Shown: positions 1-41,816 of the stretch, piece by piece
How the letters are laid out: the number at the start of each line of letters is the position of its first letter
How positions within the stretch are numbered: position 1 is the stretch's first letter
Made by a program: the position numbers and the translations under genes
DNA from: Aporhodopirellula sallentina SM41
Lineage (GTDB): Bacteria; Planctomycetota; Planctomycetia; Pirellulales; Pirellulaceae
Assembly: GCF_000346505.1 (NCBI RefSeq)
Contig: NZ_ANOH01000411.1
Span: 1 to 41,816, forward strand
Direction: 5' to 3'
DNA: 41,816 nucleotides
The notes under the pieces: model-generated
What the model was told of the DNA's origin: nothing
The model's input: the letters and a program-made list of their open reading frames with translations, nothing else
Databases searched by the model: none

Positions 1-153
1 TCGCTCCGTCGTCGTCAGTGATTGTAGTCCGACGGTGAACGTGCCTGCAGTCACCGCATCGAACGAGGTGGTTTCTCCAGTCGCATCGTCGTACTCGCCG
101 TCGTTGTTCAGGTCCCAAGCGTAAGCCGCGATCGTGCCGTCGCCGTCGGATCA
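1..153 (-). pseudogene. Cut-off 3' remnant of the CotH/LTD protein (second PKD domain)
   Basis: Read on past the TGA at 151-153, the same frame gives a PKD-like stretch (SDGDGTIAAYAWDLNNDGEY and onward) that matches the intact first PKD copy encoded around 2040-2230 almost residue for residue. The TGA stands where the first copy has Ser (TCA to TGA would suffice). Near the left edge a second lesion is visible: compared with the first copy, one base is missing between positions 21 and 22, which turns the expected GLQVTDDDG into GLQSLTTT. Two independent lesions in 150 bp suggest decay of the 3' end, though assembly errors are possible. The gene continues beyond the window. Confidence 0.7.
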
Positions 154-2913
154 GGCTGTGCCACTGAGCGAGATCGTATCGCCAACGGTTCCGGTGTAAG
201 GGCCTCCCGCGTCAGCGGTTGGCGCGACGTTTTCAATAGTGTCGTTGGTGTTCATCGCACCGGGAGTCGCCACCGACAACACCGTCAACGTCGAGGAACC
301 GTCAGGGAATCGTCCGTAGGAAACATCTGCCGTTTGTTCGTCAAACGTGATCGAATCGACCAGGGTTTCGCCGTCAGTATTGTAAAGCAAAACGCTTTCG
401 CCACCCGCGGAGAGTTTGAAGGATGCGTGATCGTCGCCTTGGTCGGTATCGTCATCAGCCCAAATGATCAGGTAGCCGCCTGTGTCGATCGTCGATCCAT
501 CGGGGAACTGCCACTGGGTTGGATCTTCGGCGTCATCGGTCAGGTAGAATCCGCTGAGGTCAACCGAAGTTGTGCCGGGGTTGTATAGCTCGATCCAATC
601 TTCAAACGAGTCCGCTTCATCGGGGTCTTCGATCGTTGCGTCATTGTCAGCCATGATCTCGTTGATGTAGATCTCGATCGATTCCGGATCCAGATCGTAC
701 GTCGCCAGAACCGAGGTCAGATATGTGGAACGATCTTCGATAAAACTGGTTAGTCCGTAGATCGTCCTCATGCCGTCACTGACATCGGTCGTCAGATTCT
801 GCTCGAACTGTGCCGTCGTGTACTGCTTGTTCGGGTCCGCGGTTACGTCGGTTCGAATCAGGTCGGCAAGCTCATTGATTCGAGCGGTAGCCGACGTGAC
901 ATCGAAGCCTTCTTCGAGCATCTCAGCCAGATCGCGAAGGTAGTCGGTGCTGTAATCATCGATTGCCCACAGGTTTTCCGCCAGCGGTCGCGGTTCGTCT
1001 TCCACAGGAGTTCCCGGAGGCCCCATGACCGTTCCCGTCGGCAACCAGAAGGGATCAATCTCGACCGGATCTTGGAATCGGTCGACGAACTGAGTAAATG
1101 TGCCGAACGATTCGTTCACATCCCAGAACACGTGCGTGAACTCACCCGTGTCGTCACGATCGTAGAGGTAGTAATTGTGTGCCGCACCGATGTACGAATC
1201 CAAGTTTACGAATAGGTTGTTGAGCGCAAGCGAAGCAAGCGTATCATCGACATCCAACAGCGGTTCGATGGCGTCGGCCAATTCACCCGACGGAGCGTTG
1301 TTGAGCACGTCGATGAACTCGATCAAATCCGTGTAGTCGTTCGCGGTCTCATTGGTCTTCAGTTCGTAGAATTCTTCGTAGTCCGCTTGATCAGTGCCCA
1401 GGTACGTCAGGTCCGAACCAAAGTCGGCTTGCGGGTCTTCCAGTAAGGCATCGTCCGACGCGGTTCCCTTGTAGAGGTTTCCGTCTTCGTCGTCGCTAAA
1501 CCGGCTTTGCACGAACGTTTTGTCGATTTGCTCGACCGCCGTGTACAGCCCGTAATACTCACCGTTGATGTAGACCTTGGTATGCACCGCACGACCAACG
1601 CCTTCCACAAAGTTCGAAGCGTAGTCGTAGAACAGTTTCTCCCGCAGCATCGTCGGGTCGTTATAGTTGTTGTTCAGGTTCAGCTTCTTCAAACCCTGAA
1701 ACGTTAGATCGTCGTTGTCTTCATCGTATTCATCGAAGTCAATTTTGATCGACTTCTTCACGCCTGTGCCATCGAATGACGAGTTGCCTTTGAAGCGAAC
1801 GCCAACCTGGTCCAGTTCGATCCCGTCGCCCACAAAGCTGGCCTCAAAATACGGATCGTCTGGATCATTGGCGTGCGAATCGTAGAGCGTGTCGTACCAG
1901 TCGTCATCTTCAAACGTGATGTAGATCTCGTGAACGTAGGTGTCGTCGAAGAATGCGGCGGATGCATCATCAATGGCAACAGGGTCCCAGGGCGACACTT
2001 CGTCTCCCACGTTTGAAATGACAATCGTTCCCGTGTCGATGTCGGTTTCACCATCATCGTCGGTGACTTGTAGGCCGACGACGAACGTGCCCGCCGTCAT
2101 TGAAGAGAAGTTTGCGTCTTCGCCGGTCGCGTCGTCATACTCGCCGTCGTTGTCCAGGTCCCAAGCGTAGGACGCGATGGTCCCATCATCGTCGTCGGAT
2201 GCCGAAGCGGATAGCGAGATGGTGTCTGCGGTGGTACCCGCGTATGGTCCACCTGCATCCGCGGTCGGTGCGACATTCGACTCCGTAATATTCGAATTGG
2301 CGGCACCAGGCGTTGCAGTCAGCATCGAACCAAGAGTGTCACCGCCGTCGGGCGAGCGACCGTAGGAAACGTCGGTCAACTGCGCACCAAATTCAATTGA
2401 GTCGAGCAGGGTGGTTCCGTCGGTGTCGTAAAGTGCGACCGTTTCACCGTCAGATGACAATTTGAAGGAAGCGTGGTTGTCCCCTTGATCCGTATCACCA
2501 TCGGCCCAAATCAGCAGGTGTTCGCCCGCCGCGATGGACGAACCTGATGGAAATTCCCACTGCTCCGGATCGCTGACGTCGTCGGTCAAGAACTTCCCAC
2601 TCAGGTCGATTGCATCGGTGCTTGCGTTGTAGATTTCGATCCAGTCGTCAAACGCTCCGACTTCATCGGGATCTTCGATAATCGAATCGTTGTCCGCCAT
2701 GAGTTCGTTGATGCAAAGATCACCGGCCAACATCTGGCGCGCCTCCAGGGCTTCGGCACGCAGGCAACGTGATGTGCGATGTCGACGTGTTTTTTTGGTG
2801 TTGTTCGAGCGGCGGACTTGTGAGATTGCAGAACTTGGAAGTTTCATGTCTTGGCGGTTGATTTCAATGGTGGAATTACGATCTAAATTCCAATGCGTTG
2901 TCGAAGCAAACAT
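151..2913 (-). CDS. CotH-type spore-coat kinase-like protein with lamin-tail and PKD domains (3' interrupted)
   Basis: Large secreted or surface protein, 920 residues to the stop. Order seen: basic N-terminus with the motif LEARQML (about 56-62), the planctomycete LEPR-XLL-type export signature; lamin-tail domain (about 65-205, INELMADN...DWIEIYN); PKD domain (about 215-300, PTADAGGPY...YAWDLDNDGEYDD); CotH-like domain (about 325-730, GNSSF, LNLNNNYND, YGLYTAVEQIDKTF and VFWDVNESFG, the last being the acidic metal/ATP-site region of CotH); second lamin-tail domain (about 750-890); then the beginning of a second PKD domain, where TGA stops it. CotH proteins are atypical kinases that phosphorylate secreted proteins; here a structural or adhesive role is equally possible. 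The start may be at 2913 or at the internal ATG at 2847. No partner gene is adjacent on this strand. Confidence 0.88.
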   Translation of the reverse strand: MFASTTHWNLDRNSTIEINRQDMKLPSSAISQVRRSNNTKKTRRHRTSRCLRAEALEARQMLAGDLCINELMADNDSIIEDPDEVGAFDDWIEIYNASTDAIDLSGKFLTDDVSDPEQWEFPSGSSIAAGEHLLIWADGDTDQGDNHASFKLSSDGETVALYDTDGTTLLDSIEFGAQLTDVSYGRSPDGGDTLGSMLTATPGAANSNITESNVAPTADAGGPYAGTTADTISLSASASDDDDGTIASYAWDLDNDGEYDDATGEDANFSSMTAGTFVVGLQVTDDDGETDIDTGTIVISNVGDEVSPWDPVAIDDASAAFFDDTYVHEIYITFEDDDWYDTLYDSHANDPDDPYFEASFVGDGIELDQVGVRFKGNSSFDGTGVKKSIKIDFDEYDEDNDDLTFQGLKKLNLNNNYNDPTMLREKLFYDYASNFVEGVGRAVHTKVYINGEYYGLYTAVEQIDKTFVQSRFSDDEDGNLYKGTASDDALLEDPQADFGSDLTYLGTDQADYEEFYELKTNETANDYTDLIEFIDVLNNAPSGELADAIEPLLDVDDTLASLALNNLFVNLDSYIGAAHNYYLYDRDDTGEFTHVFWDVNESFGTFTQFVDRFQDPVEIDPFWLPTGTVMGPPGTPVEDEPRPLAENLWAIDDYSTDYLRDLAEMLEEGFDVTSATARINELADLIRTDVTADPNKQYTTAQFEQNLTTDVSDGMRTIYGLTSFIEDRSTYLTSVLATYDLDPESIEIYINEIMADNDATIEDPDEADSFEDWIELYNPGTTSVDLSGFYLTDDAEDPTQWQFPDGSTIDTGGYLIIWADDDTDQGDDHASFKLSAGGESVLLYNTDGETLVDSITFDEQTADVSYGRFPDGSSTLTVLSVATPGAMNTNDTIENVAPTADAGGPYTGTVGDTISLSGTA

Positions 2914-3197
2914 CGGGCCACCAAAAAAATGAAAATCTCGCAGTGAACCAGGTCACGAGTCCCCTGCTCGCCGGGGCGTCAATGTCATGGTGGAAGTCGC
3001 CAAGATTTTGGGCCCGCCATCAATTTGCAATTCATGGCGAGTTACGTTGCGAAAATCCAAGGCATTCGTGAAAGCCATTCGCACATTCACGCAAGTGTGC
3101 CGAGGTGACCGCGTTGGAGAGGTTTTCGAGCCTCGACGGCAGGCGTGCGACATATCGTCTAGCCCATGATGGGGTGCACGCTCGACGAGTGGCATCG

Positions 3198-3273
3198 GTA
3201 GCGAAACTCACCAAGAGTTTCGGCTTGGCTGGTCGACGGTGGTGGTGCCGAAAGTCTTGGCGACATTCGCTAC
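3198..3273. repeat. REPIN-like element, family 1, complete
   Basis: Begins with GTAG and ends with CTAC. Each end folds into its own hairpin: left arms CGAAACTC and GAGTTTCG around loop ACCAA; right arms near CGAATGTC and GACTTTCG around loop GCCAA. Two inverted REP sequences around a short variable middle is the architecture known as a REPIN. Related copies are at 26058-26125, 31780-31838 (right end lost) and 32034-32093 (left end lost). Confidence 0.8.
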
Positions 3274-3331
3274 GTATGGCATAGGCCTAAGTCATGTTTG
3301 GAAATTGATGCAAGTGCATAGAGATCGGGGT

Positions 3332-3352
3332 GGTATGCGGAGCATGCCCTAC
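3332..3352 (-). repeat. REP hairpin, family 2 (GTAG head, TCC loop)
   Basis: On the minus strand: GTAG, then stem arms GGCATGC and GCATACC around loop TCC. It shares head and loop but not stem sequence with the copies at 28770-28792 and 38811-38835. Confidence 0.65.
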
Positions 3353-3534
3353 GTCACTTCTTCGCGAAGGGAAGATAGGTCCACCCATTATCTATTGACT
3401 TTGGGTTCGCGTGGCTGATTGAGGTAGTGCGTGATAAGACCGAGTATCATTTACTGTGTTCGGCTGGACGCGTTTTCGTGCTCTATTCGACAGCAGACAT
3501 TTCGAGTCGCACATCACTGGATAGGAACATCTTG

Positions 3535-6072
3535 ATGAATCTACCGGGCCGGTCATCTTCGCTATGGAGCCCTCTGCTGCTTGCTCTTTTGGTCACTCCG
3601 TCACTCGCCGCTGTAGGGCAGGAGGCAAGCAACGATTCGGCTCGAGGGCCATTGGCAACCGATGGGCCTCGTCGATTCTTTGTGTCCCCTCGCGGGGACG
3701 ACGACGGGGTTGGAACAAGGGAACACCCATTTGCTACTTTGCATCGTGCGAGAGACGCCGCGAGAGAAATCGCGGGGAGGAGTGCTGAGATTATTCTCGG
3801 TCGTGGATCGTGGTCATTGGATACTGTGCTGAAGATGGATGAGCGTGACTCCGACGTCGTCTGGAGAGCAGCGTCGCCTGGGAAGTCCCATATCACGTCA
3901 GGAGTTTCGTTTGGGCCCAATCAACTGCGAAGGGTGTCGGGCGAGGATCGGAAACTCTTCCGAAAAGAGGTCGTCGATCGTATCGTGGAATTGGATCTCG
4001 GTACCGCTGGCGTCGGTGAAATGCGTCCCTGGCCGGACCGATTTGGCGATGGTACCGGAGGTCTCTTTGAAGTCTTCGTTGACGGGGAACGCATGCCGCT
4101 CGCTCGGTACCCCAACGTCGGCAACATGAAGATGAAGCGGGTCACACAAAATACGCCTGGCGTCTTTGAGTGGAGAGATGATCGTCACCGTGACTGGACT
4201 GATGCGATTGAACGAGGTGGGCTGTGGCTGCAAGGGTACTGGCGGGTTCCGTGGCAGGTCGACACCGTCCGAGTCGCCAAGCAGGACGCGGACCAAAATT
4301 TGGTTTACCATTCCACCAAGGTGGCACTGGGGATAGGCAATAAATACAAGCGGCCCCAGGGCAACGGTGCCGAGCCCTACATTGCGATCAACCTGCCCGA
4401 GGAGATCGACATGCCCGGTGAATGGGCTGTCGATTTCATTACCAATAAGCTTTACTTTCTGCCCGTCGTATCTCCAGACGAAGCTCGCATTACGATCGCA
4501 AGTTCGAAGGAGCCGTTGTTCGAACTCAAGGGAGCTAATCGTGTCGCGTTGAAGGGTTTAACGCTCGAGGTCGGGCGTAGCGATGGCATCGTTGTCAACG
4601 ACGGAGAGGGAGTGTCGATCTCACAATGCACCTTCCGGTATCTCGGGAAGACGGCCGTTCGAATCAGCGGTGGCAGGAAACATACGGTGGAACGTTGCCA
4701 TATCTACGAGATTGGTGGTGGCGGGATCGTAATCAGTGGTGGCGACCGCACGACATTGACACCCTGTCATCATGAGGCTCGTGATAACCATATCCACCAC
4801 TTTGCCCGAACTCAAAAAATATACGCCGCGGGGATTCAAATCTCCGGCGTTGGAGTCAAGGTTCGCCACAACGAGATCCACGATACACCGCATCTCGGGG
4901 TGGGCGTTTCGGGAAACGAGCATCTTCTGGAATACAACAACGTTTATCACTTTGCCCAAGTCTCCAACGACATGGGCGGCTTCTATTCCGTTCTCGACTG
5001 GGCCGGCCGCGGCAATGTCTATCGCTACAACCTGATTCACTCCAGCCCGAGCGGCGAAGGAATCTACTTTGACGATGGGCAGAGCGGAGCGTTGGTCTAT
5101 GGCAATGTTCTTTACCGATTGCACACGGGGATTTTTGTAGGTGGCGGGCACGACAACATTTCGCGAGGAAACATCGCGGTCGATTGCTCGGCGGGGTACC
5201 ATCTCGACGCGAGAGGCATCCATCGAAACTACACCGCCGAGAACCCCAAACGCGTCCACAGCGTCGCACAATTCAACCACAAGGAACCACCGTGGAGCAA
5301 AGCCTATCCAGAGATGGTTGATATCCTGGAAAACCATCCCGAACGCCCCACCGGGACGATGTTCAAAGACAACTTGGCGATCGATTGTCGGTCTGTTCTG
5401 CGTTTAAAGGACAAACCATACCTGAACCTCAGCATCATCGATAACAACGTGGCAGGCGATGACGACTACTCCACGTTGGATTCACTCGTGTCCGCGATCA
5501 CGGAAGGAAATCTCAAGAGCGTCGCACCGCAGATCAAGCACATGGCGATCGACCAAGCGGGACCGCGAAACGAAGAGGGCATTCACTACACCTATGTTGA
5601 TTCCGAGTCGACGCGGTATCGCTACGATTTCGGAACAAACGATTCGCCGGTCGGGGAAGGTTGGAGTCCAGTAACACCAGAAGCCCGAGGCCATCTCGAT
5701 ATCAGCAGTGGCATCAACATCACGGCCATCGACCGAGGTTCGCAGGACGCAGTTGATCCCGTCGCCCGCGATTTCATGACGGGATACGGAACCAGCAAAC
5801 TACGGCACAAAGTCAGCAACGGGATGTGGGAATTCACAGTTCAGTTACCAGATGCAGTTCATCCCAGGGGAGAATTGCGTGTCAAGGCGGAAGGCATCGC
5901 CTTTTCTCTCCATGTCGAGGAGGCGGGTGTGCCGACTCAGATTACGGGATCGGTTGAGGTGAAAGACGGCGAGCTGAACATCGACTTTCTGGGCGGCGAT
6001 TTCTTTGGTACCGGGGAATCGAATTCGCAATGGGCCGTCGCTGCTTTGTCACTCGTCAAAATGCAGCCATAG
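3535..6072 (+). CDS. Secreted right-handed parallel beta-helix protein (polysaccharide-active candidate)
   Basis: 845 residues from the ATG at 3535. I prefer this start to the frame opening at 3427 because AGGAAC lies about 7 nt upstream and the N-terminus is then a clean signal peptide (SSLWSPLLLALLVTPSLAAVGQ). After the signal comes the usual opening of secreted beta-helix enzymes (FFVSPRGDDDGVGTREHPFATL), followed from about residue 340 to 630 by short N/G/H-rich coils of a parallel beta-helix (VERCHIYEIGGGGIVISGG, VRHNEIHDTPHLGVGVSG, GNVYRYNLIHSSPSGEGIYF). The DWAGRGNVYRYN region resembles beta-helix glycosidases and lyases (a GH141-like member is one possibility), but I cannot name a family. 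The last about 130 residues look like a beta-sandwich. It converges with the SGNH hydrolase gene, and both may act on acylated or sulfated algal polysaccharide (inference). Confidence 0.85.
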   Translation: MNLPGRSSSLWSPLLLALLVTPSLAAVGQEASNDSARGPLATDGPRRFFVSPRGDDDGVGTREHPFATLHRARDAAREIAGRSAEIILGRGSWSLDTVLKMDERDSDVVWRAASPGKSHITSGVSFGPNQLRRVSGEDRKLFRKEVVDRIVELDLGTAGVGEMRPWPDRFGDGTGGLFEVFVDGERMPLARYPNVGNMKMKRVTQNTPGVFEWRDDRHRDWTDAIERGGLWLQGYWRVPWQVDTVRVAKQDADQNLVYHSTKVALGIGNKYKRPQGNGAEPYIAINLPEEIDMPGEWAVDFITNKLYFLPVVSPDEARITIASSKEPLFELKGANRVALKGLTLEVGRSDGIVVNDGEGVSISQCTFRYLGKTAVRISGGRKHTVERCHIYEIGGGGIVISGGDRTTLTPCHHEARDNHIHHFARTQKIYAAGIQISGVGVKVRHNEIHDTPHLGVGVSGNEHLLEYNNVYHFAQVSNDMGGFYSVLDWAGRGNVYRYNLIHSSPSGEGIYFDDGQSGALVYGNVLYRLHTGIFVGGGHDNISRGNIAVDCSAGYHLDARGIHRNYTAENPKRVHSVAQFNHKEPPWSKAYPEMVDILENHPERPTGTMFKDNLAIDCRSVLRLKDKPYLNLSIIDNNVAGDDDYSTLDSLVSAITEGNLKSVAPQIKHMAIDQAGPRNEEGIHYTYVDSESTRYRYDFGTNDSPVGEGWSPVTPEARGHLDISSGINITAIDRGSQDAVDPVARDFMTGYGTSKLRHKVSNGMWEFTVQLPDAVHPRGELRVKAEGIAFSLHVEEAGVPTQITGSVEVKDGELNIDFLGGDFFGTGESNSQWAVAALSLVKMQP

Positions 6073-6384
6073 CAGCAGCGTGACAACCCTTTTGGGTATC
6101 CACTGATTCGGGATGAGCGACAAGGCAATCGCGAGAGTGATGGTGGCTGTCGCTATTGACCAAGAAAAGAACGAAGGACACGAAAGTTGTGGGTGAGGTA
6201 TCTTTGCGACGGGAGGAACGTCGTCGCGATTGTCACTCGCTTGTGCTTCGTGCTAGTAAAATCTAGCGATGGTCGTTAGCCGCGGTTTGTATGGAGCATA
6301 CGGGGCGAACGCCCGCCGGCTAATTGGTTTGTCGAGGTGGCTGGATCGGTTCTCGATTTTTCGATGCTCAGCAGGTTGCGGATT
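6073..6384. other. Intergenic region between convergent genes
   Basis: No gene seen. A small inverted repeat (GCTAG, then TAAAAT, then CTAGC) lies near 6252-6267 and a GTATG/CATAC hairpin with a GAG loop near 6289-6301. Neither is followed by a T tract. A terminator for either flanking gene is not evident. Confidence 0.5.
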
Positions 6385-7104
6385 TCAGTGGGTTGCGGAC
6401 GGATGTGTGTGTGCTTGTTCGGCACTGGCCGACACGTGTTTCATAATTGCGTTTGCAACCTGTTTCGCTATTTCTTTCGCGCCTTCTGCATTTGGATGGA
6501 TGCTATCGGGGAACATCTTTTTCTTGCCGCTCAAAGCGGTGTTGAGATCGATGATGCTGACTCCCGTTTGCTCGGCAATCTCGTTGATTTTCGGAATGAG
6601 TTCATTCACGATCACCTCGTTACCGAACTTGAATTTGTCATGTCCGGGATAAACGGGGACCGGATAGCAGATCCAGATTTTTGGTTCGCTATCGAGATCC
6701 TGGAAAGAGCGAATCAAGTCAACGTAGTCAGAAACGTAATCCGCCTGGTGTTTCTCCCAGTTCATAGGCCTTAAGTCATTCGTGCCTAGTTTGATGATCA
6801 CGATATCGGGATTCATGGCAAGCGCAGCCTTGTACTCCCGAGTGTCCCAGTAAGGAGCGTGTCCCTGCTTCAACACCGTTCGACCGTTGCGTCCAAAATT
6901 CCCAACGGACCATCCGTCGCCGAGTGCGTGGGCGAGTTGAGCGGGATAGCTTTGGTGTTCTCGGTCTTCTATCGCGAATCCAAAAGTGATGCTATCGCCC
7001 ACACAAGCTACTTTTATTGGCGCTGTCTTTCCTTCTGCCAACGCGACCATCGAGGTTACCAACACTGTCGCTGTTGCCATGAAGGTGATGATTCTGTTTG
7101 GCAT
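6385..7104 (-). CDS. Secreted SGNH/GDSL-type esterase or acetylhydrolase
   Basis: 239 residues from the ATG at 7104, giving a signal peptide (MPNRIITFMATATVLVTSMVALAEG). The longer frame to 7479 overlaps the methyltransferase gene antiparallel in phase and is unlikely to be used. All SGNH blocks are visible: block I VACVGDSITFG with nucleophile Ser, block II Gly in GNFGRNGRT, block III IIKLGTNDLRP, and block V FPDSIHPNAEG with the Asp-x-x-His of the triad. The family removes acetyl or acyl groups from sugars or lipids. The signal sequence puts it outside the cytoplasm. It lies between the beta-helix protein (convergent) and the methyltransferase (same strand, 157 bp upstream), so it probably has its own promoter. 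Confidence 0.9.
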   Translation of the reverse strand: MPNRIITFMATATVLVTSMVALAEGKTAPIKVACVGDSITFGFAIEDREHQSYPAQLAHALGDGWSVGNFGRNGRTVLKQGHAPYWDTREYKAALAMNPDIVIIKLGTNDLRPMNWEKHQADYVSDYVDLIRSFQDLDSEPKIWICYPVPVYPGHDKFKFGNEVIVNELIPKINEIAEQTGVSIIDLNTALSGKKKMFPDSIHPNAEGAKEIAKQVANAIMKHVSASAEQAHTHPSATH

Positions 7105-7261
7105 AGTGTTGTGTTTCGTTTGGTTTGCCGAACGGTGGGAGCAGTGATCGGAGTCGGTGGCGTGTTGTTTTCGAGGAGAGGGCAGGGGATGCCACCTGTC
7201 ATCACTTGATGCAGGTTCAATCGCAGCCGCAGTTCGTCGATTCATTCTGATTTTGGTTTCG

Positions 7262-7957
7262 CTATGCATAGGATACCCAACCACGAAACGCGAATCCGGT
7301 GTAGAACAAGCTGACGTCGGAGAACCCCGCTTCGCGCATGAGCGATTCGTCCTGTTCGGGGGCGAGAATGGTGAGATGAGAGTCGATTGCTTTGCGTGCT
7401 TTCTCTGCTTTTGCAGGTTCCACTCCAGAACTTGTGACGTACGCGGCGTATCGCGACAGCCACCTCGAACGTGCCCCATCGGATTGCGGAAAGCTCATGT
7501 GAACGGCAATGAAGGGTGCGTTCGGCTTAAGACGCTGGCGCACGGCAGCCAACATTTGCTTTCGCTCTTCGACGTCGGCAAAATGCATGGTTAAAATGCA
7601 TGTCGCTGCATCAAACGGTCCGCTCGGTGCGACGTCGATCTTGCCTTCGTGAAGAGAAACTCGCGAGCCAAGCGGCCCCAGGGTTTGAGTGGCCAGTTGC
7701 AGCATCGATGGCGATGGATCAACGCCATCAAACGTCCAGCTTGGTTGGGCTTCGGCGAAGGCCTTCAGTTCCAGCCCGCCGCCTGCCCCGACAACCAAAA
7801 CACGCCCACCGGTTCCAACACGTTCAGCCAGCAACAATGTCGCCATCCGCTGCATGTCAGTGAAACCGGGGAAAGCAAGCCGTGGTGAATCCGCGTAGTT
7901 GGCAACCGCTTGCGGATCATGAAATGCTGCCCTCAAAAAGTCATCGTTGGACGCCAT
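7262..7957 (-). CDS. Class I SAM-dependent methyltransferase
   Basis: 231 residues from the ATG at 7957. Rossmann-fold methyltransferase: SAM-binding motif I VLVVGAGGGLELKAFA, acidic motif II end FDGVDPSPSML, motif post-I/IV GPFDAATCILTMHF. The substrate is unknown; the fold fits a small-molecule methyltransferase (UbiE/Tehb-like). Its start lies 17 nt inside the end of the upstream Rrf2 regulator gene in another frame, so the two are very probably translated from one mRNA with coupling. An Rrf2 regulator next to a methyltransferase of this type is a recurrent bacterial pair, which suggests that the regulator controls the methyltransferase and its own gene. In-frame ATGs further upstream (to 8080) would force a much longer overlap and are less likely. 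Confidence 0.85.
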   Translation of the reverse strand: MASNDDFLRAAFHDPQAVANYADSPRLAFPGFTDMQRMATLLLAERVGTGGRVLVVGAGGGLELKAFAEAQPSWTFDGVDPSPSMLQLATQTLGPLGSRVSLHEGKIDVAPSGPFDAATCILTMHFADVEERKQMLAAVRQRLKPNAPFIAVHMSFPQSDGARSRWLSRYAAYVTSSGVEPAKAEKARKAIDSHLTILAPEQDESLMREAGFSDVSLFYTGFAFRGWVSYA

Positions 7958-8414
7958 GAGAATTCCGTTTTGCCTTGAGAGAAACACCTTTGGCTCGAAG
8001 TCGTTCATGGCAATCCGAGTTGAGTGATGCCAGGGTGACCTCACCGAGTCGCTGTAGCAACAATTGCTCGGCTTCGTCAAACGTCTGGCCTAGCGCAGCG
8101 TTCACGGATTGCTCCACCAAGCATCCCGGCGAATCGGTGCGGTTGCCGATCGCCAGCAACGAGGGACTGCCGACCGCTTCGTAGATGTCCCGCAACGTGA
8201 CTTCTTCCAGGTTACACGCCACCGTCCAACCGCCACCATGTCCCTTTTCCGATCGCACGTAGTCTTGCTCGCGCAGTCCCGCCATCAGGCGACGCACCAC
8301 AACAGGATTCGTGTCCATGATCTTGGACAGATCATCGGACGTGACCGGTTCATCCAGTTCTGCCATGTGCAGCAAAATGTGGAGCACGCCCGATAGTTTG
8401 CTATCTCGCTTCAT
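7941..8414 (-). CDS. Rrf2-family transcriptional regulator
   Basis: 157 residues from the ATG at 8414. The winged-helix N-terminus of Rrf2 proteins is clear: SGVLHILLHMAELDEPVTS, DLSKIMDTNPVVVRRLMAGL and the wing EKGHGGGWTVA; the dimerisation helix and short C-terminus follow. Only one Cys (SPGCLVEQ) lies in the loop that carries three in the iron-sulfur members IscR, NsrR and RirA, so this is likely a cluster-free member (YwnA-like) or one sensing through a single Cys. The frame upstream to 8579 has no supported start. A GTAA-N9-TTAC dyad directly abuts the start codon and may be its own operator. Heads a two-gene operon with the methyltransferase. Confidence 0.9.
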   Translation of the reverse strand: MKRDSKLSGVLHILLHMAELDEPVTSDDLSKIMDTNPVVVRRLMAGLREQDYVRSEKGHGGGWTVACNLEEVTLRDIYEAVGSPSLLAIGNRTDSPGCLVEQSVNAALGQTFDEAEQLLLQRLGEVTLASLNSDCHERLRAKGVSLKAKRNSHGVQR

Positions 8415-8454
8415 GTAACTTACGGTATTACGTGAAGGTGTTTTCGTCAAGCTG
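8415..8454 (-). promoter_or_regulatory. Candidate promoter and Rrf2 autoregulatory operator
   Basis: On the minus strand a TTGACG hexamer lies upstream of the Rrf2 gene. Between it and the ATG is a dyad, GTAA, nine bases, TTAC (8415-8431), that touches the start codon. No convincing -10 is visible (TACCGT at 17 bp spacing is poor). A dyad of this size suits an Rrf2 dimer; the assignment is inference. Confidence 0.4.
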
Positions 8455-8488
8455 GAAACTTGTGGGCATGGGAATCGTGCCAATGAGC

Positions 8489-8626
8489 ATGTCTCGGCGT
8501 TGGTCTTCGCGTCGCAACCGTGAGCCGAATGGCCATTAGGCCTCGGGTGGAATCGTCGACTCGGTTTACGGGCCAACATACCGAATACCCGAGTGCTTAC
8601 GCACTTCGGCTCATTGGTGGGGAACG
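8489..8626 (+). repeat. GTGAGCCGAA-type long repeat, family 3, copy 1
   Basis: Direct repeat of 10024-10162. The core (8520-8614) starts GTGAGCCGAA and ends TTCGGCTCAT, an inverted terminal repeat. Just inside the left end is a hairpin GGCC, ATTA, GGCC; inside the right end AGTGC, TTAC, GCACT. The similarity to copy 2 also covers about 30 bp before the core and about 12 bp after it. Confidence 0.85.
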
Positions 8627-8847
8627 TCCGGAGTCCAGGCTTCAGACGCTAGAGCACCACGAGCTTGATTCCGAAAAAGGTGCAGACATTCTTTCCGTGT
8701 CTTTTGGGAATCTGTCGCAGCGTTTAAGACTCTGAAACCGGATTCTCTTCCAAGGTGTGCCCTGTATACCACCCGTGCACAATTTGCTACCATTGGAGGC
8801 GTGGATTAGGGAAACATTCAAGCAATTTTCCAGAGGAGAAAGTGGGC

Positions 8848-9939
8848 ATGGAACTCTTCGATACTCTTACCAGGCTAGCATCTCGGCTTGATTCGCAACG
8901 AGAGTTGCTCAGCACAGAAGAAGCAACGAAAAACGCGGTGATCATGCCGATCATAAATGCGTTGGGTTACAACGTATTTGACCCGACTGAGGTGATTCCT
9001 GAATTCACCGCGGATGTTGGAGTCAAAAAGGGAGAGAAGGTTGATTATGCGATTGTCGTCGACGGTGAGCCAACGATTCTGATTGAGTGCAAAGGGATCA
9101 ACACGAAGTTGGATTTCAAGCACGCTTCGCAGTTGTACCGGTATTTTGGCGTTACGGCGGCAAGGTTTGCTGTCCTCACTAACGGACAGCATCTTTGGTT
9201 CTACACGGATCTCGATTCGCCGAATCAGATGGATTCAAAGGCTTTCTTCAAATTCGATCTCAACGATTTTGATGCACGAGACGTCGCTGAATTAAGCAAG
9301 TTCGGGAAGAGTGTGTTCAACCTCGACAACATCTTGGCCAATGCAACCGAGCTAAAATACACTCAGCAGTTGGGGGCGGTGTTGGCTACTGAGGTCGAGT
9401 CACCAAGCGATGAATTGGTGAAGCATTTGACGTCGAAGATCTACGATGGGCGTTTTACCGCTGCCGTTTGCGATCAGTTTCGACCTCTCGTCAAATCAGC
9501 TTTCAGAGATTTTATCAATGAACGGCTGAGCAATCGTCTCAAGTCGGCTTTGCAGGGTGTCAGTGCGGATATTGAGGCACCGGAATCTGAGGCAGATGAT
9601 GAACCGCAAGACAATGGAATCGTGACGACCGCAGAGGAAATTGAGGGGTTCCACATCGTTCGTGCGATCTTGGCGAAGCATATCCCGGTGAAGCGGGTTG
9701 TGATGCGAGACACGAAGAGTTATTGCGGAGTTCTGTTGGACGATAACAATCGGAAGCCGATCTGTCGTCTGCACTTCAACGGCGGGCAAAAGTACATTGG
9801 GACGTTCGATGCCGAGAAAAACGAAACTCGCAACCCGATTGAAAGGTTGGAGGCAATCTATGACTTTGAAGAGCAGATTGTTGGATCTATCCATGCATAT
9901 GACGGAAGCGCCGAACCAGCGAGCGCGCCGGTTGAATGA
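8848..9939 (+). CDS. Solitary restriction-type nuclease with HsdR N-terminal (PD-(D/E)xK) domain
   Basis: 363 residues. ATG at 8848 is chosen because AGGAG ends 9 nt upstream; the frame opens at 8755. The N-terminal domain (about 20-130) is the HsdR_N_2 type: NAVIMPIINALGYNVFDP, then VDYAIV (Asp 66), ILIECKG (Glu 80, Lys 82) and the type I motif QLYRYF (Gln 95), a complete PD-(D/E)xK nuclease core. A linker rich in acidic residues (about 235-260) leads to a C-terminal domain (about 265-345, ICRLHFNGGQKYIG) often seen behind this nuclease, perhaps for DNA binding. There is no helicase motor and no HsdM or HsdS gene nearby, so it is not a complete type I system. It may be a stand-alone defence or modification-dependent nuclease. 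Two direct repeats flank it (8489-8626, 10024-10162), a sign of possible cassette transfer. Confidence 0.82.
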   Translation: MELFDTLTRLASRLDSQRELLSTEEATKNAVIMPIINALGYNVFDPTEVIPEFTADVGVKKGEKVDYAIVVDGEPTILIECKGINTKLDFKHASQLYRYFGVTAARFAVLTNGQHLWFYTDLDSPNQMDSKAFFKFDLNDFDARDVAELSKFGKSVFNLDNILANATELKYTQQLGAVLATEVESPSDELVKHLTSKIYDGRFTAAVCDQFRPLVKSAFRDFINERLSNRLKSALQGVSADIEAPESEADDEPQDNGIVTTAEEIEGFHIVRAILAKHIPVKRVVMRDTKSYCGVLLDDNNRKPICRLHFNGGQKYIGTFDAEKNETRNPIERLEAIYDFEEQIVGSIHAYDGSAEPASAPVE

Positions 9940-10023
9940 CTTGATGGTGGAAATGCCGGTTGCTTTCTAAGCCTCGGTGAATTTGGTGTCCGGGGGAGCG
10001 AGCAGACTGATTGTGCCACGCAC

Positions 10024-10162
10024 CATGTCTTGACGATGATCCGGGCGTCGCAACCGTGAGCCGAATGGCCGTTAGGCCTCGGGTGGAATCGTCGACTTGG
10101 TTTGCGGGCCGATATGCCGAGTACCCGAGTGCTTACGCACTTCGGCTCACTGGTGGGGAACT
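10024..10162 (+). repeat. GTGAGCCGAA-type long repeat, family 3, copy 2
   Basis: Same orientation as 8489-8626, core 10056-10150 with ends GTGAGCCGAA and TTCGGCTCAC and both subterminal hairpins (GGCC, GTTA, GGCC; AGTGC, TTAC, GCACT). The cores start 1,536 bp apart, and the nuclease gene fills the space between them. Confidence 0.85.
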
Positions 10163-10185
10163 GGGGCTTGGAAGGACCGCACTAC
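10163..10185 (-). repeat. Degenerate REP hairpin, family 2
   Basis: On the minus strand GTAG, then GCGGTCCTT, CC and AAGCC: the head and the TCC-loop region are recognisable but the stem is imperfect. It follows the family 3 copy directly and lies 68 bp behind the miaA stop codon. Confidence 0.45.
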
Positions 10186-10253
10186 GTGGATGGGCGAATG
10201 AGGCATGTGGATGGTGCCGCCCACGGTGTGTGTCTGACTTCTGGCGAATCCAG

Positions 10254-11519
10254 TTACGGGGTTGTCCAGATTGGGTGTTTGGCGATTGTTGCGGTTAATT
10301 CGGAGACGAGGTCTTTGATCGGGCGCGCCGTTGGTTCTGAGTTGGTGGGATCGTCTGGGTTGAGATGCGTCACGATTGGTCGCATTTCGCTGAAGGATCG
10401 GAACCAGGTTTCTTGACGGCGGGCGAGACGGCGCGTGTGGAAGAGGACTTGCTCGGCGACGGATGACCAGTCGAATTGATTTGGTTGAAGATCGTGATTG
10501 CCGGTTTCTGACGTCTCCTCTTTTACGTTCGTCGTCGTTGCTTCGATCAGGCGTGCGAACTCGCTGCTCTCAAGTACCTCGCGGTATCCGACGGCGGTGC
10601 GGGCTGTTTTGGATAGATTCGGATATGTAGTGATGAGATTTCGTATCTCGTCGATCAATCCTGCTTTGAACATCTGCTCGACGCGGGTTTCGATTCTCCG
10701 GTGCAGCACGGCGCGCGGTGTTTGAATCGTGAACACCAATCCTTCTTCGGGTTCGGGTGCGGCATCGAATTGGTTCTGTCGATGGCTGATCGGTATGCCG
10801 ACTTCTCGTGCGAACTCCAACGCCCGAATCATCCGTCGGACGTCGCTCGGATCGATCCGCGCCGCCGATAACGGATCGACTTGTTCGAGTCGTTTCCGAA
10901 GAGCCTCGGTGCCGTGTTGCTCGACATCTTTCATCACCGATTGTCGGAACGACTCATCGGCGGGCGGTCCGGGATCGAACCCGCGAAGGATGGCTTTGAG
11001 ATACATCGGCGTGCCACCGACAAACATCGGGCGGTTGCCTCGGTTCCAAATTTCGTCAACGCGTCGGTGCACGGAGGCGAGGTACTCCGCGACGCTGTAT
11101 TCGTGGTCGGGATCCACGACGTCGATCAAGTGATGCGGGACCTGGCGTTGTTCTTCCGGTGAGGGCTTGGCGGTCCCGATGTTCATGTGGCGATAGACGG
11201 CGATCGAATCGAGCGAGATGATTTCGATCGAGCGACGGTCGCTGACGCCGGAGTTTTGAGGGGCATGAGTGGAGCCCGTGGCAACCGTTGCGTTCGACAA
11301 GGCCGCTGCCACTCGCAGGGCAAGTTGCGTTTTGCCCGACGCGGTCGGACCGGTTAGCACGATGACGCGGTCAAGAAGCCCCGGAAAACAGTCGGCGGAT
11401 GCGTGGTTCGGGGATGAAGTGCCTGCAGCGCCGGTGCCTATGGAGCGGGTGTTTGTTGAGTCGGCGTGATGCGAACCTGTGCTCGGTGAATCTGGTGCGG
11501 TCCTGGGGTCGGGCGTCAT
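10254..11519 (-). CDS. miaA: tRNA dimethylallyltransferase
   Basis: 421 residues from the ATG at 11519 (a TTG three codons upstream is also open). Transfers the dimethylallyl group of DMAPP to N6 of A37 in tRNAs that read UNN codons. Motifs: P-loop GPTASGKTQLA (about residues 57-67), DSIAVYRHMNIGTAKP, HHLIDVVDPDHEYSV, GGTPMYLKAILRG, the RMIRALE segment, TAVGYREV and the C-terminal ARRQETWFR. Unusual: MiaA proteins normally begin a few residues before the P-loop, but here about 50 low-complexity residues rich in Ser, Thr and His precede it, and no in-frame start is visible closer to the P-loop. No Shine-Dalgarno sequence is seen. It appears to stand alone. Confidence 0.93.
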   Translation of the reverse strand: MTPDPRTAPDSPSTGSHHADSTNTRSIGTGAAGTSSPNHASADCFPGLLDRVIVLTGPTASGKTQLALRVAAALSNATVATGSTHAPQNSGVSDRRSIEIISLDSIAVYRHMNIGTAKPSPEEQRQVPHHLIDVVDPDHEYSVAEYLASVHRRVDEIWNRGNRPMFVGGTPMYLKAILRGFDPGPPADESFRQSVMKDVEQHGTEALRKRLEQVDPLSAARIDPSDVRRMIRALEFAREVGIPISHRQNQFDAAPEPEEGLVFTIQTPRAVLHRRIETRVEQMFKAGLIDEIRNLITTYPNLSKTARTAVGYREVLESSEFARLIEATTTNVKEETSETGNHDLQPNQFDWSSVAEQVLFHTRRLARRQETWFRSFSEMRPIVTHLNPDDPTNSEPTARPIKDLVSELTATIAKHPIWTTP

Positions 11520-11973
11520 CGAAGTCAAAGAAAGTCCAAACGAAGTTCACTGATGTGGTAGAATCAAGTGTCGTGGAGAGTTCGCGATTGTGAAAGGGTG
11601 TTGACTCATTTCGCATCCGTGATCGGTCAAAATGTTATGGCTGTGCGGATATGCGGGGTGGTTGCGCCGGGGTAATTGGAAGGGTGTGTTCCTGGGGCTT
11701 CTCAGGCGGATCGTTTCTGGTTGCGCGTCGCGTTTTCGGTGACCGGTGAGGCTTGGCAAAATGCCTTAGACTGATCAGTTAACGAGAAATCGACGCTGAA
11801 TCCGGCCTCGGTGGGGCGTGTTTCGCAGGATGGCCGCACAAACCGGTTTGGTTGTGCAGTCGGAATTGGAACGAGTGTTTCGGGCCGTTGCCATTTGAAT
11901 TGCCACTCGAGTCCATTGCCATTTGTCTCAAAAGCGGCACAATTTGTGAGAACCTATTTGAAAGCTCGAGCGG

Positions 11974-12028
11974 GTTGATCGGCGGGTCAGTTGATCAGCA
12001 CGCAAGTTGATGAGCAGCCAAGTTGATC
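11974..12028 (+). repeat. Four GTTGATC boxes at exact 16-bp spacing
   Basis: GTTGATC at 11974, 11990 and 12022, GTTGATG at 12006. Each box is followed by nine variable bases, three of them A/C/G-rich (GGCGGGTCA, AGCACGCAA, AGCAGCCAA). The array lies about 150 bp upstream of the GNAT gene. Confidence 0.75.
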
Positions 12029-12077
12029 GGTCGCCACGTTACTCCGCCTGCGGGCGTTTGGTCCGGATGTGCCGTGT

Positions 12078-12102
12078 GAACCGCGGCTAGCGCCGATTGG
12101 CT
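12078..12102 (+). repeat. GAACCGCGGCTA repeat, copy 1
   Basis: 25 bp matching 13132-13156 with three mismatches: GAACCGCGGCTA, two variable bases, GCCGAT, one variable base, GGCT. The two copies have the same orientation and flank the GNAT gene region. Confidence 0.55.
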
Positions 12103-12177
12103 CGTTGTATTCGGATCGGTTTTTAATCTCGTTTTGATTGTTCGCCTGTCATCGTTTCTCTGTTGGAACCGACCGTC

Positions 12178-12741
12178 ATGGGCATGACTTACTTTCGCCG
12201 ATACCGCATGGAGTTAGACCTGCGCGGATTCCGTGCGCAGTGGGATCATGAATCCTTGACCGATGCGGGATATCAGTTGATCGGTTTCGACGAAGGTTTG
12301 GTGCGTGAACACGCTCAGGCCAAGTATCACAGTTTCTTTCGCGAGATCGACGCGGACGTCTTTCCTTGCCTCGGCCGTCGTGACGGGTGTCTGCGTTTGA
12401 TGCGTGAGATTACTTCGCGGGCATCGTTCGTGCCGGGATCGACTTGGTTGCTGCGTTATCGAGATCGCCCCGGTGGTCGTGGGATGCCGGTAGGAACCGT
12501 GCAAGGGCTCGAGCAGGACGGATGGGGAGCGATTCAGAATCTCGGCGTTACGCCGGAGCATCGCGGTCGAGGATTGGGGCGATTGTTGCTCAACCGGGCC
12601 GCCGCGGGATTCCAGGCTGCTGGGTTGGACAAGATGCACCTCGAGGTAACCACCGCGAACACCGGAGCGATTCGGTTGTATGAGCAAATCGGTTTTCGCC
12701 GCGCGAAAGTCGTCTACAAGGCGTGCGAAATCGTTGGTTGA
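12178..12741 (+). CDS. GNAT-family N-acetyltransferase
   Basis: 187 residues from the ATG at 12178; a TTG at 12163 and an ATG at 12184 are alternatives, and none has an obvious ribosome binding site. The C-terminal half has the acetyl-CoA site: LGVTPEHRGRGLGRLLLNRA (motif A, with the R-G-R-G-L-G turn) and TTANTGAIRLYEQIGFRRAK (motif B). The N-terminal about 90 residues (RRYRMELDLRGFRAQWDHE and following) belong to no domain I recognise; they may set the substrate, which is unknown. It stands alone, divergent from miaA, with repeats on both sides. Confidence 0.85.
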   Translation: MGMTYFRRYRMELDLRGFRAQWDHESLTDAGYQLIGFDEGLVREHAQAKYHSFFREIDADVFPCLGRRDGCLRLMREITSRASFVPGSTWLLRYRDRPGGRGMPVGTVQGLEQDGWGAIQNLGVTPEHRGRGLGRLLLNRAAAGFQAAGLDKMHLEVTTANTGAIRLYEQIGFRRAKVVYKACEIVG

Positions 12742-13178
12742 TCCGTTTTCCGTGAACGCGATCGGTTAGTTGAGGCGAGAGAGTGCCTCGTGAAAGAGAC
12801 GCGTTCGAATGGCGGCTTGGCGGGATTTGGAGGGAATCGATGAGCCACAAGTGAACGACTACCCCGAAGGGATGCTCAGCGAGTAGTCGTGGGTTGAGTG
12901 AAACGACCCCACGGTTACCGGTGCGCAGCGTTAATTTGGCCCTGTTTACTTGGCACTGATTATTTTCCCTGGCTGAGGCACTGCAACCAAGCCTGATCTT
13001 CCGCGGCCCCTCCGGGGTCGAAGTCTCTTGTTGGAAACTCTGTTGCCGTGGTGTTCGCTACGCTCGACCACCGGTTAATTGCTTGACACGCGTCCGGCGT
13101 GAAGAAGTTGTGGGGAATCAAGTCGTGGTAGGAACCGCGGCTAATGCCGATCGGCTGATGGGGAGTGGCACGGTGCCG
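12742..13178. other. Intergenic region with degenerate repeats
   Basis: No gene seen. An 8-bp inverted repeat ACGACTAC/GTAGTCGT (12855-12862 and 12883-12890) lies 113 bp behind the GNAT stop. Further right are repeat-like segments (around 13003-13080, with GGTGTTCGCTACGCTCGACC) and the copy of the GAACCGCGGCTA repeat at 13132-13156. Confidence 0.5.
13132..13156 (+). repeat. GAACCGCGGCTA repeat, copy 2
   Basis: Partner of 12078-12102, three mismatches in 25 bp. It lies 22 bp behind the stop codon of the small membrane protein gene (minus strand). Confidence 0.55.
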
Positions 13179-13655
13179 TTAGGCGGGCTGGATGTCGCTG
13201 AAGATGAGGCGGCGGACTAGGTACAGCGATTCTCTTTGTTTGCCGCGCAGGCGTCTTTTCCTTTCTGCTTTCTTCACTGCGGCGTCGAAATCGGTGGGTG
13301 ACAGGAACAGTTCGGCGGTTTGTGTCATGCCGGCGAGCTTTGCCACGTGATCGAGAGCGACACGGTGTGGAAGACCGATGCGATGGGCTCGGCACAATTC
13401 GAGTGTGAGGTCGTCAGCGATTGGGATGGCGGGAACGCGCAGTTGGCAGATCACCCAGTAGATTCCGCCGACGACCAACAGTCCCAGCAGCACCGCGGCG
13501 ACAATCCACCATGGGAATCCTTGCGTGGGTGCGATTTCACGATACTCCGGTGCGAGTTCGCTTCGCCGCGTTTCGGCGAGGTACAGCCATGACGTGGTGC
13601 AGATGTCGATGATGTGTGTGTGCATCAGATCGAGCGTCGTTTCGTTTCCGTTCAT
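13179..13655 (-). CDS. Small single-pass membrane protein of unknown function
   Basis: 158 residues. One clear transmembrane helix (about 48-72, FPWWIVAAVLLGLLVVGGIYWVIC) separates a short N-terminal part from a cytoplasmic-looking, basic C-terminal domain of about 85 residues ending in KKAERKRRLRGKQRESLYLVRRLIF. The layout recalls DUF4381 proteins of MoxR/Bat-type operons, but the similarity is too weak to name it and no MoxR or VWA gene is in the window. Its ATG overlaps the stop of the upstream HEAT-like gene by 4 nt (ATGA), so the two are almost certainly cotranscribed and translationally coupled, which suggests a shared function at the membrane. Confidence 0.78.
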   Translation of the reverse strand: MNGNETTLDLMHTHIIDICTTSWLYLAETRRSELAPEYREIAPTQGFPWWIVAAVLLGLLVVGGIYWVICQLRVPAIPIADDLTLELCRAHRIGLPHRVALDHVAKLAGMTQTAELFLSPTDFDAAVKKAERKRRLRGKQRESLYLVRRLIFSDIQPA

Positions 13656-15373
13656 ATGGTAATCCCCCGACGTTGGAGTGAATCTTTGGCGGCGTCGCGA
13701 AGTGAACCGAGTGGTGATGTGGCGAGTTCTTTTAGTAGACCTGCCGACGTATCACACGTTGCGGTCGCGAGAGCTTCAGCGGCCGCGAGTCGGGCCCGTT
13801 GGTGGTCGCTGTGAACGATGTTCGTAAACGGTTCGATCATCAATTCAACAAGGCCGAGCGTTTGCGCAAACTCGATCGCTTCGATGCGTCGACTCATGAC
13901 CGCGTGTCGTAGGCCGTCGCGAACCACATCGAGCGTGGCAGGGTCGATCCGCATGAGCGTCTTGCCGATTCGCATCCGCTCTTTTGCGGAGAGCGTTGGG
14001 AACAGTGGCAACATGTTATTGATGTTGAACTCGCCCAGCAGCCGTTTGGCGGGTTTGCTAAAGCGTGACTTCTTGGCTTCGGCCCACTTTACCAATCGCA
14101 GACAAACGTCGGCGGCGCGATCTTCAAACGATTCGCTGTGTGAGAACTCGTCACGGTCAGTGTTCGTCGTGGCCTCTGCGGCGGTGTTTGCCGTGCGGGC
14201 TTTTTCTGTCGCTTGGGGATCGTGGCTGGCCGACGATTCGGGGGGCGCCAATAACGCTTCGATGCGATCGCTGCTGACCGCTTGTAGCCAGTAGTCGGCG
14301 TTGGGCACGTCACACCGGCTCAAGCAAATCGAGACCGCATCGTAGGCGGCTTGGCTCGAGGTGATGGGGGCGTGATGTCGTTGGAGGATTTCCAGCAGCA
14401 CGGCGATCGTTTCCGGATCATGTTGCATCGCCATGGTATAGGCGTGGGCGATCGCGGCGTCGCGGTCGATACCGAGCGTTCGCAGTAGTGAAACACCACC
14501 TCGGAGGCAATCAGGCAGGCCGTACTCTTTGAGGTTCGTCAGGGTGACCGACGAGGGGTCGGGTGTGATGACTTGCAGCAGCGTCTCGCAGTACATCGCA
14601 TCGCAGCGTTGCAGCATGAGACCGAGCAGGCAATCAGGAATTGATCGTCGGCGTATGAAACCTGCCAGCAGTTCCATGACGGCCTGCTGTTGGCTGTTGC
14701 GAAGACGGCGGAGGAGCACGGTGCGACAGGACGAGTCGTCTGTCAGTGCGGCTCGCAATGCGGGGTCGTTCCACGTGCTGATCACGAGGAACGCGTCGAG
14801 CAGTTCTTCGCATCGGTGTTTCTGGAAATTCTTGGCGCTTTGAAGCAGTTGGTTTGTCAGTTCCAAACGTTGGCGTTCGACGTTCGGATCGGGACGCTGG
14901 CCCGCGTATTGACGGCGAGCGTGTTTGCCCCAGGTGCTCGCCAAAGGCACGACGGTGTCGATGCATTGTTGACGAACGATGTGTGAGAAGTTTTTCCACG
15001 AAGCGTCGATCAGCAGCGGCAACGCATCGCGGATCGAAAAGAACAACACGATCTCAGTCAGCACCGCCGTGCGATCGACGTCGAGTTTTGCGTCACCGGC
15101 TTCCGCTTTGGACAGTTCGTCGGTGAGAGTCTCGACCACGGTTGCGCATAATCCTTCGCGGTGGTTCTTGGTGGCTTCGATAATTTCGTCGCGGTAGCGA
15201 TCCCAGTGTGCGATCACCAATTCATGCGATCGCCGGCAGTCTCGCTGGGCCAGCGTGCGGAAGCAGTATTGACGTGCCCGAGCGTCTTCGCTGGTCAGAC
15301 CGCGGGCGAGGACATCGACCGCTTCCGGTCGGGACGTTTCGGCTAGAATGCGATAGGTGGTTTCGAGCGACAT
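13652..15373 (-). CDS. HEAT-repeat-like helical scaffold protein
   Basis: 573 residues from the ATG at 15373 (an in-frame GTG at 15391 would add six). The sequence is almost wholly alpha-helical with recurring helical pairs of about 35-40 residues: AVDVLARGLTSEDARARQYC near the start and RLAAAEALATATC...LGSLRDAAKDSLQRRG at the end are typical HEAT units. Around residues 390-430 a Ser/Thr/Glu-rich low-complexity linker interrupts the array. No signal peptide or catalytic motif is seen, so a cytoplasmic protein-binding scaffold is the best guess. First gene of a two-gene operon; its start is only 64 bp from the divergent GH10 gene, so the promoters overlap closely. Confidence 0.78.
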   Translation of the reverse strand: MSLETTYRILAETSRPEAVDVLARGLTSEDARARQYCFRTLAQRDCRRSHELVIAHWDRYRDEIIEATKNHREGLCATVVETLTDELSKAEAGDAKLDVDRTAVLTEIVLFFSIRDALPLLIDASWKNFSHIVRQQCIDTVVPLASTWGKHARRQYAGQRPDPNVERQRLELTNQLLQSAKNFQKHRCEELLDAFLVISTWNDPALRAALTDDSSCRTVLLRRLRNSQQQAVMELLAGFIRRRSIPDCLLGLMLQRCDAMYCETLLQVITPDPSSVTLTNLKEYGLPDCLRGGVSLLRTLGIDRDAAIAHAYTMAMQHDPETIAVLLEILQRHHAPITSSQAAYDAVSICLSRCDVPNADYWLQAVSSDRIEALLAPPESSASHDPQATEKARTANTAAEATTNTDRDEFSHSESFEDRAADVCLRLVKWAEAKKSRFSKPAKRLLGEFNINNMLPLFPTLSAKERMRIGKTLMRIDPATLDVVRDGLRHAVMSRRIEAIEFAQTLGLVELMIEPFTNIVHSDHQRARLAAAEALATATCDTSAGLLKELATSPLGSLRDAAKDSLQRRGITI

Positions 15374-15436
15374 GGTCTTGAGCGGTACCACGAAATTCTT
15401 GATAGGCAGATTCGATAGTCAAACGTAGGTCTCCCT

Positions 15437-17863
15437 TTGCACACTACCCGCCACCTGATCTGGGGAAACCAGTCCGATTCAGCGACCGACATCCCTACCG
15501 TTGGATCGACCGGCACAACCCGTACAACGGTTCTTTTGACGATGGCGACACTCGCGGCGTTGATGGTTTGGTTGTTGATCGGCGAGGCAGCGATGGCGGG
15601 TTCGCAGGAGGGTGACATGCCGCTGGTCAGGCTGCATGCGGAGGTGAGCCAAACGACCGAAGCGTCCGGATTTGCGTTCCCCGCACGCGTTGCTTTGATC
15701 CGCAGTGGAAACACGAGCGAGCCGCTCGCGGTGAGGTTGTCGATCGAGGGCACGGCAACGAACGGCGACGATTACGAGAGGTTGTCTCCGATCGTTAAGT
15801 TTTCGTCGGGGCAAGAATTTCAGTACGTGCGAATTCAACCAATCGAAGATGACCGGCTCGAAGGGCCCGAGACAATTGTCCTGCGATTGTTGCCAAACAC
15901 CGAAAACGATTTACGAGAGAGCGGCGGTCTGACGCCTGAGATTGAAAATGGGGCCACCTATCGTTTGGGGGCACCGAGTAGTCGGGAGGTCACAATCACC
16001 ATCGCCGGTGAGGTGACCGAGCGGCAGCGCGGGGAGGCGTTCGTGTTCGGTCAGAAGGCCAGAGCACCGCAATGGACGGGCGATTCCCAATCCCATCGCC
16101 GAACCAGAGTGGACGGTATTGGTTTGCCTTTTGCGTTGGTCGATCGAGTCTCAGTGGTCGGGGCCGAAAACCCTTGGGATGATTCGCTATCTTGGCCGCT
16201 GGAATCAAGCGTCGAGAAAGGAGACGAGGTTCTCGTTAGTCTGTTTGCTCGGGTGATGGAAGACTCGACGGGCGAGCAGTCTGGCAACGCGGAAGGCAAA
16301 TTGACAGTCCGTTTGCAGCACGACCAAGCTCCCTATGTCGGGATCGAGGAAACGTTCACGGTTGGTGAGACGTGGCAACCGTTGTTGTTGCGAACACGGT
16401 TGTCGGATGCGATCCCCGCCGGCGAGTCATCGTTGAGCGTTCGAGTGGGATACGGTCGACAGACGTTGGAAATCGCCGGTTTCCAGTTCTGGAATTTCGG
16501 CAAAGAACGTCACCCATTTTTGCCACAAGGGATCTTCAGCTACGAGGGCAGGGAAGCGGACGCGTCGTGGCGTTCCGGGGTGGCGGAGCGGATCCGGCAA
16601 ACTCGCAGTGAATCGGTTCGGTTCTACGTTGACACGCCACCTGGGGCCGAGCGTTCTTACCGCTACCGGTTGAAGAAGGCGGAGTATGAAATCGGAACGG
16701 CGGTGAATTCGCGGTGGGTTGCGGCGACGGCGGGTGAGATGTGGGCGTCGGAGGATGCCAAGAAGTATCGTTCTGTTGTCAAAAAGTACTTCGACCGCGT
16801 AACGGACGAGAACGCTCAGCAATGGGCGGCGTGGGAACAAAATCCGAAACGCGCGATCGAGACGGCGGAGTGGGCTATTGATAACGGTCTGACATTAAGG
16901 GGACACAGCGTGCTTTGGGGGGATCCGGTTGATTGGCCTTCGCCGCCGGATCTGTGGAAGGATTATCAGGAGATCTTGGTGACTCGTGGCGGCGGTGTTC
17001 GCGTGGGGATGATGGAGATGCGGCGGCGAGTGGCAGCTCACATTCGCCAAAACGCATTGGTGGCACTTTCGGGCAGCATCGAGGGGACCGACGATCCGAT
17101 CATCGCGCAGTGGGATGTGCTCAACCATCCGATTCTGCATGACGAGATGTGGGAAATCACTGGATGGGAGTTCTTGCGAGCGGCGATTCGCGAGGTGCGA
17201 ACTCTTGCTCATCCCAAGACCGAATTGTTTGTGAATGAGGATCAGGTATTGAGTCTGCCGGGGCATCCGAACGCGAGGCCGCTCCATGAACTGATCTCCG
17301 ATTTCTTGGACGCCGGGTTGCCGATTGACGGGGTGGGGTTTCAATGCCATTTCAAGAGCGAGCGTCTGCCGTCGATCGCGAGTATCGAGTCAACGATTCG
17401 GCGGTTCACGGGCTTGGGTTTGAAATTGCATGTTACGGAGTTCGATATTGACGATCAACATATCGATCGGCAAACGCAAGCCGATTTCACCCGCGACTTT
17501 CTGGAATTGATCGCCTCGGAACCTTCCTTCACGTCGACCACGGTATGGGGATTTTGGGAGGGCGAACATTGGCGGAGTGAGGAAGGGACCGCAATGTGGG
17601 ACCAGCAATGGAATCTGCTACCCCACGGGCAAGTGCTGATCGATCATCTCGACCGAGATTGGAAACCGCTGCGGTTCCGGCCGGTGTCGAGCGAGTCGGC
17701 CGGAGCGGAAAAGCTTCCCGCCGATGCAACGGCCGTGGCAACGCAAACCCTCCGCCGAGGAAATTACGAGGTCGACGAGCTTGATGCGCTTGGTCGTGTT
17801 CGCAAGAGTTGGCTGATCACGGTCACGCCTACGGATACGCGATTCGAACTGATGTCTCGTTGA
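15437..17863 (+). CDS. GH10 xylanase-like secreted protein with Calx-beta and CBM-like domains; acid/base Glu replaced by His
   Basis: 808 residues from a TTG at 15437, with GTAGG upstream at suitable distance; the first ATG (15542) would cut away the start of the only hydrophobic export helix (about 30-53). Then: Calx-beta domain (about 68-190), carbohydrate-binding-like beta-sandwich (about 195-355, ending AGFQFWNFG as in plant-type GH10 proteins), and a GH10 barrel (about 400-745). GH10 landmarks: VTDENAQQW, LRGHSVLWGDP, FVNEDQ, VGFQCHF, nucleophile strand HVTEFDID (Glu 668) and GFWEGEHW. The acid/base strand, WDVVNEP in active members, reads WDVLNHP: Glu is His 564 (codon CAT at 17126-17128). 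Activity may therefore be lost or changed to binding. No other xylan genes are adjacent. Confidence 0.85.
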   Translation: MHTTRHLIWGNQSDSATDIPTVGSTGTTRTTVLLTMATLAALMVWLLIGEAAMAGSQEGDMPLVRLHAEVSQTTEASGFAFPARVALIRSGNTSEPLAVRLSIEGTATNGDDYERLSPIVKFSSGQEFQYVRIQPIEDDRLEGPETIVLRLLPNTENDLRESGGLTPEIENGATYRLGAPSSREVTITIAGEVTERQRGEAFVFGQKARAPQWTGDSQSHRRTRVDGIGLPFALVDRVSVVGAENPWDDSLSWPLESSVEKGDEVLVSLFARVMEDSTGEQSGNAEGKLTVRLQHDQAPYVGIEETFTVGETWQPLLLRTRLSDAIPAGESSLSVRVGYGRQTLEIAGFQFWNFGKERHPFLPQGIFSYEGREADASWRSGVAERIRQTRSESVRFYVDTPPGAERSYRYRLKKAEYEIGTAVNSRWVAATAGEMWASEDAKKYRSVVKKYFDRVTDENAQQWAAWEQNPKRAIETAEWAIDNGLTLRGHSVLWGDPVDWPSPPDLWKDYQEILVTRGGGVRVGMMEMRRRVAAHIRQNALVALSGSIEGTDDPIIAQWDVLNHPILHDEMWEITGWEFLRAAIREVRTLAHPKTELFVNEDQVLSLPGHPNARPLHELISDFLDAGLPIDGVGFQCHFKSERLPSIASIESTIRRFTGLGLKLHVTEFDIDDQHIDRQTQADFTRDFLELIASEPSFTSTTVWGFWEGEHWRSEEGTAMWDQQWNLLPHGQVLIDHLDRDWKPLRFRPVSSESAGAEKLPADATAVATQTLRRGNYEVDELDALGRVRKSWLITVTPTDTRFELMSR

Positions 17864-18236
17864 TAAAGGTGATAGGTGGCCGGGACGCAGATGGTAGCCG
17901 GAGTCGCCTGGAGCTTGGTGGTGTGTTGGTGGTGGAGAGTCTGAGCTTGTCGGCTGTTTCAGCTACCGGCGTGCTGATTCTTGAGATCTTCATTGGGATG
18001 CGAAATTTTTCATGTTTGTGTCCACGGGTTCTTGGGGAAGGATCTTGGGGGCAATTTGCGAACCATGGCGGGCGAATGATCCTTACAATCGGCACCATCA
18101 TTGAAGGCACTCAGGGGATTTCTGGGACCAGGGGAGACCCCTTCGCCTAGGAAGGTTTTCCCAACTAGGATGGTGGTCCTCTTTCGTTGCCGATAATCGG
18201 TTGCCCGTTCCTCCAGTATCCAAACGTCACGACAAG
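17864..18236. other. Intergenic region upstream of UDP-glucose dehydrogenase
   Basis: 373 bp between two genes on the same strand. No gene, terminator hairpin or promoter that I can support. A short G/C-rich self-complementary patch (GGGGAGACCCC) lies near 18133-18143. Confidence 0.5.
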
Positions 18237-19679
18237 ATGATTCTCACTCAACCACAGCTCGAACAATCGACCAACGTTGAACCGATTCGCAAAATCTGCT
18301 GCATTGGTGCCGGGTACGTTGGTGGGCCGACCATGGCCATGATCGCCAAGCAGTGTCCTGATATCGAGGTCAAGGTTGTCGACATCAACGCGGATCGGAT
18401 CGCTCAGTGGAACAGCGACGAATTGCCCGTTTACGAGCCCGGGTTGGACGAAGTCGTTTCGGAAAGTCGCGGTCGAAACCTTCATTTTTCGACCGATGTT
18501 GATCAGGCGATTGCGGACGCCCAAATGATCTTCATCTCGGTGAACACACCGACCAAACACTTCGGTGTCGGGGCGGGCCGAGCAGCGAACTTGGAATTCA
18601 TCGAAAAGTGTGCCCGCAAGATCGCCGAAGTGGCACAGGGACACAAAATCGTCGTCGAAAAATCAACGCTTCCGGTGCGAACGGCCGAGGCAGTCAAAGC
18701 GATTCTCGCGGGAGCCTCTTCGGGGGCGACGTTCGACGTCTTGAGCAACCCGGAGTTTCTTGCCGAAGGCACCGCGGTGGAAGATTTGGTCGCACCGGAT
18801 CGTGTGTTGATCGGTGGCGAGAGCAAAGCGGCCGTCGATGCCTTGGTTGACGTTTACGCTCACTGGGTTCCCCGTGAGAAATTGCTGACGACGAACCTGT
18901 GGAGCAGTGAGTTATCGAAACTCACCGCGAACGCTTTCTTGGCCCAACGCGTTTCTTCGATCAACTCGATTTCGGCGCTTTGCGAGGCAACCGAGGCTGA
19001 TGTGGATGAAGTCGCCATGGCGATCGGGATGGATTCGCGGATCGGACCGAAGTTCTTGAAGTCTTCGGTAGGGTTCGGAGGATCGTGTTTCCAAAAAGAC
19101 ATTCTTAACTTGGTCTACCTGTGTGAATACTTCGGCCTGCCTGAAGTCGCCGAGTACTGGGAACAAGTCGTCAAGATGAACGACTATCAAAAGACTCGGT
19201 TTGTCCGCCGGATCGTACGAACGTTGTTCAACACGGTGTCGGACAAGAAGATCGGCATCTGGGGTTTTGCGTTCAAGAAGGACACCAACGACACGCGTGA
19301 ATCGGCGGCGATTTACATTTGCCGCGACTTGCTGCATGAACGTGCGAAAATCTCAATCTACGATCCACGGGTCGACGCGGAGCAAATTCGCCGTGACCTC
19401 GCCGATGTGATGCGAAACGGTGATTCGGAATTGAGTGCCGCGTCGGAGAAGTTGCTTAACGAAAACGTTGAGATCGTTACTGACATTCATGAGGCATCCA
19501 AAGACGCCCACGGTATCGCGGTGTTGACGGAATGGGACGAGTTCAAAGACGCTGACTTCGAGCGGATTCACAATGAGATGAAGAAGCCGGCGTTCATTTT
19601 CGACGGGCGAAACATTCTGAAGAACCTCCCGTTGGCCGACATCGGCTTCATCTATCAAGGCATCGGTTTCTCACGATAG
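18237..19679 (+). CDS. ugd: UDP-glucose 6-dehydrogenase
   Basis: 480 residues from the ATG at 18237 (the frame opens at a TTG at 18201). Oxidises UDP-glucose twice with NAD+ to UDP-glucuronate, a precursor of acidic exopolysaccharide and pentose sugars. NAD-binding motif [16 protein letters not shown] at residues 20-35 with the ribose-binding acidic residue in KVVDIN; GKSTLP-type loop [15 protein letters not shown]; catalytic Cys in [16 protein letters not shown]-terminal UDP-binding domain [20 protein letters not shown]. Length and motif wording match the long type of animals and plants rather than the about 390-residue type of E. coli, as is common in planctomycetes. It is monocistronic; a hairpin follows the stop. 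Confidence 0.95.
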
Positions 19680-19700
19680 TTGAGAGGCGTCAAAGCGATT

Positions 19701-19732
19701 GCTCATCGAGGTGGCTCGTTGTCTCGATGAGC
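19701..19732 (+). terminator. Hairpin behind UDP-glucose dehydrogenase
   Basis: Perfect 10-bp stem GCTCATCGAG / CTCGATGAGC with a 12-nt loop, 21 bp behind the stop codon. No T tract follows, so termination strength is uncertain; it could serve both convergent genes. Confidence 0.5.
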
Positions 19733-19847
19733 GATGGTCTCTATCAGCGACGCTAATCTCGCTGTTCGTGGTGAACACCTAGCGTTGTCAGTTGGCAGAG
19801 TAAGCGGGCCGAGTGAGCATGGGTGATCCAATATTGCATCAGTGGTG

Positions 19848-20672
19848 TCACGCGTTCTCGGTATCGCTCGCGATCATGAACTGGATTTCGGTGAGGTAGC
19901 GTTTCGGGTTGCCTTTGAAAATCATGCCTGGCCCTTTGTGGTAAATCTCGCGGGTGGGCATATCGATTTGCAAGTTATCTGCTTTGGCTTGTTTGAGAAT
20001 CTTCTCGTACGAACGACCGAGTTCGTCGTATGGGCCGAGGTGCATCAGTGACAAACAGTCGCCACCGGGTAATTCCTGGACAGCGATTTCATCGGTCGAT
20101 TCGCCGCGTTTGATTGGCATGGCGGCGTCGAAGTTCGCGTCCTCGGCTCGGTATTCGTTGTCGTGATGCAACATCATCGGTTTGCCCGAAATGTATCTGC
20201 CGAATTTCCGCCCGATCTTGGAAAAGCCGCTGCCGCAATCGCTGTACTTGCCTTTCATGCGAACGCTTGCGACGAGGAGCGGGGCGATTGATTTACGTTC
20301 GACTTGGTAGGTTGCTTGTTGCATTTGGGTGGTCGCGTCTTTCTCGTGATGGATTGTTTTCTCGAGCAACCTGAGCACCTCGCGGTCTTTTCGCATGCGT
20401 TCTCGGATCTCGTCTTTCTGCGATTCGAGGAACGATACGATTTCCGCGTCGTCGTTATGGTTGCGTAGGATCTGTTTGATGTCCGCGAGTGAGAAATCCA
20501 GGTCACGCAGCGTGGCGATCACGCGAGCGGTCTCGATTTTGGATTCGCTGTAGAACCGATATCCGCTGCCCGCTTCCACGTGGGTCGGGGCAAGAAGGCC
20601 CTGTTCGTGATAGAACCGAAGGGTCTTCACGGTCAGGCCTGTCATCTTGGAAAATTCACCGATGCTGAACAT
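19848..20672 (-). CDS. MerR-family regulator with GyrI-like effector-binding domain
   Basis: 274 residues. Residues 1-70 form the MerR winged helix (MFSIGEFSKMTGLTVKTLRF, GYRFYSESKIE, RDLDFSLADIKQIL); about 75-120 is the antiparallel coiled coil of the dimer; about 125-270 is a GyrI-like small-molecule-binding domain (VERKSIAPLLVASVRMKGKY, VQELPGGDCLSLMHLGPYDELG, TEIQFMI), as in BmrR. This combination makes transcription activators that untwist promoters with over-long spacers, responding to lipophilic or cationic compounds. Just such a promoter sits directly before the gene, so autoregulation is likely. No transporter or enzyme target is adjacent: downstream lies the convergent UDP-glucose dehydrogenase, upstream the end of a DUF1501 gene. 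Confidence 0.92.
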   Translation of the reverse strand: MFSIGEFSKMTGLTVKTLRFYHEQGLLAPTHVEAGSGYRFYSESKIETARVIATLRDLDFSLADIKQILRNHNDDAEIVSFLESQKDEIRERMRKDREVLRLLEKTIHHEKDATTQMQQATYQVERKSIAPLLVASVRMKGKYSDCGSGFSKIGRKFGRYISGKPMMLHHDNEYRAEDANFDAAMPIKRGESTDEIAVQELPGGDCLSLMHLGPYDELGRSYEKILKQAKADNLQIDMPTREIYHKGPGMIFKGNPKRYLTEIQFMIASDTENA

Positions 20673-20678
20673 GCCCGA

Positions 20679-20709
20679 AGTTTACGGGCTCCCGTAGGGG
20701 GAGGGTCAA
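20679..20709 (-). promoter_or_regulatory. MerR-type promoter and operator of the merR gene
   Basis: Minus strand: -35 TTGACC (20704-20709), 19-bp spacer, -10 TAAACT (20679-20684). Inside the spacer lies a perfect dyad CTCCC, five bases, GGGAG (20689-20703). A 19-bp spacer with a central dyad is the signature of promoters activated by MerR-family proteins. Only six bases separate the -10 from the ATG, so transcription would start at or next to the start codon. Confidence 0.85.
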
Positions 20710-20819
20710 GCGACGGTGCGGAATTTTTTTGAAGACGGGCAGGTCGTTGCGTTGCCGGTATCGCCGCGAGATTTAGGGCTTTGGGAATCCTACGCAGCTT
20801 GATTGTCGGGTAGGTGGTA

Positions 20820-20887
20820 GTGGATCTTGTTAAAAATCCCGCTGCATGAGGTCCTGCTGCATGAGGATCTTTATTAACAAGATCCAC
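20820..20887 (-). terminator. Long inverted repeat behind the first DUF1501 gene
   Basis: Perfect 14-bp arms GTGGATCTTGTTAA (20820-20833) and TTAACAAGATCCAC (20874-20887), with further partial pairing inside. The loop contains a direct repeat GCTGCATGAGG (20841-20851, 20856-20866). It begins 28 bp behind the stop codon of the DUF1501 gene. A terminator or mRNA-end structure is the simplest reading. Confidence 0.6.
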
Positions 20888-20915
20888 AACGTGCGAATCG
20901 AGTTAAGAGAGGCTG

Positions 20916-22364
20916 TTACGCTAGGATGTCTTTCACGACGTTGCCGTGGACGTCGGTCAGGCGGAAGTCGCGTCCTTGGAAGCGGTACGTCAGGCGTTCG
21001 TGATCGAGGCCGAGTTGGTGGAGGATGGTTGCTTGCAGGTCGTGGATGTGCACCGGATTCTCGGCGACGTTGAATCCGAGTTCGTCGGAGCTACCGTATT
21101 CGAAACCGGCTTTGACTCCGCCCCCGGCCATCCACATGGTGAACGCATCGGGATAGTGGTCGCGACCGAGCACCTTGCTGCCCGATGTTCGGCCTTCGCG
21201 AAACGGCGTGCGTCCAAATTCACCACCCCAAATCACGAGCGTGTCTTCGAGCAGGCCGCGTTGTTTGAGATCGCGGATCAGGGCGGCGATCGGTTTGTCC
21301 ATCGTCGCGCACTTTCGCGTTAGACCGTCGGTGATCCCTTCGCTCGCGGCGGTGCCATGGAAGTCCCATCCCCAATCGAACAACTGCACGAAACGCACTC
21401 CCGATTCGACGAGTCGCCGGGCGAGCAAGCAGTTGTTCGCGAGACTGGATTCGCCGGGCGTCGCACCGTAGTCATCGAGCGTTTGTTGCGACTCCTGCGA
21501 GATGTTCATCACGTCCGGCACCGACGCTTGCATTCGGAACGCGAGTTCGTACTGTGCGATGCGAGTCATCGTCTCGGGGTGTCCCATCGCGGCGGACTGC
21601 ATTTGGTTAAGGTCACGCAGTGCGTCGAGACTCTTGCGGCGCAAGTCACGGTTCATGCCTGCCGGGTCCGACGAATACAAAACAGGATCGCCTTGCGAAC
21701 GACACTGCACGCCTTGGTAGACCGACGGCAGGAAACCGCTGCCGAATGAATTGCTGCCGCCGTTGGGTTGGACGCCGCTGGAGATAAGGACGACGAAACC
21801 GGGCAGGTCTTCGTTTTCGCTGCCGAGCCCGTAGGTGACCCATGAGCCCATCGACGGACGGCCCGACCGTGGTGAACCGGTGAAGACGAGTAGCTCCGCC
21901 GGTGCGTGGTTGAATTGGTCGGTGTGCATCGAGTGGACGACGCAAAGGTCATCGGCGATGTCGTGAAAGTGGGGGATCGCGTCCGACATCCACATGCCTG
22001 CTTCGCCGACCCGAGACCACTTTCGCGGTGACCCCATGAGTTTGGGTGTCCCCGAAGTGAATGCGAATTCTTTGCCTTCGAGAAACGCGTCAGGGCACTC
22101 TTGGCCGTCGCGTTCGGCGAGTTCGGGTTTGTAGTCGAACATGTCCAGGTTGGGTGGTGACCCGGTCATGTGAAGGTAGATCACCCGTTTGGCCTTCGGG
22201 GTGAAGTGCGACGGCTGCACGGCGATCGGATTGTCAGTCGGACGTGCGGCGGCGGCTCCATCGGCGAGCAAACTGGTCAGCGCGATCCCGCCAAGTCCAG
22301 CCGTGGATTGCTGAAGGAAATGGCGTCGGGTGCGGAGGTGAAGGGATTCGAGTCGAGGGTCCAT
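20916..22364 (-). CDS. DUF1501 family protein with twin-arginine signal (pair 1)
   Basis: 482 residues. N-terminus TRRHFLQQSTAGLGGIALTSLL is a twin-arginine signal, so it is exported folded. The DUF1501 body (alkaline-phosphatase/sulfatase-like fold) is complete: KRVIYLHMTGSPPNLDMFDYKP, GSWVTYGLGSENEDLPGFVVL, FVQLFDWGWDFHG, DTLVIWGGEFGRTPF, GRDHYPDAFTMWMAGGGVKAG and the C-terminal LTYRFQGRDFRLTDVHGNVV. The conserved Asp, His and GGE residues could bind metal; the substrate is unknown for the family. It lies 10 bp behind the PSD1 gene on the same strand, the standard planctomycete pairing, and a long inverted repeat closes the operon. Confidence 0.92.
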   Translation of the reverse strand: MDPRLESLHLRTRRHFLQQSTAGLGGIALTSLLADGAAAARPTDNPIAVQPSHFTPKAKRVIYLHMTGSPPNLDMFDYKPELAERDGQECPDAFLEGKEFAFTSGTPKLMGSPRKWSRVGEAGMWMSDAIPHFHDIADDLCVVHSMHTDQFNHAPAELLVFTGSPRSGRPSMGSWVTYGLGSENEDLPGFVVLISSGVQPNGGSNSFGSGFLPSVYQGVQCRSQGDPVLYSSDPAGMNRDLRRKSLDALRDLNQMQSAAMGHPETMTRIAQYELAFRMQASVPDVMNISQESQQTLDDYGATPGESSLANNCLLARRLVESGVRFVQLFDWGWDFHGTAASEGITDGLTRKCATMDKPIAALIRDLKQRGLLEDTLVIWGGEFGRTPFREGRTSGSKVLGRDHYPDAFTMWMAGGGVKAGFEYGSSDELGFNVAENPVHIHDLQATILHQLGLDHERLTYRFQGRDFRLTDVHGNVVKDILA

Positions 22365-22374
22365 GTCGTCGCCT

Positions 22375-25300
22375 TTATCGTTTCATCAACATTTCGTCGA
22401 GGTTCAAAATAACGTTGCCGAGTACCGTCCAGGTGGCATAGTCGTGCATGCCGACCTGATCGGTGAGTGCGTCTTCTGCGAGCGGGCCGAGCGGGGCGGT
22501 TGCCATCTGCACGGCGTCTTCGGGATGTTCGCGGTAGTACGCGTTGAGTTCGCCCGCCAACTGTTCGATACGTGCCGCCTCTTCCGCGGACGCGTCTCGC
22601 AGCAACGTTCGGTGGAACAATGTCATCACTCGTTCGTCGGTAGAATCGGACGAGGCGATAACATTCCGAGCCAACGCCTGAGCGGCTTCGATGTAGACCG
22701 GATCGTTGAGCGTGACGAGTGCCTGCAGTGGCGTGTTGGTACGAATGCGACGGACCGTGCAGACCTCGCGATTGGGTGCATCGAACTGTGCCATCGATGG
22801 ATAGGGGCTCGAGCGGCGCCACATCGTGTAGATGCCGCGTCGGTAGCGGTCTTCCCCTTTGCTGGTTTGCCAATCGGTGGCGGAGCCGAACGCCGCCTTC
22901 AGCCCGAGGTCCGGTTGCATCGGACGAACCGGAGGCCCGTACATTTTGGGGCTCAACAGACCGCTGACGAACAACGCTTGGTCACGTACCATTTCGGCCG
23001 ACGCGCGAAAGCGTGGACCGCGAGCACAAAGCCGATTGGCGGGATCCGCTTCGAGCAGTTCCGGTGTCGCTGCGCTGGACTGTCGATAAGTGGCCGAGGT
23101 CACCAGCAAACGCAACAGCTCTTTTAAGTTCCAACCGTTTTGTTGAAGGTCCACGGCGAGATAGTCCAGCAGTTTCGGATGCGATGGTAGTTCTCCTTGC
23201 GAGCCGAACTCTTCGCTGGTTTCGACCAAGCCGATTCCGAAGATCTGTTCCCAGTGTCGGTTCGCGATCACGCGTGCGGTCAGCGGGTTGTCATCGTCGA
23301 CGAGCCAACGGGCGAGCGTCATGCGGTCGGGGCGGTCTTTGCCAGGAGCAATCTTCAAAGGGTGGAACGCTTCCGGGACTCCCTCTTCGACCTGGTTCCC
23401 ATGGCTGAGATAACTGCCGCGGAGATGCACGTGCGTCGTTCGGCGTTTGTTCTCGGGCAGTTGCCTCATGATGGGAACGGTGGTTTGCGGTTTGATCTTC
23501 GCAAGCCGTGATTGCAGTGACTTCAGTTCGTCACGCCGGTCGTTGAGCAACGGTGTGATCCCGCGATAGTATTCGGCGAGTTTCTTTTGCTCATTGGCAT
23601 CGAGCGGTGTCGACGCGCGGACCAGCTTTTGAATGCCTTTGGGCAGTTTCGTCCAACGCGGTAACGTGTCGTCCGTTGTTACCGAGAGTCGGATGCGATC
23701 GGATTCCGCAGGCACGTTGGGCAGGCGGACTGTCAGCAACCCGTTCGAGAGATCACGTGGCGTTTCGAACGCGAAGAAGCGTGCGGTGGGCGAACCAGGG
23801 TCCGTCTGCGGAGAGGCGATCGGATTCAGAGACAGATTGACGGCGCCGTCGGCGGGATAGGTTTCGTTCGGGCTGGGAACGTTTTCGGGTTGATGCGTCC
23901 AGACTTTGTTTCGTTGCTCGTCGAGTAGCTTAATCTCGAAACCACGGAGGCGTTGAATGATACTGCTGCCGCCGTCAGTACGATTCCAAATCGCGACCGA
24001 ATCAATCGGCTGTACGGAGCCAAGGTCGATCTCGAGCCAGGGTGTGTCTTCGCCTTCGGTGTGCGTTACCGAACCGGCTGTGAAATCGCCGTTGGTGTTT
24101 TGATCGATCGCGCTGTGGGCATTGTCGCTATATTTCGACGAGCTTTGCGTGGCCTTGCCTTGCGGGGCAACGTTGACGCCGTTGGCGAAAGCCTGGACCT
24201 CGGCGAGGTGCAGAAACTTATTCTTGCCCGGCAATTCGATGCGGACGTATCTCGCGTCGACGGAAGAGGCGGCGTGAGGTCGCCATGATGCGGATACTGA
24301 TTGAGGGACAGGCACTGTTCTGCCGCTCGCTGCGTTTTCGTTCGCGGCGGAGGTCGTGCTCGGGGCGTCGCCTTGTTGCTGTTCCAAACGCACTCCCGTG
24401 ATGGGGGCGGAGAGCGGAACGTCGATGCGGCAAACGGTCTCGTGCGGTGTTTCCGAATCGGTCGAGATCCAACCGTTTTCGTCAACGTTGAGCGGCCGGT
24501 TCGACGAGGTCGCCGCGATGGGACGAACCGTGTTCCACGAAGGGTGTGCTTTCAGTTCGGCGAGCCACTTCGATTGCGCGGCCTCGATCTGTGGTGTGCT
24601 GCGTTGGAGGGCGGCTTTCAGGTCGGTGATTTGTTTTTCGAGGCGTTGTTTTTCTTCTCGTTGTTGATCGGACCAAACACCGAGGACCGGCTTCTCGTCT
24701 TTTCGATCCGCGTCGGCGGTGTTGTTAAAGAACGCGAAGAATTTGTAGTACTCGTCGTGGGTGATCGGATCGTATTTGTGCGTGTGACATTGGGCGCACG
24801 CCATCGTGGTGCCCATCCAAACCGCCATCGTTGTGTTGACTCGGTCGACGACCGCGACGTTGCGGAACTCTTCGTCGTTCGTGCCGCCTTCGTTGTTGGT
24901 CATCGTGTTGCGATGAAACGCGGTGGCGATGAGTTGATCGTCGGTGGGGTTGTCTAGTAAATCACCGGCGATCTGTTCGATCGTGAACTGGTCGAACGGT
25001 TTGTTGTCGTTGAGCGAGCGAATGACGTAATCGCGATAGGCCCAAATCGTTCGCGGAGGATCGTCGGCGTAACCGGACGAGTCGGCATAGCGAGCGAGGT
25101 CCAACCACACGCGGGCCCACCGTTCCCCGAACGCCGGCGACGCGAGCAAACCGTCGACGTAGCGTTCATAGGCATTGTTACGTTTGTCATTCACGAACGC
25201 GTTGGCTTGTTCCCACGTCGGTGGCAGTCCGGTCAGGTCGAGTGCGACGCGACGAGCGATCGTGAGGCGGTCGGCCGGTTCGGAGGGCGAAAGACCGTTG

Positions 25301-25794
25301 GCCTCGAGTTTGGCGAGGATGAAATGGTCGACCGCATTGATTGGCCACTGTCGGTTGCTGACCTCGGGGAGATCGGGCTTTTTCGGTTTGGAGTAAGACC
25401 AGTGTTTCGCATAGCTGGCTCCTTCGCGAATCCAACGACGCACCAGTTCGATTTCGTCTTCAGTGAGGGCGCGGCCCTTGCCTTCGGGCGGCATCCTCAT
25501 GTCTTCGTCGTCGGTTGTTAGCCGTTCGAGCAGTTCGCTTTCGTCGGGGGCACCCGGCACGATCGCGGCATACCCGCCGAGGTCCTCGCGGGACCCCTCT
25601 TCGGTATCGAGCCGCAAGCCCGCGGCACGCTCTTCCTCGTCCGGGCCATGGCACATGATGCAGTTGCCCGAGATCAACGGCCGGATATCGCGGTTGAAGT
25701 CGATCGCGTCGCCGGCAAGGGCGGGGGAGACGCAGAAGATCGAGAACGCCGCCATGAGGTGAGTCCAGCGGCGATGCATTGTTTTTGCAAACAT
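22375..25794 (-). CDS. PSCyt1/DUF1549/DUF1553 (PSD1) cytochrome-like protein with F5/8 type C domain (pair 1)
   Basis: 1139 residues. Signal peptide about 10-28 ([18 protein letters not shown]). PSCyt1 haem domain with CIMCH (45-49) and a later Met in [13 protein letters not shown]1549 (about 150-370, [57 protein letters not shown], a second CxxCH); coiled coil about 380-410; a discoidin/F5-8C-type region (about 500-650, [32 protein letters not shown]), a carbohydrate-binding fold; DUF1553 (about 780-1130, [43 protein letters not shown]). Proteins of this type are thought to act with their DUF1501 partner outside the cytoplasm, perhaps on polysaccharides; the reaction is not known. Confidence 0.92.
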
Positions 25795-26057
25795 TGACGT
25801 AGCGATTGGCGGGGGAGGGAGGTGGGACGCTGCGTCTTCGAGCCGAGGGAGTGGCGTGCCGAAAAAACGGAGCGAGCGTGCGGGGGAGTGATCCGTGGCG
25901 GAGGTCGCTTGGGGGTTTACTACCGCACTGCGACAAATTGTACGCCTAAATTTCCGCAGATTTGCGGAAATCGGGTGCCCTGAACCAAAGTCACAATGCT
26001 TTGACGGAAATCGGAAACCCTATGGAATTGGGTGAGGGCGACGCGAGCGGAACCGAC

Positions 26058-26125
26058 GTAGCGAAACTCGCCGAGAGTTTCGGCAGGGGGCGTGGGGTGC
26101 CGAATGTCTGGGCGACATTCGCTAC
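26058..26125. repeat. REPIN-like element, family 1, complete
   Basis: GTAG head at 26058, CTAC end at 26125. Left hairpin arms CGAAACTC and GAGTTTCG around GCCGA; right hairpin arms CGAATGTC and GACATTCG around GCCCA (minus-strand reading). 68 bp, middle part unlike the other copies. Confidence 0.82.
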
Positions 26126-26154
26126 GGTGTTCGGTGTTTGTTTTGCGCATGAGA

Positions 26155-26189
26155 AAACCCTGCCGGAGGTTGAGCCTGCGGCAGGGTTT
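26155..26189 (-). terminator. Intrinsic terminator of pgk
   Basis: Perfect 11-bp stem AAACCCTGCCG / CGGCAGGGTTT with a 13-nt loop, starting 27 bp behind the pgk stop codon on the minus strand and running into TTTTCTC. Confidence 0.8.
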
Positions 26190-26216
26190 GGATGCGAAGA
26201 CGTTTTGCGGTGAGGC

Positions 26217-27410
26217 TTACGCTTCGTCGAGCAAGTCGACTGCGGCGAAGGATTGGCCTTCGAGCATCGCCAGCGACGCACCACCACCGGTGCTGACGTG
26301 GCTGACCTGTTCGGCGAACCCGAGTTGCTCGACTGCTGCGGCACTGTCGCCACCGCCGATAATGCTGGTTGCATCGCTGTCGGCGACCGCTTGCGCGACG
26401 GCTTTGGTGCCTTCGTCCATTGGTGGTTTTTCGAACACGCCCATCGGTCCGTTCCAGACGACCGTTTTGGCATCTTTGATGATTTCGCTATAGGCTTTGG
26501 CGGTTTCCGGGCCAATGTCGAGGCCTTCCATGCCGTCCGGAATTTCGCCGGCTTTCACGACCGCTTTGTTGCATCCGGCGATATTACCGAAATCGTCGCC
26601 GCAGTGGGTGTCTGATGGCAGGTGCAGTTTTCCGTCGCTCTTGGCGAGCAGTTCTTTTGCCAGATCGACTTTGTCTTTTTCGACCAAGCTGTTGCCGACC
26701 TTGCCGCCTTGGGCGAGCGAGAACGTGTAGGCCATCGCGCCGCCGATGAGGATCGCGTCGCAAATGCCGAGCAGGTTGTTGATCACGTTGATCTTGTCGC
26801 TGACTTTGGCACCGCCGAGGATGGCGACGAAGGGGCGTGCCGGTGTGCTGATCGCATCGGAGAGGTACGCGATTTCTTTGGCGACGAGGTGTCCGACGAC
26901 GCGTGGTTTGCCCGACATGGCTTCCGGTACGGCGACCATCGAGGCGTCTTTGCGGTGGCAGGTTCCGAACGCGTCATTGCAGTACACGTCGGCCATCGCG
27001 GCGAGCTTGCCGGCGAATTCGGCATCGCCTTTTTTCTCGCCCGGGTTGAAGCGAAGGTTTTCGAGCACGAGGACTTCGCCTTCGCCGAGTGCGGCGGCCT
27101 TGGCGGTGGCATCATCGCCGACCGTGTCTGCTGCGAAATGAACAGTGCTGCCGAGCAATTCACCCAAACGAGTGGCAGCGGGTTGCAGAGAAAACTTTTC
27201 GTCGCCTTCGCCACCGGTGGGGCGTCCGAGGTGGCTCATCAGGATGAGTTTGCCGCCGCGGTCCACCACGCTTTTGATGCTGGGCAATGCCATGCGGATT
27301 CGGCGGTCGTCGGTAATGGCGAGGTTTTCATCGAGTGGGACGTTGAAATCGACCCGCATCAGGACGGTTTTGCCTTGGACTTCGGTTTGGTCGATCGTTT
27401 TCTTGGCCAT
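26217..27410 (-). CDS. pgk: Phosphoglycerate kinase
   Basis: 397 residues from the ATG at 27410, the family's usual length; GGAG lies 11 nt upstream. Interconverts 1,3-bisphosphoglycerate + ADP and 3-phosphoglycerate + ATP in glycolysis and gluconeogenesis. Family motifs: [12 protein letters not shown] (substrate site), [64 protein letters not shown] and the nucleotide-binding [13 protein letters not shown]...[13 protein letters not shown] near the C-terminus. The reading frame upstream to 27596 has no support. An intrinsic terminator follows, and no other glycolytic gene is adjacent, so it appears monocistronic. Confidence 0.97.
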
Positions 27411-27701
27411 CGGAAAAAGTGCTCCGGTTGATTGGAAAAAAGCAGGGAAGTTCGAAATCGGATTGATGTTCATTCGAGCGGGCGGCCCAGTATCGGACAG
27501 ATTCCTGCGGTCGCGAAGGGGACGATGCTTTTTCGATCTCTCCGTCACGGTTTCCTCACGTCTCACTATCCGCATAACCGAAACCAGAGAGTGCATCCCT
27601 GCGGTCCGTTGTGAACGAATTGCAGTCGGTGCCGGTCTGTCGCGACCTTGGTGGAACGAGTCGCGACGGCGCCGTGAGGTGAACGCTACTTTTTTGCAAG
27701 T

Positions 27702-28697
27702 ATGGGGGCGGTGCTGGTGATATCCACACCCGTGATGGACGACTTGTGCACGCGCTTTACGTTGCGATTGATCCGGACGCTGGTCGCCGGCTGCTCAATC
27801 TGGATCGTGTTGGCGGGAAATCTGCACGCTCAAAACACCCCTGCTCGCCGATTTCCGTCGGTTCCCCGGTGGGGCGGCAACGCGGAGGAAGAGCCGCGGG
27901 TCGGATCTGCGGCTCATCGTCGTTCCATCATCAACTCGTTGCCGTTGGATCGTCTGACCCCGGCCGCTCGCACGCAGATTCTCGAAATCGCCGAGAACCC
28001 GACGCTGTTTCGGCAACTGCCCAGCCAAGCGATCACGTGCGATCGTGACATGTTCTTGTTCCTGACCCGCAACCCAGATGTATTGGTCGGGTTGTGGGAT
28101 TTGATGGAAATTACCAAGGTCCAGAGCCGCCGTTTGGGGCCGTACCAGATCGAAGCCCAAGACGGCGTCGGGACGGTGTGTAGCGTCGATTTGGTTTACG
28201 GCGACGCGTCGCAGCATATTTTTGTCGTCGACGGATCATACGACGGAAAAATGACGCCCACGCCGATCCGCGGCAAAGGCGTCTTCGTGCTGCACTCCAG
28301 CTACGCGAAAGGCTCCGACGGGCAAACGACCGTGTCGGGAACGCTCGATTGTTTTGTGCAACTCGAAAGCCTCGGCATCGATCTGATCGCCCGCACGCTC
28401 AGTCCAATCATCGGACGATCGGCCGACAGCAATTTCATGCAAACCGCCCATTTTATCGCTCAGGTGAGCCAGTCGAGCAGCCATAACCCGTCGGCGATGT
28501 TGGACATTGCCGACCGGTTGCCTCAAGTCGAGCCGCCGATCCGAAAAGCTTTCGCCGACACGATTGTCACTGTCGCCCGCCGAGGCCAGCCCGCTGGCCG
28601 CAGCTCGTCGACCCGATCGACCGTGGCCGATTCGAGCAATCAGGAATCCAGCGAAATGGCGCGTTCGGATTCGCGAGCAAACGCCTACAACCGCTGA
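27702..28697 (+). CDS. Secreted protein of unknown function
   Basis: 331 residues from the ATG at 27702; the ATG at 27735 (residue 12) is an equally good start. A hydrophobic stretch (about 22-42, [22 protein letters not shown]) ending in HAQ looks like a signal peptide. The body (about 75-290) has a pattern of alternating helices and strands ([61 protein letters not shown]) that I recall only from uncharacterised planctomycete proteins. The last about 40 residues are Ser/Arg-rich and look disordered. No catalytic motif is apparent. It is divergent from pgk; a REP hairpin follows 72 bp behind its stop. Confidence 0.8.
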
Positions 28698-28769
28698 CCA
28701 AATGACAGGCGCAACCAGAGCCGCCGAGACTTCGGATGGGAGCAAGAGAGACAGAGTGTTGCGATGCAC

Positions 28770-28792
28770 GTAGGGCCGTCTTTCCAAGACGG
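28770..28792 (+). repeat. REP hairpin, family 2 (GTAG head, TCC loop)
   Basis: GTAG (28770-28773), GG, then a perfect stem CCGTCTT / AAGACGG around loop TCC (28776-28792). 72 bp behind the stop of the secreted hypothetical gene, so it may also mark the mRNA end. Confidence 0.7.
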
Positions 28793-28840
28793 ACAGGCAA
28801 GACGGTTGGGCAGCCAGACAGGCAAAACGTAGAGGGCGAT

Positions 28841-28923
28841 GGGCTGGGCTGGCATCTGCTGGGCTGGGCATCCGCTGGGCTGGGCATCTGCTGGGCTGGG
28901 CAGAGCTGACATCTGCTGGGCTG
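28841..28923 (+). repeat. Minisatellite, unit GGGCTGGGCATCTGCT
   Basis: Four units and a partial fifth: 28841-28860 (with a 4-bp insertion), 28861-28876, 28877-28892, 28893-28917 (with a 9-bp insertion) and 28918-28923. Open on the minus strand as Pro/Ala/Ser-rich peptide, which I take as chance. Confidence 0.8.
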
Positions 28924-29053
28924 TTCCGAAACGCGAACCGACGCAGCCGGAATCGCCAGAAATCGGAAACCCTTTGCAAATGAAAATGCTCGATTCCATC
29001 CGAGTCATTTTGAACAACGTGATTGCCACGCCCGCGGGGGCGATTCACGTTAC

Positions 29054-29086
29054 GACCGCGGCTCTTCGACCCAGAGAGCCGCGGTC
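29054..29086. terminator. Strong hairpin, possibly bidirectional terminator
   Basis: Perfect 12-bp GC-rich stem GACCGCGGCTCT / AGAGCCGCGGTC with a 9-nt loop. No T tract on either side. It lies between the ends of two convergent genes (stops at 28697 and 29367). Confidence 0.45.
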
Positions 29087-29366
29087 AACGCACAGGTTTG
29101 CATTCACAACGCAAAGGCTTGCTGCCGGATTTTCCACCGTCCGGTGATGAAGATTCGCCGGAGATAAAGATTCGCCCGGTTTTGAAACCCTGTCGGCTGG
29201 GAAGCCTGTCTGCGGAAAATCCTGTCTGCCGAGCACGCGACGCCGGGTGCGCACCTGCGCATCGGTCGATGTTTGGTTGCCCACATGCGGGCGCTTTGTC
29301 GCAGGTGTCAGGTGGCTGGGGTGCTGGCGATGGCAACCGAGTGAACGTTTTTTTGCGACCGCCGAT

Positions 29367-30335
29367 TTACCCGTGGTTCGATGAGGCCTCTGCGCACGCC
29401 TGAGCGTTTTGATATTCGAATTTCAAACGCAGGATCTCAGCCATCTCGCCGAGTTGCCGTAGGGAATCGCAGTGAGCGGTGAATCGCAAACGCGGACGCA
29501 GCGAATCGGTTAACGCCCGCCCGCCGACTAGCAAAACGACGTCATCGGCCAGCGATTCGGCCATCCGATTTTGCCTGGCGACAAAAGTGTCTTCGTCATC
29601 GATCGACGAAACGCTCAGCCAAACCAGATGCGGGCGACAGTCCACCGTTGCCTGGATAAAACTCTCGAGCGGCAGTTGATTGCCCAGGCTGGTCGCTTTC
29701 CAGCCAACCTCACGCAGGGTCAGTTCCACCAGAGCGGTCGGCAGTTGATATGGATCGCACATGGGCGACCCGCCGATTGCCACCGGCGCATCCTCAGCGA
29801 CCGGTGGCAGGGAACTGTTGAGGTCGAAAATCAAACGCAGAGCGACGTCACACGCCCTGCGTTCCTGGTAAACGTCGATCTCTTCGCACTGCCACGCCTT
29901 ACCAACGCCGTGCATTGCGTCGGCAATCAAGCACTCCGCCGCCTGACTGCGAGACGCCCCCTCGTCGACCATCTCATAGAGCAGGCCGCGGCAGGTCTCA
30001 AACTCACCGCGAGCCAAGGCGTCGCGAAAGCACTGGTTTCGAGGAGATTTTTTTCCCTCCAAGCAGACGTGCCTCGTCGGCAGCATCTTCGGCAAACCCA
30101 ACGTTTCCGGCTTGCAAAGACTCCTCTGCGAGGTCGCTAGGAAACGCTGCAACGCTTCGAGAGAAATTTTTCGGTGGCCTCCAGCCGTTTTTTGGCTGCA
30201 AATGGCACCGCAATCGCACCACCGCTTTACGGACGACTCGCTGACGCTCAGGGCGCAAGCGACTTGTTTCGGCGAAAAGAGTGGTTGTTCTGCAGCCAAT
30301 TTGGGAATTTCGGCGAGAGTTGATGACGGACGCAA
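29367..30335 (-). CDS. MerR-type HTH regulator with degenerate cobalamin-binding-like domain (CarH/LitR-like)
   Basis: 322 residues from a TTG at 30335, directly after an in-frame stop; no ATG precedes residue 84, so a TTG (residue 1 or 13) is needed. Residues 20-68 are a MerR winged helix (FSPKQVACALSVSESSVKRW, TAGGHRKISLEALQRFL). Residues 100-175 fit the four-helix cap of CarH: Trp 148 and Glu 158 have the ten-residue spacing of its Trp and Glu. Residues 183-305 fit a B12-binding Rossmann domain (LTLREVGWKATSLGNQLP, VVLLVGGRAL). However, the His after Glu 158 is Arg, and the axial His of the D/E-x-H-x-x-G motif is Tyr 196 (CDPYQLP). Fifteen Cys occur, with CDCGAIC in the HTH. It is probably a repressor or activator sensing something other than adenosylcobalamin light chemistry, or binding B12 atypically. 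It is divergent from a sigma factor and separated from it by shared TGAACG boxes. Confidence 0.85.
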   Translation of the reverse strand: MRPSSTLAEIPKLAAEQPLFSPKQVACALSVSESSVKRWCDCGAICSQKTAGGHRKISLEALQRFLATSQRSLCKPETLGLPKMLPTRHVCLEGKKSPRNQCFRDALARGEFETCRGLLYEMVDEGASRSQAAECLIADAMHGVGKAWQCEEIDVYQERRACDVALRLIFDLNSSLPPVAEDAPVAIGGSPMCDPYQLPTALVELTLREVGWKATSLGNQLPLESFIQATVDCRPHLVWLSVSSIDDEDTFVARQNRMAESLADDVVLLVGGRALTDSLRPRLRFTAHCDSLRQLGEMAEILRLKFEYQNAQACAEASSNHG

Positions 30336-30351
30336 CTAGAAAACGATCATC

Positions 30352-30476
30352 TTGAACGTGTGTACCCAGCGGGTGAACGTTTTTCGGACGAATTTGATCG
30401 TTTCGATGCAGTGTATGTCAGCGTCAATTCGGAATTTCCAAAGTGAACGAATGAATCAAAACTGAAAAACGTTCAT
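30352..30476. promoter_or_regulatory. Cluster of TGAACG boxes between regulator and sigma gene
   Basis: TTGAACGTG (30352-30360, weak), GTGAACGTTTTTC (30373-30385), GTGAACGAATGAA (30443-30455) and, on the minus strand, ATGAACGTTTTTC (30464-30476). Together with the palindrome at 30538-30573 and a further GTGAACGTTTTT at 29341, just behind the regulator's stop codon, they form an operator-like array. The likely binder is the adjacent MerR-like protein (inference). Confidence 0.65.
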
Positions 30477-30503
30477 TTTTGTAAAAAAAGATCACTCTTC
30501 CGC

Positions 30504-30532
30504 TTGCCTATCATCACCCGCACGCATATACC
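30504..30532 (+). promoter_or_regulatory. Candidate sigma-70-type promoter of the sigma-factor gene
   Basis: TTGCCT (30504-30509), 17-bp spacer, TATACC (30527-30532); four of six matches to consensus in each hexamer. Transcription would start near 30539, the left edge of the palindrome, leaving a leader of about 105 nt. Confidence 0.5.
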
Positions 30533-30537
30533 TGAGT

Positions 30538-30573
30538 GCAATGAACGTTTTCAGGAATGAAAACGTTCATTGC
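30538..30573. promoter_or_regulatory. Perfect 15-bp inverted repeat (double TGAACGTTTTC box)
   Basis: Arms GCAATGAACGTTTTC (30538-30552) and GAAAACGTTCATTGC (30559-30573) around AGGAAT. Each arm is one TGAACGTTTTC box. It overlaps the predicted transcription start of the sigma gene, where a bound dimer would block polymerase; it could also fold in the mRNA leader. Confidence 0.75.
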
Positions 30574-30644
30574 CTGTCGTCTCAGTTTGCAGCCTGCGGC
30601 GTTTACTAATGTTCAGTCTTGTCGAGCAGCTTTAGGTCACGAAT

Positions 30645-31721
30645 ATGAGTTCCTCAACCAAGTCCAAGTCTCGAAAGGCGGCCTCCCAGCCGAATCAGTT
30701 CGAAGGTTTGACGGCATCGTCCGTCGCCGCCCGAATGCCTGCTTGGGTGCAGTGCACGGAGCTGGCGGTGCCGATCGCCGAGACTCGCGATCAGGTCCGC
30801 AATTTGGAAAACGCGACCCCGGAAGAATTGCGGGTGATCACGAAACAACGTCTGCGGCAAGAGATCGACTTCATCGGCAACGAACGTTTCAGTTCGGCCC
30901 GAGAAGGCAAACGAATCTTCGCCGAAGAACTCGGTTTGGCGGAGCGACAGACTGCCCTCGGGATTGCCGCGATCCGACGCAGCGGTGTGGATTTGCCGAT
31001 CCACCTCGGACGGTTGTGCGAAGCCCCGTTGCTCAAACCCGAACAGGAACGTTTGCTGTTCGAGCGGATGAACTATCTGCTCCAACAAGCGGCGATCCAC
31101 CGCAGCGTTCTGAACCCCGATCGTCCTTCACGTCATCGTCTCGAGTTGATTGAACTGTACGTGGCACTCGCGGATTGGCATCGCGACCGGATCGTGGAAG
31201 CCAATTTGCGTTTGGTGTTCTCGATCGTGAAGAAGTTCGTGAATCCGAACAACAGTTTTGACGAACTGCTCAGCGATGGGATCGTTGCCTTGATCCGTGG
31301 CGTCGAGAAGTTCGACTTTGACCGTGGTTTCCGTTTCAGTACCTACGCGACGCAGGTCGTTCGCCGAAACGCGTACCGTACCGTTGTCCTGCGACAGCAA
31401 GAACGCCAGAAAGTCATGGGAGGATTGCAGGACATGGATATCGACATCGGTGAAGAAGAACGGGAATCGGCAATCAGTGAAAAACGATGGCACGAGTTGC
31501 GAAGTCGTTTGAGCGTGATGCTCGGTGATTTGGACCGTCGCGAGAAGTTCATCATCCGTGCACGGTTCTCACTCGGATCACACCGCCGCGTTCACACCCT
31601 TCAATCTCTCGCTGATCGTTTGGGCGTTTCGAAAGAACGCGTGCGTCAGCTTGAGCGACGTGCGATGGATAAACTGCGTGCGATGGCCGGTACGACGGAC
31701 TTGGCCGAACTGGAAGGTTAA
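30645..31721 (+). CDS. Alternative sigma-70 family RNA polymerase sigma factor
   Basis: 358 residues. Region 1.2-like helix about 125-150 (LCEAPLLKPEQERLLFERMN); region 2 about 182-250, nearly complete: VEANLRLVFSIVKKFVNP (2.1-2.2), FDELLSDGIVALIRGVEKFD (2.2-2.3), FRFSTYATQVVRRNAYR (2.3-2.4, promoter melting and -10 contact); region 4 about 295-348 with the -35 helix-turn-helix (TLQSLADRLGVSKERVRQLE). Region 3 is replaced by a short acidic linker (about 258-280), unlike housekeeping SigA. The N-terminal about 120 residues are unlike region 1.1 and may be specific to this lineage. No anti-sigma gene is adjacent; control probably comes from the divergent regulator via the operators between them. 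Confidence 0.93.
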   Translation: MSSSTKSKSRKAASQPNQFEGLTASSVAARMPAWVQCTELAVPIAETRDQVRNLENATPEELRVITKQRLRQEIDFIGNERFSSAREGKRIFAEELGLAERQTALGIAAIRRSGVDLPIHLGRLCEAPLLKPEQERLLFERMNYLLQQAAIHRSVLNPDRPSRHRLELIELYVALADWHRDRIVEANLRLVFSIVKKFVNPNNSFDELLSDGIVALIRGVEKFDFDRGFRFSTYATQVVRRNAYRTVVLRQQERQKVMGGLQDMDIDIGEEERESAISEKRWHELRSRLSVMLGDLDRREKFIIRARFSLGSHRRVHTLQSLADRLGVSKERVRQLERRAMDKLRAMAGTTDLAELEG

Positions 31722-31779
31722 CCGCGTCGCGGGTTCGGTCTCAGCGTTCCGAACACGGCCGACTGTTTTAGAAATTACT

Positions 31780-31838
31780 GTAGCGAAACTCGCCAAGAGT
31801 TTCGGCAGGGGGGGCTAGGATCGCCGCATGTCTTGGCG
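31780..31838. repeat. REPIN-like element, family 1, right end missing
   Basis: Left end intact (GTAG at 31780; arms CGAAACTC and GAGTTTCG around GCCAA). The right REP stops at CATGTCTTGGCG and lacks the closing arm and CTAC. Confidence 0.75.
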
Positions 31839-31853
31839 GGCTGTTGATTTATT

Positions 31854-31919
31854 CGTTTAATGGGCATCCGTAGACGACCTACTTTCCACTGCACGTCGCC
31901 TACGGCTACCGGTTAAACG
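31854..31919. repeat. CGTTTAA element, family 4, copy 1
   Basis: 66 bp with inverted ends CGTTTAATGG and CGGTTAAACG. Its last 26 bp (31894-31919) are identical to 31978-32003. The centre differs from copy 2. Confidence 0.7.
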
Positions 31920-31936
31920 CAATACCGTTCAATTTT

Positions 31937-32003
31937 CGTTTAACCCGTGCCCGAAGGGTAGGTTGCGTTCCGTCAAGCGTCGCCTACGGCTACCGGTTAA
32001 ACG
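31937..32003. repeat. CGTTTAACC element, family 4, copy 2
   Basis: 67 bp with inverted ends CGTTTAACCC and CGGTTAAACG, in the same orientation as copy 1 and 17 bp behind it. Small internal hairpin GCCCGAAGGG near the left end. Confidence 0.72.
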
Positions 32004-32033
32004 AAAACAGGTTGACTCTTGATTAAATCGACA

Positions 32034-32093
32034 AACCGCCAAGAGTTTCGGCGGAGAGCGTTGATGGCCGGATGTCTTGGCGACATTCGCTAC
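32034..32093. repeat. REPIN-like element, family 1, left end missing
   Basis: Right end intact (GGATGTCTTGGCGACATTCG, then CTAC at 32090-32093). The left REP begins within its loop and lacks GTAGCGAAACTC. Confidence 0.75.
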
Positions 32094-32113
32094 GGCCTTT
32101 GATGCTGACGAGA

Positions 32114-33520
32114 CTACGCCAAAATGCCTTCGACGACGTGGCCGTGGATGTCGGTCAGCCGCATGTCTCGGCCGCTGTAGCGGTAGGTCAGTTTCTTGTG
32201 ATCGAAGCCGAGCAAATGAAGGATGGTGGCGTGCAGGTCGTGAACGTGCACCCGATCCTCGACGGCGGACAGACCGACCTCGTCGGTGGTACCGTGAACG
32301 TGACCTGATTTGACTCCCCCGCCGGCCATCCAAATGGTGAAGCCGTCGTCGTGGTGGTCGCGGCCGGGTTTCGGACCGACGGGAAGCTGCACCGTTGGGG
32401 TTCGCCCCATTTCTCCGCCCCAGATAACGAGCGTGTCCTCCAGCATTCCGCTTTGTTTCAAATCGCCCAGCAACGCGGCGAGCGGCCCGTCACATTCTTT
32501 CGCCAGGCGACGGTGCCCGACTGCGATGTTCGCGTGCGCATCCCACGGTTGTCCCGCACCGTGATAGACCTGCACGTAACGCACGCCGCGTTCGACCAAG
32601 CGTCGCGCGATCAGCAATTGCCTGCCCTGCTGCGTGTCCCCGTATGCGTCGAGCACATGAGCGGGTTCGCGGCTGACGTCGAACGCATCGGAGGCTTCTC
32701 CCTGCATCCGAAACGCGAGTTCGAGCGACTGAATACGCGACTCGAGAGCATGGTCCCCGGGACGATCGGCGAGGTGCATCGCGTTGAGTTTCTGGACCAG
32801 TGAGATCTGTTCGCGTTGTTGCTTGGCGAGCAGGTATTCGTTCTGAATGTTCGCCACCAACAAATCCGGATCGTTGTACTGCGAATCAACATACGTGCCT
32901 TGATAGATCCCCGGCAGGAAAGCACTCCGCCAATTCGCGGTCGCTGCGGTGGGTAAACCTTTGGGGCACATTGCCACGAATCCGGGCAGGCTTTGGTTCT
33001 CCGTTCCGAGCCCGTACAACGCCCATGAGCCGACGGCCGGACGAGGGCGAACAATGTCGCCGCAATTCATCATCAGCAGTGCCGGTTCATGATTGGGAAC
33101 ATCGGTCACCATCGACCGGATCACGCACAAGTCGTCGGCGTGCTTGGCGAGCTTGGGAAACAGTTCGCTGATCTCGATTCCCGATTTTCCGTGTTTGCTG
33201 AATCGAAACGGTGACCCATGAGCCACACCGCCGAGACGCCGGTCCTTCTCGAGTTGTTTCGAGAGAGTTTTGCCTTGCATCTTCTGCAGCATCGGTTTGG
33301 GATCGAACGTATCGATCTGCGACGGTCCGCCGTTAGCAAAAATATGGATGACCCTTTTTGCACGAGCCGGATGGTGTGGCTGGCGAGGGGCGAGAGAGTC
33401 GCCGCCGGTGTTGATTTCTTCGGCGAGCAAGCTCGATGCGGCGAGCATCCCCAACCCCATCCCTGATTGTTGCAGGAGACTGCGCCGGGAAGGCAGCCGG
33501 CAGGTTTCATGGCGAGTCAT
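32114..33520 (-). CDS. DUF1501 family protein with twin-arginine signal (pair 2)
   Basis: 468 residues. Twin-arginine signal SRRSLLQQSGMGLGMLAASSLLA. Complete DUF1501 body: KRVIHIFANGGPSQIDTFDPKP, LRRLGG-like region, VPNHEPALLMMNCGDIVRPRPAVGSW, LPGFVAMCPKGLP, YVQVYHGAGQPWDAH, DTLVIWGGEMGRTP, GRDHHDDGFTIWMAGGGVKSG, and the C-terminal LTYRYSGRDMRLTDIHG. It is clearly a paralogue of the protein at 20916-22364 but of another subgroup: FANGGPSQIDTFDPKP here against LHMTGSPPNLDMFDYKP there. The gene starts 6 bp behind the second PSD1 gene, so the two form one operon and probably one exported complex. Confidence 0.92.
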   Translation of the reverse strand: MTRHETCRLPSRRSLLQQSGMGLGMLAASSLLAEEINTGGDSLAPRQPHHPARAKRVIHIFANGGPSQIDTFDPKPMLQKMQGKTLSKQLEKDRRLGGVAHGSPFRFSKHGKSGIEISELFPKLAKHADDLCVIRSMVTDVPNHEPALLMMNCGDIVRPRPAVGSWALYGLGTENQSLPGFVAMCPKGLPTAATANWRSAFLPGIYQGTYVDSQYNDPDLLVANIQNEYLLAKQQREQISLVQKLNAMHLADRPGDHALESRIQSLELAFRMQGEASDAFDVSREPAHVLDAYGDTQQGRQLLIARRLVERGVRYVQVYHGAGQPWDAHANIAVGHRRLAKECDGPLAALLGDLKQSGMLEDTLVIWGGEMGRTPTVQLPVGPKPGRDHHDDGFTIWMAGGGVKSGHVHGTTDEVGLSAVEDRVHVHDLHATILHLLGFDHKKLTYRYSGRDMRLTDIHGHVVEGILA

Positions 33521-33526
33521 CGGCGT

Positions 33527-36500
33527 TCAGTCCAAATAGAAGAATTCATTGGTCAGCATCAGGGCTTGGGCGAGTTGTTCCCATTCGTCCAGAGGTGGAA
33601 CCGGCGGGGGCGCAAAGTCATCCGACGCGTTCCATCGTTTGTCCGGATTGGGGCCGTCCACGCACCGAATCTCCGGAGCCCACAAGAACACATCGTTCGA
33701 GCCGTTTTTTCCGGGAGAGACGACGAAGTCAATCGTGGTGCCGATCGTGACTCGGACCCGATCGATGTTGGTATCGGACTCGCTGTTGTGAGCCGACCAG
33801 ATCGGCGGCGACGGAACCGTTTCGCAGCGAACGGTCGCGTAGACACCGTCGCCTTTTTCCCGTTCGTGACGGAGTTTGCCGGAGATACGGACGGCCCCAT
33901 TGAAAGGGGACACCCATCGCCGAACGACGGTGCGGTTTCGGTCGCGGGGAGTGTTCCCGCCGTGTGCGGTTAAGCGGACGTATCCGAGTTGGTCGTCAGG
34001 AAAGTCGTCGCCGAATTGGTATTGTTGTCCGGTCCAGTGGGTCAATGGTTCGAACGTCAACTCGTTGGAGGCGTCATTGCCGAGACCGTACTGCCAAACC
34101 GGCGTCGTGGTTTCGTTGGCTTGTCGGGCGACCGAAAGGAACGCGTTCAGTGTCGTGAACTCTTTGGGGGAAGCGTTTCGTCCGAGTACCCGCTCGAAAA
34201 GTTTGTTGATCGCCGTGTTCGGTTGGGATGTCGAGGCGTCGGTTGTTAACGCGGACGGTCGAACGAGGGCGGCGAGTTCCTTGGCACACTCGATCACGAA
34301 CGGGTGGTTCATCACAAAGAGCGACTGCTGCGGTACCGTCGTGACCGATCGCTGCGCCGTCGAGGTGGTCGGGGTGGCGAAATCGAACGCACGCAACATC
34401 GGATCGAGTTCGACACGGTCGACATAGGCGTAGACGGTTCGGCGTGTTGAATATGGCGTCTGGGATAGCTTGACGCTGCGACCTCCGATGCGGCGGTCGA
34501 GTTTGCCGCTGACCGCCAACATGGAATCCCGCATCGCTTCGAAGTCGATCCGTTTTCGGTTCTGATGGCTGAGGTAACGGTTTTCCGGATCGTGCTCACT
34601 TGCTCGGTCTGACGCGGCGCTGCTGCGTTGGTAGGCTGCCGACGAGAGAATTGTTTGGTGTAACCATTTCAGCGACCAACCGTGATCCATGAACTCCCAC
34701 GCCAACCAATCGAGTAGCTCGGGGTGTGATGGCGGTGACGACCGCAACCCGAAATCATCGGCCGCATCGACCAACCCGTGATCGAAGTATTTGCTCCAGA
34801 CACGGTTGACGAGCACCCGGGCGGTGAGTGGGTTGTCGGCCGAGGCAATCGCGGCGGCGAGTTCGGCGCGTCCGCTGCCTCGGGTAAACGGGTCGGCGTT
34901 TTGGCCGGCAACGATGGAAACGAATCGCCGTGGCACCCGATCACCGCGACGCGCGGGTTCCCCGCGGAGCATCACAAACGGATTGATCGGTTTCTCTTTG
35001 TCGCGGATCACCATCGCTTTGGGAGGTGCCCCGGGGTGAGTCGCGTAGACCTCGCCGATCGCTTTTTGAAGGTCACCGAGCTTGCGGCGACCGGTGCCGA
35101 GCAAACGCGATGCGGCAACGACGGCGTCTTCGTCGAGCATGAACAGCCCGTCGTTTCCCAACAACGCGCGCCGGATTTGTTCGTCAGCACCGTTGTGAAT
35201 TCGATCAGCGTCGGGACTTTGCTTGATCAATTGTTGCCATCGCTTCAGCACGCCGTGAAAAACCTTCGCGTACGTGTTCAAAACGTCTTGGCGGGTTTGG
35301 GGTTCGGTGTTCACAATCGCGGAACGCAGGTGAGGATTGATTTGCTCGCTTGATTTCCATTTCGCTAGCAGTGCTTCGCGTTGCGTTTGGAATTGTTCTT
35401 CCGAGATCGAAAGCGACTCGGCCCAGACGCCCCAAACGGGATGCTTCACACGGCCTTTTTGCTTCGTCAATTGGGAAAGGCTGTTCGCCAGTGGCGTCAT
35501 CGCGGTGTGTTCGACTTTATGTTTGCTGACGATGGCGCGAATTTGTTTCTTGCTGCCCACGTGCATGTCGTAGTAGCCCGCGAAGTATGGCCTGCAGTCT
35601 TTGGTGAGGGCGGCGATCGCTTCCCGGCGGAGTTTTTTGCCGTAGGCCGTCATCGCGGTTTGAGCTTGCTCGAGTTGCTTTCGAAAATCTCGCTCCAGTT
35701 GTTTGTCGGTTGGCTCATTTGCGATATCAGGAAACTCGGCAGGGATCTCGCAGCTCGCAAAGACGCCGTAGAGCGAGTAGTAATCTTCGATCGGAATGGG
35801 ATCGTATTTGTGGTCGTGACAACGGGCACACGCGACCGTCAATCCCATCAGCCCACGGGTGAGCACGTCGATTTGATCGGCGGCACGTTCGAGACGGTTG
35901 TTGCGAAACCGCGGGCCGACGGTGATCAAACCCAATGCGGCTAACTCCGGTGCATCGGAAGGTAACCCGAGCTGGTCAGCGGCGATTTGTTCGGTGAGAA
36001 AGCGGTCGTAGGGTTTGTCGTCGTTCAGGGAATCGATCACGTAGTCTCGAAACGTGTAGGCGAACGGGTATCGAACGTCCGCCTGCGCCCGCCAATCTTG
36101 CGTGTCCGCGTAACGTGCCAGGTCCAGCCAGTAGCGTCCCCATCGTTCGCCGTAGTGCGGCGAGGCGAGCAGGCGATCGACCACTTTTTCGAACGCGTCC
36201 ATCAGCGGCGCGGGATCATTCACAAAGGCATCGATCTCGTCCGGTGTCGGCGGCAATCCCGTCACGTCCATCGTTGCGCGGCGGATCAGTGTCCGGCGAT
36301 CGGCAGGAGCGGCAGCGGGAAGTTCGAGGTCGATCAATCGGGCATTGATGAACGCATCGATCGGGCTGGTGATCGGATACGCCGTGTTCGACGATGCGGT
36401 GGCGGCGGTACGGATGTCGTCGACGCCTTCGGGTAATTGCGGCAGACGGATCGGTTGGAATGCCCAGTGGTTTTTTGCGAGTTTGCCGATGGCTTCTTGG

Positions 36501-36898
36501 TCGCCCAAGTTCGCTGCTGCCGGTGCGGACTCTTGCGGCCAATGCATTCCCATCCGCACCCACTTTTGAAACACCTCGATCTCCTCTTCTTCGAGTGGAG
36601 CGTCCGGCGGCATTTCCAGACCTTCGTACCGCATCGCCTGCATTAGAAGGCTCTCGGCAGGATCGCTGACGACGGCGGCGGGGCCACTGTCGCCGCCACG
36701 AAGGATCCCTTCGCGGGAGTCGAGTCGCAGTCCTGATTCTTGTTTGACGTCGCTGTGGCACTCGTAGCACTTCGCGATCAGCAACGGGCGAACGCGGTTT
36801 TCGAAGTACCGTTCACGACGTTGTTTGCGATCATCGGTTTGAGCAATCGCGGGTGAAGTCAGGACGATGCACGCAAAGACCAGCAACCATTGTCGCAT
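33527..36898 (-). CDS. PSCyt1/DUF1549/DUF1553 (PSD1) cytochrome-like protein (pair 2)
   Basis: 1123 residues from the ATG at 36898, which places a clean signal peptide first (MRQWLLVFACIVLTSPAIAQ); the frame opens 13 codons earlier. PSCyt1 haem motif CYECH (44-48) with Met in GLEMPPDAP; DUF1549 ([73 protein letters not shown], second CxxCH); a long helical middle (about 375-610); DUF1553 (NPLTARVLVNRVWSKYFDHGLV, RRTVYAYVDRVELDPMLRAFD). Odd: between the DUF1553 core and its normal end (LAQALMLTNEFFYLD) about 140 residues of beta-rich sequence are inserted (RVRVTIGTTIDFVVSPGKNG), perhaps a ligand-binding sandwich. Partner of the DUF1501 protein 6 bp downstream. Confidence 0.92.
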   Translation of the reverse strand: MRQWLLVFACIVLTSPAIAQTDDRKQRRERYFENRVRPLLIAKCYECHSDVKQESGLRLDSREGILRGGDSGPAAVVSDPAESLLMQAMRYEGLEMPPDAPLEEEEIEVFQKWVRMGMHWPQESAPAAANLGDQEAIGKLAKNHWAFQPIRLPQLPEGVDDIRTAATASSNTAYPITSPIDAFINARLIDLELPAAAPADRRTLIRRATMDVTGLPPTPDEIDAFVNDPAPLMDAFEKVVDRLLASPHYGERWGRYWLDLARYADTQDWRAQADVRYPFAYTFRDYVIDSLNDDKPYDRFLTEQIAADQLGLPSDAPELAALGLITVGPRFRNNRLERAADQIDVLTRGLMGLTVACARCHDHKYDPIPIEDYYSLYGVFASCEIPAEFPDIANEPTDKQLERDFRKQLEQAQTAMTAYGKKLRREAIAALTKDCRPYFAGYYDMHVGSKKQIRAIVSKHKVEHTAMTPLANSLSQLTKQKGRVKHPVWGVWAESLSISEEQFQTQREALLAKWKSSEQINPHLRSAIVNTEPQTRQDVLNTYAKVFHGVLKRWQQLIKQSPDADRIHNGADEQIRRALLGNDGLFMLDEDAVVAASRLLGTGRRKLGDLQKAIGEVYATHPGAPPKAMVIRDKEKPINPFVMLRGEPARRGDRVPRRFVSIVAGQNADPFTRGSGRAELAAAIASADNPLTARVLVNRVWSKYFDHGLVDAADDFGLRSSPPSHPELLDWLAWEFMDHGWSLKWLHQTILSSAAYQRSSAASDRASEHDPENRYLSHQNRKRIDFEAMRDSMLAVSGKLDRRIGGRSVKLSQTPYSTRRTVYAYVDRVELDPMLRAFDFATPTTSTAQRSVTTVPQQSLFVMNHPFVIECAKELAALVRPSALTTDASTSQPNTAINKLFERVLGRNASPKEFTTLNAFLSVARQANETTTPVWQYGLGNDASNELTFEPLTHWTGQQYQFGDDFPDDQLGYVRLTAHGGNTPRDRNRTVVRRWVSPFNGAVRISGKLRHEREKGDGVYATVRCETVPSPPIWSAHNSESDTNIDRVRVTIGTTIDFVVSPGKNGSNDVFLWAPEIRCVDGPNPDKRWNASDDFAPPPVPPLDEWEQLAQALMLTNEFFYLD

Positions 36899-37265
36899 GA
36901 GATCGCACCGGTAGGTGAGGCAGGAAGGGGGCGTCAACGAAGACGCGGCGGGGGATCATCCTATCATCGTACCAGAACGAAATTGCCAAGTGTATTGATT
37001 TCTGGTTGGCTGGATTTCCAAACTGGGGGCGTTTCAAACAGTGCTTGCCGGGGGCGTGCATCGCTCGCTTTCGCGGTCACGTTGTTGGGGCTTTGCAAGA
37101 ACAGGGGGCAAACTGCTCACCCCGGGATTGAGTTGGGCCGATGGCAGCGCACGCGGACGCATCGGTGCGTGGGGCGTGCCAGCGTTTTGATCGCGTGTTT
37201 GGTTCGCTTGTTGAGGGTGTCCGTCTTGGAGAGATGGACCGACGTGGGGACGCGATAGCCGGGGG
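36899..37265. other. Intergenic region upstream of PSD1 pair 2
   Basis: 367 bp between two minus-strand genes. I see no gene, repeat of the families described here, or clear promoter. Confidence 0.5.
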
Positions 37266-37850
37266 TTATCGGGCTGCTTGGATGGCGTCGTCGAAATTCA
37301 GTTGCAGTTCGAGCTGGGTGTCGCGGTCGTCGAAGCCGAGTTCGCGATGCATCAGGCTGGGCTGAATGTCGGTGCTATTTTGATACTTGTCGGACTCGCA
37401 GGGTTGGCAGGTGCCGAGCAGTTGGTGATACGAGATTTGACAGACCTGCATGCCCGGATAAATCCGCACCGGTTGGATGCAGTGCATCTCGAGAGTCCAC
37501 GTGCCGCAGTAACCGCACTGCCCAAGACTGCCGCCGGGGTTGAGAAACAAACCGAGACGGCCGAGCGACGAGCGTGCATGGAGGACGGGAACGAGGTTCC
37601 GCGTTTCGGTGTGTTCAACCGTTCGGCCGAGATACAACACACCGGGCTGCAGCGTCAGCCCCTCGGCGGGAATTTCGATACGGCGATACCGGTTGGGGCT
37701 GGCCGCGTCGAGGACGACTTCTTCGTAAACGAGCAGCTCGTCATGCAGCGCGAGGTTGTAACTGTTTGCGTTCAGGCGTGTCGGATCGAACGGGTCGATC
37801 GCGATATCGTCGCCCATCCGTGAAAGCAGTTCCTGGCTGGATAAAATCAT
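37266..37850 (-). CDS. dcd: dCTP deaminase-like protein
   Basis: 194 residues, the usual length. Makes dUTP (and ammonia) from dCTP for thymidylate synthesis. Motifs of the trimeric dUTPase/dCTP deaminase fold: N-terminal ILSSQELL and NANSYNLALHDELLVY (SYDLRLG-like strand), LQPGVLYLGRTVEHTET, VLHARSSLGRLGLFLNPGG (Ser and Arg of the active site) and WTLEMHCIQPVRIYPGMQVCQI, where the Glu of TLE is the expected catalytic base. The GSLGQCGYCGTWTLE segment deviates from the usual GFIDPGYEGH-type wording and carries an extra CGYC pair, so a relative with altered regulation or a dUTPase-like member remains possible. No nucleotide-metabolism neighbour. Confidence 0.85.
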   Translation of the reverse strand: MILSSQELLSRMGDDIAIDPFDPTRLNANSYNLALHDELLVYEEVVLDAASPNRYRRIEIPAEGLTLQPGVLYLGRTVEHTETRNLVPVLHARSSLGRLGLFLNPGGSLGQCGYCGTWTLEMHCIQPVRIYPGMQVCQISYHQLLGTCQPCESDKYQNSTDIQPSLMHRELGFDDRDTQLELQLNFDDAIQAAR

Positions 37851-38043
37851 GCGATGACGCTCGTCAATGCGGATGGTCCGACGGTGGGTGTGAATCCGTA
37901 ATTTAGCGAGTTTCAGCGTCGTGTGACCGGTGTGGCGTCCTAGAATTCGCTATATTTCAAGCACGCTGTACGTTTTGTAACGTTTCACCCGGCAGTTTTC
38001 GAAGGTGCCCCCTGCCGATGGGGCACTCCGCAAGGCGTTCGAC

Positions 38044-38793
38044 ATGGATCCATTTTCTGACGTCACTCAACTACCTGACGATTTCGACGGGCAGGTGCGT
38101 CTGTTCCCGCTGCCGGGGTTGGTGATGTTTCCTCATGCGATGCAGCCGTTGCACATCTTTGAACCGCGGTATGTCGAAATGCTGCGAGAATCGCTCGCGA
38201 CGGATCAACTGCTCACGATGGCGACGCTGCTCGATTCCGCATCGGTGGCCGATCCTGCTTCGCCACCGATCGCGCGGACCGTTTGTATCGGAAAGATTGT
38301 CTCGCACGCCGAACTCGCCGGTGACCGGCATAATATTTTGCTCGTTGGCGTTCGCCGAGCGAAGATCCGGCGGGAACTCGAGACGACTCGTCCGTTTCGA
38401 TCCGCCCAAGTCGACTTGATCGACGATTTTTATCTGCCCGCGGCGACGGACCAACGCAACAAACTGAAACGAAGGTTGCTGACTTCGTTCGGGAAAATCA
38501 TTCCTCCCAAGGCAGGGTCGCAGCAGAGTCTGCACGATCTGATGGCGGGCCAAATGGGGGTTGGCCCGATCACCGACATCATCGCCTACACGCTGCCGTT
38601 CGAACCGGAAGACAAATTGAAGTTGCTCGAAATGAGCGACGTTGATGCCCGAGCGGAGCATTTGATCAAGCTGATCGATCGTGGCGAGATCGAGCTGCAA
38701 TCGGTCAGCCCGAGCGAAAAGGATGTGGATCTGCAGGAGCACGCCCAACCGCCGGAGAGAAACCAGTTCCCGCCACCGTTCAGTGTTAACTAG
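38044..38793 (+). CDS. Lon N-terminal (substrate-binding) domain protein
   Basis: 249 residues from the ATG at 38044, with AAGG about 9 nt upstream; a GTG at 38005 is also in frame. The N-terminal about 200 residues match the LON substrate-binding domain: VRLFPLPGLVMFPHAMQPLH, IFEPRYVEMLRESLA, VCIGKIVSHAELAGDRHNIL, LVGVRRAKI. The rest is helical (KLKRRLLTSFGKIIPP, ITDIIAYTLPFEPEDKLKLL) as in the Lon N-domain, followed by a short disordered tail. There is no AAA+ or protease domain, so it is a stand-alone LonN protein (YcfA/PUA-like class), role unknown, perhaps an adaptor or RNA/protein binder. A REP hairpin begins 17 bp behind its stop. Confidence 0.9.
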   Translation: MDPFSDVTQLPDDFDGQVRLFPLPGLVMFPHAMQPLHIFEPRYVEMLRESLATDQLLTMATLLDSASVADPASPPIARTVCIGKIVSHAELAGDRHNILLVGVRRAKIRRELETTRPFRSAQVDLIDDFYLPAATDQRNKLKRRLLTSFGKIIPPKAGSQQSLHDLMAGQMGVGPITDIIAYTLPFEPEDKLKLLEMSDVDARAEHLIKLIDRGEIELQSVSPSEKDVDLQEHAQPPERNQFPPPFSVN

Positions 38794-38810
38794 GTGAAGG
38801 TTGGGTTGGC

Positions 38811-38835
38811 CTCGGTCTTGGAAAGACCGAACTAC
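38811..38835 (-). repeat. REP hairpin, family 2 (GTAG head, TCC loop)
   Basis: On the minus strand GTAG, TT, then stem CGGTCTT / AAGACCG around TCC. 17 bp behind the stop codon of the LonN gene and 4 bp before a family 3 element. Confidence 0.7.
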
Positions 38836-38839
38836 GTGA

Positions 38840-38951
38840 GTGAGCGGAACAGCCGTAAGGCCTCGGGTGGAGACGTTGATCGATCGTCCAGACCAACCCG
38901 CGTCCTTGCTCAACCGGCCCAAAACCCGAGTGCTTACGCACTTCGGCTCAC
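38840..38951 (+). repeat. GTGAGC-type long repeat, family 3, copy 3 (diverged)
   Basis: 112 bp. Left end GTGAGCGGAACAGCCGTAAG, right end AGTGCTTACGCACT followed by TTCGGCTCAC. Ends match the copies at 8489-8626 and 10024-10162; the middle is unrelated. Confidence 0.72.
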
Positions 38952-39154
38952 CCCTTCGCCGGGCTACCGCGAGTAGGTCATGCCCTGCATGACGGTAGGT
39001 TGCCCCCCGGGTCGCCCAAAGGCTTTACTCCAACGGTTGGTCACGGTCTGGGCGAGACTGTCGCGGGCAGGCGAGGTGGAAAGATCCGTGATTGCCAATG
39101 AACCCAATCGCCGAGTACAGTGTCCGCTCAACGGCCACGAGCCGATTCTCACAC

Positions 39155-40452
<1,298 letters not shown>

Positions 40453-40782
40453 TGCTTACCTCAGCAAATCACCTCAAAGAAAACCAACGGCAGGGAGTAG
40501 GTGAACACTCCTTTTCGGTAGCTAACCTAGCCGCTGATTGAAACAGTACCGACCACCAACGACCGGTCAAACAAAATCTGTTTCAGTTTCGTCCTCGACA
40601 CCCTCAGGAGGCATCAGGAATCATCTGCAACCACCGAGTGCACCTAAACTAACGCTGCCCCCAACCCTCCCCACCAATCACCCGCCAGCAGGCGAGCGTG
40701 AATCGGGTGCATTTCACACGAACGACTCGGCAGAGCCTGCTAAGCACCCCAAAACGGCACCCAGGAGCCTGCTAAGCAACTC
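40453..40782. other. Island intergenic region upstream of the integrase
   Basis: 330 bp without a supported gene; should contain the integrase promoter. Notable is a set of 11-bp repeats with exact 32-bp period whose first two members lie here (see 40736-40810). No excisionase-like frame is visible. Confidence 0.5.
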
Positions 40783-40810
40783 TTATTTGGGTTTGCGAAC
40801 CTGCTTAGCA
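40736..40810 (+). repeat. Three CCTGCTAAGCA repeats at exact 32-bp period
   Basis: CCTGCTAAGCA at 40736-40746 and 40768-40778, CCTGCTTAGCA at 40800-40810. The first two share GAG before them. Each contains the near-palindrome GCTAAGC. The third lies in the last codons of the zinc-ribbon gene (minus strand). 32 bp is three helical turns, so bound proteins would line up on one face. Confidence 0.75.
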
Positions 40811-41049
40811 ACTTTGGACGACGGCCCTAAATCACATGGTCGATTCATTGGTGATCCACAACGCGGGCACCGATGCCGGAACGCATTCAATAACTCGGAT
40901 CGTCGAACCTTGGTTTCCTCGTCGCATGATTCATTGGAACAAACAAGGCGGACCTTTCGTGGTATACCTCTTTTTCGTGCTCGTTTTAGTTCCTTCTCGC
41001 TGGGGCGTCCTTGCGCCGCAACGGCGTCTCGGTTGGCTGAACTTGGCAT
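40783..41049 (-). CDS. Small zinc-ribbon protein of the island
   Basis: 88 residues. A basic N-terminal part (SEKELKRARKRGIPRKVRL) precedes a single zinc-ribbon: CSNESC (C-x4-C) and, 21 residues later, CPRCG (C-x2-C), then a basic tail. Zinc-ribbons of this kind bind nucleic acid or protein; I do not recognise the family. It starts 49 bp behind the stop of the winged-helix-like gene on the same strand, so cotranscription is likely. The long frame on the other strand (40538-41593) is its shadow. Confidence 0.65.
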   Translation of the reverse strand: MPSSANRDAVAAQGRPSEKELKRARKRGIPRKVRLVCSNESCDEETKVRRSELLNAFRHRCPRCGSPMNRPCDLGPSSKVAKQVRKPK

Positions 41050-41098
41050 TGAATTCCTCGTTGACGGGGAAGGGGTATTGATGGGGCTTGGAAGGGGC

Positions 41099-41815
41099 TT
41101 AGGGATGCAGTCTCAAACTGCCATCTGGTTCGATGAGCAATCGGTAGGTTGTTGCCTTGCCACCGGGTTTGGCGTCACCGCGTTTGACAACCTCAATGAT
41201 TCCCTTCCGCTCGAATGCACGAAGGTTGCGATACGGTGTTGTGTGATCGGGGCACCCAATTATCTTTTGGACCGTTCTGGGGCTCAGGTGGAACGATTTC
41301 CCTTGGGAGGCGACGTCGCACGCAATGACTACCCTGGCCACCTCGCGACCGATGGGGCGAAGGTTCAAGCAATCTGCCCAGGATGGCACGTCTATGCTCT
41401 CGAGAATCGATTGCACAACCATGAGAAAACCATCGCCTCGCAACTCATCAAGCATCTGATCAAACTCCAACCAACTGACTTCTTCGTCTGTGCCGCAGTG
41501 TTGCGAGTTTGCACGCCACCAAGACCGGAAGATCCGATCCCTGAGCTCTCCTTCGGGGCGTTCTTCGCATTGACGAATGATCGACATGCATAAAGCCTTT
41601 AATGCGTTTCGTCGCTGGCCTCTGCCATTGATGCGATGGCATTCGATCAATCGTTGAAAGTCGATGGCCAGCTTTTGATGCACCGCCGCGCCCCCTCCTT
41701 GAGTATCCTGGGTTTCCTGAGTGTCCTTGGTATCCTGAGTCTCCTGGGTATCCTGTGTTGCATTTGGGAGAGGGATAGAACCTGGCGGAACCAAACCAGA
41801 ATTAACAAGGCACAC
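41099..41815 (-). CDS. Island protein with QDT/QET repeats and winged-helix-like C-terminus (5' end not certain)
   Basis: 238 residues to the window edge; the first codon there is GTG, and the frame may continue outside. Residues about 20-39 are a tripeptide array (QDT, QET, QDT, KDT, QET, QDT) encoded by three 18-bp DNA repeats at 41701-41754, followed by GGGAAVHQ as a flexible linker. Two helical parts follow (about 45-150, RNALKALCMSIIRQ; FDQMLDELRGDGFLM). The C-terminal about 75 residues read like a winged helix (HLSPRTVQKIIG, YRNLRAFERKGIIEVVKRGD, YRLLIEPDGSL). Such proteins often accompany primases on integrated elements, so a replication or control role is possible but not shown. Confidence 0.65.
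   Translation of the reverse strand: MCLVNSGLVPPGSIPLPNATQDTQETQDTKDTQETQDTQGGGAAVHQKLAIDFQRLIECHRINGRGQRRNALKALCMSIIRQCEERPEGELRDRIFRSWWRANSQHCGTDEEVSWLEFDQMLDELRGDGFLMVVQSILESIDVPSWADCLNLRPIGREVARVVIACDVASQGKSFHLSPRTVQKIIGCPDHTTPYRNLRAFERKGIIEVVKRGDAKPGGKATTYRLLIEPDGSLRLHP
41701..41754 (-). repeat. Three 18-bp coding repeats
   Basis: Units 41701-41718, 41719-41736 and 41737-41754, each of two 9-bp halves with CCT every nine bases on the plus strand. The unit length is a multiple of three, so changes in copy number keep the frame. Confidence 0.75.
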
Positions 41816-41816
41816 A

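Follow-up and report, generated by a model that had tools for sequence, protein, structure and literature searches.

CarH-type proteins serve as model B12 photoreceptors and as an optogenetic part, and in Streptomyces the gene of a light-dependent sigma factor adjoins that of LitR. Such a light-dependent sigma factor of Streptomyces also appears in a reference title of PMC9758184. In class I of the CarH/LitR proteins (T. thermophilus CarH, C. thermophilum CtMerR, and S. coelicolor LitR with its ECF sigma factor) both signature histidines are present, the key residues of the AdoCbl photoreceptor being W131, E141, H142 and H177 according to the available part of PMC11796333, and the operator of CarH is made of tandem 11-bp repeats, nnnnTnnACAn. 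Class II LitR proteins of Pseudomonas (PplR and PmlR2) are described in the accessible portion of PMC9758184 as repressors that act independently of B12 on a light gene set including photolyase and furan fatty acid synthase; of the two B12 domains they have the four-helix one alone, and a short LOV protein releases PmlR2. CarA of Myxococcus xanthus is a B12-independent paralogue of CarH for which an inverted-repeat operator has been proposed (PMC9304148, available part); it retains the His-containing B12 motif and the EH residues, lacks the Trp and is relieved by CarS. In the SigmaE-ChrR system an ECF11 sigma factor, held by a protein anti-sigma, commands furan fatty acid genes (PMC6852236, in the part available) and, according to a reference title, photolyase. 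Finally, the SCHIC domain of AppA offers in the accessible part of PMC9144470 a precedent for a cobalamin-type fold switched to heme, with an Arg at a cap position, albeit in a protein that keeps its His ligand, shifted by two residues, and that is not a MerR-type DNA-binding protein.

We analyzed a stretch of 41,816 nt, contig NZ_ANOH01000411.1 of Aporhodopirellula sallentina SM41 (hereafter the window; all coordinates are positions therein), in which a LitR/CarH-like gene and a sigma-70 family gene diverge from a 309-bp gap (Table 1). The original prediction had announced a MerR-HTH/cobalamin-type regulator divergent from a sigma-70 gene, and both reading frames were indeed found in place, the HTH and the B12-type C-terminus of the regulator being recovered by Pfam and by fold.

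Table 1. Coordinates of the genes and of the observed or predicted sequence elements in the window.
Feature	Position	Strand	Remarks
LitR/CarH-like repressor gene (predicted)	29367-30335	-	322 aa; TTG start, uncertain
Non-ECF sigma-70 family factor gene	30645-31721	+	358 aa; extended N-terminus; regions 2 and 4 present, region 3 unmatched
TGAACG in the 309-bp gap	30353, 30374, 30444, 30542 (+); 30470, 30564 (-)	both	letter search
Three direct boxes, regulator side	30353-30404	+	TGAACGTGTG at 30353, TGAACGTTTT at 30374, TGATCGTTTC at 30395; exact 21-bp steps
Putative sigma-gene promoter, TTGCCT-N17-TATACC	30504-30532	+	hexamers at 30504 and 30527; equal spacing in many relatives
Predicted core operator, palindrome TGAACGTTTT-N8-AAAACGTTCA	30542-30569	both	28 bp; begins 9 nt behind the -10 hexamer
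Looser second inverted pair	30444-30475	both	TGAACG at 30444 (+), TGAACGTTTT at 30466-30475 (-)
Possible regulator -10 element, TACACT	30410-30415	-	inferred; like hexamer visible in genus loci
Exact TGAACGTTTT behind the regulator stop	29342-29351	+	not conserved; probably outside the system

The regulator and the sigma factor

Pfam detected B12-binding_2 (4.8e-7) and HTH_17 (4.9e-6) in the regulator, both above cut-off, and B12-binding (8.8e-4) below its cut-off. In the AF2 model (pLDDT 92.7) a Rossmann domain could be seen, giving the order MerR-type HTH, four-helix B12-binding_2 and Rossmann B12-binding-like domain, and the best Foldseek matches were CtMerR (8jbt/8jbs) and TtCarH (5c8d-f), with a best E-value of 4.3e-14. 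Judged from sequence and model, the protein thus belongs to the LitR/CarH family (MerR HTH, four-helix and Rossmann B12-type domains) and resembles class I in domain order, fold and GxxW/GxxxP motifs; with the NCBIfam CarH equivalog, however, its score is far below threshold (31.5 bits; cut-off 400). The retained Rossmann domain sets it apart from class II LitR.

That the sensor residues are changed, as had been claimed, was confirmed by alignment. At the positions of the Wx9EH and GxxH motifs of AdoCbl photoreceptors the window regulator reads W148-x9-E158-R159 and C193-D-P-Y196, Tyr196 being the counterpart of the GDLH His in the alignment with 8jbs. The EH pair expected of a class I LitR/AdoCbl photoreceptor is replaced by ER in 81 of 81 regulators, and the equally expected lower-axial His (D/ExH, GxxH) by Tyr in 80 and by Phe in one, so that both signature histidines give way to Arg and Tyr, in the combination W/ER/D.Y, in 80/81 regulators. 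G145, W148, G218 and P222 (GxxW, GxxxP) are invariant in the 59 regulators aligned. An ordinary CarH-type B12 photoreceptor, binding AdoCbl in the dark, assembling on the boxes described below and leaving them in the light, would agree with the fold, with the AdoCbl photoreceptors as closest solved relatives and with the invariance of GxxW and GxxxP, which belong to the published signature as given in the available part of PMC11796333; it nevertheless appears unlikely, since with both the EH and the GxxH histidines replaced two of the four key residues listed there fail. Because the cobalt-ligating His has become Tyr and the upper His Arg, the signal is probably other than the AdoCbl photolysis used by CarH. 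B12 binding is in itself compatible with the absence of this His. The notion that the sigma factor goes only with ER regulators was rejected: at one locus (L121, in genome G082) it adjoins a regulator that keeps EH and has Ser in the ligand position.

Regions 2 and 4 of the sigma factor were recognized as PF04542 (2.1e-15) and PF04545 (9.8e-14), placing it in the sigma-70 family, and region 3 gave no Pfam match at E 0.1. In agreement with the original claim that it is not of ECF type, its best matches were MzaA, RpoD, SigA-type models and SigA structures, outside the ECF (LitS-type) group IV, a point in which the locus differs from class I; the protein also exceeds the cut-off of the broad sigma70-ECF superfamily model (83.5 bits vs 42.9). 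Its region 4.2 closely resembles that of the housekeeping SigA, and region 2.4 reads QVVRRNAYR vs WWIRQAITR in SigA.

Box conservation and operator layout

The boxes in both orientations and the palindrome foreseen for the gap were all recovered, six TGAACG and one 28-bp palindrome being counted. Exact TGAACGTTTT occurs four times in the gap and five times in the whole window, all within 29342-30569, as compared to 37 copies across all 8.19 Mb of the genome, where the reversed-letter control has 19. Taking the rate in the rest of the genome, the Poisson probability is ~9e-14 for four copies in 309 bp and ~2e-14 for five in 1228 bp. Plain TGAACG is not enriched across the window (40 observed vs 40.5 expected), and the non-random part is the clustering and the longer box rather than plain TGAACG frequency. 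The additional box noticed behind the regulator stop is real, being an exact copy, but its importance did not hold up: TGAACG is found within 150 bp behind the stop at 9/81 loci, window included, and at none of the five closest relatives (L154-L158).

Searching related genomes for the gene pair, one of the checks initially proposed, revealed it in divergent orientation at 53 of the 81 loci examined (window included) and in all 11 of the 13 genus genomes that have the regulator. At the other 28 loci no sigma gene was found within 2.6 kb, six of them offering less than 800 bp of upstream sequence. A lack of the boxes in species with the pair, named at the outset as a refuting outcome, was not observed: TGAACG is present in 50/51 non-redundant regulator-sigma intergenic regions (14.1 expected from shuffles) and the 8-mer GAACGTTT in 44/51 (2.35 expected), these loci being non-independent counts owing to the common ancestry of the relatives. 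Tandem or palindromic TGRACG pairs were detected at 41/53 sigma loci and also at 9/28 loci without sigma, with none in the reversed-letter controls, which associates the boxes with the regulator; TGAACG is missing from the 400 bp upstream at 11 of 27 sigma-less regulator loci. In genome G001 both operator arms are changed together (TGGACG...CGTCCA) and the HTH reads VGEST instead of VSESS, a single case from which we draw no generalization, and at locus L185 an HTH with VGESS goes with one TGAACG and one TGGACG.

A box lies 1-16 nt behind a TTGNNN-N17-TANNNN promoter in 37/51 intergenic regions (reversed box 0/51), this layout missing in 14/51; in the window a stricter consensus promoter scan listed nothing at 30504-30532. 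Since the palindrome is situated just behind this conserved sigma promoter, binding of the regulator should block initiation. In relatives the operator often has an extra half-site 9 bp inside, and direct pairs spaced by 21-22 bp are found on the regulator side in several genus relatives; the boxes 21 bp apart in the window suggest autorepression. The half-site TGAACG fits the TnnAC of the CarH repeat TnnACA (PMC9304148, available part), but the arrangement is not that of CarH, the sigma promoter having a 28-bp inverted pair, to which a 9-bp direct repeat is often added, and the regulator side a direct spacing of 21-22 bp.

ECF-type promoters often contain GAAC and CGT. The boxes could accordingly be read as promoter elements (GAAC-type -35, CGT-type -10, spacing 16) through which the sigma factor regulates itself, and TGAACG-N16-CGTTCA does have promoter spacing. 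We consider this highly improbable, given the tandem boxes at 9/28 regulator loci without sigma (controls 0), the -35/-10-like pair just upstream of the box in 37/51 intergenic regions, the closeness of region 4.2 to SigA and the direct repeats on the regulator side, which are unlike a promoter. Least probable of all is that the palindrome acts as a hairpin within the leader of the sigma mRNA, on stability or translation, in place of a DNA operator. In favor of this, the window palindrome gives a 14-pair stem with GGAA loop (leader fold z -2.63; 2/200 shuffles equally good), but the inner bases are mostly asymmetric in relatives, 20/37 of which have a direct repeat 9 bp inside, and boxes also occur on the regulator side and at loci without sigma.

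A putative divergent repressor/sigma switch

In other planctomycetes the regulator or the sigma gene adjoins FAD-oxidase, DUF1365, cyclopropane-synthase and photolyase genes, which by analogy form a set of light/singlet-oxygen type. At loci L111 and L252 and in genomes G006/G008, the latter two without regulator, the sigma gene heads, or diverges from, FAD-DUF1365-CFA-DUF1295 genes. Within the genus of the window DUF1365 is found in only 2/13 genomes, exactly those without regulator, and the listed positions of the photolyase loci of the 13 genomes revealed no common box array; a light/singlet-oxygen role therefore does not transfer directly to the window species. No LOV protein, such as the one releasing PmlR2, was seen among the 12 conserved neighbor clusters scanned.

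We regard as fairly likely, on sequence grounds, a LitR-like switch made of divergent repressor and sigma genes, in which the regulator would act on TGAACGTTTT boxes. In the best reading planctomycetes have their own variant of the LitR switch, which would gate a region-3-less sigma-70 family factor, the cofactor being changed or absent, and the common boxes would probably keep the sigma gene silent until a stress of light or oxygen type arises. The gene pair, the boxes with their conservation and position, the residue changes, the predicted fold and the neighborhoods are read from the sequence; from these we infer binding, repression, the signal and the sigma targets. As a dimer or a larger form, the regulator would bind TGAACGTTTT half-sites, and from the 28-bp operator, whose start lies 9 nt past the -10 hexamer (~4-12 nt in many relatives), it would cover the expected transcription start and block the housekeeping polymerase at the sigma promoter. 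On the boxes of its own side, two helical turns apart, it would limit its own synthesis. This supports the original reading, in which the regulator would control both the sigma factor and itself. The regulator would be released by a stress signal of light/singlet-oxygen type, allowing the sigma factor to be made, and the latter, with a region 4.2 near housekeeping and an altered 2.4, would redirect the polymerase to stress genes, in relatives probably including the FAD oxidase, DUF1365, cyclopropane-type synthase and DUF1295 operon. The SigmaE-ChrR system differs in that a non-ECF sigma factor stands here behind a predicted DNA-binding repressor.

More tentatively, Planctomycetota might possess a separate LitR/CarH class, in which Tyr stands for the cobalt His through much of the phylum, and Arg for the upper His in nearly all sigma-paired members, and whose domain would respond to a different ligand (a tetrapyrrole such as heme) or to an oxidation event and gate a region-3-less non-ECF sigma factor replacing SigmaE-ChrR as singlet-oxygen/light commander. 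A clade in which fold, promoter logic and stress-gene company are kept while exactly the two cobalt-side histidines are swapped would provide a test of sensing without classic AdoCbl chemistry. Planctomycetes gain a concrete candidate repressor, operator and sigma factor, and a non-ECF sigma factor of reduced architecture is linked to a gene set of a kind known elsewhere under ECF11 control. In listings of literature titles on planctomycetes none was found on such a regulator.

Further sites in the genome and in relatives

A genome scan for a regulon of palindromes or arrays, as had been proposed, returned no second array at 28 of the 32 other TGAACGTTTT sites (all except C444, C446, C457 and C462), each of which has 1-2 TGAACG in 600 bp; 21 of these 28 sit inside a stop-to-stop frame of at least 250 aa. 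The motif TGAACGT-N14-ACGTTCA has matches in 12/98 genomes (6/98 for the backward control), nine at the sigma promoter and three elsewhere (G001, G043 and G089), and within the genus in 9/13 genomes, eight at the regulator/sigma locus. With its looser form TGAACG-N16-CGTTCA, 30 matches were counted across the 13 genomes of the genus and 7 with the control; eight of the 30 lie at the sigma promoter, and the remaining 22, of which some recur in close relatives, may include further targets of the regulator. A second direct-repeat site, present only in G004 and G007 and preceding a sulfatase-like reading in G007, was not counted. The direct-repeat search, with one mismatch allowed, gave matches in 5/13 genus genomes, four of them at the regulator/sigma locus.

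The regulator-sigma pair and its distribution

The two open reading frames on which the original prediction rested, a MerR-type regulator and a sigma-70 family factor transcribed divergently from it, were both found in the window, the surrounding genome measuring 8.19 Mb. Among 98 related genomes, its own counted, the regulator was detected in 62 (E-value 1e-3 or better); within the genus it is present in 11 of 13 genomes, and in all 11 the sigma gene lies divergent beside it. A search of an 84,980-species collection confirmed 219 relatives of the regulator, of which the best 80 were retained: all are planctomycetes by title, bar one named only 'bacterium', and the nearest named ones, judged by the regulator, are Rhodopirellula rubra, Aporhodopirellula aestuarii and Neorhodopirellula pilleata. 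At the resulting 81 loci (the window and the best 80 of 219 relatives), the sigma gene is divergent within 2.6 kb of the regulator in 53, and this holds for 28 out of 28 regulators at least 47% identical to that of the window (L154-L180 and L196). The 28 loci without it include six with less than 800 bp of upstream sequence. A sigma match also adjoins the regulator at 8 of 23 additional loci. On this comparative evidence we consider the pair to be old.

Features of the regulator-sigma region in the window
Feature	Position	Strand	Description
Regulator	29367-30335	minus	322 aa ORF
Regulator-side boxes	30353, 30374, 30395		exact 21-bp steps
28-bp palindrome	30542-30569		two exact TGAACGTTTT
Sigma factor	30645-31721	plus	358 aa ORF, divergent from regulator

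Boxes at the sigma-gene promoter

Several TGAACG boxes and a palindrome had been noted in the 309-bp gap between the two genes; six TGAACG were counted there, four of them as exact TGAACGTTTT, and the palindrome was confirmed. Since the genome holds only 37 exact copies of TGAACGTTTT (19 for a reversed-letter control), the chance of four within 309 bp is about 9e-14. Plain TGAACG is not enriched across the window as a whole. Box pairs at 21-22 bp on the regulator side also occur in several genus relatives. The further box noted behind the regulator's stop is not conserved, a box there being present at 9 of 81 loci, window counted.

The 53 regulator-sigma intergenic regions, including that of the window, were reduced to 51 non-redundant ones (12-mer overlap below 30%), on which the proposed test of box conservation among relatives keeping the pair was run. 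TGAACG occurs in 50 of the 51, where dinucleotide shuffling predicts 14.1, and GAACGTTT, an 8-mer, in 44, where it predicts 2.35; in a ranking of hexamers over these regions, the seven above TGAACG were TATA-type words, AACGTT and ATATCG. A TGRACGW box lies 1-16 nt behind a TTGNNN-N17-TANNNN promoter in 37 regions (reversed box letters, 0 of 51), this layout being absent in 14. A second box follows 9 bp further on in 20 of the 37, and in 19 an inverted arm completes a 28-bp operator; in the window the palindrome is present and no box stands in its middle. Pairs of TGRACG in tandem or as a palindrome occur at 41 of 53 loci with the sigma gene and also at 9 of 28 without it, reversed-letter controls giving none, which links the boxes to the regulator and not to the sigma factor. 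The signal is weaker at the no-sigma loci: of the 27 whose upstream sequence reaches 250 bp or more, 16 have TGAACG within 400 bp (reversed control 7) and 11 do not. The strict palindrome was found in 12 of 98 genomes (control 6 of 98), 9 times at this sigma promoter, and a looser form at 30 sites across the 13 genus genomes against 7 for its control, with 22 of the 30 away from this sigma promoter. We conclude that the box pattern is real, conserved and positioned as an operator should be, and that the regulator likely represses the sigma gene.

In genome G001 (L014 / L084), the palindrome at the sigma promoter has TGGACG/CGTCCA in both arms in place of TGAACG/CGTTCA, and the recognition helix of the regulator reads VGEST in place of VSESS. 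Two close relatives (L150 in G004, L151 in G007) share a direct repeat of TGAACG at 22-bp spacing, which in L151 precedes a sulfatase-like reading. In the window, the intergenic region behind the sigma gene (31791-32052) carries CTACGGCTACCGGTTAAACG and CGCCAAGAGTTTCGGC in two exact copies each, and near matches to CGCCAAGAGTTTCGGC lie at 2998, 3209, 3247 and 26069. Beyond the regulator, 28840-28925 is a short stretch of low complexity made up of GGGCTGGGCATCTGCT-like units.

Sensor residues of the regulator

The regulator matched the Pfam families B12-binding_2 and HTH_17 above the cut-off and B12-binding below it, and its predicted model (pLDDT 92.7) is closest in fold to CtMerR, also its top sequence match among solved structures, and to TtCarH. 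The system resembles LitR/CarH in fold and layout, but the regulator fails two of the four signature elements of a class I AdoCbl photoreceptor, and the boxes do not fit the 11-bp CarH operator pattern in the available text of PMC9304148. Of the two B12 domains, class II LitR has only the four-helix one, so the regulator is not of class II either. With a non-ECF sigma factor in addition, the expectation that this is not the known light system in plain form was supported. The literature searched contained no publication joining Planctomycetes and CarH, and the matches listed (title level, mostly open-access) no title on this planctomycete LitR-type regulator. The blue-light response of V. cholerae involves a MerR-like protein that acts alongside SigmaE-ChrR (PMC5241685, in part).

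A signature published for AdoCbl light-responsive domains comprises GxxW, EH, GxxH and GxxxP (accessible portion of PMC11796333). GxxW and GxxxP are retained in 59 of 59 aligned regulators. As predicted, the sensor residues are changed: EH is ER in all 81 regulators, and the histidine of GxxH is Tyr in 80 (CxxY in the window) and Phe in one, these 81 having been chosen for their similarity and for two peptide patterns elsewhere, independently of the ER and Tyr residues. The combination W/ER/D.Y occurs in 51 of 61 regulator sequences (window and second copies counted), and one of the 61, a second copy in G023 (L116), has EH and His. Part of the matches outside the order was sampled (32 further frames, 30 loci, 27 genomes), giving 23 EH frames, 8 ER and 1 aberrant; at the lower position the 23 carry Tyr (18), His (3), Ser (1) or Thr (1). 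Tyr in place of His is widespread in the phylum, since it prevails both in the 81 and in these EH frames.

A sigma gene adjoins the regulator at 1 of the 30 outside-order loci sampled, an ER one, and in the sequences seen it accompanies ER regulators in all but one case. Pairing with ER regulators only was thus rejected: at L121 (G082) the sigma-paired regulator retains EH and carries Ser at the position that is Tyr or His in others. Loss of the histidine does not prove loss of cobalamin. In AppA, a domain of cobalamin-type fold has taken up heme in place of cobalamin (PMC9144470, in the part available). The sensor chemistry of the regulator is to us the most interesting part of the system.

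A further regulator with the same domain build, only distantly related (~27-30% identical), is encoded in the window's genome (L002 / L114, G000:C81:6959-7747); it has W-x9-ER, and its ligand position is neither Tyr nor His. G003, G011, G012 and G023 also have second copies.

The sigma factor and neighbouring genes

Regions 2 and 4 of the sigma factor were clear in Pfam, and region 3 had no Pfam match at E 0.1. Its top family matches are MzaA-, RpoD- and SigA-type and its solved relatives SigA/RpoD, upholding the view that it is not ECF-type; it also passes the broad sigma70-ECF superfamily model, a general one. Region 2.4 reads QVVRRNAYR where SigA has WWIRQAITR, and region 4.2 is close to SigA. 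Given the general roles of residues in these regions, this combination suggests a housekeeping-like -35 and a different -10 for the sigma factor, which would make it more likely that the TATA-type promoter ahead of its gene is read by the housekeeping sigma.

Conserved neighbours were named by Pfam or PDB match. Behind the sigma gene stands an epimerase with a polyketide-cyclase-like domain; the others are an FAD amine oxidase (FAD), DUF1365, cyclopropane-type synthases (CFA), DUF1295, fasciclin, photolyase and an NAD-binding DUF2867 protein. In the fetched sequence, the epimerase is present at 28 of the 53 sigma loci, FAD at 4, DUF1365 at 3, CFA at 2, fasciclin at 1 and DUF1295 at 1; of the 28 no-sigma loci, fasciclin is present at 9, FAD at 8, DUF1365 at 8, CFA at 8, DUF1295 at 5, DUF2867 at 5, photolyase at 3 and the epimerase at 2. 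At L111 and L252 the sigma gene heads into a FAD-DUF1365-CFA-DUF1295 run; at L252 (G145), where regulator and sigma are divergent, FAD oxidase, DUF1365, DUF1295 and CFA follow sigma in its orientation, perhaps the older arrangement. G006 and G008, the two genomes of the genus that lack the regulator, are the only DUF1365 carriers of the 13, and in them a sigma homologue (29-35%) is divergent from a FAD-oxidase/DUF1365/CFA/CFA/DUF1295 operon (G006:C9, L250; G008:C2, L251). DUF1365 is absent from the window's own genome.

We take the FAD-DUF1365-CFA cluster to be the counterpart of the furan fatty acid genes in the SigmaE-ChrR and class II LitR sets. The SigmaE-ChrR singlet-oxygen regulon includes furan fatty acid genes and photolyase (PMC6852236), and the class II LitR gene set photolyase and furan fatty acid synthase (PMC9758184), both as given in the text available. 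A stress role for the regulator-sigma system is probable at the level of the group and a possibility in the window species. At L092, L093, L096, L097, L103, L106, L110, L111 and L112, a gene for a PQQ/BamB-type beta-propeller comes after the regulator in the same orientation.
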